DNA of 64,000 bases, taken from Denitrovibrio acetiphilus DSM 12809. Lineage in GTDB: Bacteria; Chrysiogenota; Deferribacteres; Deferribacterales; Geovibrionaceae. Within the stretch, counting starts at the first letter, position 1. Each line of letters begins with the position of its first letter. The position numbers and the translations under genes are program-made. The notes under the pieces were generated by a model. It was not told the DNA's origin. It worked only from the letters and a program-made list of their open reading frames with translations, and ran no database searches. Below are positions 1 to 64,000 of this stretch, one piece after another. The stretch is taken from assembly GCF_000025725.1 (NCBI RefSeq), contig NC_013943.1, positions 2,976,001 through 3,040,000 of the forward strand, in the 5' to 3' direction.

Positions 1-456
1 GCTTATTACGACAAAACAGTAAGCAAATACAGCTCTGTTTTCAGCTGGCGAAAGACGATTGTGGACTTTTCCGAACGTTTTTCACTGGTCATGCACTCCA
101 TACTCGTACTTGTCCTCATGGGGCTTACGATTATGTCAGTCTATATTTTTGCACAGGATGTAATACATCTGCTGTCCGGACATGCCGAAACCATGCTTAT
201 AACTGCTCTGGGGTCGCTGCTTATCATATGGGTGCTGGTGGAACTGCTCCATACAGAAGTGCAGATAATCGGCGGCGGTAAATTCAAAACCTCGGTCTTT
301 ATAAGTGTTGCTCTTATTGCTTTTATCAGAGACCTGCTTATAATCACCCTGAAGCACGAAAAGGGGAACATGTTTCAGCACGGATTCATACTGACTTCTA
401 TACTTGTACTCGGGCTGATATTCTGGCTCATTTCACACACGGAAGGGAAAGATTAG
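1..456 (+). CDS. PsiE-family membrane protein, 5' end outside window
   Basis: The frame is open from base 1 to the stop at 454-456, so the gene probably begins before the window; the GTG at 61 is only the first start-like codon inside it. The product has four hydrophobic stretches (roughly residues 10-30, 45-62, 78-95 and 108-125 counted from the GTG). It keeps the E-x-x-H-T-E segment (ELLHTEVQ) and RDLLI segment that I associate with the phosphate-starvation-inducible PsiE family. Family function is poorly known. secA follows on the same strand after an 81-bp gap, so co-transcription is possible but not shown. Confidence 0.7.
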   Translation, partial: AYYDKTVSKYSSVFSWRKTIVDFSERFSLVMHSILVLVLMGLTIMSVYIFAQDVIHLLSGHAETMLITALGSLLIIWVLVELLHTEVQIIGGGKFKTSVFISVALIAFIRDLLIITLKHEKGNMFQHGFILTSILVLGLIFWLISHTEGKD

Positions 457-537
457 ACCTTTTTCGGGATTCAACTGTCATATTATAATGAGTAAATCCC
501 AATTAATGATAAATTTATTCAACAACGGAGTTTTTAA

Positions 538-3141
538 ATGTTAAAAAATGTCGCAAGAAAGATCTTCGGTTCATATGCAGACAGGTATACCAAAAAGCTG
601 CTGCCGATGGTTCAGGAAATAAACTCTCTGGAAGAAAATATAAAGAAACTGTCTAACGAAGAGCTGAAAGCAAAAACGGATGAATTCCGTAAAGCTCTTG
701 AAAACGGGAAGACAGAAGATGATATACTGACGGAGGCTTTTGCGGTTGCAAGAGAATCTTCTGTCCGCACCATGGGCATGAGACATTACGATGTTCAGAT
801 GATGGGTGCATATGCACTGCACAAAGGCAAAATCGCAGAGATGAAAACCGGTGAGGGTAAAACTCTGGTGGCGACACTTGCAATGTACCTGAACGGCATC
901 AGCGGAAAGGGCGCGCATCTCGTAACAGTAAACGACTACCTCGCAAGGCGGGATGCACAGTGGATGGCTCCTGTTTATCTCTTTCTCGGTCTTACAGTGG
1001 GGATCATCCAGCACATGGCATCATTCCGTGTGGAATGGGACAACGAAGAGGAACTAACCACAAAGATTGTCGAGTGCGACAGAGACGAAGCCTATGCCGC
1101 CGACATAACTTACGGTACAAACAACGAATTTGGCTTTGACTATCTACGTGACAATATGAAATCACCGAATGAACCCCTTGCACAGCGTCCGCTTCACTAT
1201 GCAATCGTAGATGAAGTCGACTCCATACTCATCGATGAAGCAAGAACACCTCTTATCATTTCCGGTCCTACAGAGAGCGGCACAGATCATTATTACGAAG
1301 TAAACAGTATTGTGAAAGACCTCGAACCACACAAACACTACAAACTGGACGAAAAGAACAAATCCGCACAGCTTATAGACGAAGGTATCAACGCAATCGA
1401 AGCAGCGATGAAAATTGATAACCTTTTTGATATCAAGTACGTTGATATGCTCCATCACTTTAACAACTCTATAAAAGCACACGCTCTTTATAAAAAGGAC
1501 GTGGATTATGTTGTAAAAGACGGAGAAGTTATTATTGTTGACGAATTCACCGGACGCCTCCAGCCGGGAAGGCGCTACGCAGACGGCATGCACCAGGCTC
1601 TTGAGGCAAAAGAGGGTGTTAAGATCGAAAGCGAAAACCAGACCCTCGCCTCCATCACCTTTCAGAACTATTTCCGTATGTATGAAAAGCTCTCCGGTAT
1701 GACTGGTACCGCACTTACAGAAGCACACGAATTTCTTTCTATATATAACCTCGAAGTTGCCGTTATCCCCACACACATGAAAATGATCAGAAAGGATAAT
1801 CCCGACGTCATCTTCCGCACTGTCACAGAAAAGCTGAACGCAATTGCCGACGAGATTGAAGAGATGCACAAAGAGGGGAGACCGGTTCTTGTGGGTACCA
1901 GCTCCATAGAAAAAACAGAGATAATAAGCTCCCTGCTGAATAAAAGAAAAATCAAACATGAAGTTCTCAACGCCAAAAATCACGAGCGTGAGGCAGAGAT
2001 CATAAAAGATGCCGGAGAGAAAGGCGCCGTAACCATCGCCACAAACATGGCTGGACGTGGTACTGATATTAAGCTGGGCGAGGGCGTAAAAGAGCTCGGA
2101 GGACTGCATATACTCGGTACTGACAGACACGAATCAAGGCGTATAGACAACCAGCTCCGTGGACGTGCCGGACGTCAGGGTGACCCCGGTTCATCACGTT
2201 TCTACGTCTCCCTTGAGGATGACCTCATGCGTATCTTCGGCTCAGAAAAGATATCCTCCATTATGGAAAAGCTGGGCATGAAAGAAGGGGAGTCGATAGA
2301 GCATCCCATCATCAGCAAATCTATCGAAGGAGCCCAGAAGAAAGTCGAGGGCTTCCACTTTGAGATTAGAAAGCATCTGCTTGATTACGACAATGTTATG
2401 AACCAGCAGCGTAACGTTATCTACTCTCTCAGAAAAGATATCATAACAGGCGAGGCAACTGATGCCATCATTACAGAAACCATTGATAACGTTCTGAACA
2501 ACATGGTTGAAGTATACGTTAACGCCACCGATAAGCCAGATTTTGACGAATTCGAAAAAGATATAGAAGAGACATTCGGCATCAGCTTCAGATTTTCCGA
2601 AGACAGAAAAGAGATGCAGAGAGACCTCAACCAGCTGGACAAACTCATCGAAGACAGAGTTGAAGAGAGGCGAGATCAGTTCGGCGGGTATTTCGAAGAG
2701 GTAATCAGATTCCTATATATTAACATTCTGGACAATAGGTGGAAAGAAAACCTGCTCCAGATGGATTATCTCAGGGACTCTGTGGGACTCCGGGGATACG
2801 GACAGAAAGACCCTCTCAACGAGTATAAGAGAGAAGCTTTTAATCTCTTTGTTGAGATGATGAATAAAATTAACTATGAAGTTGTAAAGTTCCTCTTCCA
2901 TGTTCAGGTTCAGGCAGAATCAGATGTTCAGGCGGCTCAGCAGCGTGAAAAACTGCAAACAACGGAAGAGCATAAAGATATCTTTGCCGAAGAGAAGAAA
3001 GAACAGAAGAAAAAGCCGATCACCCGAGATTATCCGAAAGTCGGAAGAAACGACCCTTGCCCATGCGGAAGCGGCAAGAAGTATAAAAAATGTCACGGAC
3101 AGGCAGAAGACGGAAACGACACAGAAGAAACAAACGCTTAA
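538..3141 (+). CDS. secA: Preprotein translocase ATPase SecA
   Basis: SecA is the peripheral ATPase that drives secretory preproteins through SecYEG at the inner membrane. The 867-residue length is typical. Visible features are the Walker A segment MKTGEGKT near residue 103, the [12 protein letters not shown] Walker B region near 225, the preprotein cross-linking and helicase-like domains with [10 protein letters not shown] and [11 protein letters not shown], and a C-terminal SEC-C zinc motif, [14 protein letters not shown], close to the end. The ATG at 538 has a CGGAG ribosome site 8-9 bases upstream. An IS256 element sits 66 bp beyond the stop, so the original downstream sequence is interrupted. 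Confidence 0.98.
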
Positions 3142-3207
3142 CAAAAACAAAACTACTACATCTGAGGGCGCAGCTAACCTGTGTTCTCAGGTGTTATTGT
3201 AATATCT

Positions 3208-4494
3208 GAGCGTGTAAATAAAAGTGTGTAAACGTCGTATGTGTTAAACTAACATGCGAGGTTTATGATGAAATTAGACAAGGACAAACTGAAAGAACTG
3301 CTTGCTGAAAGCGATGTAAAAACCACAGAAGACCTTCAGGTGTTTATGCGTGACATGATGAAAGAAGTCATAGAAACGCTCTACGAAGGTGAGCTTGAAG
3401 CCCATTTAGGCTATAAGAAACATGAACCGAACGTAAGTGACGGCAACAGCCGTAACGGTCGTTCTTCCAAGAAAGTACAATCACAAATGGGCGAAATGGA
3501 ACTCGAAGTACCCCGTGATCGCCTATCAACCTTTTCGCCTGAAATAGTCAAGAAACGCCAGACAGATATATCAGGCATTGAAGCTAAAGTAATTTCCATG
3601 TATGCCAAGGGTATGAGTAACCGTGACATCAAAGAGCACATCTTTGATATCTACGGTCATGAGCTATCGCCGGAGACAGTCAGCGTTATTACAGACAAGA
3701 TTCTCCCACAGGCTAAAGAATGGCAGAACAGAGCCTTGGAAGAGATATACGCCATCGTCTTTATGGACGGCATGGTTTTAAAGATGCGTGTGGACGGAGC
3801 TGTTCGCAACGTCACTATCTACTTTGTGATCGGCATCAGCATGGAAGGTCATAAATCCTGTCTGGGGCTATATCTTGCCGAGACAGAATCCGCTAAATAC
3901 TGGCTGACAGTTATGAACGAGCTAAAGAACCGTGGAGTACAGGATATTCTTATCTTTGCCGTAGACAACCTCAAGGGCATCTCAGAAGCTATAACAGCCG
4001 CTTTTCCACAGTCTGAGATTCAGAAATGCGTAGTCCATCAGATACGCAACTCTCTCCGCTTTGTGCCCTGGAAGGAGCGTAAGACTGTGGCTGCTGACCT
4101 CAAGAAAATCTATGCCGCAGCGACCGAGGAACAAGCCAGAGCTGAGCTGGATGCCTTTGCTGAGAAGTGGGACAGCAAATATCCTAACATCTCGAAATCA
4201 TGGCGGAACAACTGGACTGAGCTTTCTACGTATTTCAAATATTCCAAGGAGCTCAGGAAACTGATTTATACCACGAATCCGGTTGAGAGCTTCCATTCTG
4301 CCATCAGGAAATCGACTAAAGGAAAGGGAGCCTTCCCGACGGAAGACTCCCTTGTAAAGCTCTTATATTTAGCTATTTTAGGTATCGAAAAGAAATGGAC
4401 TATGCCAATCAGGGATTGGGGTGTAATATACTCACAGCTGTATATCAACTATGAAGACAGAATTACGACTTTACACAGTTAAGATGACAGGCTC
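3208..4494 (+). mobile_element. IS256-family insertion sequence, copy 1 (complete)
   Basis: The element is 1287 bp and carries one transposase gene. It starts GAGCGTGT and ends ACAGGCTC; the ends are imperfect inverted repeats that also share TGTGTAAA further in. It is flanked by a perfect 8-bp direct repeat, TAATATCT, at 3200-3207 and 4495-4502, the duplication expected for this family. It lies between the convergent genes secA and rpsU and does not cut a gene. A second copy at 30529-31815 differs at only two positions that I found (4440 G to A, 4483 G to T), so this is a recent, probably active element. Confidence 0.95.
3265..4482 (+). CDS. IS256-family (mutator-type) DDE transposase
   Basis: This 405-residue protein cuts and joins the element's own ends. 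It shows the family pattern: an N-terminal region with HLGYKKHEPN and GNSRNGRSSKK, then the DDE catalytic core with IVFMDGMVLKMR (first Asp near residue 168), IFAVDNLKGISEAI (second Asp near 234), the CVVHQIRNSLRFV segment typical of this family, and TTNPVESFHSAIRK supplying the final Glu near 343. The ATG at 3265 follows a GAGG ribosome site. The protein sequence is identical to the copy at 30586-31803. Confidence 0.96.
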   Translation: MMKLDKDKLKELLAESDVKTTEDLQVFMRDMMKEVIETLYEGELEAHLGYKKHEPNVSDGNSRNGRSSKKVQSQMGEMELEVPRDRLSTFSPEIVKKRQTDISGIEAKVISMYAKGMSNRDIKEHIFDIYGHELSPETVSVITDKILPQAKEWQNRALEEIYAIVFMDGMVLKMRVDGAVRNVTIYFVIGISMEGHKSCLGLYLAETESAKYWLTVMNELKNRGVQDILIFAVDNLKGISEAITAAFPQSEIQKCVVHQIRNSLRFVPWKERKTVAADLKKIYAAATEEQARAELDAFAEKWDSKYPNISKSWRNNWTELSTYFKYSKELRKLIYTTNPVESFHSAIRKSTKGKGAFPTEDSLVKLLYLAILGIEKKWTMPIRDWGVIYSQLYINYEDRITTLHS

Positions 4495-4606
4495 TAATAT
4501 CTGCTCATTACTCTTTCTCATATCAGCTCACTCACCAGATACACAAATTCCCTTGCATATAATATTTCATAAAAGACACTAATCATTTATTTGGTTTCAA
4601 CTGGCA

Positions 4607-4641
4607 ATAAAAAAACCGACAAAGACCTCGCTCTGCCGGTT
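4607..4641 (-). terminator. Rho-independent terminator after rpsU
   Basis: On the minus strand, AACCGGCA (4641-4634) pairs with TGTCGGTT (4621-4614), an 8-bp stem with one G-T wobble. It is followed by a run of T residues. It ends the lon-rpsU transcription unit. Confidence 0.85.
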
Positions 4642-4656
4642 CATATAAAAGACAAC

Positions 4657-4769
4657 CGCTTATCCAAGCGATTATACTCATTTTAGATACACCTTCCGGT
4701 GTGAAGTACAAATTAAGCAAACGGATACGTCCGTTCACCATAAGCAGCCGTCGTTCAGGCGAACCGCCT
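4657..4769 (-). other. Chain of four small hairpins downstream of rpsU
   Basis: Between the rpsU stop codon and the terminator the minus strand can form four perfect short hairpins in a row. They are AGGCG/CGCCT (4769-4757, overlapping the stop), AACGGA/TCCGTT with a 4-base loop (4735-4720), ACACC/GGTGT closing a GGAA loop (4702-4689), and CGCTT/AAGCG (4670-4657). GGAA is a GNRA-type tetraloop. A 51-codon open frame also crosses this stretch but runs through the terminator, so I do not call it a gene. A structured 3' RNA is inference. Confidence 0.3.
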
Positions 4770-4986
4770 AATAGTATTTGTACTTTTCAGCGATTTTACG
4801 CTGAAGCTTCTGTTGCTTTCTGCGAGCCTTAAGAAGCTTTTTACGACGAACCTCAGTTGGTTTCTCGTAGTAGGTATACTTTTTGATCTCTCTGATGAGA
4901 CCTTCGCGCTCGATCTTCTTTTTGAGAAGTTTAAGAGCGTAGTCAACGTTATCTCCGTCAACACGTACTACTGCGTTTATAGCCAC
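4768..4986 (-). CDS. rpsU: 30S ribosomal protein S21
   Basis: S21 is a small basic protein of the 30S subunit platform that helps in initiation. The product has the family's LKKKIEREGLIREIKK and KPTEVRRKK segments and a lysine/arginine-rich C-terminus. Two GTG codons compete for the start. GTG at 4995 leaves only 2-3 bases after the AAAGGA ribosome site; GTG at 4986 leaves about 10 bases and gives a 72-residue protein beginning MAINAVVRV, so I prefer it. The gene follows lon closely and was probably transcribed with it. Confidence 0.93.
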   Translation of the reverse strand: MAINAVVRVDGDNVDYALKLLKKKIEREGLIREIKKYTYYEKPTEVRRKKLLKARRKQQKLQRKIAEKYKYY

Positions 4987-5010
4987 AGTAATCACATCCT
5001 TTCTTGGTAT

Positions 5011-7317
5011 TTAAATTATTACGATTTCAAAGACCTCTTCGATATTCTCAACGAGGTGAAACCGAACTATATTTCTAACATCAGCGGGTATTTCTGTCAA
5101 GTCCTTATCATTTGCCTTCGGGAGTATAACCTCCTTCACGCCTGCTCTGTGGGCAGCCAACACCTTTTCTTTTATCCCTCCGATAGCGAGCACACGTCCA
5201 CGAAGAGTTATTTCTCCTGTCATTGCAATATCGCACTTCACCTGTCTGCCTGAGAGAGCCGACATTATAGCTGTGGCGAGTGTTATCCCTGCGCTCGGGC
5301 CGTCTTTCGGTACAGCACCTTCCGGCACATGTACATGGATATCTGTTTCAGAAAATCTGGCAGCAGGTATTTTAAATTTTGAAGCATGACTCTTCACAAC
5401 AGTAAATGCTGTTTTTACAGACTCCTGCATCACGTCGCCAAGCTTGCCGGTTATCTGCATTGAGCCTTTCCCTTTAGAAACGGCAACCTCTATCTGAAGT
5501 ATATCCCCACCGTAGGGAGTCCATGCGAGACCGGTTGCAACACCAATCTCCACAACATTAGGGATATCCTCCTGCCTGAATTTAGGAATACCCAAGAACT
5601 TCTCTATCGTTGCCTTATTAACTCGTACACTTTTCTGGTCTGGCTTCTGGACAAGTTTCTTAACACATTTGCGCACAACAGAGGCGATCTCTCTTTCAAG
5701 GTTTCTCACCCCAGCTTCTTTAGTATAGCCCCGTATGATGTCCAGTATTGCAGTATCTGCAATGTTTACACGTTCCTGCACATTATGTTCTTTAATCATC
5801 TTAGGCACCAGAAACATCTTAGCTATTTCAAGCTTCTCTCTTTCTGTATAACCGCTTACATGAATAACTTCCATCCTGTCCAGCAGTGGCTGAGGAATGT
5901 TGTGTACATTATTCGCAGTGGTGATGAAAAATACTTTTGAAAGATCGTACTCAAGTTCCAGATAGTGATCCATAAAAGTGTTGTTCTGCTCAGGGTCGAG
6001 TACCTCAAGCAGTGCAGATGAGGGATCACCTCTGAAATCAGCACCTAGCTTATCTATCTCATCAAGCAAAAATACCGGGTTTGAGCTTCCGGCTTTTTTA
6101 AGCGATTGTAGGATCTTACCCGGCATAGAACCGATATATGTCTTTCTGTGCCCTCTGATCTCTGCCTCGTCACGCATCCCGCCCAGCGACATACGCACGA
6201 ACTTCCTATTCATAGCTTCTGCTATAGATTTTGCTAGTGAGGTCTTACCAACCCCCGGAGGTCCTGTAAAACAGATGATCGGACCTTTTATATTTTCAGC
6301 AATCTTTTTGACTGCGAGAAATTCGAGAATACGTTCTTTAGGTTTTTCCAGACCAAAGTGGTCGCGGTTCAATATCTTTTCAGCGTTTTCAAGCTCCAGA
6401 TCGTCATCAGTAAAAACACCCCAGGGCATACTGAGCAGCCAGTCGAGATAGTTACGGACAACTGTCGCCTCGGCAGACATCGGAGACATGAGCTTCAGTT
6501 TTTTATACTCACGCTCAGCACGTTCTTTAACCGTATCAGACAGATTGGAACTGTTGATCTTCTCTTCGATCTCGTCCATATCAGCTTTGAAATCATCGTC
6601 TTTACCGAGCTCTTCGTTAATCGCCTTAACCTGCTCTCCCAGATAGTATTCCTTCTGAGCTTTAGACATCTGATTTTTAACCTTTTGCCTTATCCGTGAA
6701 TCCATCTTTGTCAGCTCAATGTATGTCTGCACAAGTTCAATTATCTTTTCAACCCGTGCGGTGGAATCGTCCATCTCGAGAACTGCCTGATGCTCTTCGT
6801 TGCGCATAGGCATGTTTGCAGCAATAGAATAGGCGAGCCTGTCTGTTTCGTCTATCTCTGCAATAGACTGTAATATATTATCATTAATTTTCTTCGAAAC
6901 TTCTGCATAGGTATTAAAGCTTTCAGCTAGCATTTTATAAAGTGCCGGCTCTTCCGCTGCGTCAACTTCCTCATCCTCTAAGATACTCACATTGGCAAAC
7001 AGGCAGTCCCCTTCGTCTGCAACGCTAAGTAGTCTTGCTCTGTCGACACCTTCCACAAGCAGCTTAACTGTACCGTCCGGAAGCTTGAGCACCTGAAGCA
7101 GTTTCGCCACCACACCTGTGGAATAAAGGTCATCCATCTCCGGTTCATCTAATTCATCATCCTTTTGAAGTGCAAAAAAGATATGCTTTGTTGAGCTTTC
7201 AGCAATATCAACAGCATTCACAGATTTGTCTCTACCCACAAAAACAGGGGAAATCATATACGGGAAGATGACCATATCCCGTAGGGGTATCAGTGTATAT
7301 TGTTCAATTCTATCCAT
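5011..7317 (-). CDS. lon: ATP-dependent protease Lon (LonA type)
   Basis: Lon degrades misfolded and regulatory proteins in the cytoplasm. The 768-residue product has the N-terminal substrate-binding domain (IPLRDMVIFPYM near residue 12), an AAA+ module with GPPGVGKTSLAKSIAEA near 352 and FLLDEIDKLG near 418, and a C-terminal Ser-Lys protease domain with DGPSAGITLATA (catalytic Ser near 676) and GGIKEKVLAAHRAG (Lys near 719). The ATG at 7317 has an AAAGGTGA ribosome site and a good promoter upstream. rpsU lies directly downstream. Confidence 0.97.
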   Translation of the reverse strand: MDRIEQYTLIPLRDMVIFPYMISPVFVGRDKSVNAVDIAESSTKHIFFALQKDDELDEPEMDDLYSTGVVAKLLQVLKLPDGTVKLLVEGVDRARLLSVADEGDCLFANVSILEDEEVDAAEEPALYKMLAESFNTYAEVSKKINDNILQSIAEIDETDRLAYSIAANMPMRNEEHQAVLEMDDSTARVEKIIELVQTYIELTKMDSRIRQKVKNQMSKAQKEYYLGEQVKAINEELGKDDDFKADMDEIEEKINSSNLSDTVKERAEREYKKLKLMSPMSAEATVVRNYLDWLLSMPWGVFTDDDLELENAEKILNRDHFGLEKPKERILEFLAVKKIAENIKGPIICFTGPPGVGKTSLAKSIAEAMNRKFVRMSLGGMRDEAEIRGHRKTYIGSMPGKILQSLKKAGSSNPVFLLDEIDKLGADFRGDPSSALLEVLDPEQNNTFMDHYLELEYDLSKVFFITTANNVHNIPQPLLDRMEVIHVSGYTEREKLEIAKMFLVPKMIKEHNVQERVNIADTAILDIIRGYTKEAGVRNLEREIASVVRKCVKKLVQKPDQKSVRVNKATIEKFLGIPKFRQEDIPNVVEIGVATGLAWTPYGGDILQIEVAVSKGKGSMQITGKLGDVMQESVKTAFTVVKSHASKFKIPAARFSETDIHVHVPEGAVPKDGPSAGITLATAIMSALSGRQVKCDIAMTGEITLRGRVLAIGGIKEKVLAAHRAGVKEVILPKANDKDLTEIPADVRNIVRFHLVENIEEVFEIVII

Positions 7318-7338
7318 ATTTTCACCTTTAAGATCTAT

Positions 7339-7367
7339 AATATAATCAATTTAATCAAAAGAGGCAA
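7339..7367 (-). promoter_or_regulatory. Predicted sigma-70 promoter of lon-rpsU
   Basis: On the minus strand TTGCCT (7367-7362) and TATATT (7344-7339) are separated by 17 bases, about 20 bp before the lon start codon. The match is by eye. No CIRCE-like repeat is seen here. Confidence 0.5.
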
Positions 7368-7517
7368 GGTAACACCTCACTGCTTATCATAATGTATCTT
7401 AACGCAATGCTTCTTAAGATAGGACTGCGCATACCTTCTGTGTGCCAATCACCTGCGGCTCATTTTATCCGTCTTTTTCCCCGTTAAGAGTCAAGCTGAA
7501 GCATTCTCTCAATGGTC

Positions 7518-7546
7518 AAAAAAAAAGGGGAGCCTAAGCCCCCCTT
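7518..7546 (-). terminator. Rho-independent terminator after clpX
   Basis: On the minus strand AAGGGG pairs with CCCCTT around a GC-containing inner stem, followed by nine T residues. It separates the tig-clpP-clpX unit from lon. Confidence 0.88.
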
Positions 7547-7585
7547 ATATATATCAACCTGCCGAATAAGCGGCAGACTAGGATA

Positions 7586-8833
7586 CTATGCAGTTTCCTT
7601 TTTATTCTCATACATAAGTATGGGTTTTGCGCCTTCGTTGACAACATCCTCGTTGATAATACACTCTTTGATCCCCTCTTCAGAAGGGATAGAGTACATA
7701 ACATCCATCATGGATTCTTCAAGTATGGAGCGCAGACCCCTTGCACCTGTTTTACGGTTGAGAGCCTTTTTAGCAACAGATTTCAGAGCGCTGTTAGTAA
7801 ATGTGAGTTTAACATCATCAAATTTAAACATCTGCTCATACTGCCTGAGAAGACTGTTCTTAGGTTCCTGAAGTATGCGTACAAGAGCTTCCTCGTCGAG
7901 ATCTTCCAATGCCGCAGCAACGGGGAGACGACCAACAAACTCAGGGATAAGACCGTATTTAACGAGGTCGGTAGGCTGAAGTTCACAAAGAAGTTCAAAC
8001 CTGTTCAGTTCGCTCTTAGTCTCTTCTTCGGTTGCACTTGAAAACCCAAGCGATTTCTTCCCGACGCGCTTTTTGATCACTTCATCCAGATAGTCAAAAG
8101 CGCCGCCGACAATAAACAGGATATTTGATGTATCAACCTGTATATAGTCCTGCTGAGGATGTTTACGACCACCCTGCGGCGGAACGTTAGCAATGGTACC
8201 CTCGATGATCTTAAGCAGAGCCTGCTGAACACCTTCACCGGAAACATCACGTGTGATAGACGGAGAGTCCCCGCGTTTGGAGATCTTATCTATTTCATCG
8301 ATAAAGATAATCCCTTTCTGGGTACGTTCAACATCATAATCCGCATTCTGAAGAAGCTTCAGTACAACATTTTCAACATCTTCACCGACATATCCTGCCT
8401 CTGTGAGTGTTGTTGCATCTGCTATGGCAAATGGCACATTAAGAATTCTAGCGAGAGTTCTGGCTAAAAGGGTCTTACCTGTTCCAGTTGGCCCAAGCAG
8501 AAGAATGTTGCTCTTTTCGAGTTCGACTTCTGATTTTTTCCCGTGGAGCACACGTTTATAATGGTTGTGTACAGCAACGGAAAGTATCTTTTTAGCTGCT
8601 TGCTGACCAATTACGTATTCGTCAAGCTTCGCTTTTATTTCTGCAGGTGTCAGCAGATTAAATACCTGCTCTTCACCGGAAAGTTCTTCAATGTCTTCTT
8701 TAAGTATTTCATTGCAGAGTTCAATACATTCATTACAGATGAATACGTTTGGTCCTGCGATAAGTTTTTTTACCTCGTCCTGACTCTTTCCGCAGAAAGA
8801 ACAGGAGAGCGTCTCTTTTTTTCCTTTAGCCAT
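7586..8833 (-). CDS. clpX: ATP-dependent Clp protease ATPase subunit ClpX
   Basis: ClpX unfolds tagged substrates and feeds them to ClpP. The 415-residue protein has the N-terminal zinc domain (CSFCGKSQ near residue 11 and CNECIELC near 33), Walker [16 protein letters not shown] near 115, Walker [11 protein letters not shown] near 176, and the [13 protein letters not shown] sensor region near 367. It follows clpP by 64 bp in the usual tig-clpP-clpX order and ends at a clear terminator. Confidence 0.98.
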
Positions 8834-8897
8834 ATATTTTCACCTCGGGCAACTGAAAATGAATACTCTCAACAAAATATTATTATGTTAAGAATTT

Positions 8898-9485
8898 TCA
8901 AGCTCTATTGGTGATTACATCGTCTATAATGCCGTATGCTTTAGCTTCAGGAGCAGACATAAAGTAATCCCTGTCGGAATCCTTCTCTATCTTCTCATAG
9001 CTTTTTCCTGTGGCATCAGTGAGTATGTCGTTTAATATTTTTTTAATGCGGAGAATTTCTTTTGCCTGAATTTCTATATCCGCAGCCTGCCCCTGAGCAC
9101 CACCCATCACCTGATGGATCATAACTCTGGCATTCGGTACAGCATATCTTTTACCTTTAGTACCGGCAGCAAGGAGAACAGCGGCCATACTGGCAGCCTG
9201 ACCGATACATATAGTAGAAACATCCGGCTTGATGTATTTCATAGTATCGAAAATTGCAAGCCCGTCACTTACAGAACCACCGGGAGAATTGATATAAAGA
9301 TGTATATCTTTGTCGGGGTCATCTGACTCCAGAAAGAGCATCTGCGCAACAATAGAGTTTGCTATTCCGCTCTCAACCTGTGAGCCTAAAAAGATTATCC
9401 TGTCTTTCAGAAGACGGGAATATATATCATATGACCTTTCGCCTCTGCCTGTCTGCTCGATAACGTACGGTACGTAGTAGCTCAT
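8898..9485 (-). CDS. clpP: ATP-dependent Clp protease proteolytic subunit ClpP
   Basis: ClpP is the serine protease chamber used with ClpX. The chosen ATG at 9485 gives 195 residues starting [16 protein letters not shown], the normal family start; the open frame extends 16 codons further upstream into tig and is not expected to be used. The catalytic serine is in [14 protein letters not shown], the histidine in [11 protein letters not shown], and the aspartate in [12 protein letters not shown]. The start lies one base after the tig stop codon, so translation is probably coupled. Confidence 0.98.
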
Positions 9486-9486
9486 A

Positions 9487-10845
9487 TTACGCTTCCTTGC
9501 CGGCCTCTTTAGCAGCCTCTGCCACTTTGGCATCTCTTTCGGCTTTAGTTATTATTTTGTCTTCGACTTTGTTCTCTTTGAGGAGAAGATCGTAAACCAT
9601 GTTTGTAAACACAGTATTCTGGAATGACTGCATACCGCCGTACTGATCCAGCTCTTTCTTCAGCTCATCTTTTGTTTTGCCATATCTCTCTGCATATTCG
9701 TCCAGAGATTTTTCAGTATCTTCTTCTGTCGGATTGATCTTTTCGATCTCACCGATTTCATTTATAATAAGAGCACTTTTAACCTGTTTTTCAGCAACAG
9801 GGAAATTCTGCTCAGCGAGTGCGTTTTTGTCGATGCCCATTTGTGCAGGGTCTATGCCGTACATAGCATACTGGCGAAGCTGTTGTTCTACAAGTCTCAT
9901 TGCCTGCTCTCTAACCATGACAGTCGGGATATCAAATGGGTTCTCTTCCATAAATTTATCGAGCATGCTGTTATAAACTGCATCTTTAGCCATCTCTTCG
10001 GCTTCAAGCTCAAGGTCTTTTTTGATATCTTCTTTGAGCTGCGCAAGAGTTTCATATTTTTCATCAACATCTTTTGCAAATTCATCATCAAGCTCAGGTA
10101 TCGCTTTTCTTTTGATTTCGTTTATAGTGATGGCGAAAGTTACCGGCTGACCAGCCATAGAAGGTTCCTGATAATTTTCAGGGAATGTTACGACTATATC
10201 TTTCTTTTCGCCTTTTTTAATACCTACACATTGCTCTTCGAAACCGGGGACAAACTGACCGGAACCGATTTCAAGTGCAAAATCCTTAGCAGTGGCGTTA
10301 GGAATAACTTCGCCGTTCATAGAACCTTCGAAGTCCATAACAGCCTGATCGCCCATCGCAATCACTGCATCGTCACCTTCAACAGGTTCAAATGCCGCCT
10401 GACGTTCACGAAGATTCTGCAGTACAGCATCGAGGTCTTCTTCTGCCACTTCGTTCATCTCTTTGGTAAACTCAAAGCCTTTATATTTTGTTATTTCAAA
10501 AGTAGGAAATACATCTACGTGTACATTAAAAGTTATTGGAGTATCGTCATCTTCGAATTTAACATCTTTAACTTCAGGCTGCCCCATAGCTCTGATGTCG
10601 TTCTCTTCGATAGCTGTTTTAACGGAGTCGTTAACAACAAGCTCAAGAGCCTGAACACGAACAGCGTGCCCTTTCTCTTTAAGAACCATCTCTTTGGGTG
10701 CTTTGCCTTCTCTGAAGCCCTGGATTTTTATATTTTTCGAAACTTTTGCAAGCTCTGCATCGAAAACGCCTTTATAAGTATCTGCGGGTATTTCAACGCT
10801 GAGTATTTTTTGAGATTTCTCCCCATCTGCTACAGTAACTTTCAT
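9487..10845 (-). CDS. tig: Trigger factor, ribosome-associated chaperone and prolyl isomerase
   Basis: Trigger factor binds nascent chains at the ribosome exit tunnel. The ATG at 10845 has a clear AAGGAG site and gives about 452 residues. The N-terminal ribosome-binding domain carries [11 protein letters not shown] near residue 42, matching the GFRxGKxP signature; an FKBP-type PPIase domain follows ([27 protein letters not shown]), then the long helical C-domain. The open frame extends upstream into the tRNA-Gly gene, which is spurious. Confidence 0.97.
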
Positions 10846-10872
10846 TGTATTTTTCTCCTTGATGTATGGAAA

Positions 10873-10945
10873 AGCGGGTGACCGGACTCGAACCGGCGAC
10901 CTCAACCTTGGCAAGGTCGCGCTCTACCAGCTGAGCTACACCCGC
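10873..10945 (-). tRNA. tRNA-Gly (anticodon GCC)
   Basis: The minus strand folds into a standard cloverleaf with acceptor stem GCGGGTG/CACCCGC, D-arm GCTCAGCTGGTAGAGC, anticodon loop TTGCCAA and T-arm GGTTCGAGTCC. The discriminator is T. CCA is not encoded. It is the last of four tRNA genes before tig. Confidence 0.95.
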
Positions 10946-10973
10946 TTGACTATCTTTTGAAAGGGCTTTTGGA

Positions 10974-11056
10974 TGCGAGTGAAGGGACTTGAACCCCCAC
11001 GTCGTTAAGACACTAGATCCTAAGTCTAGCGCGTCTACCAGTTCCGCCACACTCGC
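10974..11056 (-). tRNA. tRNA-Leu (anticodon TAG)
   Basis: Acceptor arms GCGAGTG/CACTCGC with discriminator A, D-arm containing GGCGGAACTGGTAGACGC, anticodon loop CTTAGGA, a long variable arm and T-loop GGTTCAAGTCC identify a class II leucine tRNA. CCA is not encoded. Confidence 0.95.
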
Positions 11057-11072
11057 AAAGCAAAAAGAAAAG

Positions 11073-11146
11073 GGTGAATGACGGGGATTGAACCCGCGAC
11101 AACTGGAATCACAATCCAGGGCTCTACCAACTGAGCTACATCCACC
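11073..11146 (-). tRNA. tRNA-His (anticodon GTG)
   Basis: The anticodon loop TTGTGAT sits on a CTGGA/TCCAG stem. The 5' end has an encoded extra G at position -1 (11146) facing discriminator C73, the histidine identity pair. Acceptor GTGGATG/CATTCAC contains a G-T wobble. CCA is not encoded. Confidence 0.95.
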
Positions 11147-11161
11147 ACATTCTTCATCTAA

Positions 11162-11235
<74 letters not shown>

Positions 11236-11259
11236 ATAGCCTTACTTTACGAATCACGA

Positions 11260-11288
11260 AATCTATCAAAAGACTTCCAACAAGTCAA
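11260..11288 (-). promoter_or_regulatory. Predicted strong promoter of the tRNA-tig-clpPX unit
   Basis: On the minus strand TTGACT (11288-11283) and TAGATT (11265-11260) are spaced by 17 bases and lie 25 bp before tRNA-Arg. This is the best promoter match in the block and would drive the four tRNAs and possibly tig and clpPX. Confidence 0.65.
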
Positions 11289-11404
11289 TAGCATTTTTAT
11301 ATTTATTTTGCAAGTTACTGCTTGCGCTCCTGCTAATTTCAGCTTATTAAATTTAATATATTGATAAACACTGCAAAATCTGCACAAAATTAAGGATACA
11401 GATA

Positions 11405-12196
11405 ATGATACTTTTTGACAACACACCTTTTCATATAGGGACTGCCGGTTACAAATTTGATGACTGGACAGGTCCTTTCTACCCTAAGTTCACCAGAAAC
11501 GAAGAGATGCTCGGTCACTACAGCAAAGAAAAAGGGCTGAAGTTCCTTGAGCTCACATTCACTTTCTACGCAGACCCTACAGAAGAGATCACTACAAATA
11601 TAGCAGAAAACTCTGCGGATGACCTCATGTTTTCTGTCCGGCTCCCGAAAAGATTTCTTAAGAACCCCTCTTCGATATTTGATGCCAGCAGATTCAAAAA
11701 TGGTCTCGACCCTATATACCAAAGAGTAAAGGCTTACTTCGCTGATTTCTTTTTCGGCTTCACGCCTTCCCGTGCGAACCTTGACCACATAGCCGCTCTC
11801 CGTGACAGATTTTCTGACAAGCCATTCTTTGTGGAACTTGCAAACCGCGGCTGGTATAAAGAAAAATATATTGAAGAGCTCAAGAAACTTGGTGTCGGCA
11901 TCGTTGTCTGCGATTACCCTCAGGGAAGCGGTCTTGCTCCTTATTTCGTGCAGGCATTCGAGCGCAACGCTTATTTCCGCCTTTACGGAAACAGTCCTAA
12001 ATGGACATCACATGAAACAAGAAACCTGGAATATGACTATACCGAACGCGAGCTCAAACGAATAATAAAAGATGCAAGCGCTATGAGCGCAATCTCTGAT
12101 AATGTTTTCATTTCCTTCTGCAACTCTGCACAGGGATATGCACCGAAAAACGCTATGGAACTTTCAAAAATGCTGAGGGACAAAAACTGTGAATGA
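11405..12196 (+). CDS. DUF72 (YecE-like) family protein
   Basis: The 263-residue product begins near FHIGTAGYKFDDWTGPFYP, which matches the G-x-x-G/S-W/Y-K...W.G.FYP start of DUF72 proteins, a TIM-barrel-like family of unknown biochemical role. Later segments FVELANRGWY and YFRLYGNSPKW fit the family's conserved EFRHxSW and RLHGxxxxW positions, here in a divergent form. The stop overlaps the GTG start of the next gene by 8 bases, so the two are co-translated. Confidence 0.85.
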   Translation: MILFDNTPFHIGTAGYKFDDWTGPFYPKFTRNEEMLGHYSKEKGLKFLELTFTFYADPTEEITTNIAENSADDLMFSVRLPKRFLKNPSSIFDASRFKNGLDPIYQRVKAYFADFFFGFTPSRANLDHIAALRDRFSDKPFFVELANRGWYKEKYIEELKKLGVGIVVCDYPQGSGLAPYFVQAFERNAYFRLYGNSPKWTSHETRNLEYDYTERELKRIIKDASAMSAISDNVFISFCNSAQGYAPKNAMELSKMLRDKNCE

Positions 12197-13478
12197 TATC
12201 CTACAGCAGTACGAACAGAAATTTATTTCTTCAAAACTGCTTTTTGAGAAATCAAAAAACTTTTTTCCTAATGGTGTCTGCCATGACATACGAAACTACC
12301 CGCCATTCCCTGTTGTCACTGAAAAGTGCGAAGACATCTATATGTACGACACAGACGGCAACAAAATCCTCGACCTCTGGATGGGACACTACGCCCTGCT
12401 TCTGGGGCACGGCAACCCTTCACAGCTTAAAGGAGCAGCAAGGGGGCTCCAGTCGGGAATGCATCACGGCACACTGAATACTATGCAGATAGAATTTGCC
12501 GAACTTATGCAGGGAGCAGTACCGGAACTTGAACAGATGCGTTTCTGCACGTCCGGTACAGAAGCCACTATGTATGTAACACGAGTAGCAAGAGCATTCA
12601 CAGGAAGAGACGTGATTGTAAAAGCAGAGGGCGGCTGGCATGGGGGCAATTCTGTTCTCTCAAACGGTGTAGTTCCGCCTTTCGTAAAACGTAAAAATGC
12701 CCCTGAAGGGCTGAAAACCGTATCCGTTCCATACAACAACCCTGAAATAACAATGCAAACACTCAATGAATACAAGGGCGAAATCGCCGCTATTATCATT
12801 GAGCCCATGCTGGGAGCCGGAGGCGGAGTGCTCGCAACAGGCGAATATCTTGCCTCACTGCGTGATTACTGCGACTCTACGGGTACTCTTCTCATCTTTG
12901 ATGAAGTTGTCACAGGTTTCCGTTTCAGATACGGCTCCATATGGCCCCTGCTTGGCGTCTGCCCCGATCTTTTTACTTTCGGCAAAGCAACGGCAGGAGG
13001 CATGCATATCGGTGCTTACGGTGGACGTAGAGACGTCATGAATACCATCACAACACAAAGACTCTTCACAGGCGGGGGAACATATTCAGCAAACCCTCTG
13101 ACCATGGCTGTCGGCATTGAGACCCTGAATGCTTTGAAAGGGATGGATTATGCAGAGTTGAACAAAGCTGGTGAAGGGATGCGCACATATCTTTCTGAAA
13201 AATCCCATCTTTTTAAAACACCGGCAGTGGTTACAGGCTACGGCTCATACTTCTGTCTGCACTTTCTTAAAGAATCCCCTGCGGAGCTGTCACCACATAC
13301 CCTTCTGACCACAGGTGACAAGAAAGCAGAGGAACTCTTTAAAGCCGCCATGCTCGTCAACAATGTATTCACAATGCACTCAGGCGGTGCACTATCCTTT
13401 AAGCATCTTGAAAAAGGGACGATAGATAGTATTAAGCAGGCATACGAAAAGAGCTTTCAGATGATGGGGCTTCTATAG
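12189..13478 (+). CDS. Class III PLP-dependent aminotransferase, GSA-aminomutase-like
   Basis: The 429-residue protein belongs to the fold-type I class III aminotransferases. It has FCTSGTEATMYVTRVARA near residue 118 (PLP phosphate contact), GGWHGGN near 147, the FDEVVTGFR segment near 237 whose Asp contacts the PLP ring nitrogen, and FGKATAGGMHIGAYGG near 261 with the PLP lysine. These resemble glutamate-1-semialdehyde 2,1-aminomutase, but the context contains no haem genes, so a role in haem synthesis is not claimed. The start is GTG with GGGA upstream, overlapping the DUF72 gene. Confidence 0.85.
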   Translation: MNDILQQYEQKFISSKLLFEKSKNFFPNGVCHDIRNYPPFPVVTEKCEDIYMYDTDGNKILDLWMGHYALLLGHGNPSQLKGAARGLQSGMHHGTLNTMQIEFAELMQGAVPELEQMRFCTSGTEATMYVTRVARAFTGRDVIVKAEGGWHGGNSVLSNGVVPPFVKRKNAPEGLKTVSVPYNNPEITMQTLNEYKGEIAAIIIEPMLGAGGGVLATGEYLASLRDYCDSTGTLLIFDEVVTGFRFRYGSIWPLLGVCPDLFTFGKATAGGMHIGAYGGRRDVMNTITTQRLFTGGGTYSANPLTMAVGIETLNALKGMDYAELNKAGEGMRTYLSEKSHLFKTPAVVTGYGSYFCLHFLKESPAELSPHTLLTTGDKKAEELFKAAMLVNNVFTMHSGGALSFKHLEKGTIDSIKQAYEKSFQMMGLL

Positions 13479-13502
13479 ATTTGCCTCTGTCGTGAGGTCA
13501 CT

Positions 13503-13775
13503 TTGAAATTTACCCGAAAGAAAGCTGCGGCTATAAGATACGATAAGGATATTGATAAAGTTCCTAAGCTGGTTGCCAAAGGGCAAGGGTTGATAGCGGA
13601 TAAAATTATCGCCAAGGCAAAAGAACACGACGTCCACATTACTGAGGACAAAGACCTGGTCGAAGCTCTTTCAACACTTGACCTTTATGAGGAAATTCCT
13701 GAAGAGCTTTATAAAGTCGTAGCCTATCTTCTGGCGGAACTATACAAAATCAACGGTAAGCTGAAAAACAGCTGA
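13503..13775 (+). CDS. Stand-alone FlhB C-terminal-domain protein (FhlB/YlqH-like)
   Basis: The 90-residue product resembles the cytoplasmic end of FlhB, the flagellar export switch. Segments such as AAAIRYDKD, VPKLVAKGQGLIADKII, and LYEEIPEELYKVVAYLLAELYK line up with the corresponding part of the full FlhB at 54192-55250 (VMAKGQRLMALRI, GDEIPENLYKAVAEILALV). The part before the autocleavage NPTH is absent, as in other FhlB proteins, which can partly replace the FlhB cleaved fragment. The start is TTG with GAGG about 6 bases upstream. It lies 25 bp after the aminotransferase, far from the flagellar cluster. Confidence 0.88.
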   Translation: MKFTRKKAAAIRYDKDIDKVPKLVAKGQGLIADKIIAKAKEHDVHITEDKDLVEALSTLDLYEEIPEELYKVVAYLLAELYKINGKLKNS

Positions 13776-13809
13776 ACCGCAAACCGTAGCAAGTACCGGT
13801 CTACAGAGC

Positions 13810-14169
13810 TTACTCTTCTTCCAGATGCTCTGCTATCCTGCGGAGAAGAATGTCTATCTTCTTATCTTTTGTAAAGTATTCTTCGGCATAAAGAGAAGCG
13901 AAATTACGCTTATATTCGTCAAAGGCTGTCAGCAGAAACACAACCTGAGTATCCTTGATAAATTTTATCTCTTTCAAAACCTCAAGCCCTGATTTATCAG
14001 GCATGTTGACATCCAGAAGCACAAGATCAAACTCGCCTTCTTTAAAAGTTGCGACACCGCTTGTGCCGTCTACAGCGGAACTAACCTCGAAGCCCTTCTC
14101 TGTAAGCAATGCAGTGTAGTGCGCCCTGATATGCTCTTCATCATCAATAATAAGTATCTTCTTTTTCAT
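13810..14169 (-). CDS. Single-domain response regulator
   Basis: This 119-residue receiver domain has the acidic pair D9-D10, the phosphoacceptor D53 in VLLDVNMPDKSG, T81 in FLLTAFDE and K101 in FTKDKK. The usual proline after the lysine is missing. There is no output domain, so it acts by protein contact. Its start follows the stop of the histidine kinase by one base, making the two a cognate pair. Confidence 0.93.
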   Translation of the reverse strand: MKKKILIIDDEEHIRAHYTALLTEKGFEVSSAVDGTSGVATFKEGEFDLVLLDVNMPDKSGLEVLKEIKFIKDTQVVFLLTAFDEYKRNFASLYAEEYFTKDKKIDILLRRIAEHLEEE

Positions 14170-14170
14170 T

Positions 14171-15625
14171 TTATCCTCTTTTAGGCAGTATCAGTGTAAA
14201 CACTGCACCTGCACCTGTACCTGAATCACCAACAACAATATCTCCTCCGTGAGCTGCCATAATCTTTTTGCATAGAGGCAGACCAAGCCCCGTCCCGGTC
14301 TTCTTCAGAGTGTAGAACGGTTCAAATATTTTCTCACGTTTATCGACAGGAATCCCTTCACCTGTATCAGTAACAGATAAAGTAACGTGGCGTTCGCTCT
14401 CTGACGCCTCAACTGTCAGTTCGCCCCCTTCTGTCATCTCCTGAACACTGTTTGAGATAAGGTTCATAAGCACCTGCCTTAGCCTATCTCTGTCTGCATG
14501 CACTTTAAGCTCCGGATTAACTCTGACAGTGACTTCTATGATGCTGAAGCAGAGGCATCCACGTACAAACTCTATCACTTCCGAGACAAGCGAACTAAGG
14601 GAAAATTCACTGATTTCCAGATCAACTCTCCGGGAGTACATCAGGATATCTCCTACGATACGCTCCAGCCTGTGAACCTCCAGCTGAACTATTTTTATAT
14701 AGTTTTTTGTCTGCGGGTTAACCGCTGTCTGCTCCATTCTTTTGGTGAATCCGCCGATTGCCACCAGTGGATTCTTAAGTTCGTGGGCAACTGTTGCCGA
14801 AAGCCTGCCCATCTTAACAAGATTTTCTGCATTCATAGCAGTCTTTCTCAGGTGGCTTAGGTCAGCCATAGTCAGCTCAAGCTGTTTTACAGTACGGGAG
14901 AACTCTATCGACAGAGAACATATATTTCCATAGAGAAGCAGAGCCTCTTTATCACTTTCACTATAGTGATCTTTGCAGGCGAGAAGTATACCTATAGGCC
15001 TGTCGCCTATACCAAGTCCCGTAACCATCACTTCGCTGCAGAAATATTCTTTAATGCTTTCGAGCCCGTTATTTTTGTCTGCCTTCACTATATCTGTCCG
15101 ATCATAAAACATTATGTCCGAAAGATCATTTTTAGTTTCAAATGTCAGCTTAACATTCTTAAAGCCGTTTGGAGATATTTTCCCGGCACCATCAGCGTAA
15201 ATAACACCTCGAAGTTCCAGCAGAGCCTCATTCAGAAACATTATGCCTGCACGGCAGAAGCCGCCCCTTGTCACCAGAACATTTATAAGCTGGCGCATAA
15301 CCTCGTCGATTGCTTTTTTACTTGTGATAGTCTCAAGTATCTCAGCACCACAAAAGGCACGCCCTGCGGCATCGGAATAAATCCCGGAAAATATGTTAAA
15401 TATCTTCCTGATATGTTCAATCTCTTTTTCATTCGGAGTTATTTCATGCTCAGGGAATATCTTTATCCTGAAACAGCTGCCCGGGATGTCCAGCTCCTGC
15501 GCACATTCTCCCTGCGTACCGTATTCCAGTACAGCCCGATCTCCGTGCATAACATGCATACCAAAAAGTTTACAGCCGAGAGTCTCCTCCATCAGCTGAT
15601 ACAGATCTTCTGCAACTGAGCTCAT
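14171..15625 (-). CDS. Cytosolic hybrid-free sensor histidine kinase
   Basis: The protein is a soluble histidine kinase of 484 residues from the ATG at 15625. I prefer this to the upstream GTG at 15646 because a GGAG site lies 9 bases before it. The N-terminal half has no membrane segment and resembles a divergent GAF-type sensor. The dimerisation helix carries LSATVAHELKNPLVAIGGF with the phosphoacceptor His, and the ATPase domain has N-box LMNLISNSVQEM, G1 VTDTGEGIP and G2 GTGLGLPLCKKI. The receiver gene follows immediately. Confidence 0.93.
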   Translation of the reverse strand: MSSVAEDLYQLMEETLGCKLFGMHVMHGDRAVLEYGTQGECAQELDIPGSCFRIKIFPEHEITPNEKEIEHIRKIFNIFSGIYSDAAGRAFCGAEILETITSKKAIDEVMRQLINVLVTRGGFCRAGIMFLNEALLELRGVIYADGAGKISPNGFKNVKLTFETKNDLSDIMFYDRTDIVKADKNNGLESIKEYFCSEVMVTGLGIGDRPIGILLACKDHYSESDKEALLLYGNICSLSIEFSRTVKQLELTMADLSHLRKTAMNAENLVKMGRLSATVAHELKNPLVAIGGFTKRMEQTAVNPQTKNYIKIVQLEVHRLERIVGDILMYSRRVDLEISEFSLSSLVSEVIEFVRGCLCFSIIEVTVRVNPELKVHADRDRLRQVLMNLISNSVQEMTEGGELTVEASESERHVTLSVTDTGEGIPVDKREKIFEPFYTLKKTGTGLGLPLCKKIMAAHGGDIVVGDSGTGAGAVFTLILPKRG

Positions 15626-15655
15626 ATTGACACACTCCGAACTCACAAAAAAGTT

Positions 15656-15680
15656 AAAAAAGGGCGCACAATGTACGCCC
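15656..15680 (-). terminator. Rho-independent terminator after ppdK
   Basis: On the minus strand GGGCGTAC and GTGCGCCC form a stem around a 3-base loop and are followed by six T residues. It lies between ppdK and the histidine kinase, so the kinase-regulator pair needs its own promoter or read-through. Confidence 0.8.
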
Positions 15681-15692
15681 GGATGTATTTAT

Positions 15693-18317
15693 TTATGCTT
15701 TTAATGCAGCGTGCGCCGCAGCAAGTCTTGCTACAGGCACCCTGAAAGGCGAACAGCTTACGTAGTTCAGCCCTGCTTTCTGGCAGAAAAAGATAGATGC
15801 AGGATCACCGCCGTGTTCACCGCAAATACCTGTTTTCAGCCCCGGACGTGTGGAACGCCCTTTCTGAACACCCATCTCCACAAGCTGCCCGACACCGGAC
15901 TCGTCTATGGAAACAAATGGATCCTCTTTATATATACCCTTTTCTATATACAGAGGGAGAAACTTACCGGAGTCATCACGGCTAAGTCCGAGAGTTGTCT
16001 GAGTAAGGTCATTTGTACCAAAAGAGAAAAATTCTGCACACTCAGCGACTTCGTCCGCTGTTAGAGCAGCACGTGGGAGTTCAATCATTGTCCCCACGAG
16101 ATATTCCAGCTCAACACCTGCCGCCGCTATCACTTCTGAGGCAACAGCTCTTGTCATTTCTTCCAACTCTTTCAGCTCTTTCACATGCCCAACAAGCGGT
16201 ATCATGATTTCAGGCTGAACATCCTTTCCTGCTTTTTTAAGTTCACACGCAGCTTCCATAATGGCATAAACCTGCATTTCATAAACCTCAGGGTATGTCA
16301 CACCCAGACGGCACCCTCTGTGACCGAGCATAGGGTTGAACTCATGAAGCTCAACAGCCTTTGCCTTAAGCTGCTCAACAGAAAGGCCGGAGCCATCAGC
16401 AACACGTTTCACTTCCTCGTCTGTGTGAGGGATGAACTCATGCAGCGGCGGGTCAAGGAGTCTGACTGTAACAGGGAGACCGTCCATAGCTTCGAAAAGC
16501 CCTATAAAATCTTCTTTCTGATAGGGTTTGATCTTTTTGAGTGCTCTTCTGCGCCCGTCTTCGTTTTCCGCGAGAATCATCTCACGTACAGCATCAATAC
16601 GGTCGCCGTCAAAAAACATGTGTTCAGTACGGCAAAGTCCTATCCCTTCTGATCCAAAATCCCTTGCTATTCTGGCATCAGCAGGAGTATCTGCATTGGC
16701 GCGGACACCGAGTGTTCTGAACTCGTCCGCCCAGTTCAGTATCTCTGCGAATTCTCCGGAAAGCTCTGGCTCTATAAGCTTCGCAGCACCGTTTATAACC
16801 TCTCCTGTGGAACCGTTAATAGTGATAATATCGCCTTCGTTAATTGTTTTGGAACCCACAGAGAATTTCTTAGCTTTTTCATCAATCTTTATAGCACCGC
16901 ATCCTGCAACACAGCACTTACCCATACCTCTTGCAACCACAGCAGCGTGGCTTGTCATACCGCCTGTAGCAGTCAGAATACCTTTCGCTGCATGCATACC
17001 GCCGATATCCTCTGGAGATGTCTCGGCACGCACAAGTATAACAGCTTCACCTACCACAGCAGCGGCTTCTGCGTCTTCAGCACAGAAAACAGCTTTCCCT
17101 ACAGCAGCACCTGGTGATGCAGGAAGACCTTTTGCCAGTATATCGTAAGTGATAGATGTATCTATCATGGGATGCAGAAGCTGGTCTATCTGGTTCGGCT
17201 CAACACGAAGAACCGCTGTCTTCTTATCTATAAGCCCTTCTGCGAACATGTCATAAGCAATTTTCACTGCTGCTTTTGCTGTACGTTTACCTGTTCTGGT
17301 CTGCAGCATATAAAGAACGCCTTTCTCTATAGTAAATTCAATATCCTGAACATCTTTGTAGTGTTTTTCAAGCTTCTGATAAACTTCTTCGAGCTGTTTG
17401 AAGCTCTCCGGCATGTCCTTTTCAAGCCTTGCAATTGGTTCGGGCGTTCTGATACCCGCCACAACATCTTCACCTTGAGCATTTACAAGATATTCGCCAA
17501 AGAAGACTTTCTCGCCGGTTGAAGGGTCTCTGGTAAAGGCTACGCCAGTACCACAGTCGTCACCCATATTGCCGAAAACCATTGACTGAACATTTACAGC
17601 TGTTCCCCAGTCGTCGGACATTTTATTGATTTTTCTGTATGTTTTCGCCCTCTGATTGTTCCATGAATCGAACACAGCGTTAACAGCATACTCAAGCTGG
17701 AGCATTGGATCCTGCGGGAACGGAGTACCCAGTTCTCTTGAAACGAGGTCTTTGTATTTAGCAGCGAGGTCTTTCATATCCTCAGGAGAAAGCTTTGTAT
17801 CTTCGTCAACATTTTTTGCTTTTTTCATATCAGAAAGAATGTGTTCGAATTTGTGATGAGGGATGCCGAGAACAACATCAGAAAACATCTGGATGAAACG
17901 TCTGTAGCTGTCGTAAGCAAACCTTGCGTTTCCGGAAGACTTCTCAAGCCCTTTAACTGTTTCGTCAGTCAGACCGAGGTTTAGGATAGTGTCCATCATC
18001 CCCGGCATGGAAACCCTTGCGCCGGAACGCACTGAAACAAGAAGAGGATTTTCGATATCCCCGAACTTTTTGCCCATAGCCTCTTCAAGAGTGGCAAGAG
18101 CTGCTTTTGCCTGATCCCAAAGACCTTCGGGATACTTTTTGTCATTTTTGTAGAACTCGATACAGGCTTCAGTTGTTATGGTGAAGCCTGGAGGGACAGG
18201 TATACCTATACTTGTCATCTCTGCAAGTCCTGCTCCCTTGCCCCCGAGAAGATTTTTGTTCTTACCGTCACCTTCCGTGCGGTCTTTGCCAAAGAAATAC
18301 ACCCATTTGGCGCCCAT
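15693..18317 (-). CDS. ppdK: Pyruvate, phosphate dikinase
   Basis: PPDK interconverts pyruvate, ATP and phosphate with PEP, AMP and pyrophosphate, useful for gluconeogenesis from acetate-type substrates. The 874-residue protein has the ATP-grasp N-domain (KNLLGGKGAGLAEM at the start), the swivelling phosphohistidine domain with TGGMTSHAAVVARGMGK near 449, and the PEP/pyruvate barrel ending in LKTGICGEHGGDP near 826 with the catalytic cysteine. ATG at 18317 follows a GGGGG site; the frame also offers a TTG at 18332. It follows glyS by 18 bases and probably shares its transcript. Confidence 0.97.
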   Translation of the reverse strand: MGAKWVYFFGKDRTEGDGKNKNLLGGKGAGLAEMTSIGIPVPPGFTITTEACIEFYKNDKKYPEGLWDQAKAALATLEEAMGKKFGDIENPLLVSVRSGARVSMPGMMDTILNLGLTDETVKGLEKSSGNARFAYDSYRRFIQMFSDVVLGIPHHKFEHILSDMKKAKNVDEDTKLSPEDMKDLAAKYKDLVSRELGTPFPQDPMLQLEYAVNAVFDSWNNQRAKTYRKINKMSDDWGTAVNVQSMVFGNMGDDCGTGVAFTRDPSTGEKVFFGEYLVNAQGEDVVAGIRTPEPIARLEKDMPESFKQLEEVYQKLEKHYKDVQDIEFTIEKGVLYMLQTRTGKRTAKAAVKIAYDMFAEGLIDKKTAVLRVEPNQIDQLLHPMIDTSITYDILAKGLPASPGAAVGKAVFCAEDAEAAAVVGEAVILVRAETSPEDIGGMHAAKGILTATGGMTSHAAVVARGMGKCCVAGCGAIKIDEKAKKFSVGSKTINEGDIITINGSTGEVINGAAKLIEPELSGEFAEILNWADEFRTLGVRANADTPADARIARDFGSEGIGLCRTEHMFFDGDRIDAVREMILAENEDGRRRALKKIKPYQKEDFIGLFEAMDGLPVTVRLLDPPLHEFIPHTDEEVKRVADGSGLSVEQLKAKAVELHEFNPMLGHRGCRLGVTYPEVYEMQVYAIMEAACELKKAGKDVQPEIMIPLVGHVKELKELEEMTRAVASEVIAAAGVELEYLVGTMIELPRAALTADEVAECAEFFSFGTNDLTQTTLGLSRDDSGKFLPLYIEKGIYKEDPFVSIDESGVGQLVEMGVQKGRSTRPGLKTGICGEHGGDPASIFFCQKAGLNYVSCSPFRVPVARLAAAHAALKA

Positions 18318-18335
18318 AAGGATAACCCCCAAGTT

Positions 18336-20399
18336 TTAAATTATTTTAGTCAGGTCTCCCAGCATGTTGAAGACACTTTTCAGTTTATTAAGCAAACTTA
18401 ACCTGTTTAGACGTATTTTTTCATCTTTCGCCATTACCATGACATTTTCAAAAAAGTTATCTACAGGTGCGCTGAAAGTGAGCAGCTGGGTCATCGCCAT
18501 CGTGAAGTTCTCTTCACTCACCTCTCTATTAATCTGGTCAGCCTTATCTGCGATAAGCTTAGCCAGTTCCCTCTCGTAATCATCCTCAAAAAGCGCCTCG
18601 TCATAATTTTCAGATGTATGCCCGCTCTTTTTAAGAATGTTATTGATACGTTTATAGCCTGCTGCGATGCTTGCAAACTCTTTTGTCTGCTTGGATTCGC
18701 TCAGAGCTTTTGCAGCAGCCTCTATGGTTATGATATCATCCGATATCTCGCAAGCCGCCTCAACACAGTCAGCAGGAATGCCTTCCCCTGCAAGTATCTG
18801 GCGGTAGCGCTGTATTATAAAGTCATAAACAAGTTCGACAGTCTTTTCTTTATCAAATGAGATGTAGCCGGACAGAAGGTCTGCACTCTCACCAATCATC
18901 TCTTTAAGCCCTATACGGTATCCTTTGGCTTTTATAGTGGACAGTATACCTATGGCTCCCCTTCTGAGAGCATAGGGGTCCTGATTTCCTGTAGGGATAA
19001 GATTTATTGCGAAACAGCCGCAGATAGTATCCAGCTTATCAGCCATGGATATAAAAGCACCTGTATCGCTTTCCGGCAGATCATCCCCCGCAAAACGCGG
19101 AAGATAGTGTTCTTCTATAGCCTGTGCAACAACGTCGTTTTCGCCTTGAAGCTTTGCATACCTGTGTCCCATAATCCCCTGAAGCTCAGGAAATTCATAG
19201 ACCATTTCACTCAGGAGGTCAGCTTTGCAGAGTGTTGCAGCCCTTTCAGTATCAGTTTTCGCTGATGGGTTCAGGTTTTCTGAAAAGAAGACTGCGAGCT
19301 TTCTGAAGCGTTCCATTTTTTCATAAGAAGTCCCGATTTTTTCCTGATAAACGACCTTTTTCAGCTCTTCCACACGGTTTTCAAGTGGATATTTACGGTC
19401 GTTAGCCCAGAAAAATTCCGCATCAGCAAGTCTGGCACGAAGCACTCTTGCATAACCGGTTTTAACAAGCTGCGGGTCGTTGGGCACGGTATTTGAAACA
19501 CCGATAAATTTATTTACAAGATTGCCGTCTTTATCGGTCACATAAAAATATTTCTGGTGATTTTTCATAGAGGTGATCAGGACTTCTGCGGGTATATCGA
19601 GATATCTTTCTTCAAACTCGCCCATGAGAGCGACAGGGTATTCAACAAGCCCTGCAACAGTTTCCAGAAGGTCTTCGTCAAGGTCCACCTTATAGCCGGT
19701 CTCCTTTTCTATCTCTGCAACCTGCTCCCGAACCTGACTGATGCGTTCCTCTGTGCTTGAAATGACTCTTGCTTCTTTCAGTTTAGCCTTATAGTCGTCA
19801 AAATCCTTCACTTCGAAATATTCGTTGGCGTGGATTCTGTGCCCCATGGTTTTATTGCCGCTTTTAATGCCGTCAATGTCAAAACTGATAACATCACCAC
19901 CGAAAAGAGCCAGAAACCAGTGGACAGGTCTTGCGTAGCGGAATGTTTTATCCCCCCAGTGCATAGACTTGCGGAACGGGATACTCTTTATCACATCTAT
20001 GAGTATGCCTTCTATAAAATCACGGGTGGGCACACCTTTTGTCTTTTTAACACCGGAAAGATAAATACCTCTTTCGGTCTCTGCCTTTGTCAGTGAGTCC
20101 TCGGAAAGTCCTTTTGATTTTACAAAACCGAGTCCCGCTTTTGTCAGGTTGCCGTCTGCGTCAAAAGCAACGGCGGCAGGCGGTCCCATAATCGTATCTT
20201 CGCGGTCTTCCTGTTTTTCAGCGAGCCCCTTTATACTGACATAGAACCTCCGGGGGGTTCCGTCCGATTCGATATCGTTAAAACCTATACCTGCATCGGT
20301 AAAGCGTTTAGTAAAGTCATTTTTAAGATACTCACACGCGCTGCCTATAAAACCAGCGGGTATCTCTTCGCTTCCTATCTCCAGAAGAAAATCCGGCAT
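18336..20399 (-). CDS. glyS: Glycyl-tRNA synthetase beta subunit
   Basis: GlyS is the large subunit of the bacterial alpha2-beta2 glycyl-tRNA synthetase and binds tRNA-Gly. The 687-residue product starts MPDFLLEIGSEEIPAGFI, the family signature, and has LALFGGDVI, GHRIHANEYFEV and the HD-like C-terminal region with ADKLDTICGCFA. The alpha subunit gene glyQ, normally directly upstream, is not in this window; leuD is the next gene upstream after a 246-bp gap. Confidence 0.97.
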   Translation of the reverse strand: MPDFLLEIGSEEIPAGFIGSACEYLKNDFTKRFTDAGIGFNDIESDGTPRRFYVSIKGLAEKQEDREDTIMGPPAAVAFDADGNLTKAGLGFVKSKGLSEDSLTKAETERGIYLSGVKKTKGVPTRDFIEGILIDVIKSIPFRKSMHWGDKTFRYARPVHWFLALFGGDVISFDIDGIKSGNKTMGHRIHANEYFEVKDFDDYKAKLKEARVISSTEERISQVREQVAEIEKETGYKVDLDEDLLETVAGLVEYPVALMGEFEERYLDIPAEVLITSMKNHQKYFYVTDKDGNLVNKFIGVSNTVPNDPQLVKTGYARVLRARLADAEFFWANDRKYPLENRVEELKKVVYQEKIGTSYEKMERFRKLAVFFSENLNPSAKTDTERAATLCKADLLSEMVYEFPELQGIMGHRYAKLQGENDVVAQAIEEHYLPRFAGDDLPESDTGAFISMADKLDTICGCFAINLIPTGNQDPYALRRGAIGILSTIKAKGYRIGLKEMIGESADLLSGYISFDKEKTVELVYDFIIQRYRQILAGEGIPADCVEAACEISDDIITIEAAAKALSESKQTKEFASIAAGYKRINNILKKSGHTSENYDEALFEDDYERELAKLIADKADQINREVSEENFTMAMTQLLTFSAPVDNFFENVMVMAKDEKIRLNRLSLLNKLKSVFNMLGDLTKII

Positions 20400-20645
20400 G
20401 ATTACCTCTATTCAGTTGATTATATTTTTTTACCCGTACATCCTATATATAATCAGAAGTGATTTCAAGGAGTTTGTTAGAAAGAACAATGAATTATGCA
20501 GGCATTATTGCGATATTCGATAGAGTTATTTTTCCATTCTATACAAAAAAGGTCGGGAAAACAATAAGTTGCCACAACGGAGAGACAAAACCGGAACCGT
20601 GAAAAATAGTTCCACAACCCTGCTCCCCGTCATGACATTCTATCT

Positions 20646-21251
20646 TTATGCAGAAAATGAATATTTAAGCTCACTCTCAAGCTTTTTTACTGATTTCATA
20701 CCGTTTAGAAGCTCTGCAAGCGAATCATAAGTTCCCGCGAGAAAAGCCGCCTGAGCGTTTGGTTTGATATTAACCTTATAGCTTTTACCGTTGAAACTTA
20801 CGGAACTTTCAGCGACATCAAGCTCCATCTTTTCAGAAGGGTTAGCTTCGATTTCTCTCATCAGTTCCCCACGAATATCATCCGACGCTTCAGCACAGAC
20901 AATACCAAGTGTTGTGCAGTTTCCGAAAAATATCTCTGCATAGCTTCCGGCGATGATAGCATCAAAGCCCGCCTTTTTTATAGACTGAGGCGCGTGCTCA
21001 CGGGAAGAACCGCAACCAAAGTTATTTCCACTTACGATAATATTAGCCCCTTTATACTGAGGTCTGTCGATAGGGAAATTAAGGGGCTTACCGTCTTCGT
21101 CAAAGCGCACATCATAAAAGAGCTGTTCGCCGAGAGCGTCAAATGTCACACATTTCAGAAAACGTGCAGGAATAATCCTGTCGGTATCTATGTCGTCACC
21201 GGGTACAGGTACTGCGTTCCCTGTAACTTTTTCAATTTTACCAAGAGCCAT
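20646..21251 (-). CDS. leuD: 3-isopropylmalate dehydratase small subunit
   Basis: LeuD supplies the swivel domain of isopropylmalate isomerase in leucine synthesis. The 201-residue product has VPVPGDDIDTDRIIPARFLK near the start and SGNNFGCGSSREHAP near residue 68, which identify it. It begins 2 bases after leuC ends. At about 200 residues it is longer than the archaeal-type LeuD (about 165) and fits the bacterial type. Confidence 0.96.
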   Translation of the reverse strand: MALGKIEKVTGNAVPVPGDDIDTDRIIPARFLKCVTFDALGEQLFYDVRFDEDGKPLNFPIDRPQYKGANIIVSGNNFGCGSSREHAPQSIKKAGFDAIIAGSYAEIFFGNCTTLGIVCAEASDDIRGELMREIEANPSEKMELDVAESSVSFNGKSYKVNIKPNAQAAFLAGTYDSLAELLNGMKSVKKLESELKYSFSA

Positions 21252-21253
21252 GA

Positions 21254-22645
21254 TTAACCTCCGATCTCAAAAACTTCTCTACAGTCGCTGATTTCGCCTG
21301 TTACGGCAGCAGCAACAGCCATCACAGGGGACAGAAGCAGCGTTCTGCCTGTTGACGAGCCCTGACGACCTTTGAAGTTTCTGTTTGATGTGGATGCAGA
21401 TATCTCCCTGCCTACAAGCTTGTCAGGATTCATAGCGAGACACATTGAACAGCCCGGCTCTCTCCACTCAAAGCCGGCTTCTGTAAATATTTTATCAAGA
21501 CCTTCCGCCACAGCCTGGTCACGTACACCAAAAGAACCAGGGACAGCAAGGGCTCTCACTCCTGCTGCAACGTTATGCCCTTTCACATACTTAGCTGCCT
21601 CACGAAAATCTTCTATACGCCCGTTTGTACAGCTTCCAATAAAAACGACGTCAACTTTTTTCCCTTTCATCATTTCGCCGCCGGCAAAACCTGTGTAATC
21701 AAGGGCTTCCTGCATAACATCATTTTTCGGAGAAGGTATCTTCTCTGTAATCTTTATAGTCTGCTCAGGGTTTATCCCCCATGTGATCATAGGCTCGATG
21801 TCCGCTCCGTCAAACTTAACTATGTCGTCATAATCTGCGTCTGCATCAGATGCCACAGACTTCCAGTACTCGACCATTTCGTCCCAGTTATCTTTCGGGG
21901 CGTAAGGCTTTCCTTTTATGTATTCAAAGGTTGTCTCGTCAGGGTTAATGTAACCAACACGGGCGCCCCCTTCGATAGCCATGTTGCAGACAGTCATTCT
22001 GCCTTCCATGCTCATATTGTCTATAACGTCCCCTGCAAATTCATATGCATAGCCGACACCACCGCTCACACCGAGCTTGCTTATTATGTAAAGGATAACG
22101 TCTTTTGCATATACACCTGGCTTAAGCTTACCGTTCACTTCCACACGTTTCACCTTGAAAGGAGCAATAGACATCGTCTGAGTGGCAAGCACGTCACGAA
22201 CCTGTGATGTGCCAATACCAAATGCAACAGCACCAAAAGCACCGTGTGTCGCTGTGTGTGAGTCACCGCAGGCAACAGTTGTCCCCGGCTGTGTGAGCCC
22301 CTGCTCAGGGCCGACAATATGAACAACCCCCTGTTTCTCTGTCTCAGGGCTGAAAAAGGTTATACCGTTCTCTTTTGTATTCTTCTCTATCGCCTGCATC
22401 ATCTCTTCCGCCAGCGGATCAGCATATGGTCTCGACCTGTCATCAGTGGGGATGATATGATCAACAGTAGCGAAAGTCCTTTCGGGGAATGCTACCTTTA
22501 TACCAAGATCTTTCAGCATGGCGAATGCCTGCGGGCTTGTAACCTCGTGAATGAGGTGCATACCGATAAAAAGCTGGGTCTGTCCGTTGGGGAGCACACG
22601 AACTGCGTGTTTTTCCCAAACCTTGTTGAAAAGGTTCTTTCCCAT
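21254..22645 (-). CDS. leuC: 3-isopropylmalate dehydratase large subunit
   Basis: LeuC is the aconitase-like subunit that holds the 4Fe-4S cluster. The 463-residue product has [20 protein letters not shown] near 130 and the cluster cysteines in [14 protein letters not shown] near 344 and [15 protein letters not shown] near 404. A predicted promoter and a leader hairpin lie upstream. No other leu gene is present in the window. Confidence 0.97.
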
Positions 22646-22688
22646 ATAACGCTCCTTTATGTTATGTTAGTTGTAAACATTGGTTCTT

Positions 22689-22716
22689 CCGGCTGTTATG
22701 AAAACAATCTAGCCGG
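22689..22716 (-). other. Leader hairpin upstream of leuC
   Basis: CCGGCT and AGCCGG form a perfect 6-bp stem with a 16-base loop between the predicted promoter and the leuC start. It lacks a T run, so it is not a normal terminator. A regulatory role is only a guess. Confidence 0.3.
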
Positions 22717-22723
22717 ACATGTA

Positions 22724-22752
22724 ATATAATACAAACCAGTTCACAGTGTAAA
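22724..22752 (-). promoter_or_regulatory. Predicted promoter of leuCD
   Basis: On the minus strand TTTACA (22752-22747) and TTATAT (22729-22724) are spaced by 17 bases, about 80 bp before the leuC start. Confidence 0.5.
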
Positions 22753-22805
22753 GAAAAAAGTTCCGCTAGATTTAAAAAAGTTCAGGCATACTGGAACAAA
22801 ATAGA

Positions 22806-24278
22806 TTAATTAACCGGAAGAGTAATGATAAAGGAAGTTCCTGTTCGTGGGTCAGTCTTAAAGTCTATTGTACCATTATAATTCTGAACAAGCTCTCTCA
22901 CAATATATAAACCTATTCCTGTACCGGTAGCCTTCGTGGTGTAGAATTCGTTAAATATCATCTTCTGCACCTGCTCCGGTATACCTCTGCCGTTATCAGC
23001 AACATGAATGACAACATTTCTCCCTTCTCTGCCGGCACGTACCCACAGCATCGGACTTTCTGAATCCTCAACAGCTTCCACTGCATTCCTTATCAGGTTA
23101 AGTATAATCTGCTCCAGATGCACAGGGTTAGCTGTTATGCTTCCAAGCTCTTCCTGAACGTCCATAGTGAGAGGAATGTCTGTCCATTTAAGAATCGTTC
23201 TTTCAGCGTATAAGCGCACATTTGCCATAAAGCTGTTAAGGTTTACCTCTTCTATCTTTTGTTCGTCATCAAGACGGGAGAAATTCAACGTGTTATCAAT
23301 GATATCTTTTATTCGCTCGGCATCCGACAGAATTTTCTCGCAGTAGTCCTTATTTTCTGAGTTTTTCCTGACAAGAATATCAGCGTGAAGCATTATAGAG
23401 TTCAGGGGATTTTTTATCTCATGGCTAACCGCTGCCGTTAGCGTCCCGATGGTCATCAGCCTGTCATTGTGCATCATATTTTTATGCATACTGCTTATAG
23501 TGCTGAAAGACTTTCTCAGGGAATAAACCATATAGTTAAATAGCCGTGACATCCGTCCGAACTCATCCTCGCTCACAACATCCATACGAACCTCAAGGTT
23601 GTTATTCGCAACCTCCTGCATAGATTTCTCAAGCCTGTGCAAAGGTCTTGTAACAAGGATCTTCACCAGTACCACAACTATAAGAAAGAGCCCCACGCTG
23701 GAAACCATAAGAATCTCGCGCACATTAGCAGCATCCTGCCCTAATATGTCTGAAAGGTACGTCAGGTCTATGTTTATGTTTATGTAACCAAGTATTTCAC
23801 CTTCACTTTTCAGGTGACAGATACGGCATTCCGGAGAGTTCACTATCGACGAATAAAAAGAGACTACATGCTTACCGTCAAAGACATTTTCTCTGAATCC
23901 ATCTTCGACCTTATTATCCACTATGGTTTGTATATATTTCTTATCATATTTATTAAGCAGTTCCGGCAGAGCTTCGGTAAGCTTCCAGTTTTTATTGAAA
24001 ATATGCACTCCCATTATGTTGCTGTCGTTCTGAAGCTGAAGCACCAGCCTTTTGATGGACTGCCTGTCGCCATTCAGCATAAAATTATACATAGCACTGT
24101 TTACAAGATATGGAATGGACTCTATGTATTTAGAAGTGATCTGATAGGCTTCCTGCTTAACATTGGAATTCATCTTCTGTCCTATAGCAAAACTGAAAAC
24201 CATCATAATGATAAAGATAAGAATAGATATTTTAACCTGAAGGCTGATTATCCTTCCTGACAGCATTGTTTTTCCCAT
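22806..24278 (-). CDS. Membrane sensor histidine kinase with extracytoplasmic CxxCH motif
   Basis: The 490-residue protein has a membrane segment at about 14-34, an extracytoplasmic domain to about 188, a second segment at about 190-209, a HAMP linker, a dimerisation helix with AVSHEIKNPLNSI near 285, and an ATPase domain with LNLIRNAVEAV and GTGIGLYIVREL. The sensor domain contains CRICH at 151-155 followed shortly by GEILGYI. CxxCH is the covalent haem c attachment motif, and single CxxCH sensors of this shape occur in anaerobes; haem binding is inference. No partner regulator is adjacent. The start has no strong ribosome site and could be the ATG at 24266. Confidence 0.92.
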   Translation of the reverse strand: MGKTMLSGRIISLQVKISILIFIIMMVFSFAIGQKMNSNVKQEAYQITSKYIESIPYLVNSAMYNFMLNGDRQSIKRLVLQLQNDSNIMGVHIFNKNWKLTEALPELLNKYDKKYIQTIVDNKVEDGFRENVFDGKHVVSFYSSIVNSPECRICHLKSEGEILGYININIDLTYLSDILGQDAANVREILMVSSVGLFLIVVVLVKILVTRPLHRLEKSMQEVANNNLEVRMDVVSEDEFGRMSRLFNYMVYSLRKSFSTISSMHKNMMHNDRLMTIGTLTAAVSHEIKNPLNSIMLHADILVRKNSENKDYCEKILSDAERIKDIIDNTLNFSRLDDEQKIEEVNLNSFMANVRLYAERTILKWTDIPLTMDVQEELGSITANPVHLEQIILNLIRNAVEAVEDSESPMLWVRAGREGRNVVIHVADNGRGIPEQVQKMIFNEFYTTKATGTGIGLYIVRELVQNYNGTIDFKTDPRTGTSFIITLPVN

Positions 24279-24394
24279 GGATTAATTCTGCCAGCAAGTA
24301 TCGAATAAGGCAATATTATTTTAAGCCATGCAGTTCCCACGATATTCATTTGCATGTTTCCCGCATTGTTGATATACAAATATACATATATATC

Positions 24395-25222
24395 ATGACA
24401 GATGAACTAAGCAAGTCCACACTAAACCTTGTCCGTTCCATGAAAAAAGCCCTTGTGCGCGACAGTATACTTGCGCTTGCTGCCGGCGCTGTGCTCTTCT
24501 GGGTTGCCGTGAAGATTGACGCACTTAATGTTATTCACCGCATCGGATACAAATATCAGTTTTACCAGACAGACAAAATAATCAACTTCCTGCTCACAGC
24601 CTTTCTGATTTATTCTGTATTCTCTCTCGTGCGTTTCTTTGAAATGGTGCGCTTCTTTCGTGTCATGCTGAAAATATCCAGATATGACTACCTGACAAGG
24701 ATATATAACAGGCGTTCTCTGATTGAACTTCTTGAAATGGAGTTTCTGCGCAACCGCCGCTCCAGCGAAGGTCATTTCTCTTTTATCCTCTTCGACATAG
24801 ATGACTTTAAAAATATTAATGACATATACGGACACGGGCAGGGGGATACTGTGCTCAAAGGTGTGGGCAAGACTCTTGCTTCATCAGTGCGCAAATCCGA
24901 CATAACAGGTCGTTTCGGCGGAGACGAATTTGCTGTTATTCTTCCTTACACCACTCTTGATAATGCAGTGACCGTAGCGGAAAAAATCAAAGAAAAAATA
25001 ACTTCTCTCAGGTTTTCAAAGAACAGCAAAGAAAGCATCGGAATCACACTCAGCATGGGCGTGATAGAAGTTGACAGCGAAAGCAAAATAGACACATTTG
25101 AGAAGGTGATCGCAGAGGCGGACAAGTTCCTGTATTGTGCCAAAAAGCGTGGCAAAAACACTATCTGCTCCTGTCCAACCGCTACAATATCTCAATGCGA
25201 AACATGCTGCAGCTCCGCCTGA
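24395..25222 (+). CDS. Membrane diguanylate cyclase with cysteine-rich tail
   Basis: The chosen ATG at 24395 gives 275 residues; the open frame upstream is long but unlikely. Membrane segments lie at about 24-41 and 62-80. The GGDEF domain is complete: GGDEF at 175-179, magnesium region FDIDDFKNIND near 133-143, and a product-inhibition site RKSD at 166-169, five residues before GGDEF. It should make cyclic di-GMP at the inner membrane. The last 20 residues hold five cysteines (C-x-C, C-x-x-CC), which is not a standard part of the domain and may bind metal. Confidence 0.9.
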   Translation: MTDELSKSTLNLVRSMKKALVRDSILALAAGAVLFWVAVKIDALNVIHRIGYKYQFYQTDKIINFLLTAFLIYSVFSLVRFFEMVRFFRVMLKISRYDYLTRIYNRRSLIELLEMEFLRNRRSSEGHFSFILFDIDDFKNINDIYGHGQGDTVLKGVGKTLASSVRKSDITGRFGGDEFAVILPYTTLDNAVTVAEKIKEKITSLRFSKNSKESIGITLSMGVIEVDSESKIDTFEKVIAEADKFLYCAKKRGKNTICSCPTATISQCETCCSSA

Positions 25223-25273
25223 ACAAATCCAGCATATCCAAAACTTCCGGCTTATAAAACACCAAAAATATAG

Positions 25274-25302
25274 TTGACAGATTCAACCTGCGAAATTATG
25301 TT
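25274..25302 (+). promoter_or_regulatory. Predicted promoter of the permease gene
   Basis: A perfect TTGACA (25274-25279) and TATGTT (25297-25302) are spaced by 17 bases. An imperfect AT-rich dyad (CTATAT ... ATATAT) lies between it and the start codon and could be an operator; that is a guess. Confidence 0.6.
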
Positions 25303-25343
25303 GTTCTATATGTTTTGATATATCTAGAAGTATAGGAGCTTAA

Positions 25344-26291
25344 ATGACACCTCACCTGCAAAGCACTTTAGACATGTTCGCCTTTTTAGCTGTCGAGTTA
25401 TCTGTTTTATTCATTGGTATCAGTTTGCTGGTAGGACTTCTTCAGCGTCATATCCCACCCTCCAGAGTGGAAGCCTTGCTTAGCTCTAACGGTAGCCTAG
25501 GCTACCTTCTCGCCGCTGGACTTGGAGCTGTCACACCCTTTTGCAGCTGCTCCACCATCCCAATGCTGAAAGGCTTAATTCGTGCACGTGCCGGTTTTGG
25601 ACCGATGATGGTATTCCTTTTCGCATCTCCGCTGCTAAACCCTATAATTGTTGCTCTGCTTGCTGCCACCTTTGGATTAACCCTTACTGCTACTTACACG
25701 CTTGCGGCTTTAGTGGTTTCAGTTAGTGCCGGATGGCTGCTGCACACACTTGGCTTCGAACGTCATGTCATTCAGACAGACATACACGAGACCGCCGGAC
25801 ACAGCGCATCAAAAGACTCAGCACCCACTGTTTCCTGCTGTGAAAGCAGTTGCTGCGGCTCACAAACTTCAGTTGCTAAAAGAGGAAAGTACTACGGTTT
25901 ATGGCGAGAAACCTGGTCGGATTTCGTAGACGTACTTCCATATCTACTCATAGGCATTGCGATTGGCAGCGTAATCTATGGCTACATGCCTACCGAACTG
26001 TTGGAAAGGTATGCCGGTTCGGATAATCCTTTTGCCATTCCGGTTGCCGCAGTAATTGGCGTACCGCTATATATTCGTGCTGAAGCTGTCATACCTCTGG
26101 CAGCGGCGCTGACGGCTAAAGGAGTGGGCGCAGGAACGGTATTGGCGCTGATCATCGGTAGTGCCGGAGCCAGCCTGACTGAGCTGATTCTGCTGCGCTC
26201 TCTGTTCACACTGAAACTTTTATCGGCTTTTGTAGCAGTCATCTTTGCCATGGCAATGGTTGCAGGCTACGCCACCTATCTGTTTTTGTAA
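25344..26291 (+). CDS. ArsP/YraQ-type permease (DUF318 family)
   Basis: The 315-residue protein has about eight hydrophobic segments in two halves. It carries the family signature TPFCSCSTIP at 64-73 and a second conserved segment VPLYIRAEAVIPLAAAL in the C-half. A central cytoplasmic loop holds SCCESSCCGSQTS, two CC pairs. Relatives include ArsP organoarsenical exporters and the SO_0444 Cu/Zn efflux group; the substrate cannot be fixed from the sequence. It has AGGAGC before the ATG and its own promoter. It stands alone, converging on the amidotransferase gene. Confidence 0.87.
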   Translation: MTPHLQSTLDMFAFLAVELSVLFIGISLLVGLLQRHIPPSRVEALLSSNGSLGYLLAAGLGAVTPFCSCSTIPMLKGLIRARAGFGPMMVFLFASPLLNPIIVALLAATFGLTLTATYTLAALVVSVSAGWLLHTLGFERHVIQTDIHETAGHSASKDSAPTVSCCESSCCGSQTSVAKRGKYYGLWRETWSDFVDVLPYLLIGIAIGSVIYGYMPTELLERYAGSDNPFAIPVAAVIGVPLYIRAEAVIPLAAALTAKGVGAGTVLALIIGSAGASLTELILLRSLFTLKLLSAFVAVIFAMAMVAGYATYLFL

Positions 26292-26322
26292 CCAAGACGG
26301 AGTTGATAAATTATGATGAGAT

Positions 26323-27039
26323 TCACCTGTTGGTACAAAACTCTGCAAATCTTTTAAGCAGATACGAAGCCTTAGGAGTTTCCTCCACAGCATCATTCAG
26401 AACTTCTGCGTCTATTCCGTCTTCGGCAAGATCAGCTGAATACATTTTTATATATGCCCGCATTATGTCCGCATCAAATTCAGGGTGAAACTGCACTCCC
26501 CATGCACATTCACCTATGCGGAAAACGTGGTTTTTTTCGTGCTGATTACCTGCAAGGCGCACAGAGTCTGAGGGGAGTTTCATCACTGATTGCGAGTGTA
26601 TTGAGTGGGCGGATATTTCATCAGGCATTTCGTTAAAGACAGGATCGTCATACCTTTCCGGTTTAAATCCAACTTTTACAGTGCCTATCTCCATCCCTTT
26701 TTCATTATAGTCCACGACACCGCCCATGGCATAAGCAAGAAGCTGATGCCCGTAGCATATACCAAAAAACGGTGTACCGCTGTCAACGGCACGCTTTATC
26801 CACTTGGCTGTCTTTTCACTCCAGTCCTGCTTTTCTGTCACCATACTATGGGCACCGGTCATAATAGCACCGAGGATATCAGACGGATCCGGCAGTTTTT
26901 CACCGTTTCTGACATCTACAGACTTTACAGCGTCACTGTTAATGGACAGCTCATCAGCAACCCACTGATCAAAGTCACCATGTTTTTGTATGATCTGTTC
27001 GAAGGTAGAATCAGCTTTAATAATTATTATTTTTTTCAT
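26323..27039 (-). CDS. Class I glutamine amidotransferase-like protein
   Basis: The 238-residue protein has a class I glutaminase fold: MTGAHSMVTE (oxyanion region), FGICYGHQLLAYAMGG with the nucleophile Cys, and GVQFHPEFD with the catalytic His-x-Glu. Synthase domains are absent, so it is a stand-alone member related to the GuaA amidotransferase half. Such proteins include gamma-glutamyl hydrolases, but the substrate is unknown. The ATG at 27039 starts MKKIIIIKADSTFEQ and is preferred to the upstream in-frame start at 27135. Confidence 0.85.
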   Translation of the reverse strand: MKKIIIIKADSTFEQIIQKHGDFDQWVADELSINSDAVKSVDVRNGEKLPDPSDILGAIMTGAHSMVTEKQDWSEKTAKWIKRAVDSGTPFFGICYGHQLLAYAMGGVVDYNEKGMEIGTVKVGFKPERYDDPVFNEMPDEISAHSIHSQSVMKLPSDSVRLAGNQHEKNHVFRIGECAWGVQFHPEFDADIMRAYIKMYSADLAEDGIDAEVLNDAVEETPKASYLLKRFAEFCTNR

Positions 27040-27260
27040 GGACGCACCTGACGTATATAATTGCTGACATACTATATCTACGGTGTGGCAGTGTAAAGAA
27101 AATAGATTTCTTGAAAACCTATCCTCCCTTATCAAAATGTATTATACACAATAAAAAAGAGGAACCCCGTAAAGAGCCCATTTAGCAATACACACACTAT
27201 CTATCATATGCTTAGTAATTAGATAATTAAGTGATACCCCGAATTGTACCCTATCCTGAA

Positions 27261-27520
27261 CTAAACCGACAACCCGTTTGTAAGCTGAAATAGCTCTCCG
27301 GCCACTTCAGCTCTCAGTTTTTCTATAGGGGCAGGCAATCCAGCATCCATTTTCTGTACAAAACAGTCCTTAGCAATTGTTACCAAATGATGCCACCAGC
27401 CGTAATTTATACGATTATGCAACGTCATTAAACATAATAAATGCTCAGAGCGGCCGCCAGCTTAAGGTCATAAAACAAGCGATAATTCACCAGAGATTCC
27501 TTAGGTCTACCATTCTCTTA
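27261..27520 (-). pseudogene. Decayed coding remnant, family not recognised
   Basis: No full-length gene is present between 27136 and 27640. On the minus strand a protein-like frame reads ENGRPKESLVNYRLLFYDLK then LAAALSIYYV and stops; a second frame continues directly with MTLHNRINYGWWHHL, KDCFVQKMDAGLPAPIEKLR and AGELFQLTNGLSV before the stop at 27261-27263. The protein-like composition on both sides and the junction near 27430 suggest a single-base frameshift in a former gene that also lost its 5' end. I cannot name the family. The remaining bases at 27136-27260 and 27521-27639 show nothing I can support. Confidence 0.5.
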
Positions 27521-27639
27521 CTTGTATAAGAATTTTTCCAATATTCTTGTCATTTTTAATTCCTTTTGATCCAATAATTTCTATAACCACAACACATTAA
27601 TCAATCCGCAACACTCAATTGCTTTAACTCTAGTTTGAA

Positions 27640-28000
27640 CTAATAAAGATCACAGTTAATTCCAACCTCTTGTAAGACAGAGTTAAACTCATTATCGTTT
27701 TTTAAGTATTCAGTTGATTGATAGCTCATAAACTGCATGCTCATCATTATTAGTCTCAAGAGGGAAAAATCTGTAAAATTAATTAAAGTAAAGAGGTGAG
27801 AGCTCCTATCGTTTTCAGAAAAACCATTCTCGTCACTTAATTTATCTGAAACCATTTTGACCATTATGTAAAATCTTCTAGTAGCACTAAATATCTGATC
27901 ATTCGCATCGATATTATTTAGTAGCTCAATTATTTTTTCATTACTGGCTTCTCTACCTCTAAAAATTTCTATTTCTTCTTCTATCTCAATTATAGTGTGA
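27640..28000 (-). pseudogene. AbiC-like abortive infection gene, 3' fragment
   Basis: This is the downstream part of the gene begun at 32223, cut off by the IS21-family element at 28001. In the restored frame it gives 118 residues from TIIEIEEEIE to the natural stop. It contains a helical stretch FTLINFTDFSLLRLIMMSM. An ATG inside the IS21 end could open a 139-codon frame, but that is accidental. Confidence 0.8.
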
Positions 28001-28082
28001 TTTTGCAGTTCAATTGACCCCCCTGGCGGCAAATATTTGCAGCTGAATTGACCCCCCATATTTGCAATTCAATTGACCCCTC
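28001..28082 (+). repeat. Left terminal repeats of the IS21-family element
   Basis: Three 23-bp copies lie in a row at 28001-28023, 28035-28057 and 28060-28082, each of the form TTTGCAnnTnAATTGACCCC. Multiple terminal transposase-binding repeats are typical of IS21. Confidence 0.9.
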
Positions 28083-28184
28083 TGTGGTGTCAGCTTTTGT
28101 AAAAAGTTTTGTAAAAATCTCTCCTTTGTATAATGCCTCCATAGAAAATAACTATGGAGAAATTGAATGCGAAAGGAGTACCAC

Positions 28185-29726
28185 ATGCACGACATCCTGG
28201 ATATTCTACGACGCAGAAAGCATGGCGACGGCTTTAAGACGATCGCCAAGGCTCGCAAGATGTCTAGAAACACCATCAGGAAATACATAGAACTGGCTGT
28301 CACTTTGGGTTTCGAAAGTGACAGTGAGCCACCACTGGAGGAGATCGCATACGGTGTCTACCGCAAAGTATACGGAGACGGTTCTCGCCCAGTCAGTGAG
28401 TGCCGTAAAGTTCTTATTCCATACAAAGAGAAACTGGAACACTGGCTGAGTGAAGAGCGCCTCACTATGACCAAGATTCATTCTCTTCTTAAGCGTCATG
28501 GTGTTTCTGTAAGCTATGACACACTGCGCCGCTACCTTCATGAAGATCTTGGTTTCTTTAAGCACAACACAGTCCGCATGCCTGAAACTGCTCCAGGCGA
28601 ATACGCAGAGGTTGATTTCGGTCGTCTGGGGCTTTTATATGACCCTGAGACAGACAGAAGGCGTGTGGTCCATGCATTGATAGTGACTTTGCCTTACAGC
28701 CGCTATCAGTATGTTCACCTTTGCCATAGCATGAAATTCCAGGAAGTAATCACCGGTCTGGAATCAGCCTGGGAATTCTTCGGCGGTGTTCCTGCGAAAG
28801 TGATTGTCGACAACATGAAGACAGCCATAGATAAGGCAGACCGTTATGATGCGCAGTTCAACCGCTACTTTTATGAGTATGCTTGTTACCGTGGATTTAT
28901 CATAGACCCTGCAAGGGCAGTTGCTCCGAAAGACAAGCCTAAAGTTGAAAGAAATGTATCATATGTCAGAGATAACTTCTTTAAAGGAGAGACATTCAGG
29001 AGCCTTTCCCATGCACAGGAAGCAGCAGATGCCTGGTGCAGAACTGTCTCCGGCATGCGTATACATGGCACAACTAAAAAGCATCCCCGCATTGTATTTG
29101 ATATGGAAGAGCAGGCGAATCTGCTCCCTCTGGAACAGGAGCGTTACGATGTACCTTTCTGGGGAACCTGCAAAGTGCATCCAGACCATCATATCCGTAT
29201 TCAAAGCGCTCTTTATTCTGTCCCCACTGTATACATAGGCAAAGAGGTTTCTGTAAGGCTGGACAGCAAGCTGGTTCGCATTTACCACAAAGAGCAGCAG
29301 ATAAAGGTGCATAGTCGTATGAAAAAAGGTAAACGCTCAACAGACACCAGTGACTATCCTGAAGAGAAACGTGGATACACCATGAAGAGCTGTGAATATC
29401 ATATTTATAAGGCTAAAGAAGTAGGTTTCTACTGCGGAGAATTTATGGAGCGTCTGCTATCCGGTGACTTCCCATGGCAGAATCTAAGGCAGGCTCAGAA
29501 ACTCATCCGGGATGCTGATAAATATGGTCATGGTCGTATGGAGCAGGCATGTCAGCGGGCAGTAAGCTTCGACCTCATCAATGTGTACAGAGTAGTAAAT
29601 ATAATTGAGCTCTCTATGCAGAATAATGAGGTAGAAAAATCTTCCTGTAAAGTGCTGAAACCCGCTAAATTTACACGCAATAAAAACTATTTCTACGAAG
29701 GAGGTCACGATGACACTATCAAATGA
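28185..29726 (+). CDS. istA: IS21 transposase IstA
   Basis: IstA is the DDE transposase of the element. The ATG at 28185 has AAGGAG six bases upstream; an earlier ATG at 28167 lacks one. The 513-residue product starts with a helix-turn-helix (IAKARKMSRNTIRKYIEL), then the rve catalytic core with EYAEVDFGRLG (first Asp), VIVDNMKTAI (second Asp) and KDKPKVERNVSYVRD (Glu). The 3' end overlaps istB by 17 bases. Confidence 0.96.
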   Translation: MHDILDILRRRKHGDGFKTIAKARKMSRNTIRKYIELAVTLGFESDSEPPLEEIAYGVYRKVYGDGSRPVSECRKVLIPYKEKLEHWLSEERLTMTKIHSLLKRHGVSVSYDTLRRYLHEDLGFFKHNTVRMPETAPGEYAEVDFGRLGLLYDPETDRRRVVHALIVTLPYSRYQYVHLCHSMKFQEVITGLESAWEFFGGVPAKVIVDNMKTAIDKADRYDAQFNRYFYEYACYRGFIIDPARAVAPKDKPKVERNVSYVRDNFFKGETFRSLSHAQEAADAWCRTVSGMRIHGTTKKHPRIVFDMEEQANLLPLEQERYDVPFWGTCKVHPDHHIRIQSALYSVPTVYIGKEVSVRLDSKLVRIYHKEQQIKVHSRMKKGKRSTDTSDYPEEKRGYTMKSCEYHIYKAKEVGFYCGEFMERLLSGDFPWQNLRQAQKLIRDADKYGHGRMEQACQRAVSFDLINVYRVVNIIELSMQNNEVEKSSCKVLKPAKFTRNKNYFYEGGHDDTIK

Positions 29727-30456
29727 ACTGAAACAGACAGTAAAAAAACTAAGGCTGTCGGGAATACTGGCTACTTTACCGGAACGGATGGCTTATGCCA
29801 AACAGCAGCACCTGACATATGCAGAGTTTCTTGAGTTGGTAATGCAGGATGAAGTGGACAGGCGTCTTCATAACCAGGTGGATAATCAAATGAAAAAAGC
29901 TGGTATTAACCCCTTTGAGACACTGGAGAGATATGACTTCGACGCTCCGGTGCAGGTAGACAGAGAAATGATCAAAGGACTGTTCGGTCTGAATTTTATT
30001 GAGGAAAAAGATAACGTGATGCTGTGCGGACCTGTCGGTGTTGGTAAAACATATCTGGCAAATGCATTGGCCCACGCTGCTGTGCGAAGAGGTAAAAAAG
30101 TCCTGATGGTCAGAGCAGAGAAACTTTTTAAAAGACTGCAGCAGTCCAGAGCTGACTACTCCTATGAGAAGGCTCTGCTTGGATTTATTACTCCCGATAT
30201 GCTTATTATAGATGACTTCGGACTGAAGGCATTGAATGAACAACAGTCTACTGACTTCTATGAGATTGTTGTGGAAAGGTACGGGAGAGCATCTACTGTG
30301 ATCACAAGCAACAGGGATACGGATGAATGGCTGGAACTATTCCATGACCCGATTCTCGCAAACTCGGCACTCGACAGGTTGGTGCATAATGCATACAGAG
30401 TTGTCATTGAGGGTGAGAGCTATAGAAAAATTAAATCCAGAAAAAAGTTGATTTAA
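29710..30456 (+). CDS. istB: IS21 transposition helper ATPase IstB
   Basis: IstB is the DnaC-like AAA+ ATPase that selects target DNA for IstA. The 248-residue product has Walker A GPVGVGKTYLANALAHAA near residue 103, Walker B MLIIDDFGL near 161, and ITSNRDTDEW near 199. An AGGAGG site precedes the ATG. Confidence 0.96.
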   Translation: MTLSNELKQTVKKLRLSGILATLPERMAYAKQQHLTYAEFLELVMQDEVDRRLHNQVDNQMKKAGINPFETLERYDFDAPVQVDREMIKGLFGLNFIEEKDNVMLCGPVGVGKTYLANALAHAAVRRGKKVLMVRAEKLFKRLQQSRADYSYEKALLGFITPDMLIIDDFGLKALNEQQSTDFYEIVVERYGRASTVITSNRDTDEWLELFHDPILANSALDRLVHNAYRVVIEGESYRKIKSRKKLI

Positions 30457-30490
30457 AAAGGAAGATGACGTAAACAAAAATTAAGGAGAG

Positions 30491-30528
30491 AGGGGGTCAA
30501 TTAACCTGCAAATCAGAGGGGTCTTGAA
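30491..30528 (+). repeat. Right terminal repeats of the IS21-family element (interrupted)
   Basis: An inner inverted copy lies at 30491-30512 (GGGGGTCAATTAACCTGCAAA). The outer copy starts AGAGGGGTC at 30515, is broken by IS256 at 30528, and resumes as CAATTGAACTGCAAAA at 31816-31831. Confidence 0.85.
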
Positions 30529-31815
30529 GAGCGTGTAAATAAAAGTGTGTAAACGTCGTATGTGTTAAACTAACATGCGAGGTTTATGATGAAATTAGAC
30601 AAGGACAAACTGAAAGAACTGCTTGCTGAAAGCGATGTAAAAACCACAGAAGACCTTCAGGTGTTTATGCGTGACATGATGAAAGAAGTCATAGAAACGC
30701 TCTACGAAGGTGAGCTTGAAGCCCATTTAGGCTATAAGAAACATGAACCGAACGTAAGTGACGGCAACAGCCGTAACGGTCGTTCTTCCAAGAAAGTACA
30801 ATCACAAATGGGCGAAATGGAACTCGAAGTACCCCGTGATCGCCTATCAACCTTTTCGCCTGAAATAGTCAAGAAACGCCAGACAGATATATCAGGCATT
30901 GAAGCTAAAGTAATTTCCATGTATGCCAAGGGTATGAGTAACCGTGACATCAAAGAGCACATCTTTGATATCTACGGTCATGAGCTATCGCCGGAGACAG
31001 TCAGCGTTATTACAGACAAGATTCTCCCACAGGCTAAAGAATGGCAGAACAGAGCCTTGGAAGAGATATACGCCATCGTCTTTATGGACGGCATGGTTTT
31101 AAAGATGCGTGTGGACGGAGCTGTTCGCAACGTCACTATCTACTTTGTGATCGGCATCAGCATGGAAGGTCATAAATCCTGTCTGGGGCTATATCTTGCC
31201 GAGACAGAATCCGCTAAATACTGGCTGACAGTTATGAACGAGCTAAAGAACCGTGGAGTACAGGATATTCTTATCTTTGCCGTAGACAACCTCAAGGGCA
31301 TCTCAGAAGCTATAACAGCCGCTTTTCCACAGTCTGAGATTCAGAAATGCGTAGTCCATCAGATACGCAACTCTCTCCGCTTTGTGCCCTGGAAGGAGCG
31401 TAAGACTGTGGCTGCTGACCTCAAGAAAATCTATGCCGCAGCGACCGAGGAACAAGCCAGAGCTGAGCTGGATGCCTTTGCTGAGAAGTGGGACAGCAAA
31501 TATCCTAACATCTCGAAATCATGGCGGAACAACTGGACTGAGCTTTCTACGTATTTCAAATATTCCAAGGAGCTCAGGAAACTGATTTATACCACGAATC
31601 CGGTTGAGAGCTTCCATTCTGCCATCAGGAAATCGACTAAAGGAAAGGGAGCCTTCCCGACGGAAGACTCCCTTGTAAAGCTCTTATATTTAGCTATTTT
31701 AGGTATCGAAAAGAAATGGACTATGCCAATCAGGGATTGGGGTGTAATATACTCACAGCTATATATCAACTATGAAGACAGAATTACGACTTTACACAGT
31801 TAATATGACAGGCTC
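30529..31815 (+). mobile_element. IS256-family insertion sequence, copy 2, nested in IS21
   Basis: This 1287-bp copy has the same ends as the one at 3208 and the same orientation. The right flank begins CAATTGAA. The left flank ends GTCTTGAA, which matches the same 8 bases if AA has been lost after the C, so I read it as an 8-bp target duplication with a 2-bp deletion in the left copy. Only two base differences from copy 1 were found, one silent in the transposase and one just after its stop. Confidence 0.95.
30586..31803 (+). CDS. IS256-family DDE transposase, second copy
   Basis: The 405-residue translation is identical to that of the gene at 3265-4482 and is intact, with the same three catalytic acidic positions. 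It can supply transposase for both copies. Confidence 0.96.
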   Translation: MMKLDKDKLKELLAESDVKTTEDLQVFMRDMMKEVIETLYEGELEAHLGYKKHEPNVSDGNSRNGRSSKKVQSQMGEMELEVPRDRLSTFSPEIVKKRQTDISGIEAKVISMYAKGMSNRDIKEHIFDIYGHELSPETVSVITDKILPQAKEWQNRALEEIYAIVFMDGMVLKMRVDGAVRNVTIYFVIGISMEGHKSCLGLYLAETESAKYWLTVMNELKNRGVQDILIFAVDNLKGISEAITAAFPQSEIQKCVVHQIRNSLRFVPWKERKTVAADLKKIYAAATEEQARAELDAFAEKWDSKYPNISKSWRNNWTELSTYFKYSKELRKLIYTTNPVESFHSAIRKSTKGKGAFPTEDSLVKLLYLAILGIEKKWTMPIRDWGVIYSQLYINYEDRITTLHS

Positions 31816-31831
31816 CAATTGAACTGCAAAA

Positions 31832-32223
31832 TGACATATAGCCTCAACGCCTTTTTTAATTACATTGTCACCGTTTTCTTTTACTTCAATTTTAAAAGAA
31901 TCAAGTGCCATACTCTGAGAATTAAGCATATTAAAAAACTGTGTTTCAAACATTCTTAATTTCTCGGTCTGCTCGTTATTTCTCAACTCTTCCTTTAGTG
32001 ATTTGTTAGCTTCGTTTTGAAGCGTTAAAGACTTGATTAACAATACAAGAGCAATAAAACTCAAAACAGGATTTAACAATCCTCCAACATAATCACTAAA
32101 TTGAGCCCATGCAGCCGTATCATTTGAAAGACTATACTTAAGAAGATAATAAAAATGATAGATATACGACAAGACAACTATTACAGTTGAAATAATTGCT
32201 GCAATTACGTATCTATTTACCAT
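31832..32223 (-). pseudogene. AbiC-like abortive infection gene, 5' fragment
   Basis: The fragment encodes the first 131 residues. Membrane segments lie at about 5-25 and 49-65, with WAQFSDYVGGLLNPVLSF at 39-56 and MFETQFFNMLNSQ at 91-103. These match, from memory, the putative phage abortive infection family (putAbiC), whose members share W-x-x-F-x-D-x-x-GG-x-LNP and F-x-x-x-FF-x-xL. The frame is cut at codon 131 by the IS21 element and then runs into it to a stop at 31792. Joined to 27640-28000 it gives an intact 249-residue protein. Its start overlaps the upstream gene by 11 bases. Confidence 0.82.
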
Positions 32224-33043
32224 TATAGAAACCAGTGATTATATATTTTACCACTTTACCATCTTGCAATTTCAAAGGTTGAACTTTAAATTTCAGATAG
32301 CTCCATTTCTCGAGATCTAATACATTATTCTTACTTAAATTTTCAGAAATCTGTTTTTTAAATTCGATTTCGATTTTTGAGTAATTTTCCTCTAAACCAA
32401 ATGCAACTGTTTCGGTAGTATCCTTTACCATCAAACGACCATTACCTGTAAAAATATTAAAACGTGTAACACCAGCTTCTATATCATATTTCTCATCAGC
32501 AGCAGTAGCTTGTAGCGCCATTGCTGTACTTTCATTGAACTCAGCAATGGCTCTTCTGTTGTCACGGCTTTTCCTGAGATTAACTGTTACTTTATGATAA
32601 AATTTCGTGGATATTTCGTGGATATTTTCTAAGCAAGAGACACGTAACTGCTTAATTAAGTCTTCTGAATTGTCTCCAAGTTTTTCTAATATTTTCTCTG
32701 CCTTTTCAGATAATTTATTTGTTTCAAGATAAAGAGACTCACAAATATAAAACATCATTAATTCTGCGAATGTATCTTTGCCTATTTGATTGAACTTTCT
32801 TTTGAGATCAACATCATAGATGTCTAAACTAAAGATATGTCCATAAGAGCCTTTGAACGTTTTCTTGAGATTTGTTCTTACTTGACTTTTATGTGAACGT
32901 CTTTGAACTACTCTCTCATTCAGTAAAAATTCTGCTATGGAGCGTGTGGCATCTGAAACACCCTGCAATGTATCAAGACCTGCTTTCATATCGACAGATT
33001 GGTCTGGAGAATCTATCACTACATCAAAATTTATAGACATCAC
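32213..33043 (-). CDS. Hypothetical protein coupled to the AbiC-like gene
   Basis: I do not recognise this 276-residue protein with confidence. It has no signal or membrane segment, starts MMSINFDVVIDSPDQSVD, is helical in the middle (YLETNKLSEKAEKILEKLG) and has a strand-rich C-terminal third (RFNIFTGNGRLMVKDTTETV). The start is GTG at 33043, nine bases after AAGGAG; ATG at 33040 is the alternative. The 11-base overlap with the AbiC-like gene says the two were co-translated and probably worked together. Some AT-richness relative to the neighbouring core genes is visible. Confidence 0.75.
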   Translation of the reverse strand: MMSINFDVVIDSPDQSVDMKAGLDTLQGVSDATRSIAEFLLNERVVQRRSHKSQVRTNLKKTFKGSYGHIFSLDIYDVDLKRKFNQIGKDTFAELMMFYICESLYLETNKLSEKAEKILEKLGDNSEDLIKQLRVSCLENIHEISTKFYHKVTVNLRKSRDNRRAIAEFNESTAMALQATAADEKYDIEAGVTRFNIFTGNGRLMVKDTTETVAFGLEENYSKIEIEFKKQISENLSKNNVLDLEKWSYLKFKVQPLKLQDGKVVKYIITGFYNGK

Positions 33044-33367
33044 CTTGTTACACTCCTTTGATATTGAAAATAAATTGTAAGCTAATTACAATAGCATCGC
33101 TAAAAATCCGTGCACCTTACACACGCAAAGCATACCTCCATCCTGTCAATCATGTCAACTATTGCAGATTATTGGAAATATAACTTATATTTAACACCGT
33201 AAAGTTGTGATTAATTGCTCATCTTGACTTCATCTATTCCATAATCTCAGAATGCCTCCACCCGATACTACTCCCATACAGAGGAAACCCTTGAAGGAAA
33301 TTCACCTTTACGCTCCAGACTCCAGATAATTGTGCTTGAGAGGCCTGATTACTCCTGTCGCTCTTTT
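33044..33367. other. Intergenic region, no gene seen
   Basis: This 324-bp gap lies between the hypothetical gene and the RhuM-Fic gene, both on the minus strand. It should hold the promoter of the former, but I see no convincing promoter, terminator or reading frame. Confidence 0.4.
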
Positions 33368-34348
33368 TCATTTCTTTGCACGATTAAGGATACTGACAAT
33401 CAGTCGCTTAACTGTAGCTGATTCGTCAGATTTACTTGTTGCGATAAACAACGTCAATGCGGCTAACGCCTCATTACTTATAATTTGCTCTCCACTTTCA
33501 GACAGTAATTCGTGATTCTTATTGAGAAAGTAAACAAAACACGCTGCTGCAATACGCTTGTTGCCATCGACAAAAGAATGATTCTTCACAATAAAATAGA
33601 GCAGATTCGCCGCCTTTTCCTCCATTGATGGATACATATCCACTCCGTCAAAAGTCTGTGCAATTTGGCCGATAGAACTGGTAAAACTATCGTCTTTAGG
33701 TTTCGCAAACACATCGCTCTCAAAACCGGAATACATTTCCCTAATAATTTGCAGATAATCATCTTCCTGTGGATAGATAACTTCTTTTAGCGTATTGCCT
33801 TTGCAGTCCAATGTTTCATGATCATAATCATCCAAAAGAGTGAGCCCGTTGGCAAATATGGACAAGAGATTTTCATTATCATTATCCATTCTGTCTTCTA
33901 TAGCTCTACCCAGAATACGGATACCGGTTTTCAGATATTCAACCTCCTGCTGCTTCTGAGCCAAACGCTGTTCGTTGATTGCATACCCCTGCACCAGATA
34001 ATCTCTCAATCTTTGAGTTGCCCATTGGCGAAATTGAACACCTTGTTGCGACTTTACCCGATAACCTATTGAAATAATAACATCCAAATTATAATACTCA
34101 ACTGTCTTAGATTGCGTTTTTCCCGCTATTGCTCCGTGCTGAGTGGTGTGTGCAAAATCTGCACATACCACATTTTTATCCAATTCATCTTCTTTGAAAA
34201 TATTATTGATGTGGCGAGAGATAACTGTTCTATCGCGTCCAAATAGATCAGACAACTGTTCCCGATTGAGCCAGACTGTATTATCATCAAACTGCACTCT
34301 GATTTCAGATGTATCACCGGATTTATAAATCTCTACTTTATTATTCAT
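33368..34348 (-). CDS. RhuM-family protein fused to a Fic/Doc domain
   Basis: From the ATG at 34348, with GGAG nine bases upstream, the product is 326 residues. The N-terminal 190 residues match the RhuM virulence-associated family: WLNREQLSDLFGRDRTVISR near 28, YYNLDVIISIGYRVKS near 80 and FRQWATQRLRDYLVQGYAIN near 103. The C-terminal domain has HSFVDGNKRIAA at 257-268, the Fic/Doc catalytic motif in the NKR form typical of Doc-like proteins. Such proteins may modify a target by nucleotide or phosphate transfer. No small antitoxin gene is seen beside it. Confidence 0.88.
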   Translation of the reverse strand: MNNKVEIYKSGDTSEIRVQFDDNTVWLNREQLSDLFGRDRTVISRHINNIFKEDELDKNVVCADFAHTTQHGAIAGKTQSKTVEYYNLDVIISIGYRVKSQQGVQFRQWATQRLRDYLVQGYAINEQRLAQKQQEVEYLKTGIRILGRAIEDRMDNDNENLLSIFANGLTLLDDYDHETLDCKGNTLKEVIYPQEDDYLQIIREMYSGFESDVFAKPKDDSFTSSIGQIAQTFDGVDMYPSMEEKAANLLYFIVKNHSFVDGNKRIAAACFVYFLNKNHELLSESGEQIISNEALAALTLFIATSKSDESATVKRLIVSILNRAKK

Positions 34349-34636
34349 AAACTTCGTTTCTCCTTGCATAAACTCCAACTGAATTTCGAGCACCGTTTTT
34401 ACAAATATGTATATTCGCAATTAATTATTATATCACCTTTGCGCTCCATCCACTAAATAGTTACACCCTCAAGATGCCTGTCAGTTACTGAAGCTCTTGT
34501 GCACGTATAATCCTATCTGGCAAATCATTGCGACTGGATCGCAGAAGTCCATCCATCTCTTTTACGATACTCATTCACACCTAACAAATGATACGATTCA
34601 CAGGGACGTAACGAAACAGCTTGAAAAACTCAAACA
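34349..34636. other. Intergenic region upstream of the RhuM-Fic gene
   Basis: The stretch to the groEL terminator is about 290 bp and AT-rich at its left end, where the promoter of the RhuM-Fic gene should be. A 65-codon open frame at 34497-34694 crosses the groEL terminator and has no family features, so I see no gene here. Confidence 0.4.
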
Positions 34637-34669
34637 GAAAAAGCCCGCAAACCAAAGGCTTACGGGCTT
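34637..34669 (-). terminator. Rho-independent terminator after groEL
   Basis: On the minus strand AAGCCCGTAA pairs with TTTGCGGGCTT over an 8-base loop region, followed by T residues. It ends the groES-groEL transcript. Confidence 0.88.
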
Positions 34670-34710
34670 CATGAAACGTATTAGACTTTATTAAACGGGG
34701 AACAGGATGA

Positions 34711-36390
<1,680 letters not shown>

Positions 36391-36406
36391 TTAATTAAAA
36401 ACTCAA

Positions 36407-36700
36407 TTACGCTTCGATGATACCGAGGATGTCATCTTCTCTCATGATGAGGTATTCCTCGCCGTCAAACTTAACTTCTGTACCTGCATATTTTGCAAAA
36501 AGAACTTTATCGCCGGGTTTAACAGTCGGCTCAACTCTTGTGCCGTTGTCAAATACTTTCCCCTGTCCTACAGCGATAATTTCGCCTTCGAATGGTTTTT
36601 CTTTTGCGCTGTCAGGGATGATGATACCTGAAGCAGTCTTCTCTTCTGACTCGAAACGCTTAACAATGATTCTGTCCTGTAAAGGTTTGATAGATGCCAT
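36407..36700 (-). CDS. groS: Co-chaperonin GroES (10 kDa)
   Basis: GroES caps the GroEL ring. The 97-residue product has [20 protein letters not shown] with the mobile loop, [11 protein letters not shown], and [16 protein letters not shown]. It is preceded by AGGAGG, a CIRCE operator and an unusual repeat in the leader. Confidence 0.98.
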
Positions 36701-36741
36701 TGTCTTTCCTCCTAGTACTTGTTTATTTCATTTTATTAATT

Positions 36742-36821
36742 GTCATCCTGAGCTATAAGCGAAGGATCCAAAACCCCAGCCAAACTGTAGACAATTGATT
36801 CTTCCCTGTGTTCAGTATGAC
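36742..36821. repeat. Palindromic intergenic repeat (REP-like) in the groESL leader
   Basis: The 80-bp stretch begins GTCATCCTGAGC...GCGAAGGATC and ends with the inverted, diverged copy GATTCTTCC...GTTCAGTATGAC. The arms agree at most positions, so the whole could fold into one long hairpin. The GTCATCCTGAGC...GCGAAGGATC pattern resembles dispersed intergenic repeats of many bacteria. It lies between the CIRCE site and groES, so it should be transcribed. Confidence 0.7.
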
Positions 36822-36843
36822 TTTTTCACTGGTTTTAAGTTTA

Positions 36844-36870
36844 TTAGCACTCGTAAGCGTTGAGTGCTAA
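36844..36870. promoter_or_regulatory. CIRCE operator (HrcA binding site)
   Basis: TTAGCACTC at 36844-36852 and GAGTGCTAA at 36862-36870 are a perfect 9-9-9 inverted repeat, the consensus CIRCE element. It lies just downstream of the predicted promoter, so HrcA would repress groES-groEL until heat shock. Confidence 0.98.
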
Positions 36871-36877
36871 CAGTGTT

Positions 36878-36908
36878 ATTATATATCTATTCAGAGGGGA
36901 AAAATCAA
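36878..36908 (-). promoter_or_regulatory. Predicted sigma-70 promoter of groES-groEL
   Basis: On the minus strand TTGATT (36908-36903) precedes TATATA (17-base spacing) or TATAAT (19-base spacing), directly upstream of CIRCE. Confidence 0.6.
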
Positions 36909-36965
36909 GATTTTTTTTACGATCACCCTCACAGAAGTTAATAGTATTTATAGATCAATGTTCCT

Positions 36966-37736
36966 ATGCTATATATGAACATGGACAATGTAAGAAAACT
37001 CGCACGGCTCATAGCCGACAATCCGTATAATGTATTTTTCACAGGGGCAGGGGCAAGCACTGAAAGCGGTATACCTGACTACCGCTCCGAGGGCTCCGGT
37101 CTGTGGAACAGAATAGACTCGTCAAAACTGATCAGCCTGAAGGGCTTCCTTGAAAACCCGAAAGGATTTTATGAAGTTTTCTCCGGTGGTCTCTTTGCAC
37201 CATTCGCACACGCAGAACCAAACGTTGCTCATATGTTCATAGCAATGCTGGAAGAACAAAAAGCCTCTAAAGCTGTCATAACACAGAACATAGACGGACT
37301 GCACAGAAAAGCCGGTTCCTTTAACATATGCGAGCTGCACGGTTCAATGGAAACCTCATCCTGCATAATCTGTGGAAAGTCTTTCTCCACAGCCGAAGTG
37401 TTTGATAAATTTATGCTGGACGGGGCTACACCGGAATGCACATGCGGAAACATAGTAAAGCCAGACATTGTTTTTTTCGGCGAATCCTTACCAAAAGATG
37501 TCCTTGAAGAGTCATTCGAGCTTGCAGCAGGGTGCACTCTGATGATCGTTGCAGGGTCATCACTCGAGGTTATGCCGGCGAATCTGCTTCCGAAATACGC
37601 AAAAGATCACGGTGCTCTGCTGGTTATTATAAATAAGACAGAAACGCCGCTGGACTATACGGCTGATATTGTGATAAATAAAGGAATCGGAGAAGTATTT
37701 ACGGAGTTAAACAACATATGGAAGACAGCGGAGTAA
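36966..37736 (+). CDS. NAD-dependent deacylase, Sir2 family
   Basis: Sirtuins remove acyl groups from lysines using NAD. The 256-residue product has VFFTGAGASTESGIPDYRS near 24, TQNIDGLHRKAG near 104, the catalytic His in ICELHGSMETSSC near 121, zinc cysteines C-x-x-C at SCIICGK and a second pair at ECTCGN, and DIVFFGESLP near 169. The start is uncertain because no good ribosome site is visible; ATG at 36975 or 36981 is possible. It overlaps the HIT gene by 19 bases. Confidence 0.93.
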   Translation: MLYMNMDNVRKLARLIADNPYNVFFTGAGASTESGIPDYRSEGSGLWNRIDSSKLISLKGFLENPKGFYEVFSGGLFAPFAHAEPNVAHMFIAMLEEQKASKAVITQNIDGLHRKAGSFNICELHGSMETSSCIICGKSFSTAEVFDKFMLDGATPECTCGNIVKPDIVFFGESLPKDVLEESFELAAGCTLMIVAGSSLEVMPANLLPKYAKDHGALLVIINKTETPLDYTADIVINKGIGEVFTELNNIWKTAE

Positions 37737-38233
37737 AAAGGCTATGGGCACCATGGCGCATGTCATATATATCAGGGATAGGCAAAAGTGACGAATGTGT
37801 CTTCTGCCACAATCCCGCACAGGACCCATCAAAAGACAAAGAAAACCTCATCCTCTACAGAGGCAGACATAACTTTATCATAATGAATCTTTACCCTTAT
37901 AATAACGGACACCTCATGGTTGTTCCATACAAGCACACAGGAGACCTCTGCGACCTTAATGATGACGAAATGCTGGAGCTTATGCAGCTCTCACAGCTTA
38001 CTCTGCGTGTTTTTAAAAAGGTTTTCAGCCCCGAGGGATTTAATACAGGATTCAACATAGGAAAGGCGGCCGGAGCAGGGATACGTCAGCACATACACTT
38101 TCATGTTCTGCCCAGATGGACAGGCGATACAAACTTTATGCCCGTATTAGGGGAGACAAGAGTTATTTCAGAGCATATATTTGATACATACGATACACTG
38201 AAAGAGGCATTTGATCTGGAGGCAGGAAAATGA
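37718..38233 (+). CDS. HIT family nucleotide hydrolase/transferase
   Basis: The 171-residue protein has the histidine triad HIHFHVLPRW near residue 127, with DECVFCH near the start as a zinc-type pair and NLYPYNNGHLMVVPYKHTGD near 58. The layout fits the Ap4A phosphorylase-like branch of the family. The gene overlaps both the sirtuin gene and lapA, so the set is co-translated. Confidence 0.92.
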   Translation: MEDSGVKRLWAPWRMSYISGIGKSDECVFCHNPAQDPSKDKENLILYRGRHNFIIMNLYPYNNGHLMVVPYKHTGDLCDLNDDEMLELMQLSQLTLRVFKKVFSPEGFNTGFNIGKAAGAGIRQHIHFHVLPRWTGDTNFMPVLGETRVISEHIFDTYDTLKEAFDLEAGK

Positions 38234-38541
38234 AAATTATCAGCGGAATAATAAAAATCGCAGCGACACTCGCTATTGTTGTCTTCGCGATACTTAATAC
38301 CAATCCAATGCAGGTTTATTACTTTTTCAACAAAGAGGCTGTTCAGCTGCCGGCTTTTATAGTTATTCTGGCTGCAATGCTTTTCGGGGTGCTCCTCACA
38401 GGGATACTCTATTCGCTGGATAGATTTAAACTGAAAAGGCAAATGGGAACCCTGAAGAAGCAGATTAAAAAACAGGAAGAAGAGCTTGTCAGGCTCCGTA
38501 ACATCCCTTTTGAAGCCTCAGAAAAAAGAGAAAACGCTTGA
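38230..38541 (+). CDS. lapA: LapA-domain inner membrane protein
   Basis: The 103-residue protein has two membrane segments (about 7-23 and 42-64) and a charged helical C-terminus, KRQMGTLKKQIKKQEEELVRL. This matches LapA, which works with LapB in controlling LpxC and lipopolysaccharide synthesis. The next gene encodes a LapB-like protein and overlaps by four bases, which supports the assignment. Confidence 0.82.
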   Translation: MKIISGIIKIAATLAIVVFAILNTNPMQVYYFFNKEAVQLPAFIVILAAMLFGVLLTGILYSLDRFKLKRQMGTLKKQIKKQEEELVRLRNIPFEASEKRENA

Positions 38542-39527
38542 AGTACAGCATCGACTTTATCAAAGGACTTTCTGCCATTACCGAGGGGGACTACCAGAGA
38601 GCATCTGCCCACCTTAAAAATGCCGCTCTTGAACACAGCGACCGGATAGAGGCATACTTTGCCGCCGGACTCGTCTTCCGCAAAAATAAACAATACGACC
38701 GCGCAACATATGTTCTGGAGAGTATACTCCGCAGTGCAGACATAGACTCAAGCACAAAAAGAGCTCTCACCGTTGAACTTGGACGGGTGATGTTTGAAGC
38801 GGGAAATTATACTATCGCCCATTCACTTCTGGAAATGTCCACTGACAGAGAAGGTGTGCTGCTAAGAGCAAAAACTCTGCGTAAATTAGGCAAATATGAA
38901 GAAGCAGCAAACACATATAAAATGCTCGCGAAAAGCGAAAAGATAAATCTGGACAACGAAACAGGCTACTGCTATTTCCGCTGCGCCTCTGAAACAGAAG
39001 GCTCAAAGCAAAACAAATACCTTAAAACTGCACTTAAGTACATACCGAAATCAAGATGTGTGAGCATGATGCAGATTGACAACCTGCTTATGGTTGCCAA
39101 ACCCTCAAAAGCTTTAATAGAAATAGATAAATTCATCAACTCAGAACTTCCGGCATCCGAGAATGACATGACAAAATTTCAGTCTGTTTTTTACGACACA
39201 GGGCGGACAGAAGAACTCATGCGGATAGTAATGAAACGTATAGCAGAGGGCGCCAGAAATCCTTTTCTCTATGGCTATGCTGTATCAAGGCTTCTGCACA
39301 GTGAAAACCAAGCTAAAGCGCAGGAACTTATCAACAGCTATATAGAAAATTACGGATTCAACAATAACATCGCCCGTGCATCCCTCACAATCACTCCGAA
39401 CAGCCTCCTTGAAAGCTATCTTGAAGGTGCGGACTATTACAGATGCTCTGCCTGTTCTGCAAGTACAAAGACATACAGCGATGCCTGCCCAAACTGTCAG
39501 GGCTTTGAAACTTTAAAACCAATATAA
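38538..39527 (+). CDS. lapB: LapB-like TPR protein with C-terminal rubredoxin-type zinc ribbon
   Basis: The 329-residue protein starts at TTG within the lapA stop. It is built of TPR-like helical repeats (EGDYQRASAHLKNAALEH, YEEAANTYKMLAKSEKI) and ends in YRCSACSASTKTYSDACPNCQ, the four-cysteine metal ribbon of LapB. Unlike the enterobacterial protein, no N-terminal membrane helix is visible, so LapA may be its anchor. It is also about 60 residues shorter. Confidence 0.8.
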   Translation: MKYSIDFIKGLSAITEGDYQRASAHLKNAALEHSDRIEAYFAAGLVFRKNKQYDRATYVLESILRSADIDSSTKRALTVELGRVMFEAGNYTIAHSLLEMSTDREGVLLRAKTLRKLGKYEEAANTYKMLAKSEKINLDNETGYCYFRCASETEGSKQNKYLKTALKYIPKSRCVSMMQIDNLLMVAKPSKALIEIDKFINSELPASENDMTKFQSVFYDTGRTEELMRIVMKRIAEGARNPFLYGYAVSRLLHSENQAKAQELINSYIENYGFNNNIARASLTITPNSLLESYLEGADYYRCSACSASTKTYSDACPNCQGFETLKPI

Positions 39528-39619
39528 AGAGAACAGCCAACTGCAAGCCTCAGGCGGGAGCAGAAGATCATTTCTTCATTCATGCCCAATTGCAGGTGCT
39601 TATAAAATAAAGGACGAAC

Positions 39620-42184
39620 ATGACCAAACCTGAGAAAATTACCCCGATGATGCAGCAGTTTTTCGATGTGAAGGAGAAATATCCCGACACCATCGTATTC
39701 TTTCGCATGGGGGATTTTTATGAAATGTTCGGTGATGACGCTGTCGAAACATCTAAGATTCTGGGCATAGCGCTCACCAGCCGCGATAAAAACAAAGATA
39801 ACGGTATGCCCATGTGCGGCGTACCCCATCACAGCTATCAGCAATACCTTATAAAGATGCTTAAGGCAGGAAAGAATGTCGCAATATGCGATCAGCTTGA
39901 AGACCCTGCACAGGCGAAAGGGATAGTCAAAAGAGGCGTCACAAAAGTGCACACACCCGGCACTGTGATAGACGATGCGGCACTCCCCGCAACTGACAAT
40001 AACTACCTTGCAACAGTATATAAAGCTGAAAAAATCTATATAGCCTTTACAGACCTGTCCACCGGAGAGGTCTATCTTGAGAAGTGCGGTGCAAACTATG
40101 CCGGAGACACTATAGCACGCTACAATCCGAAAGAGATTATAACGAGCTTTAACTCAGGAATCGAAGGGGCATTTGAATTCGGCGGAAGCTTTTCAGAAAC
40201 ACTGGCATCCCGTGAGGTTATGGAGCATTACAGTGTGGGAGCTATGAAATCCCTCGGGCTTGACGAAATAACCTTTGCAGCGCCCATATATATGGCTCTG
40301 AAATACATGCAGAGGGTCATGCTGGATGTAACCCTGCTTAAGCCGAAGCTCGTCACTGACGACGAGCGGGTGTATCTGGACAGTGTGGCGATATCAACAC
40401 TGGAGCTGGTAAAAAACAGCCGTGACGGCTCAGAAAAAGACACCCTGTACAGCGTACTGAACCACACAAACACAACGATGGGCGCACGGACACTTAAGAA
40501 GTGGCTCCTAAGCCCCCTCCGCAACACTAACACTATTCTGCGCAGGCAGGAGATAATAGAGTTTTTCATAAATAACCAGACCACTGCGGACGCTCTTCGT
40601 GACCAGCTTGAGCGTGTTTACGACATAGAGCGTATCACAACAAGGCTTTCAGCAAACAGATGCAACGCCCGCGACCTTGTCTGGCTGAAAAATTCCACAG
40701 AAACATTTCCTACGATAAAATATATGCTCTCATCATGTGAGAACCCTCACATAGCAGACCTCACCGAAGAATTTGACGACCTTAACGACATCACAGTGCT
40801 TATAGAAAGCGCCATCGAAGACGAACCCCCCGTGACTATCACAGAGGGGGGACTCATCAAAAAGGGATTCAACCCGGAAGTGGACGAACTAAAAGACATC
40901 AAAGAGAACAGCCGTCAGATACTTCTGAAGATAGAATCCGAGCAGAGGGCTAAAACTGGTATCTCCAGCCTTAAAGTCAAATTCAACAAAGTTTTCGGAT
41001 ACTACATCGAGATATCAAAAGCATACCTTAACCGCGTACCGGAAGAGTACACACGCAAGCAGACCCTCGTTAATGCTGAACGTTTTATCATACCGGAGCT
41101 TAAAGAGCTTGAAGAAAAGATACTCCACGCTGATTCAAGACTCGTAAATCTGGAGTATGAAATATTCAGCGAAATCCGCCGGCAGGTTTCCGAAAGCGCT
41201 GCACGACTGCGCTCATCCGCTGCCACCATTTCGGAGCTGGACTGCCTGCTGTCACTGGCGAAAACTGCCGTACAGAACGACTACAGAAAACCTCTCGTAG
41301 GCGACTTTGACGATATAAAAATAACAGAAGGACGCCACCCCGTTGTTGAAAAAAATATAAATTCCGCATACGTTCCCAACGACATAGAGATGGACATCAA
41401 CAGAAACAAACTAACTATCATCACAGGGCCAAACATGGCTGGTAAGTCCACTTATCTCCGCATGTGTGCACTCATAACACTCATGGCTCATATTGGTTCT
41501 TACGTCCCTGCATCAGAAGCAGAGATTGGAATTGTCGACAGGATCTTCACCCGTGTAGGAGCAAGCGACAATCTGGCAGGCGGAGAATCAACTTTCATGG
41601 TAGAGATGGTAGAGGCTGCGAACATACTGAACAACGCAACAGATAAGTCGTTAATAATACTAGACGAACTCGGGCGAGGCACATCCACCTTTGACGGTGT
41701 TTCCATAGCATGGTCTGTGGCGGAATACATAGCAGACCACATAAACGCAAAAACACTCTTTGCGACACATTATCATGAACTGACCGACATAAGTCTCACC
41801 ACACAGGGCGTAAGAAACTGCGCCACAGAGGTTGTGGAACACGAAGGAGAGCTTATATTTATGCGCAAGGTTCGCCCTGGCACAGCAGACAAAAGCTACG
41901 GCATACATGTTGCAGAGCTTGCCGGACTGCCTAAGGAAGTTATAACCCGTGCAAACGACATACTGCGCAATCTTGAAAAGAACGAACTCTCCCCTCAGGG
42001 GATAGCGAATACACCAAAGAAAGAGAAGAAACAGAAAAGCCACGAAAGGGGAGTTGTTCAGACAATGCTAGTCTTCGATGACCACCCTGTTCTGGACGAA
42101 CTGAAGGCTCTGGATGTTGACGCATTGACACCGCTTCAGGCTCTTAATCTGCTTTCCGAACTGAAAAAGAGGGCAAACAAATGA
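39620..42184 (+). CDS. mutS: DNA mismatch repair protein MutS
   Basis: MutS recognises mismatches. The 854-residue length is standard. The mismatch-binding motif FFRMGDFYEMFGDDA with the key Phe-x-Glu is near residue 35, Walker A TGPNMAGKSTYLRMCALI near 604, and LDELGRGTSTFDGVSIA near 683. It has an AAGGACG site and begins 92 bp after lapB; the stop overlaps the next start. Confidence 0.98.
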   Translation: MTKPEKITPMMQQFFDVKEKYPDTIVFFRMGDFYEMFGDDAVETSKILGIALTSRDKNKDNGMPMCGVPHHSYQQYLIKMLKAGKNVAICDQLEDPAQAKGIVKRGVTKVHTPGTVIDDAALPATDNNYLATVYKAEKIYIAFTDLSTGEVYLEKCGANYAGDTIARYNPKEIITSFNSGIEGAFEFGGSFSETLASREVMEHYSVGAMKSLGLDEITFAAPIYMALKYMQRVMLDVTLLKPKLVTDDERVYLDSVAISTLELVKNSRDGSEKDTLYSVLNHTNTTMGARTLKKWLLSPLRNTNTILRRQEIIEFFINNQTTADALRDQLERVYDIERITTRLSANRCNARDLVWLKNSTETFPTIKYMLSSCENPHIADLTEEFDDLNDITVLIESAIEDEPPVTITEGGLIKKGFNPEVDELKDIKENSRQILLKIESEQRAKTGISSLKVKFNKVFGYYIEISKAYLNRVPEEYTRKQTLVNAERFIIPELKELEEKILHADSRLVNLEYEIFSEIRRQVSESAARLRSSAATISELDCLLSLAKTAVQNDYRKPLVGDFDDIKITEGRHPVVEKNINSAYVPNDIEMDINRNKLTIITGPNMAGKSTYLRMCALITLMAHIGSYVPASEAEIGIVDRIFTRVGASDNLAGGESTFMVEMVEAANILNNATDKSLIILDELGRGTSTFDGVSIAWSVAEYIADHINAKTLFATHYHELTDISLTTQGVRNCATEVVEHEGELIFMRKVRPGTADKSYGIHVAELAGLPKEVITRANDILRNLEKNELSPQGIANTPKKEKKQKSHERGVVQTMLVFDDHPVLDELKALDVDALTPLQALNLLSELKKRANK

Positions 42185-42747
42185 ACCCGCTCATAAGCTA
42201 CATGACCCATAAACCATTTTTCGGGATGTGCTTTATCTTTCAGACAATACCTTTCTGGGTTCCTCTCATCGGCATCATTTTCGGTTCTGACCCTGTTTTA
42301 ATGATACTTTCGCTTCTGCTGATTGTTTTTGCAAAGGCATATATAGATTCTGAGATAACTTTTACAAACCCTGTCGGGCAGATGTTTTCATATCTTGTTA
42401 AAGTTCCGCTCATAAGTTTTTCTAAATTCACGCTGGCGGCTCTTGTTCTGTCAGTTCTCCTCTATTACGGAATGAATGGCGCCCCCATAGACAGAGGGGT
42501 AGCAGCCGTTCTTGTTATATTCACTTTAAAAGTGATTTACTTCCGCCCTGCAAAATCCGGCTTCTGGAATGTGCGGGGGCTGACAATATATAAACTAATC
42601 GGTTTTTCAGGAAAACTCCTGTCTGCTTTTCTGTGGCTGTCTTTTTTTATGGTTGATGTGAGCATTCCTGAAAAAATAATAATATGCCTGACAGCTATGC
42701 TTGTTTCTGCATTAACTTTTTTCAAAACCAACGAGGGACTGATTTGA
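42181..42747 (+). CDS. Integral membrane protein of unknown function
   Basis: I recognise no family. The 188-residue protein has five to six hydrophobic segments (about 20-35, 38-53, 68-90, 105-120, 140-158 and 165-180) and few charged residues. It overlaps mutS by ATGA and the next gene by TTGA, so it is co-translated with a DNA repair gene and a metallo-hydrolase gene. Confidence 0.75.
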   Translation: MNPLISYMTHKPFFGMCFIFQTIPFWVPLIGIIFGSDPVLMILSLLLIVFAKAYIDSEITFTNPVGQMFSYLVKVPLISFSKFTLAALVLSVLLYYGMNGAPIDRGVAAVLVIFTLKVIYFRPAKSGFWNVRGLTIYKLIGFSGKLLSAFLWLSFFMVDVSIPEKIIICLTAMLVSALTFFKTNEGLI

Positions 42748-43511
42748 GCCTTAAATTCAGCTGTGTCTCATCCGGCAGTTCAGGCAACTGCTACTTTATC
42801 GAAAACGGAAAGCACGTTGTATTTGTGGATGTGGGCATCCCACTGAAAACCATCAAAGCTAATGTTGACATAGACCGTTTTGCAGGTAAGCAGATACACC
42901 TCTTCATTACCCATGAACATCATGACCATGTGGCGGGACTCAAACCCTTTCTGAACAAGTTCAGCCCAAGCGTATACCTCAGCGAAGGGACAGCACAGGC
43001 AATTTCCGCCAAAGGGATAGACGTTTCTCAGTTTTATATATTAAACGGATTTGTAGAATACGAGCTAGAAGGGTTCACTGTACACCCTTTCAACATCAGC
43101 CACGACAGCGCAGAGCCTCTCGGCTTCCGTTTCAGCTTCGGGGAGAAGGTGGTCACATTCGCCACAGACCTGGGAACGGTTCCTAAGGATACTGAATACT
43201 TTCTCTGCTGCAGCGACCTGCTGGTGCTGGAGTCTAACTACGAGCCTGAAATGCTCGCCAAAGGACCTTACTCGAAATATCTTCAGGCAAGAATCGCCTC
43301 CCACAAAGGGCACCTTTCAAACAGAGACGCACTGAAACTTGTCGGATCCATATGCGACACCGGAGTAGGGCGCATTTTTCTGGCGCATGTGAGTGACGAA
43401 AACAACTGTTATGACCTGCTGGAGAAGTATGCCGGCTTCTGCATTACCAACTATAAAGTTCAGACAGAAGTTCTCCGCCGTGAAACCCCTCTCATTGATA
43501 TAGACATTTAA
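42744..43511 (+). CDS. Metallo-beta-lactamase-fold hydrolase, YycJ-like
   Basis: From TTG at 42744 (GAGGGA upstream) the product is 255 residues starting with SLKFSCVSSGSSGNCYFIEN. The metal-binding motif THEHHDHVAGL is near 57 and ATDLGTVP near 139, with a further acidic/His site in VLESNYEPEML and AHVSDENN. The layout fits the YycJ/WalJ group of putative nucleases. It overlaps the membrane protein gene. Confidence 0.87.
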   Translation: MSLKFSCVSSGSSGNCYFIENGKHVVFVDVGIPLKTIKANVDIDRFAGKQIHLFITHEHHDHVAGLKPFLNKFSPSVYLSEGTAQAISAKGIDVSQFYILNGFVEYELEGFTVHPFNISHDSAEPLGFRFSFGEKVVTFATDLGTVPKDTEYFLCCSDLLVLESNYEPEMLAKGPYSKYLQARIASHKGHLSNRDALKLVGSICDTGVGRIFLAHVSDENNCYDLLEKYAGFCITNYKVQTEVLRRETPLIDIDI

Positions 43512-43589
43512 CCACACTAGTTCTGTCTGGCTGTATTCTTCAGTCGAGTTTTATATATTTGCAGAAGCAACTGTTTCCTGTTGAAAAGG

Positions 43590-44945
43590 CTACTTCTTTC
43601 TCTTTTGTTTCCATCTGCTGACCCAGCCTTCCAGATTTTTCTGGCTGGCACGGGTGATGCCGAGAGCATCCGCAGGAACATCTTTTGTAATGGTGGAACC
43701 AGCCGCTATGAGTGCGCCTTCGCCGACAGTTACAGGAGCCACAAGCTGAACATCACTCCCGACAAAGACTCCGTCACCGATTACTGTTTTATATTTACTG
43801 ATACCATCATAATTGCATGTAATGGTTCCGCAGCCGATATTAACATCTTTGCCTATTTCAGCATCACCCAGATAGGTAAGGTGACTCGCCTTTGAGCCTA
43901 TGCCCATCTCTGCTTTTTTGGTCTCTACAAAATTCCCTATCTTATTTTTCCCTTTCAGCACTGTTCCCGGACGAAGCTGTGCCATAGGACCTATCGCAGA
44001 TTTTGCACCGACATAGCTGTCAGTTATCAGGCAGTTGTCTTTAATTTCGCAGTTTTCGCCTATTTCGCTGTTCTTTATCCTGCATCCGGGATAGACAACA
44101 GCACCCTTGCGGATGACAGTACCTTTCTGAAGGAAGACATTAGGATATATAACAGCATCAGCCTCTATAACAACATCGTCATCGCAGTAAAACACAGACG
44201 GGTCAATCAGTGAAACACCATTTGCCATATGCTCTTCCGCTCTTTTCTGCCAGAGCAGCTTTGACGCATTTGCCAGATGGGCTCTGTTGTTTACACCGAT
44301 AAACTCATTCTCATCCTTGGCAAGATAGGCTGACGCACCCTCTGCAACTATATCTGTAAGGTAATACTCGCCCTGCGCATTGTTGCTGTCTATATTTTTC
44401 AGCCTTTCGAGAAGCACTCCGCTGTCACACAGGTATATACCGGTGTTCACCTCGTTTATTCGTTTCTCTTCATCTGATGCATCTTTCTCTTCAACTATCT
44501 TAAGAACACTGTCGTCCAGACCTCTCACAACACGTCCGTAACCCTCAGGTTTTTTCACCTTCACACTTATGAAAGAGACATCTTTATCTGCTGATTCTTC
44601 TATGAATTTATTTAGAGTTTCTGATTGTATAAGGGGCATATCCCCGCAGAGGATGAGTACTTTCCCGTCAAATCTCTCGACCTCCGCAGCGGCTGCCATA
44701 ACAGCGTCCCCTGTCCCCCGCTGGGTTTCCTGAAGGCTGAAGTTAACTTCCCCGCCAAGGTGGTCACGCACAAGCTCTGCACCATTGCCTATCACAACAT
44801 TTATCTCTGATGCGGAAACGCCTTTCGCAGCGTCCACGACATAATCTATCATAGGTTTACCCGCCGCCTCGAAAAGCACTTTTGGCAGGTCAGATTTCAT
44901 TCTTGTCCCCTTGCCCGCAGCAAGGATAAGAGCCATAATCTTCAT
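43590..44945 (-). CDS. glmU: Bifunctional UDP-GlcNAc pyrophosphorylase / GlcN-1-P acetyltransferase
   Basis: GlmU makes UDP-N-acetylglucosamine for peptidoglycan and lipopolysaccharide. The chosen ATG at 44945 follows GGAG and gives 451 residues. The N-domain has ALILAAGKGTRMKSDLPKVL; the left-handed beta-helix domain has KNKIGNFVETKKAEMG and HLTYLGDAEIG with the catalytic His. It is the last gene of a minus-strand operon led by mqnC. Confidence 0.97.
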   Translation of the reverse strand: MKIMALILAAGKGTRMKSDLPKVLFEAAGKPMIDYVVDAAKGVSASEINVVIGNGAELVRDHLGGEVNFSLQETQRGTGDAVMAAAAEVERFDGKVLILCGDMPLIQSETLNKFIEESADKDVSFISVKVKKPEGYGRVVRGLDDSVLKIVEEKDASDEEKRINEVNTGIYLCDSGVLLERLKNIDSNNAQGEYYLTDIVAEGASAYLAKDENEFIGVNNRAHLANASKLLWQKRAEEHMANGVSLIDPSVFYCDDDVVIEADAVIYPNVFLQKGTVIRKGAVVYPGCRIKNSEIGENCEIKDNCLITDSYVGAKSAIGPMAQLRPGTVLKGKNKIGNFVETKKAEMGIGSKASHLTYLGDAEIGKDVNIGCGTITCNYDGISKYKTVIGDGVFVGSDVQLVAPVTVGEGALIAAGSTITKDVPADALGITRASQKNLEGWVSRWKQKRKK

Positions 44946-44964
44946 AAAGTTCTCCAGGAGTTTC

Positions 44965-46782
44965 TTATTCGCCGTTGAATATTTTAAGATATGAGCTGAT
45001 ACCGTTAAAAACACCTTCTGCTATCTGCTTGCGGTATCTTTTAGTTTTCAGCATGTTCGCTTCATTTTTATTTGAGACAAAGCCGGCCTCCACCAGAACT
45101 GCGGGCATCTTAGCACCCACCAGCACATAAAAAGGAGCCTGCTTAACACCCAGGTCGTAGCGGCTTGTTTTGTATAAATTCTTATGCATTGCCTTCTGCA
45201 CGAAGGACGCAAGCTGAAGCGATTCTTCAAGCTTGGAGTTCAGCATTATGTCTTTCAGAATGCCCTGAAGGTCAGACATGGATTTTTGTGTTGTCTGGTT
45301 CTCCAGTGCAGCAACAGCAAGTGCTTTCTTGTCATTTGTAACGTTCAGTACATATGTTTCAACACCACGGGCTTTTTTATTAGGCGCAGCGTTGACATGC
45401 ACAGAGATGAAAAGGTCTGCTTTCTTTCTGTTGGCGAAGGCAGTCCGTGCCTCCAGAGGTATAAAAACGTCAGTATTTCTTGTCATATAGACATCTATAT
45501 CTTTGTATCTCTTCTTTATCATGTCGTAGAGCTCTTTGCCGACATCCAGAACAACATCCTTCTCTTTTATGCCGTAGTAGCTGGCTCCCGGATCTTTCCC
45601 GCCATGCCCCGGGTCGATGACGATTGTTTTGATCTTAAGCCCGAAGACACTCGCAAGAGTTCCACTCCCTTCACCATTGGCGATAACTTTTGTACCGGAA
45701 GGAACTTTTTTTGTTGAAGAGACATAAGTTGACGAAGCAGTGGTCTTTTTATCCAGAGGGTTACCGCTGACATCTATAACAATCCTATCAGGGTTAGACA
45801 TAGCAAACACTGTAAAATCTTTTACATTGTCGCTGTCGAGAACAACGCGTGCCACGCCAGGTCTGTTATACCCCCAGCGGAGCGAGTCAAGGAGCCCGTC
45901 TTTGATGTTGATATCCTTCGGAATCTCACTGGACATAACAGCGTCTTCGATATCCAGAAAAAGTCTGGGCGGTTTATTGAACTGCGGGTTAGCTTTCAGC
46001 CAGTGTTTCTCAAATTTCGTCTGACCGGAGAGGTCAAGGACTACTCTGGTATAATCTTCTGTAGAAAAGTACCGGACTCTGTTCACCACAACCTTGCCGG
46101 CGGGGACAGCAGACGATGCGTTTTCACTTCCGTAGGCAACCTCTTTATTCTTCGCCGTAGCGGCAGATTCTGCTGCTGTATCATCTGATTTGTCATCATC
46201 CGGATTTTCTTTGTCAGTCAGGACAGAATTAACGACTGGCGGTTCAGGCTTGGCAGCAGTGGAGGCTGTTTCAATTTTCGGGTTGTCTGCGTATAGGCTT
46301 TTTCTGAATTTCTTTTCTATACCAGCAAGCTTCCCCTCTGCTGTCTTTGCATCTTCGGTATTAGGAAACCTGCTTATAAGCTTTTTCAGCATATACCTCG
46401 CCGAGGGATAGTCTTTCTGCTCCTCATAAAGATTCGCCGATTCTATGTACGCAAGGGATGCAAGCCTTGTCTGATAGTTTGATGCCAGCAGTTTGAAATT
46501 TTTCAGAGCATTCAGAAGGTCTGCCCTCTGCTTATAACGAACATAGCTTCTGTGGTATGTGCGTGCGGTATAATAGAGAGAATCATCAGCCAGCTTACCG
46601 CTTGGGTCTTTGGCGTAGATACTGTGAAATTTGTCAGCGACTATGTGATATGATTTTCTGGTTACTTTGCTTGAATGCTCGATATAGTCCAGATCCTTTT
46701 TGGCGGACTGGTACTCTTCAATGCCGGCAAATGCTGCCGTTGCAGTCAATATCAGCATTATAGCAAGAATCAGTTTCTTCAT
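44965..46782 (-). CDS. N-acetylmuramoyl-L-alanine amidase with AMIN domain
   Basis: The 605-residue secreted protein has a signal peptide ending near AFA-G at residue 20, TPR-like helices (about 30-150), a linker, an AMIN domain near 225-330 (VRYFSTEDYTRVVLDLSG) and an Amidase_3 catalytic domain from about 388. The latter has IVIDPGHGGKDPGA with the zinc His, DVVLDVGKEL with the Glu, VSVHVNAAPNKKARG as ISVHVNA, and AVLVEAGFVSNKNEA. It should split septal peptidoglycan in the periplasm. Its start overlaps the uvrA stop by four bases. Confidence 0.94.
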   Translation of the reverse strand: MKKLILAIMLILTATAAFAGIEEYQSAKKDLDYIEHSSKVTRKSYHIVADKFHSIYAKDPSGKLADDSLYYTARTYHRSYVRYKQRADLLNALKNFKLLASNYQTRLASLAYIESANLYEEQKDYPSARYMLKKLISRFPNTEDAKTAEGKLAGIEKKFRKSLYADNPKIETASTAAKPEPPVVNSVLTDKENPDDDKSDDTAAESAATAKNKEVAYGSENASSAVPAGKVVVNRVRYFSTEDYTRVVLDLSGQTKFEKHWLKANPQFNKPPRLFLDIEDAVMSSEIPKDINIKDGLLDSLRWGYNRPGVARVVLDSDNVKDFTVFAMSNPDRIVIDVSGNPLDKKTTASSTYVSSTKKVPSGTKVIANGEGSGTLASVFGLKIKTIVIDPGHGGKDPGASYYGIKEKDVVLDVGKELYDMIKKRYKDIDVYMTRNTDVFIPLEARTAFANRKKADLFISVHVNAAPNKKARGVETYVLNVTNDKKALAVAALENQTTQKSMSDLQGILKDIMLNSKLEESLQLASFVQKAMHKNLYKTSRYDLGVKQAPFYVLVGAKMPAVLVEAGFVSNKNEANMLKTKRYRKQIAEGVFNGISSYLKIFNGE

Positions 46783-49595
46783 GTAACAAGTTTACCCTTT
46801 AAGTATTTTCCTGTGTAGGAGGCCTTACACTTAGCGCAATCCTCCGGTGTTCCCTCGAAAACAATCTCGCCGCCACCTTCGCCCCCTTCCGGACCGAGGT
46901 CTATGATATGGTCGGCACATTTTATAACATCAAGGTTATGTTCTATGATGATGACAGTATTTCCGCTGTCTGTCAGACGTGCGAAAATTTTCACCAGCTT
47001 GTTTATATCATCAAAATGAAGTCCTGTCGTGGGTTCATCAAAAATATATAAAGTTTTTCCTGTGGGGCGTTTCATCAGCTCTTTTGCGAGCTTAACACGC
47101 TGGGCTTCCCCTCCGGAAAGAGTTGTCGCAGGCTGACCGAGCTTTATATATCCAAGCCCTACATCCTTCAGAACCGCAAGCTTATTCTTTAATTTCGGAA
47201 TATTTTCGAAAAACTCAAATCCCTGATTAACTGTCATGTCCATAACGTCTGCAATATTCTGCCCTTTATAGCGTATATCAAGGGTGTCGCGATTATATCT
47301 TTTTCCATGACAGGCATCACATTTAACATACATATCCGGCAGAAAGTGCATCTCTATCTTAATGTATCCTTCCCCCTGACAAGTCTCACACCGTCCGCCC
47401 TTTGGTCCTTTCACGTTAAAGCTGAAACGGCTTATTTTGTATCCGCGAACTTTTGCATCCTGCGTCATTGCAAAAATTTCACGGATGTCTGTAAAAACTC
47501 CGGTATATGTTGAAGGGTTGGAACGAGGTGTGCGCCCTATGGGCGACTGGTCAATATCTATAACTTTATCAAGCTGCTCAACACCTGTCAGGTCTCTGAA
47601 AGCACCGCTTCTTGCGTTATTCCTGAGCAGTTTTTTCTTCAGTGCAACCTGAAGTGTATCCATGATAAGAGTTGATTTACCCGAGCCTGAAACACCTGTC
47701 ACGCATATATTTAAACCGAGAGGTATTTTCACGCTTATATCTTTCAGGTTGTTCTCTGTTGCCCCTGCGAGCTCTATACATCTGCCGTCAGGTTTTCTCC
47801 TCTCTGCCGACATCTCTATAGCTTTTCTCCCCGACAGGTATTGACCTGTGAGAGACCCTTCGCAGTGTTTCAGCTCTTCCGGATGTCCGGTAAAAACCAC
47901 TTCACCGCCCTTTCGTCCGGCACCCGGTCCCATATCAACCACAAAGTCAGATGCGTATATAGTATCTTCGTCATGTTCTACAACTATCAGCGAATTGCCT
48001 ATGTCCCGCAGGTTTTTCAGTGTGGCTATGAGCATATCGTTATCACGCTGATGAAGACCGATGCTCGGCTCATCCAGAACATAAAGGACATCGGTAAGCC
48101 CTGAACCTATCTGTGTAGCCAGGCGTATCCTCTGGGCTTCGCCGCCGGAAAGTGTTGACGCCTTCCGTTCCAGAGTGATATAGCTCAAACCAACATCGTT
48201 AAGGAATTTCAGCCTACGTTTTATCTCATTAATGATCTTAGCTGCGACATCTTTTATAAACCCGTCAAATGTCACACCTTCGAAAAATTCCAAGACTTCA
48301 CGAACATTCATAGCAGAAATCTCTGCAATATTTTTACCACCGACAAAAACGGACAGGCTTGTGCGTTTCAGTCTGGCTCCGTCACATGAAGGGCAATTCT
48401 GAGCAGACATATATTTTTTAGCAAAGTCTCTGTCTGTCTGTGTTCCGGTGTAAAGCTTCTCTTTCAGAAGTCCGAAAACACCGTTGAACTTCTTATCGTA
48501 AAAAACTTTCTTCTCCCCTTTAAAGGTGAACATTTTGATCGGTTCGTCCAGCCCCTCGAGGAGAATCTTTTTATGCTTTTCAGTGAGGTCTCTGTATGGT
48601 TTGTTCATATCAATGCCGAACTGCTCTGAGAGAGCAACCAGCGTATTATAAAAATGGAAGTTATCAAACTGCTGCCACGGCTCTATGGCACCTTCACGGA
48701 CACTTATTTCATCGTTAGGGACTATCGCTTCCGTGTCAAAAACCTGTTTTTCGCCAAGCCCCTCACACTCGGGACATGCACCAAAAGGGTTGTTGAACGA
48801 AAAACTTCTCGGCTCAATCTCTTCTATGCTTATATCGCAGTCAGGGCAGGTAAATTTTTGTGAATACAGGTCTCTGCGGTCATCTGTCATAACCTCAACA
48901 AGCCCTTCTCCAAGCCCAAGAGCTGTTTCAACAGAATCAGTAAGCCTTCTGTTGACGCTCTCTTTTATCTTTATCCTGTCGATAACAACAGAGATACTGT
49001 GCTTAACCTGTTTATCCAGCTCAATCGGTTCTTCAAGTCTGCGCACCTCTCCATCTATAACAGCACGGACATAACCGTCTTTAAGGAGTTTTTCGAATAG
49101 TTTTTTGTATTCGCCCTTTTTGCCCCTGACAACAGGAGCCATAATTTCAACTTTTGCATCTTCACCAAAAGCAAGCACCCTGTCTACTATTTGCTGAACA
49201 GAATAACTCTGGACAAGCTTTCCGCAGACCGGACAGTGCACAGCACCCGCACGGGCGAAGAGAAGCCGCATATAGTCATAGATTTCTGTGATCGTTCCGA
49301 CTGTGGATCGTGGGTTCCTGCTGATTGATTTCTGCTCTATGCTTATGGCAGGTGAGAGGTACTCAATAGAATCCACATCAGGCTTTTCCATCATCTCTAG
49401 AAACTGCCGCGCATAGGCGGAGAGAGACTCGACGTAGCGTCTCTGCCCTTCAGCATAGAGGGTATCAAAAGCTAATGTGGACTTACCAGATCCGGACACA
49501 CCTGTTATGACTACAAGCTTGTTCTTGGGTATTTTAAGATCGATATTTTTAAGGTTGTGCTGTCTGGCACCTTTGATAATTATATGGTCATTCAT
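46779..49595 (-). CDS. uvrA: Excinuclease ABC subunit UvrA
   Basis: UvrA finds bulky DNA lesions in nucleotide excision repair. The 938-residue protein has two ABC ATPase units, with Walker A GVSGSGKSTLAFDTLYAEG near 33 and GVSGSGKSTLIMDTL near 637, zinc motifs CPDCDISIEE and CETCQGEGY ... CDACHGKRY, and two LSGGEAQR signatures. It overlaps its neighbours by four bases on both sides. Confidence 0.98.
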   Translation of the reverse strand: MNDHIIIKGARQHNLKNIDLKIPKNKLVVITGVSGSGKSTLAFDTLYAEGQRRYVESLSAYARQFLEMMEKPDVDSIEYLSPAISIEQKSISRNPRSTVGTITEIYDYMRLLFARAGAVHCPVCGKLVQSYSVQQIVDRVLAFGEDAKVEIMAPVVRGKKGEYKKLFEKLLKDGYVRAVIDGEVRRLEEPIELDKQVKHSISVVIDRIKIKESVNRRLTDSVETALGLGEGLVEVMTDDRRDLYSQKFTCPDCDISIEEIEPRSFSFNNPFGACPECEGLGEKQVFDTEAIVPNDEISVREGAIEPWQQFDNFHFYNTLVALSEQFGIDMNKPYRDLTEKHKKILLEGLDEPIKMFTFKGEKKVFYDKKFNGVFGLLKEKLYTGTQTDRDFAKKYMSAQNCPSCDGARLKRTSLSVFVGGKNIAEISAMNVREVLEFFEGVTFDGFIKDVAAKIINEIKRRLKFLNDVGLSYITLERKASTLSGGEAQRIRLATQIGSGLTDVLYVLDEPSIGLHQRDNDMLIATLKNLRDIGNSLIVVEHDEDTIYASDFVVDMGPGAGRKGGEVVFTGHPEELKHCEGSLTGQYLSGRKAIEMSAERRKPDGRCIELAGATENNLKDISVKIPLGLNICVTGVSGSGKSTLIMDTLQVALKKKLLRNNARSGAFRDLTGVEQLDKVIDIDQSPIGRTPRSNPSTYTGVFTDIREIFAMTQDAKVRGYKISRFSFNVKGPKGGRCETCQGEGYIKIEMHFLPDMYVKCDACHGKRYNRDTLDIRYKGQNIADVMDMTVNQGFEFFENIPKLKNKLAVLKDVGLGYIKLGQPATTLSGGEAQRVKLAKELMKRPTGKTLYIFDEPTTGLHFDDINKLVKIFARLTDSGNTVIIIEHNLDVIKCADHIIDLGPEGGEGGGEIVFEGTPEDCAKCKASYTGKYLKGKLVT

Positions 49596-51133
49596 TCTTG
49601 CCAGTCTTGGTCTTCCAATGAAACATGTGCGATTTGCTGATATTTATCTTCAAAGTAGTATACGACATTTTTCTGGTTTTCCCTAATATTCAGTTTTTCT
49701 CTATATATCTGGACATCCAGACCGCCGTAAAGTTCTTTTGCCACTTTAAGTTTCGGTCTCGGATGATGTGCATCCTTTATAAGTGTTTTCATCTGTGCGT
49801 CAACATCTGTGATTTTAGCGTCTATCTGCTTTCTCATAGTAATCAACTGCCGGACTTTTGGGTTAGTAAGCACTTCTTTGCTTTTTAAATTAACACTGCC
49901 GAGGAATTCGTCAATCTTTGCTTTGTTTTCTTCGTATTTAATTTTTGTTCTTTTCAGTGCTTCAAGCTCATCTGCAAAATAAAATTTAGTTCCTATGTTT
50001 ATAAGAAAGCGTGAATTTCCACTTGTCCCCGCCTGATTGATGCGTACCTCTTCAAAGGCAACTACTGTCCCGCCTGCAATGACTCCAGGGTCTTTTATCG
50101 CCTCCAGAATCCCTCCGGTTTTCAGGTTAGAGTGATAGGAATATTTCTGTATCTCTATGTTCCCTCTCGCCTCTATGTTTGCACCTTCGGCATAGCCGAC
50201 AGAGACATCGCCTTTTGCCTTGATAATGCCTTTGTTATCACCTTTTACGCCGAGCTTAATGACAATATTTCCGCCTGCTTCCAGATATGCATCCTGACAC
50301 AAGCCATCTATATATATATCTTTTTCCGCTTTTACGCTGAAATCACTAAGCACATCGTTATTAATATGGACACTGCCGTTAAATACTATATTCCCCGTGC
50401 TGTAGTCAACATTTCCCCTGACGATATATATCGGAGAAACCTCAAGCGTATTCCTGACAAAGGTGACACACCCGTCTGTCGTAGCATAAAATTCTGAATC
50501 ATCATTCTCTGCACGCACCCCTTCGCCAACCTGAATCTCTATATCAATACCCGGGTCAGGCGAAATCTCCTGATTGCGCACACTCAGTCCTCTTACTCCT
50601 GCGGTTGCAGGTTTTTTAGTAAGGAGCAAGTCCCCTTCGTTAACTATTCGTATATTATCTATGTTTTTGTAATCGACACGCCCGCTGCGTAATATCTTTG
50701 GTTTGTTTTTTATAGGATCAAAATTAAGAAGTATCTGAGAATTCTTTCCATGAATAGGTTCAACACCCTCAGCCACTATAATATTCTCTGATATACCGCC
50801 TTCGTTACAGAGTTTTACAGCGTTATCTATAACATCCCTGTGGATATTCACTGTGATATGCTCATGTTTCAGAAGCTCTATGATATAGTCAGCATTAAGC
50901 GGAGCACCGTTATTGATTGCCGGATAGACATTTACCATAGCCCTGAGACCATCATCTGAAATGAAAAGCTCGGCATCAGCATCAGCATTTTTGTCTGCTA
51001 TAATCTTAATAACAATACGGCCGGCATCGTCTCTTGAAAATGCAAACTCATTCAGATGCAGTCCGTAATTACTCATTAAAAATTTAGCAAGCTCTGACTC
51101 GCCTTTACTTGTGTAGTTCTTTAAAAGATTCAT
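49592..51133 (-). CDS. DUF342/FapA-family polymer-like protein
   Basis: The 513-residue protein has the beta-helical DUF342 core with LTKKPATAGVRGLSVR near 170, GNVDYSTGNIVFNGSVHI near 240, DIYIDGLCQDAYLEAGGNI near 272 and ARGNIEIQKYSYHSNLKTGG near 320, followed by a coiled-coil region near 395-460. The family is linked to flagellar and type IV pilus assembly in some bacteria, but its biochemical role is unclear. The gene overlaps the kinase upstream by 29 bases and uvrA downstream by four. Confidence 0.88.
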   Translation of the reverse strand: MNLLKNYTSKGESELAKFLMSNYGLHLNEFAFSRDDAGRIVIKIIADKNADADAELFISDDGLRAMVNVYPAINNGAPLNADYIIELLKHEHITVNIHRDVIDNAVKLCNEGGISENIIVAEGVEPIHGKNSQILLNFDPIKNKPKILRSGRVDYKNIDNIRIVNEGDLLLTKKPATAGVRGLSVRNQEISPDPGIDIEIQVGEGVRAENDDSEFYATTDGCVTFVRNTLEVSPIYIVRGNVDYSTGNIVFNGSVHINNDVLSDFSVKAEKDIYIDGLCQDAYLEAGGNIVIKLGVKGDNKGIIKAKGDVSVGYAEGANIEARGNIEIQKYSYHSNLKTGGILEAIKDPGVIAGGTVVAFEEVRINQAGTSGNSRFLINIGTKFYFADELEALKRTKIKYEENKAKIDEFLGSVNLKSKEVLTNPKVRQLITMRKQIDAKITDVDAQMKTLIKDAHHPRPKLKVAKELYGGLDVQIYREKLNIRENQKNVVYYFEDKYQQIAHVSLEDQDWQE

Positions 51134-52274
51134 AATTGTATGGTATCCTTACAGTAAATTCTGTGTATAAGCCCTCTGCAGAATCTACTTCTATAGTACC
51201 GTTATGAGCCTCAACAATCATCTGGACAATAGCGAGCCCAAGCCCTGTGCCTTTATGCTTGCCCGATGAGAAAAATGGCTGAAAGAGCTTTGCCAGATGC
51301 TCTTTCGGTACGCCTTTGCCAGTATCACGCACCCTGAATACGCAAAAATCGCTATCTTGTTCAGCAGTCAGTCTGACCTTTCCGGAACACCCCAGTGCAT
51401 CTATCGCATTAGAGACCAGATTAAAGATAACTCTGAAAATCTTGCCCCTGTCCACTTTCATGGTGAGATCATCCAAAGCAGTAACTTCTACAACTATGTC
51501 CGTATCTTTAGTCATGATGTTAGCATGCTTAGCTATTTCTGTAAACAGTTCAGAAATTCTGAAAGTTTCAATGTTAATTGTCACACGCTGTCGGGAAAAA
51601 TCAAGTAGATCCAGAGTCAGCCCGTGGATACGCTTAACCTCGGAATGGATCGCATCTATGTACTCCCGCATCTCAGGATTCAGCCCTTCTTCCATATCCA
51701 TAAGCTCAAGATAGGACTGCACAATATTCAGAAGATTTTTAATATCGTGGGCAATAGAGGAGTTCAGCATACCCACCACACGCAGATTTTCACTTTTGCG
51801 CATGTCTCTGTATATGTTGAAACGCTCAACGCCAAGAGCACACTGAGAGGCTATATATCTGGCTACTTTTACATCTGTTTCGTTAAAATAATCCCCTTCT
51901 TTATCCGTAAGATTTAACACACCGAGAACCTTGTCGCTCTTTTTCAGAGGAACAGACATAAATGACGAGGCCTCATAGCCCATCTCTTTGCAGGTTCCCT
52001 CAGTGTGATTAACCATAACCTCGACACCTGTTTTAGCAACTTTCCCTGCGATACCTTCGCCGAGACGCAGGCTGACGTCAGAATATTCCACATCAAACCC
52101 TGCATGTGCATACATCTTCAGCACATCATCTTCGATAAGCATCAGAGATATCCGTTTAACGTCCAGATACTCCTTCGCTATGTTAATAATTGCCGGCAGG
52201 AGATTATGAATCTCAAACATACTGTTCATTTTTTCGGAGATTTCTACAAGAACCTCCAGAAAGTCATTTTTCAA
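51105..52274 (-). CDS. Soluble sensor histidine kinase with GAF domain
   Basis: The 389-residue protein has an N-terminal GAF domain (about 20-155, with RLGEGIAGKVAKTG and SFMSVPLKKSDKVLGVLNL), a dimerisation helix with SSIAHDIKNLLNIVQSYLEL near 175, and an ATPase domain with FNLVSNAIDALG, VRDTGKGVP and GTGLGLAIVQMIV. No membrane segment is seen. The start overlaps mqnC by four bases. No adjacent response regulator exists, so its partner is elsewhere. Confidence 0.93.
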   Translation of the reverse strand: MKNDFLEVLVEISEKMNSMFEIHNLLPAIINIAKEYLDVKRISLMLIEDDVLKMYAHAGFDVEYSDVSLRLGEGIAGKVAKTGVEVMVNHTEGTCKEMGYEASSFMSVPLKKSDKVLGVLNLTDKEGDYFNETDVKVARYIASQCALGVERFNIYRDMRKSENLRVVGMLNSSIAHDIKNLLNIVQSYLELMDMEEGLNPEMREYIDAIHSEVKRIHGLTLDLLDFSRQRVTINIETFRISELFTEIAKHANIMTKDTDIVVEVTALDDLTMKVDRGKIFRVIFNLVSNAIDALGCSGKVRLTAEQDSDFCVFRVRDTGKGVPKEHLAKLFQPFFSSGKHKGTGLGLAIVQMIVEAHNGTIEVDSAEGLYTEFTVRIPYNYESFKELHK

Positions 52275-53299
52275 TCAAGATACCTCAGAATATTGTATTC
52301 CATATCCCTCTGAGCAGGTCTGAAACCGGCTCTGTCTATGGTGTTTTTTATCTCGTCCACACTCATGCGAAAGCTTGCCCCGCAAGCAGCCACAACGTTT
52401 TCCTCTATCATCAGTGAACCAAAATCGTTCCCTCCGAAATAAAGGGCAGTCTGCCCGGTCTTCGGTCCCTGTGTAACCCATGATACCTGAATATTAGGTA
52501 CATTATCAAGGTAAAGACGGCTTATAGCGAGAACACGCAGGTATTCAACTGCTGTAACATGCCCTCCGCCCAGCTCCGTGTTGTCAGGTTGAAAAGGCCA
52601 CGGAATAAAAGCAGTAAAACCGCCTGAGCTGTCCTGCTGTTTTCGTATTCTGTCCAGATGCTCTATTATCTTTTCCGGTCCGTCCTCTTTCTTAAACATC
52701 ATAGTAGCTGTCGTCTTCATACCCAGCTTATGCGCTGTATCCATCACAGCCAGCCACTTATCCACAGATATCTTGTTGGGGCTTATCTTTTTGCGCTCCT
52801 CGTCTATGAGTATCTCTGCTCCTGCACCGGGAATACTGTCCAGCCCGGCAGCGGTCAGTCTTTTGATTGCCTGCTCAACGCTAAGTCCTGATAATTTAGC
52901 TATGTGATGCACCTCCGGAGCAGAAAAGCCGTGCACCCACACACCCAGCTCTTTCATAAAGCGAAGCATATCTTCATAAAATTCTATGGGCAAGTCAGGG
53001 TGAAGCCCCCCCTGAAGCAATATCTGTGTACCGCCAAGGGCTTTTGTCTCTTCAATCTTCTGACGAAGAGTATCTTTGTCCATCACATATGCATCTTTAT
53101 CATCAACACTTCTGTAAAATGCGCAGAAAGAGCATTTACAGGTGCATATATTTGAATAGTTAATATTTCTGTCGATAACGAATGTCACCACACCTTCCGG
53201 ATGCAGTTCTTTCCTTGCTTCGTCCGCCAGCCTGCCTAATTCCAGCAAGTCAGCGTCTCTCAGCAGTGCTGCCCCTTCATCGAAACTGAGTCTTTTCAC
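52271..53299 (-). CDS. mqnC: Cyclic dehypoxanthinyl futalosine synthase (radical SAM)
   Basis: MqnC cyclises dehypoxanthine futalosine in the futalosine route to menaquinone. The 342-residue protein has the radical SAM cluster motif CTCKCSFCAFYR (C-x3-C-x2-C) near residue 53, preceded by INYSNIC, GGLHPDLPIEFYEDMLR near 98, PGAGAEIL near 155 and WPFQPDNTELG near 237, all typical of MqnC rather than MqnE. It is the first gene of a six-gene operon. Confidence 0.93.
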   Translation of the reverse strand: MKRLSFDEGAALLRDADLLELGRLADEARKELHPEGVVTFVIDRNINYSNICTCKCSFCAFYRSVDDKDAYVMDKDTLRQKIEETKALGGTQILLQGGLHPDLPIEFYEDMLRFMKELGVWVHGFSAPEVHHIAKLSGLSVEQAIKRLTAAGLDSIPGAGAEILIDEERKKISPNKISVDKWLAVMDTAHKLGMKTTATMMFKKEDGPEKIIEHLDRIRKQQDSSGGFTAFIPWPFQPDNTELGGGHVTAVEYLRVLAISRLYLDNVPNIQVSWVTQGPKTGQTALYFGGNDFGSLMIEENVVAACGASFRMSVDEIKNTIDRAGFRPAQRDMEYNILRYLD

Positions 53300-53417
53300 T
53301 TTGCTACTCCGTTAATTTCTGAGATTTAAAGTCCATTTTACATGTCATATGTACACAATGAAAGTTTTTTCTATTTAAACCCGTTGTAATTATCTCAAAC
53401 AGGCAATAATATGTGTT

Positions 53418-54191
53418 ATGTTTGAATTTCTCTACTACACAGACACATTTGTAAGCTTTTTGATGGCAGTTGCCCGCATCGGTGCGATACTTTTTACTGT
53501 TCCGGTCTTCGGAAGCAATGTCATAAAGCCTCAGATACGTTTTGTGCTGGCAATCCTGATTGCTATGGTCATCTTCCCCTCTTTGGAGGCTATGCCTTAT
53601 GGAAACCTCCCCACCGGCATCATAATAGTAATGGTCTTCAAAGAGATACTTGTAGGAGTATGCATTGGTATTCTTTCTAATTTCCTTTTCATCGGAGCAC
53701 AGCTTGGGGGGCAGATAGTTGGTCTGCAGATGGGATTCAGCGTTGTTAACGTTATGGATCCTCAGTCAAATACACAGCTTTCCATCATCTCGTCATTTCT
53801 TAACATAGGAATGCTCCTTTTCTTTATTGCGGTAGGCGGACATTACCTTGTTTTGGGTGCCATTGCCGAATCATTTCGGTCTATCCCCATAGGCGGAGCA
53901 GAGATCAACCCCATCGCATTTAACTACATAGCAAAGCTTTTTTCTTATATATTTCTGATAGCCATCAAAATTATGGCTCCTGCTATCATAACTCTCCTTA
54001 TCTTCTCAACGGTGATAGGGGTTATAGGTAAACTTGCCCCCCAGATAAATCTGATGATAGTCGGCTTCCCTGCAAAGATAGCTATAGGTCTGATAATAAT
54101 CGCACTCGGCATGAATTACTTCTTTATTGCTTTTGAAAAGATACTCCTTCGTTATTTCGAAGAAATCGCTAATGTTATAAGGTTTTTTTAA
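53418..54191 (+). CDS. fliR: Flagellar export apparatus protein FliR
   Basis: FliR is a membrane part of the flagellar type III export gate. The 257-residue protein has several membrane segments and the conserved RIGAILFTVPVFG near 20, VGLQMGFSVVNVMDPQS near 102 and a final KILLRYF region. No good ribosome site is seen; TTGTAA (53384) and TAATAT (53407) with 17-base spacing lie so close that transcription might start at or beside the ATG. flhB starts right after the stop. Confidence 0.95.
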   Translation: MFEFLYYTDTFVSFLMAVARIGAILFTVPVFGSNVIKPQIRFVLAILIAMVIFPSLEAMPYGNLPTGIIIVMVFKEILVGVCIGILSNFLFIGAQLGGQIVGLQMGFSVVNVMDPQSNTQLSIISSFLNIGMLLFFIAVGGHYLVLGAIAESFRSIPIGGAEINPIAFNYIAKLFSYIFLIAIKIMAPAIITLLIFSTVIGVIGKLAPQINLMIVGFPAKIAIGLIIIALGMNYFFIAFEKILLRYFEEIANVIRFF

Positions 54192-55250
54192 ATGGCAGAC
54201 GAACAGGAAAAGACGGAAGACCCTACGGGGAAGAAACTTACTGATGCTAAAAACGAAGGAAACGTTGCCAAAAGCCGTGAACTCCCTGCTGCTGTGACAC
54301 TGCTTCTCGTTACCTTTTTCTTCTACTATTACGGTCCATACCTGATGCACGGTCTGGCAAGGCTCATACGTGAAATCTTTATGATGACCAACTACGAAAT
54401 AAACACTCAGAGTGCGCACAAGATAATGCTCTTCAGTATTATAGAATCTGCAAAACTTCTCGCTCCTTTTATGGCTCTCGTGCTTGTTGTCGGTGTAGCC
54501 TCTAATGTCCTCCAGACAGGCTTTATGTTCACACCGAAAGCACTTTCCGCAAAACTTGAAAGGATCGACCCTATCAAAGGTTTCGGCAGATTCTTCTCAA
54601 AAAAGAGCTTAGTGGAACTTATGAAGTCACTCTTTAAAGTTTTTGTAGTCACATATGTAGCGTACCTGATAGTAAAAAAACATATAGTAACTATTATATC
54701 CATGGCTGATATGGACTTTTACGACATATTTTCAGTATTCGGAAAAATCGTGTATGAGATAATGTGGAAGGTCAGTCTGCTCGCCCTATTCATGGCTCTG
54801 GCAGATTTCATTTTTCAGAAATACCAGTTCAAGCAGGATCTGAAAATGAGCAAACATGAAGTAAAAGAGGAACGGAAACAGGCAGAAGGGGATCCCCACG
54901 TTAAAGGACGTATCCGCAGTATACAGAGGGAAATGGCGAGAAAGCGCATGATGGACGATGTACCAAAATCTGATGTCGTGGTCACAAACCCGACACATTT
55001 CGCTGTGGCGCTGAAGTATTCACCCGGAGAAGACAGAGCCCCCGTCGTTATGGCAAAGGGGCAACGTCTGATGGCTCTCCGTATCAAAGAGATAGCAAAA
55101 CAGTCAGGCATTCTCGTTCATGAAGACCCGCCCATTGCACGCTCTCTTTTCAAAACGGTTGACATAGGTGATGAAATACCGGAAAATCTGTATAAGGCAG
55201 TGGCGGAAATTCTTGCACTTGTGGATAAATTTAAACGCCCCACCAGATAA
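54192..55250 (+). CDS. flhB: Flagellar export switch protein FlhB
   Basis: FlhB sits in the export gate and switches substrate from rod-hook to filament proteins. The 352-residue protein starts with EKTEDPTGKKLTDAKNEGNV, has four membrane segments, and contains VVVTNPTHFAVALKY near 264 with the NPTH self-cleavage site intact. The C-domain has GQRLMALRIKEIA and GDEIPENLYKAVAEIL. A second, stand-alone C-domain copy lies at 13503-13775. Confidence 0.97.
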   Translation: MADEQEKTEDPTGKKLTDAKNEGNVAKSRELPAAVTLLLVTFFFYYYGPYLMHGLARLIREIFMMTNYEINTQSAHKIMLFSIIESAKLLAPFMALVLVVGVASNVLQTGFMFTPKALSAKLERIDPIKGFGRFFSKKSLVELMKSLFKVFVVTYVAYLIVKKHIVTIISMADMDFYDIFSVFGKIVYEIMWKVSLLALFMALADFIFQKYQFKQDLKMSKHEVKEERKQAEGDPHVKGRIRSIQREMARKRMMDDVPKSDVVVTNPTHFAVALKYSPGEDRAPVVMAKGQRLMALRIKEIAKQSGILVHEDPPIARSLFKTVDIGDEIPENLYKAVAEILALVDKFKRPTR

Positions 55251-55290
55251 CCGAAGCAGAATCCAACGCTTGATTAGAGGTAGAATATAA

Positions 55291-57381
55291 ATGGCGGAAG
55301 AGACCACAGGGATCAAAGGCTTTTTTCAACAAAATGACGTTATGTTCTCCATCTTTTTCATAGGCATTATTGTCGTTATGGTGCTTCCTCTGCCTGCATT
55401 TCTTCTGGATATACTACTTACGATGAGCATAGCTCTTGCTATTGTTATCCTCATGGTTGCCATACACTCTGACGACCCGCTTAATTTCTCAACATTTCCA
55501 TCGGTGCTCCTTATTGTCACACTTTTCAGACTTTCTCTGAACGTGGCAACCACCAGGACAATCCTTCTGCACGGAGCCGAAGGGGAAGAAGCAGCAGGAC
55601 AGGTTATACGTTCATTCGGTCAGTTTGTCGTCGGCGGTAACTACGTTGTAGGTATTATCATCTTCCTGATACTCGTGCTCATAAACTTTATGGTTATCAC
55701 AAAAGGTTCCGGACGTATCGCAGAAGTGGCAGCAAGATTCACTCTGGACGCTATGCCCGGTAAACAGATGGCTATCGATGCCGACCTCAACACAGGTCTC
55801 ATCACTGAAGACGAAGCAAAAGCAAAACGGGAGAAAATACAAAAGGAAGCTGATTACTACGGAGCTATGGACGGTGCCAGCAAATTTGTCCGCGGTGACG
55901 CCATAGCAGGCATCATAATAACAGCTATCAACATCCTCGGCGGTCTTCTCATTGGTGTTTTTCAGCATGATATGCCGGCTGGAGAATCGGCCGCACGCTT
56001 TACTATACTTACTATCGGTGACGGTCTGGTGTCACAGATTCCGTCACTTATAATATCAACATCGGCAGGTCTCATCGTTTCCCGTGCTGGAGGGTCTGCG
56101 GATCTTTCAGGACAGCTTTTCACACAGCTTTTCTCCAGTACGAAAGTCCTTGGGATAGCCGGGGCAATCCTTCTGTTTTTCGCCCTTGTGCCCGGTCTTC
56201 CGAAAATATCTTTCATCTCCATTGCAGCACTGATGTTTTACCTCGTTTACATCTCTAAGGGGAAAAAGAATGAGCTTGAAAAGAAAGAGAAGGAAGAAGC
56301 AACCAAAGAAAAAGAACATAAGGATGTGCCGGAAGAGGAAGAGGTTAAAAATCTCCTTGAAATGGATCTGATGGAGCTTGAAATCGGCTTCGGGCTGATA
56401 CCTCTGGTAGACACAAATCAGGGGGGCACACTGCTGAGCAGGATCAAAGCGATAAGACGACAGATTGCGCTTGAGATGGGTTTTATCGTCCCTCCGGTTC
56501 GCATACGGGACAACCTGCAGCTTGACGCAAACGGCTACAGCGTCATGCTAAAAAGTGTGCGTGTGGCGACAGGAACTATCTTTCCGGAAAAATACCTTAT
56601 AATGAACCCTGAAGGCGACATTACAAAAATAGACGGCATACCCACCAAAGAACCCGCTTTCGGGCTTGAAGCAAAATGGGTGGATGAGCCGGTCAAAGAC
56701 ATAGCCGAGATGGAAGGGTATACAATTGTTGACCCGTCAACCGTTATTGCGACTCATCTCACAGAGATCATAAAGAAAAATGCCCACGAACTACTCGGCA
56801 GACAGGAAACACAGGAACTACTCGATAAGCTGAAGGAAAAATACCCGAAACTGGTGGATGATGTTATACCAAGCATTCTCGACCTGGGTACTGTGAACCG
56901 GGTGCTCCAGTCACTGCTTAAAGAGAGGGTTTCCATAAGGAACCTTCAGACTGTTATGGAAGTTCTGGCAACTTTCGGTATGCAGAATAAAAATCCTGAT
57001 TACCTCATAGAAAAAGTGAGACTGACCCTTAAACGTCAGATAACAGAAGCAATGACATCAGCGGACGGCAGCTTGTATGTTTTCACACTTCCGTCAAAAA
57101 TAGAACAAATGCTGGCAAGCAGCCTGCAAAACACTGACGACGGACAGGAGATAGTTATTGACCCGACATTGGCGCAGAAGATACTCTCTGGTATAATGAA
57201 AAAAACAGAGGAATGCGTGTCAAAAGGACTGCCACCCCTTATGATAATATCGCCTCCGATAAGACTGCCAATGAGGCGGTTTGTTGAAAAATTTGTTCCA
57301 AATGTCAATATTATGTCACATAATGAGATTAGTGAATCCGTAAGGATAGAGAGTCTTGGAATGCTGGAGATCGATCTATGA
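55291..57381 (+). CDS. flhA: Flagellar export gate protein FlhA
   Basis: FlhA is the main membrane subunit of the export gate, with a cytoplasmic ring that docks chaperones. The 696-residue protein has about eight N-terminal membrane segments, the conserved FHIPEP-type region ARFTLDAMPGKQMAIDADL near 150, and a large C-domain from about 350 with RIRDNLQLDANGY. The 3' end overlaps flhF by four bases. Confidence 0.97.
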   Translation: MAEETTGIKGFFQQNDVMFSIFFIGIIVVMVLPLPAFLLDILLTMSIALAIVILMVAIHSDDPLNFSTFPSVLLIVTLFRLSLNVATTRTILLHGAEGEEAAGQVIRSFGQFVVGGNYVVGIIIFLILVLINFMVITKGSGRIAEVAARFTLDAMPGKQMAIDADLNTGLITEDEAKAKREKIQKEADYYGAMDGASKFVRGDAIAGIIITAINILGGLLIGVFQHDMPAGESAARFTILTIGDGLVSQIPSLIISTSAGLIVSRAGGSADLSGQLFTQLFSSTKVLGIAGAILLFFALVPGLPKISFISIAALMFYLVYISKGKKNELEKKEKEEATKEKEHKDVPEEEEVKNLLEMDLMELEIGFGLIPLVDTNQGGTLLSRIKAIRRQIALEMGFIVPPVRIRDNLQLDANGYSVMLKSVRVATGTIFPEKYLIMNPEGDITKIDGIPTKEPAFGLEAKWVDEPVKDIAEMEGYTIVDPSTVIATHLTEIIKKNAHELLGRQETQELLDKLKEKYPKLVDDVIPSILDLGTVNRVLQSLLKERVSIRNLQTVMEVLATFGMQNKNPDYLIEKVRLTLKRQITEAMTSADGSLYVFTLPSKIEQMLASSLQNTDDGQEIVIDPTLAQKILSGIMKKTEECVSKGLPPLMIISPPIRLPMRRFVEKFVPNVNIMSHNEISESVRIESLGMLEIDL

Positions 57382-58565
57382 GAATCAAAAAGTACGAAGT
57401 TTTTGATATGAAAGAGGCGATGAAGCTGATTAAAGAGGAGCTTGGCCCTGATGCCATGATACTCTCCTCCCGCAAGGTCGTTAAAAATAACAGCCTCGGT
57501 CTCTTCTCGCGCCCTATCATAGAGGTCACAGCCGCCGTGGAAGACGATGACCGTGTCAAAAAAGGTAAGAAGTCCGTTGGCGTCAACTATGACCCGGCAA
57601 AAGAGGGGAATAACAAAGAGCAGAGCGGAGATCTGGACAGGATAGCCGAACTCATTAATACTCTCGGGCTAAACAGATTTGACTGCCTCATAAATGACAT
57701 AACCGAAATTAAAAAACAGATGATGGAGATGAAATCCAGCCTGAAAGAAAACATTATGGTAGACCTCACAGGCCACATAAGAGAGTTCTACAACCTTATG
57801 GTTAAAAACGGCGTGGATGAAATCATAGCTTATAAATTTCTGAAAAAGATAGAAAAAAGGGCATCCCACGGGCTTACACCCAACCAGATAAGAAACCTCG
57901 TGACTCAGCTTATGTCAGAGCTGATACCCGTTGAAAAGGATTATTTCTCTTCTATAAACAAAAAAGTTCTCGCCCTCGTGGGTCCCACAGGCGTGGGCAA
58001 GACAACGACTATAGCAAAGATTGCGGCAAACCTGAGCCTTAAGATGAATAAGTCAGTTGCGCTGATAACAGTGGATAACTTCCGTATAGGCGCAGTGGAG
58101 CAGCTCCGGACATACGCCGAGATAGTTGACATCCCTCTGCGTGTGGCGTCTACCCCGACAGAGCTTGAACGCATTATCTACGAATGCCGTGACTACGACT
58201 ATGTTTTTGTAGACTCCATGGGGAGAAGCCAGTTTGACGACAGCCAGATTGGCGACCTGCTGAAGTTTATGGAAGTCAGTCCCCTTGTGAAGGTTGCTCT
58301 GGTTATGTCCATGAGCAGTAATCATCAGGAGATGGCGGACACTTACGACAGATATTCCAAACTTTTACCGGAGTATCTTATATTTACAAAACTCGATGAA
58401 ACAAAATATTTTGGTCCTCTTGTCAATCTGCCGATAAAGAAGAAAACACCGTTAATGCTTCTGGCAGGTGGACAAAACGTACCAGATGATATGGAAGTTC
58501 CGGATGGCAAGAAGATTGCTGGTAAGATCCTCAAAGAGATACCGGCCTTGTGGAGTGATAAATGA
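57378..58565 (+). CDS. flhF: Flagellar SRP-type GTPase FlhF
   Basis: FlhF places polar flagella. The 395-residue protein has an N-terminal basic region, a helical N-domain and an SRP-like G-domain with ALVGPTGVGKTTTIAKIAAN near 195, TVDNFRIGAVEQLRTYAEI near 228 and FTKLDETKYFG near 336. It is followed immediately by flhG, its usual partner. Confidence 0.96.
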   Translation: MRIKKYEVFDMKEAMKLIKEELGPDAMILSSRKVVKNNSLGLFSRPIIEVTAAVEDDDRVKKGKKSVGVNYDPAKEGNNKEQSGDLDRIAELINTLGLNRFDCLINDITEIKKQMMEMKSSLKENIMVDLTGHIREFYNLMVKNGVDEIIAYKFLKKIEKRASHGLTPNQIRNLVTQLMSELIPVEKDYFSSINKKVLALVGPTGVGKTTTIAKIAANLSLKMNKSVALITVDNFRIGAVEQLRTYAEIVDIPLRVASTPTELERIIYECRDYDYVFVDSMGRSQFDDSQIGDLLKFMEVSPLVKVALVMSMSSNHQEMADTYDRYSKLLPEYLIFTKLDETKYFGPLVNLPIKKKTPLMLLAGGQNVPDDMEVPDGKKIAGKILKEIPALWSDK

Positions 58566-59413
58566 CAGATCAGGCTCACAGCCTGCGCAGAAAGGCTTGG
58601 GAACAGCACAGAAAGGCTACTTATATCTCTGTCTCGTCCGGTAAAGGCGGGGTGGGGAAAACGAATTTTGCGGTAAACCTTGCCTGTCTGCTCTCACAGC
58701 TTGGGAAAAAAGTTCTTGTGTTCGATGCCGATTTAGGGCTGGCAAATGTGGATATCCTGCTTAATATCAGTGTGTCCGCCTCCATCAGAAAATATCTGAC
58801 CGGAGAGGTGGGACTTAATGATATAATAAAGAAGGATAACTATGGGGTGGACATCATCCCTGCCTCCAGCGGCTTTGTTGAGCTTTCCAGTCTGCCGGAC
58901 GAAGAGCACGAAAAGCTGATTGATATCTTTGTACTGCTCGATTCGCAGTATGACTATATCCTGTTTGACACTGGTGCAGGTATCTCGGAAAACGTTATAC
59001 GGTTCACGTCCATTGCTGATCTGGTTGTTGTTTTGACAGTTCCAGAGCCCACAGCCATTACGGATGCATACGCCTTTATGAAGGTTGTTCACTTTCAGTA
59101 CGGTATAGAAAACATCCAGTTTGTGCTGAACAGGGTAGACGATGTTCAGGGAGTGAAGGGGATATTTGAAAGTATGAAAAATGTCGCTAGAAAATTCCTT
59201 AATGTCGAGCTGGAGTTCCTCGGATACCTACGGGAGGACAAAGCGCTTATAAAATCTGTCAAATCACAGAAGCCAGCATGTATCCTGACTCCGAACTGCC
59301 CTTACGTTAAAGACCTTCTGGCGATAGCAAGAAAGATCACAGGGCAGTCAAACGGCACAGCAGGGGATGAGAAGAAGAATTTTGTATCACTCCTGAAAGG
59401 GGTGTTCAAGTGA
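58562..59413 (+). CDS. flhG: MinD-like flagellar number ATPase FlhG
   Basis: FlhG limits flagellar number and counteracts FlhF. The 283-residue protein has the deviant Walker A SSGKGGVGKTNFAVNLA near 24, VFDADLGLANVDILL near 52 and FDTGAGISENVIRF near 137. It overlaps flhF by four bases. The C-terminus after about 255 lacks an obvious amphipathic helix but ends LLKGVFK. Confidence 0.94.
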   Translation: MTDQAHSLRRKAWEQHRKATYISVSSGKGGVGKTNFAVNLACLLSQLGKKVLVFDADLGLANVDILLNISVSASIRKYLTGEVGLNDIIKKDNYGVDIIPASSGFVELSSLPDEEHEKLIDIFVLLDSQYDYILFDTGAGISENVIRFTSIADLVVVLTVPEPTAITDAYAFMKVVHFQYGIENIQFVLNRVDDVQGVKGIFESMKNVARKFLNVELEFLGYLREDKALIKSVKSQKPACILTPNCPYVKDLLAIARKITGQSNGTAGDEKKNFVSLLKGVFK

Positions 59414-59435
59414 GCCGGCACGACAGGGGGTATGT

Positions 59436-59639
59436 ATGAATTTTTCTTACAGAGAACTTGCACTACTGCTTGCTACTGTTACTTTTATGTTGTCATTTGT
59501 GATGAAATTCCTCATATATGATGTAAAATTGACTTATATCGGCAGAGACATTATAATGTTTTTCGTTGTCTATCTGATAGCAAAGAACCTTTTTTTTATG
59601 ATCGACAAGCTGATAATTAACTACAGGAAAATAATGTGA
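59436..59639 (+). CDS. Small two-helix membrane protein in the flagellar operon
   Basis: This 67-residue protein is not recognised. It has two membrane segments (about 8-28 and 36-56) and a short basic C-terminus, KLIINYRKIM. The start follows GGGGG closely and the stop overlaps the GTG start of fliA (ATGTGA). The conserved position between flhG and fliA suggests a flagella-related role, which is inference. Confidence 0.75.
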   Translation: MNFSYRELALLLATVTFMLSFVMKFLIYDVKLTYIGRDIIMFFVVYLIAKNLFFMIDKLIINYRKIM

Positions 59640-60373
59640 CAGGCTACGGTGCGGCAGCCGGCAGTAACAGATTCAGCCGGGAAGAAAAAGACAAGATTAT
59701 TCTGGAGTTCATGCCCAGGATCAAATCATGGGTACTGCGCATCAGTACCACCTTGCCCGACACCGTGGACGTGGACGACCTTTACTCTTCCGCCTGTCTG
59801 GGGCTTATTGAGTCACTTGAACGTTTTGACAAAGACAGAAATGTAAACTTTTACACCTTTGGCGAAAGACGTATCAAAGGTGCGATACTCGACACGCTGC
59901 GAAACCTCGACTATCTCCCCAGAAATGTGCGAACGAGACTTAAACAGCTTGAAAGACACATCGGAAACCACTATCGTACTGCGGGTGAAAAGCCAACCGT
60001 GGAAGAGATAATCGAAAACAGTGATTTCAGTGAACAGGAAGTTTACCGCCTTCTCGAACTTATGGAAAATGATAAAATCCTCTCTCTGGACGAATCTGTG
60101 GGACCTGAAGGGGATACAAGCCTTGTTGACTTTATCAAAAGCACAGGACTGACACCGGAAGACGAAGCTCTTAAAACCAGACTCGTGGACACTCTCGGTG
60201 AGGAGATTGAAAACCTTAGCGAAAAAGAGAAATATGTCGTTTCTCTCTATTACTATGAAGAGCTCACAATGAAAGAAATTGCCATGGTTCTGGGTATTAC
60301 AGAATCAAGGGTTTCACAGATACATTCCGCTGCAACTGCAAAACTGAAAAAGAAACTCAAAGAATTCTATTAG
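59636..60373 (+). CDS. fliA: Flagellar sigma factor FliA (sigma-28)
   Basis: FliA directs late flagellar and chemotaxis transcription. The 245-residue protein has sigma region 2 with VDVDDLYSSACLGLIESLE near 41 and FYTFGERRIKGAILDTLR near 71, region 3 with LPRNVRTRLKQLE, and region 4 with LTMKEIAMVLGITESRVSQI near 215. The start is GTG with AGGA upstream, coupled to the small membrane protein gene. No flgM is present in the window. Confidence 0.96.
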   Translation: MTGYGAAAGSNRFSREEKDKIILEFMPRIKSWVLRISTTLPDTVDVDDLYSSACLGLIESLERFDKDRNVNFYTFGERRIKGAILDTLRNLDYLPRNVRTRLKQLERHIGNHYRTAGEKPTVEEIIENSDFSEQEVYRLLELMENDKILSLDESVGPEGDTSLVDFIKSTGLTPEDEALKTRLVDTLGEEIENLSEKEKYVVSLYYYEELTMKEIAMVLGITESRVSQIHSAATAKLKKKLKEFY

Positions 60374-60394
60374 ATATTACGCAGGAGACAATTA

Positions 60395-61465
60395 ATGCCC
60401 AAAGTTAAGCTGCTGATTGTGGATGACTCCGCATTCATGAGAAAAGCCATAGAAAATATGGTAAAAAAAGACCCCGAAATCGTTATTGTCGGTACAGCAA
60501 AAAACGGTATAGAGGCTGTGGAGCAGGTTAAAACACTCAGACCTGACGTTATAACTCTTGATATAGAAATGCCCCGCATGGACGGTCTCACTGCTCTGCA
60601 AAAAATCATGGCGGAAAATCCCCTTCCGGTGATTATGGTCAGCTCCCTCACAACAGAAGGTGCAGAAGCAACACTTAAAGCTCTGGATCTAGGAGCTGTG
60701 GACTTCATCCCTAAAGATAAGTCATTTGCCAGTTTCGGCGTTATGAAGATAGAGGATCAGCTCATCGCAAAGGTGAAGGGCTTCGGTGCGAAAAAGATGT
60801 TTTTCAGAAGACCATCACTCGCAAGACCTTCTATGCCTTCATCAACTATAACCAAACCGACTACACCACCCAGACCTGCACCAAAGATAACTTCCAAAAA
60901 GAAGCTGGTTATCATAGGTACATCAACAGGAGGTCCGCAGTCACTTCAGAAAGTAATACCTCTGCTTCCGGGAGACCTCGGTGTCCCGATACTTGTTGTG
61001 CAGCATATGCCTCCGAATTTTACAAAATCACTAGCTCAGAGGCTTAATTCCCTCAGCAAGCTCACGGTGCTTGAAGCACAAGGGAAAGAGAAGCTTGAGC
61101 CGAACCATGTGTACATAGCAAAAGGCGGAACCCACATGAAGATAAAAAAGATGGGACCGCACTTCTATACAGAAGTCGGAACTGAACCGTCAAATACACT
61201 GCACATACCAAGCGTGGATGTAACAGCAGCATCTGTTGCAGAGACAATAGGACGTGACGCACTTGGCGTTATAATGACAGGCATGGGGAGCGACGGCATG
61301 AAAGGTCTCCAGCTCCTTAAGCTGAAGGGCGGCAGTGTGATAGCTCAGGATGAAGAATCCTGTATAGTCTACGGTATGCCCAGAGCTGTAGTGGAAGCAG
61401 GATTTAATGACGAAGTTGTGCCTCTTACTGAAATTTATCAGCGTATAGTGGCATATTGCAGATAG
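60395..61465 (+). CDS. cheB: Chemotaxis protein-glutamate methylesterase/glutamine deamidase CheB
   Basis: CheB resets chemoreceptors. The 356-residue protein has a receiver domain (VDDSAFMRKAI, phosphoacceptor in ITLDIEMPRMDGL near 57), a proline-rich linker, and a methylesterase domain with IGTSTGGPQSLQKVI near 176 (catalytic Ser), VVQHMPPNFT near 200 (His) and MTGMGSDGMKGLQ near 297 (Asp). cheR is not in the window. Confidence 0.96.
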   Translation: MPKVKLLIVDDSAFMRKAIENMVKKDPEIVIVGTAKNGIEAVEQVKTLRPDVITLDIEMPRMDGLTALQKIMAENPLPVIMVSSLTTEGAEATLKALDLGAVDFIPKDKSFASFGVMKIEDQLIAKVKGFGAKKMFFRRPSLARPSMPSSTITKPTTPPRPAPKITSKKKLVIIGTSTGGPQSLQKVIPLLPGDLGVPILVVQHMPPNFTKSLAQRLNSLSKLTVLEAQGKEKLEPNHVYIAKGGTHMKIKKMGPHFYTEVGTEPSNTLHIPSVDVTAASVAETIGRDALGVIMTGMGSDGMKGLQLLKLKGGSVIAQDEESCIVYGMPRAVVEAGFNDEVVPLTEIYQRIVAYCR

Positions 61466-61509
61466 CGTTTTTAATAAGTTTTACATAATCAGGAGCAAAC
61501 AGGTAACAA

Positions 61510-62520
61510 ATGGCAGATATTCTAAGTCAAGAGGAGATTGACGCTCTACTCTCTACAGTTTCCACAGATGAGGAGATCGCAGATGAGAAAGTTGAGCAGT
61601 TAGACTTCGTCCCAAAGAAGATATCTGTCTATGACTTCCGGAGACCCGACCGTGTAAGCAAGGAACAGCTCCGCTCAATACGCAACCTGCACGATAAATT
61701 TGCACGGAATTTTTCCTCTACACTTTCAAACTACCTGCGTACGATCACCGACATAACACTCACATCCGTAGACCAGATGACATACGGTGAATTCCTCATG
61801 TCTCTGCCTGACCCCACAAGTTTTAACATCATCTCTATGATCCCCATGGAAGGGAATGCAGTGCTTGAGATAAATCCTTCGCTCGTTTTCCCGATTGTTG
61901 ACAAGCTTCTGGGAGGAACTGGCAAGCCGCTTTTCCAGACGAGAGAACTTACAAGTCTGGAACAGCACATAATGGACGGTATATTAGGTCTCATCCTAAA
62001 AGATCTCGAAGAGGTCTGGAGGCAGATAATCCCTAACATACGGCTCAAAAAAGAACTGAGTGAAAACAGCCCGCATATCATACAGATTGTTTCTCAGAAC
62101 GAAGTTGTTATACTTGTAGTTTGTGAAGTCAAGTTCGGCGAGGTTCTCGGTATGATGAACCTCTGCATCCCTGCGATAGTTCTTGAACCGGTTCTGGGTA
62201 AAATAAGCTCCAGCGACTGGTTAATAGGTGCTAAGAAAGGACTTCAGGGGGAGAAGGAAGACGAGATTATGCATATGCTTAACGATACTGAGGTTCCGAC
62301 AAGCATCTATCTCGGTCACAATAAACTTACGATCGAAGATGTTCTGGGGCTTCAGAACGGAGACCTGGTTATGTTTAACGTGAAACAGGACAGACCTGTT
62401 GAAATACACTTTAACAACAAACAGAAATTCCTCGGCGAGGTCGGTACTCTCGGGGTTAAAAAAGCAGTTAAGATCACACAATTTATAACGGAGTCAGACG
62501 ATGAAAACCCCGCTGAGTGA
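61510..62520 (+). CDS. fliM: Flagellar motor switch protein FliM
   Basis: FliM forms the C-ring and binds phosphorylated CheY. The 336-residue protein has the N-terminal CheY-binding peptide ILSQEEIDALLS at 4-15, a CheC-like middle domain with LLGGTGKPLF near 136, and a C-terminal SpoA domain with LTIEDVLGLQNGDLV near 275. It overlaps the next gene by 20 bases. Confidence 0.96.
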   Translation: MADILSQEEIDALLSTVSTDEEIADEKVEQLDFVPKKISVYDFRRPDRVSKEQLRSIRNLHDKFARNFSSTLSNYLRTITDITLTSVDQMTYGEFLMSLPDPTSFNIISMIPMEGNAVLEINPSLVFPIVDKLLGGTGKPLFQTRELTSLEQHIMDGILGLILKDLEEVWRQIIPNIRLKKELSENSPHIIQIVSQNEVVILVVCEVKFGEVLGMMNLCIPAIVLEPVLGKISSSDWLIGAKKGLQGEKEDEIMHMLNDTEVPTSIYLGHNKLTIEDVLGLQNGDLVMFNVKQDRPVEIHFNNKQKFLGEVGTLGVKKAVKITQFITESDDENPAE

Positions 62521-63400
62521 AAACAGGCACAGCACATTCACAGATGTGGCTAAGGAAGTGTTCCAGTCCACACTGAACAGTATGTTCGACAAAGATATCA
62601 AAGTGTCCTTTTCTGAAGTTTCCAGCGGTGGTCCGGATGATCTCGCAGGCGGCTACGAAGGACAGGTGCTTATTATTGTCACTGAAGAAAAATCAGGACT
62701 TGAAGCCGGTCTGATGTTTAAAACAGCAGACATAACATTTCTGACAAATCTAATGATGATGATGGATGAGCCAGGTAAGGAATCTCTAGAAGACGACGAC
62801 AAAGACGCAATAAAAGAGCTGGCGTCCCAGGCTCTCGCTGCTGTCACTGTGCCTCTTGAGGAAAAAACTCAGGTTAAAGTGTCTTTCAGAATAGACGATG
62901 TAATGGTTAATGATGCTCCCGCACTTTTTCAGTCAGATGCTTATATGATAATTGATGCAGACCTCGGGATAGGTGACCAGAATACCACATTCCGTTTCTA
63001 CACCGACATAAATCTTATGAATCTTTTCGGCGGCGGAGACGATGAGGAACCAGATTTCGGCTCAGCGTTCACGTTCCCAGAAGATGACGATGAACCCGCT
63101 ACTGGAGGGTTTGGAGGCGGATATGGCGGAGGTTCTCCATCCAATCTGGATCTCCTGCTTGATATCGATGTTCCGGTTAGTGTAAAAATGGGCTCTACAA
63201 AAATGTTTTTAAAGGATATACTAACTATGGGATCAGGGAATATCATCGAACTGGACGAGTCCGCTGACGAACCTGTTGAACTTGTTATTAATAATAAAGT
63301 CATCGCCAGAGGCGAGGTTGTCATTGTTGATGGTTATTTTGGTTTCCGAATTAAAGAAATTGTCAGTCGTGCAGAAAGAATTAAAAAATTAAAAGATTGA
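62501..63400 (+). CDS. fliN: Flagellar motor switch protein FliN/FliY with CheC-like N-domain
   Basis: The 299-residue protein is much longer than a simple FliN (about 130). The last 85 residues are a typical SpoA/FliN domain: LLLDIDVPVSVKMGSTKMFL and GNIIELDESADEPVELVINN. A Gly- and Asp-rich linker (about 185-212) joins it to an N-terminal domain that resembles CheC/FliY. In that domain the helix reads DAIKELASQALAAV, where the phosphatase E-x-x-N motif would be; the Asn position is Ser, so CheY phosphatase activity is doubtful. It forms the switch with FliM. Confidence 0.9.
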   Translation: MKTPLSENRHSTFTDVAKEVFQSTLNSMFDKDIKVSFSEVSSGGPDDLAGGYEGQVLIIVTEEKSGLEAGLMFKTADITFLTNLMMMMDEPGKESLEDDDKDAIKELASQALAAVTVPLEEKTQVKVSFRIDDVMVNDAPALFQSDAYMIIDADLGIGDQNTTFRFYTDINLMNLFGGGDDEEPDFGSAFTFPEDDDEPATGGFGGGYGGGSPSNLDLLLDIDVPVSVKMGSTKMFLKDILTMGSGNIIELDESADEPVELVINNKVIARGEVVIVDGYFGFRIKEIVSRAERIKKLKD

Positions 63401-63425
63401 CACAGTGTAGTATTTTGGAAATAAT
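63397..63425 (+). promoter_or_regulatory. Predicted promoter of cheY
   Basis: A perfect TTGACA (63397-63402, overlapping the fliN stop) and AATAAT (63420-63425) are spaced by 17 bases. cheY may therefore be transcribed independently of the long flagellar operon. Confidence 0.6.
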
Positions 63426-63458
63426 ATAAGATAAGAGAAACAAGGTGGAGGACCAGAA

Positions 63459-63836
63459 ATGGCTCACGAACACGTTATAATAACAGTGGATGATTCTTCT
63501 ACCATGAGAAGAATTATAAAAAACACCCTCACGAAGCTTGGATTCACCAATGTTCTTGAAGCTGCTAATGGTGTTGAAGGTCTTGATGTGCTTGCGAAAA
63601 ACGACGTTGATATGATAATCACAGACTGGAATATGCCCGAAATGGACGGACTCACCTTTGTAAAGACTATCCGTTCAAAAGAGGAATATAAAGAAACTCC
63701 TATTCTGATGGTTACAACGGAAGCCGCAAAAGAAGACATCCTGACAGCACTCAGAAGCGGTGTGAACAACTATGTTGTTAAACCTTTCACACCGGACACT
63801 CTTCAGGAAAAGGTGAATAAGCTCCTCGGTATTTGA
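63459..63836 (+). CDS. cheY: Chemotaxis response regulator CheY
   Basis: The 125-residue receiver has D11-D12, phosphoacceptor D56 in IITDWNMPEMDGL, T at MVTTEAAKED and K in NNYVVKPFTPDTL, all in the CheY pattern. AAGGTGGAGG lies upstream. Position next to fliM and fliN supports the motor-binding role. Confidence 0.95.
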   Translation: MAHEHVIITVDDSSTMRRIIKNTLTKLGFTNVLEAANGVEGLDVLAKNDVDMIITDWNMPEMDGLTFVKTIRSKEEYKETPILMVTTEAAKEDILTALRSGVNNYVVKPFTPDTLQEKVNKLLGI

Positions 63837-64000
63837 TGATGTCTGCATACAAAGACATTAATGAGCTTCTGGATATTGCCAGAAGTATAAATGAAGGAAA
63901 TTATGACGTTGCCAGTGTTGATGTTAACGCTGAAAACGAATTATTTCATATCGCCCAGTATTTCAGCGAATCTATAGAAAAACTCCAGACAGTTTATGAC
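63836..64000 (+). CDS. Start of a gene after cheY, possibly cheZ (3' end outside window)
   Basis: The frame opens with ATGATG overlapping the cheY stop (TGATG) and runs to the window edge, giving MMSAYKDINELLDIARSINE and then EGNYDVAS, FHIAQYFSESIEKLQTVYD. It is helical and acidic. Position after cheY suggests the phosphatase CheZ, but too little is visible to be sure. There is no clear ribosome site, so translation is probably coupled to cheY. Confidence 0.5.
   Translation, partial: MMSAYKDINELLDIARSINEGNYDVASVDVNAENELFHIAQYFSESIEKLQTVYD

Follow-up and report, generated by a model that had tools for sequence, protein, structure and literature searches.

The window analyzed here is the whole 64,000-nucleotide stretch of the Denitrovibrio acetiphilus DSM 12809 genome (NC_013943.1, positions 2,976,001 to 3,040,000), and all coordinates refer to it. 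It contains groES and groEL, and between the CIRCE operator and the groES start codon lies a real 80-bp palindromic element (Table 1), as a first-pass annotation of the sequence had placed it. Read along the groES strand, the putative promoter comes first, followed by CIRCE, the element, the Shine-Dalgarno sequence, and the groES ATG; 41 nt separate the end of the element from the ATG. CIRCE is the HrcA operator of heat-shock control. The putative promoter is not listed by a consensus promoter scan; six aligned leaders share its ATTTTT and TATATAT blocks without variation. From this arrangement the element very probably lies inside the groESL leader, and its presence in the transcript is implied by the putative promoter and the position of CIRCE.

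Table 1. The groESL locus and the parts of the palindromic element, in window coordinates
Feature	Position	Strand	Basis
groEL	34711..36363	-	ORF; NCBIfam TIGR02348
groES	36407..36700	-	ORF; NCBIfam GroES
groES Shine-Dalgarno, AGGAGG	36708..36713	-	sequence; leader fold
Palindromic element, 80 bp	36742..36821		
Outer arm, GTCATCCTGAGC	36742..36753		
Left REP half with TGTC tag; half-hairpin intact, carrying the tandem G.A/A.G mismatch	36742..36768	+	held-out covariance model, 38.4 bits, E 8.6e-07; sequence
28-bp spacer between halves	36769..36796	.	sequence
Right REP half, AGTC-tagged, decayed, two stem pairs lost	36797..36821	-	held-out covariance model, 20.4 bits, E 0.013; alignment shows broken pairs
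Outer arm, GTTCAGTATGAC	36810..36821		
CIRCE operator, TTAGCACTC-N9-GAGTGCTAA	36844..36870	-	sequence; exact pattern match
Putative groESL promoter, TTGATT (36908-36903) and TATAAT (36883-36878)	36878..36908	-	read by eye; predicted start near 36871

The position and inverted arms are also as first annotated, and the arms are Watson-Crick complementary at 10 of the 12 outer positions. The element is made up of a 27-bp and a 25-bp hairpin repeat, both small, which flank the spacer in opposite orientation with their GTC ends facing outward. The half-repeat pattern is GTCATNCTGARC-loop-GYGAAGN'ATC, in which covarying stem pairs flank a nearly invariant tandem G.A/A.G mismatch. The first stem pairs, AT...AT, are present in both window halves.

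The outer arms alone are unremarkable: with 12-nt arms and spans from 56 to 109, 149 placements in the window reach 10/12. A general repeat search of the window did not return the element, and an Rfam scan of the window found tRNAs only. It is family identity, not the outer arms, that sets the element apart from chance. A covariance model trained on 52 half-repeats from other genomes, both window halves being excluded, has the left and right halves as its two best matches in the window, which upholds the REP-like assignment of the first-pass annotation. On these sequence features the element fits the TGTC/CGTC-tagged REP super-family as a head-to-head dimer, a REPIN-like doublet (REPIN is the existing term for REP doublets). 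This kind of repeat is already known; the element is a further, solitary member in an unusual place.

The unit of the family is the small half-hairpin. Covariation was examined in 54 distinct halves (52 from G001, G002, G005, G008, and G042, and the two from the window). At seven pairs, 99.2% of cells are paired compared with 86.7% after shuffling, and there are 51 double-change cells compared with 13.7. The first pair is AU in 54/54 halves, and the second is UA in 47 and CG in 7. These halves were extracted with GA fixed, so the mismatch was assessed separately with the GA positions left free: GA/GA is kept in 106 of the 115 listed rows of G000, G002, G005, G006, and G008, and two Watson-Crick pairs replace it in none. 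When the inner strand was left free in 129 cross-phylum dimers, 221 of 258 halves could be framed, including 184 with GA/GA and 29 with GA/TC. PyGAPu tandem GA is stable in DNA. The GA/TC halves are a perfectly paired sub-class (for example, GTCATGCTGAACTTGTTTCAGCATC) that coexists with the tandem-GA class across phyla.

The variable position is paired within the half in 183/192 cases, and the two halves of a dimer share the same base there in only 57/96, so pairing is maintained more within halves than across the dimer. The 80-bp length of the element falls in the 56-86 range of the 129 cross-phylum dimers. The base before GTC in their 258 outer flanks is T in 181, C in 58, G in 14, and A in 5 (T or C in 239); the A of the right half, thus present in 5/258, occurs yet in 16 of 72 halves of related genomes. 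Beyond the stem, the tail is GGAT-CCA in the left half and GAAT-CAA in the right half. Relatives mostly have CTC, and the super-family tail is short, unpaired, and CCA-like.

The D. acetiphilus genome contains no second copy by BLASTN, by strict pattern, or by covariance model R1 applied to the best 150 of 2,448 candidates. A third covariance match in this genome (19.9 bits) was rejected; it is weak and overlaps an open reading frame. The element had been described as resembling a dispersed repeat, which fails within its own genome and holds for the family, which is dispersed in other genomes. Genome-wide counts with the held-out model scored the best 150 of about 2,300-2,450 first-look candidates. 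On that scale, matches with an E-value of at most 0.1 occur in 9 of the 21 genomes, with 1 half in G000, 2 in G001, 22 in G002, at least 148 in G005, 38 in G006, 83 in G008, 1 in G010, 5 in G018, and 1 in G020; among the best 150 candidates of the other 12, none matches at E 0.1. Within one genus (g3), the best 150 candidates include 0 halves in G004, 38 in G006, and 83 in G008. In another (g4), they include 0 in G007, G009, and G011, 1 in G010, and about 148 in G005.

The strict pattern finds halves in 20/59 genomes and long-spaced dimers in 4/59, with many further halves that have a degenerate partner. Dimers with GTC outside, as in the window element, occur in G006, G008, and G042. A scan of named genomes returned at least 120 stretches; among the records listed are Bacteroidota, Omnitrophota, Acidobacteria, Verrucomicrobia, Chloroflexi, Clostridia, and several proteobacterial groups. 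Because the repeat is multi-copy in relatives but a single dimer here, we file the element as a solitary relic and not as an active repeat of its own genome. G005 has a unit of about 214 bp that contains the repeat and occurs three times in tandem (G005:C4:213759-214451). One pair of homologous genes (70-74% identity) flanks repeats in both G008 and G002, an arrangement that may be ancestral or mark a hotspot.

We found groES matches in 43 genomes (its own and 42 relatives) and read 30 loci, those of D. acetiphilus and 29 relatives. From CIRCE to the ATG there are 170 nt in D. acetiphilus; the two congeners each have 80 nt, and the 29 relatives range from 51 to 98 nt. Comparison with leaders free of the repeat had been suggested at the outset, and such leaders exist: the repeat is in 0 of the 29 relatives' groES leaders read. 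The D. acetiphilus leader is about 90 nt longer than those of the two congeners, and the element makes up 80 of these. The MAFFT alignment of the empty site (six leaders) is not clean, so CIRCE and the ATG are the only anchors for the insertion site. Given 170 nt here and 51-98 nt without the repeat in the relatives, insertion in the D. acetiphilus lineage is the simplest reading, and we infer insertion here instead of loss elsewhere.

We consider it quite probable that the element is a lone REP dimer in decay that entered the groESL leader downstream of CIRCE and is near-neutral there. Two TGTC/CGTC-class REP hairpins, joined head to head, would have inserted between CIRCE and the groESL Shine-Dalgarno sequence in the D. 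acetiphilus lineage. The half-hairpin may be recognized as single-stranded DNA through its GTC tag and tandem G.A/A.G mismatch, and an enzyme would spread the half-hairpins of the family. One half of the D. acetiphilus copy appears to be decaying. In mRNA, the element would lengthen the leader by 80 nt on the downstream side of the HrcA operator and leave the ribosome-binding site as accessible as before.

The mobilizing enzyme may not be a Y1 transposase. The D. acetiphilus genome has one Y1_Tnp gene, and no GTCAT repeat was closer than 1.5 kb to any of the 30 Y1 loci fetched, this gene included; the RAYT link that the first-pass annotation had proposed checking is therefore not seen in its own genome. 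The copy-rich relatives G005, G006, G008, and G023 have no Y1 transposase match. An IS110-type transposase was considered as partner and none was found in the D. acetiphilus genome, G005, G006, G008, or G023. One of 30 PF02371 loci fetched (39 matches listed) has GTCATNCTGA nearby, with no REP stem. A search for a protein common to repeat flanks in G005, G008, and G002 that might be a mobilizer gave only homologues. The lack of a Y1 link agrees with the available text of Di Nocera et al. (2013), in which no transposase is linked to CGTC repeats and the mover of CGTC-type REPs is left as a question (PMC3733652).

A wider reading, which we put forward only tentatively and would not favor as it stands, is a pan-phylum class of single-stranded-DNA REP hairpins with a GTC tag and tandem sheared G.A/A.G. 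Such a class would reach about 150 halves in some species and none in congeners, would be moved by a mobilizer other than Y1 (RAYT), and would have D. acetiphilus as a lone survivor in the groESL leader. The copy-rich and copy-free congeners (0-83 halves in one genus and 0 to about 148 in the other, best 150 candidates scored), with no Y1 match in the copy-rich ones, are a clean comparative set for a mobilizer search.

The element was earlier expected to form a long leader hairpin in groES mRNA. This was a strand error, corrected here, as the strong long hairpin is on the + strand. There the element folds at -23.2 kcal/mol (z -4.5, 0/200 shuffles as good), compared with -20.2 kcal/mol on the groES-sense strand (z -1.2, 28/200 shuffles as good). 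The predicted pair probability of the long stem is 0.99 in + strand context. In the groES-sense leader at 25-45 °C it is 0.26-0.32, with 0.40-0.55 for the left half-hairpin and 0 for the right. A T-run follows the element on the + strand, where no transcript is expected, and no terminator-like U-run follows it in the groES sense.

The predicted unpaired probability of the Shine-Dalgarno sequence at 37 °C is 0.39 with the element and 0.40 without. Between 15 and 50 °C, it is 0.32-0.55 with the element and 0.36-0.50 without, with no switch, so the heat-dependent translation suggested earlier is unsupported. An RNA thermometer, in which the element would hide the Shine-Dalgarno sequence when cool and free it when warm, is not what these models predict. 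Predicted AUG accessibility at 37 °C is 0.47 with the element compared with 0.66 without; this modest drop is the only effect that the models predict for the element. We find no good evidence for chaperonin regulation by the element, and near-neutrality appears most likely because predicted access to the ribosome-binding site is unchanged.

It is unlikely that the insert was retained for altering groESL mRNA stability or for uncoupling the CIRCE hairpin from translation. A position in a probable leader downstream of CIRCE is uncommon for this family: of 51 repeat units in G001, G002, G005, and G008, only 5 lie between divergent genes, with 26 between same-direction genes, 16 between convergent genes, and 4 inside ORFs (crude ORF calls, fetched copies only). 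The left half-hairpin is intact, and its predicted pair probability in the 37 °C leader is about 0.5, but the right half has decayed, the mRNA-strand fold is no better than shuffles, no Shine-Dalgarno effect is predicted, and all 29 relatives' leaders read lack the element. A leader structure that evolved in place as a thermometer or attenuator, with repeat resemblance only, is very improbable: the strong + strand hairpin and the leader position would suit it, but only the non-mRNA strand gives a significant fold, the U-run is absent in the groES sense, and both halves match the repeat family of other genomes.

A DDE-type MITE moved by the transposase of an insertion sequence is just as improbable. 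In its favor, the element is short, palindromic, and intergenic, and a transposase-like gene present in 13 places in the D. acetiphilus genome has in each a 17/18-nt BLASTN match to the left half, which we rejected as a copy at its chance-level E-value. Against it, the structure is built on half-hairpins and not on terminal inverted repeats, the flanks (...AATT / TTTTT...) show no target-site duplication (direct repeat of at least 3 bp), and around Y1 and IS110-type genes no intact insertion sequence was seen to end in the repeat.

The element appears to have little import for groESL and looks like a tolerated leader insertion. REP biology gains more from the surroundings of the finding than groESL does. 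A literature search on the exact sequence gave no title on a bacterial repeat among the matches listed. Searches on groESL with REP, dRS3/CGTC, RAYT, and tandem GA gave nothing on this repeat family beyond the available text of PMC3733652.

The family resembles the GTAG REPs with RAYT (E. coli REP/TnpA-REP) in having a tagged imperfect palindrome, a conserved stem mismatch region, and doublets, as the available text of PMC8266576 describes them, but its tag differs, and no dedicated Y1 transposase flanked by the repeat was found within 1.5 kb at the 30 Y1 loci. The closer likeness is to the CGTC-tagged REP super-family, which includes Neisseria dRS3 and Rickettsia RPE-4/RPE-6 (PMC3733652). By its text description, that super-family has a GTC tag mostly after T or C, a stem that starts with A-T and then T-A, a small loop, tags-outside (HH) dimers with frequent heterodimers, and no linked transposase gene, all as in the family of the element. 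The element itself has the A-T/T-A first stem pairs, the small loop, and the HH dimer with tags outside; members of the super-family are multi-copy in their genomes, and D. acetiphilus has a single dimer. Deferribacterota is not among the five CGTC phyla in the available text of that paper, in which repeats with more than one stem mismatch were dropped unless they were dimer partners (PMC3733652). Compared with the super-family as described there, the nearly invariant tandem G.A/A.G mismatch is a feature of the class found here.
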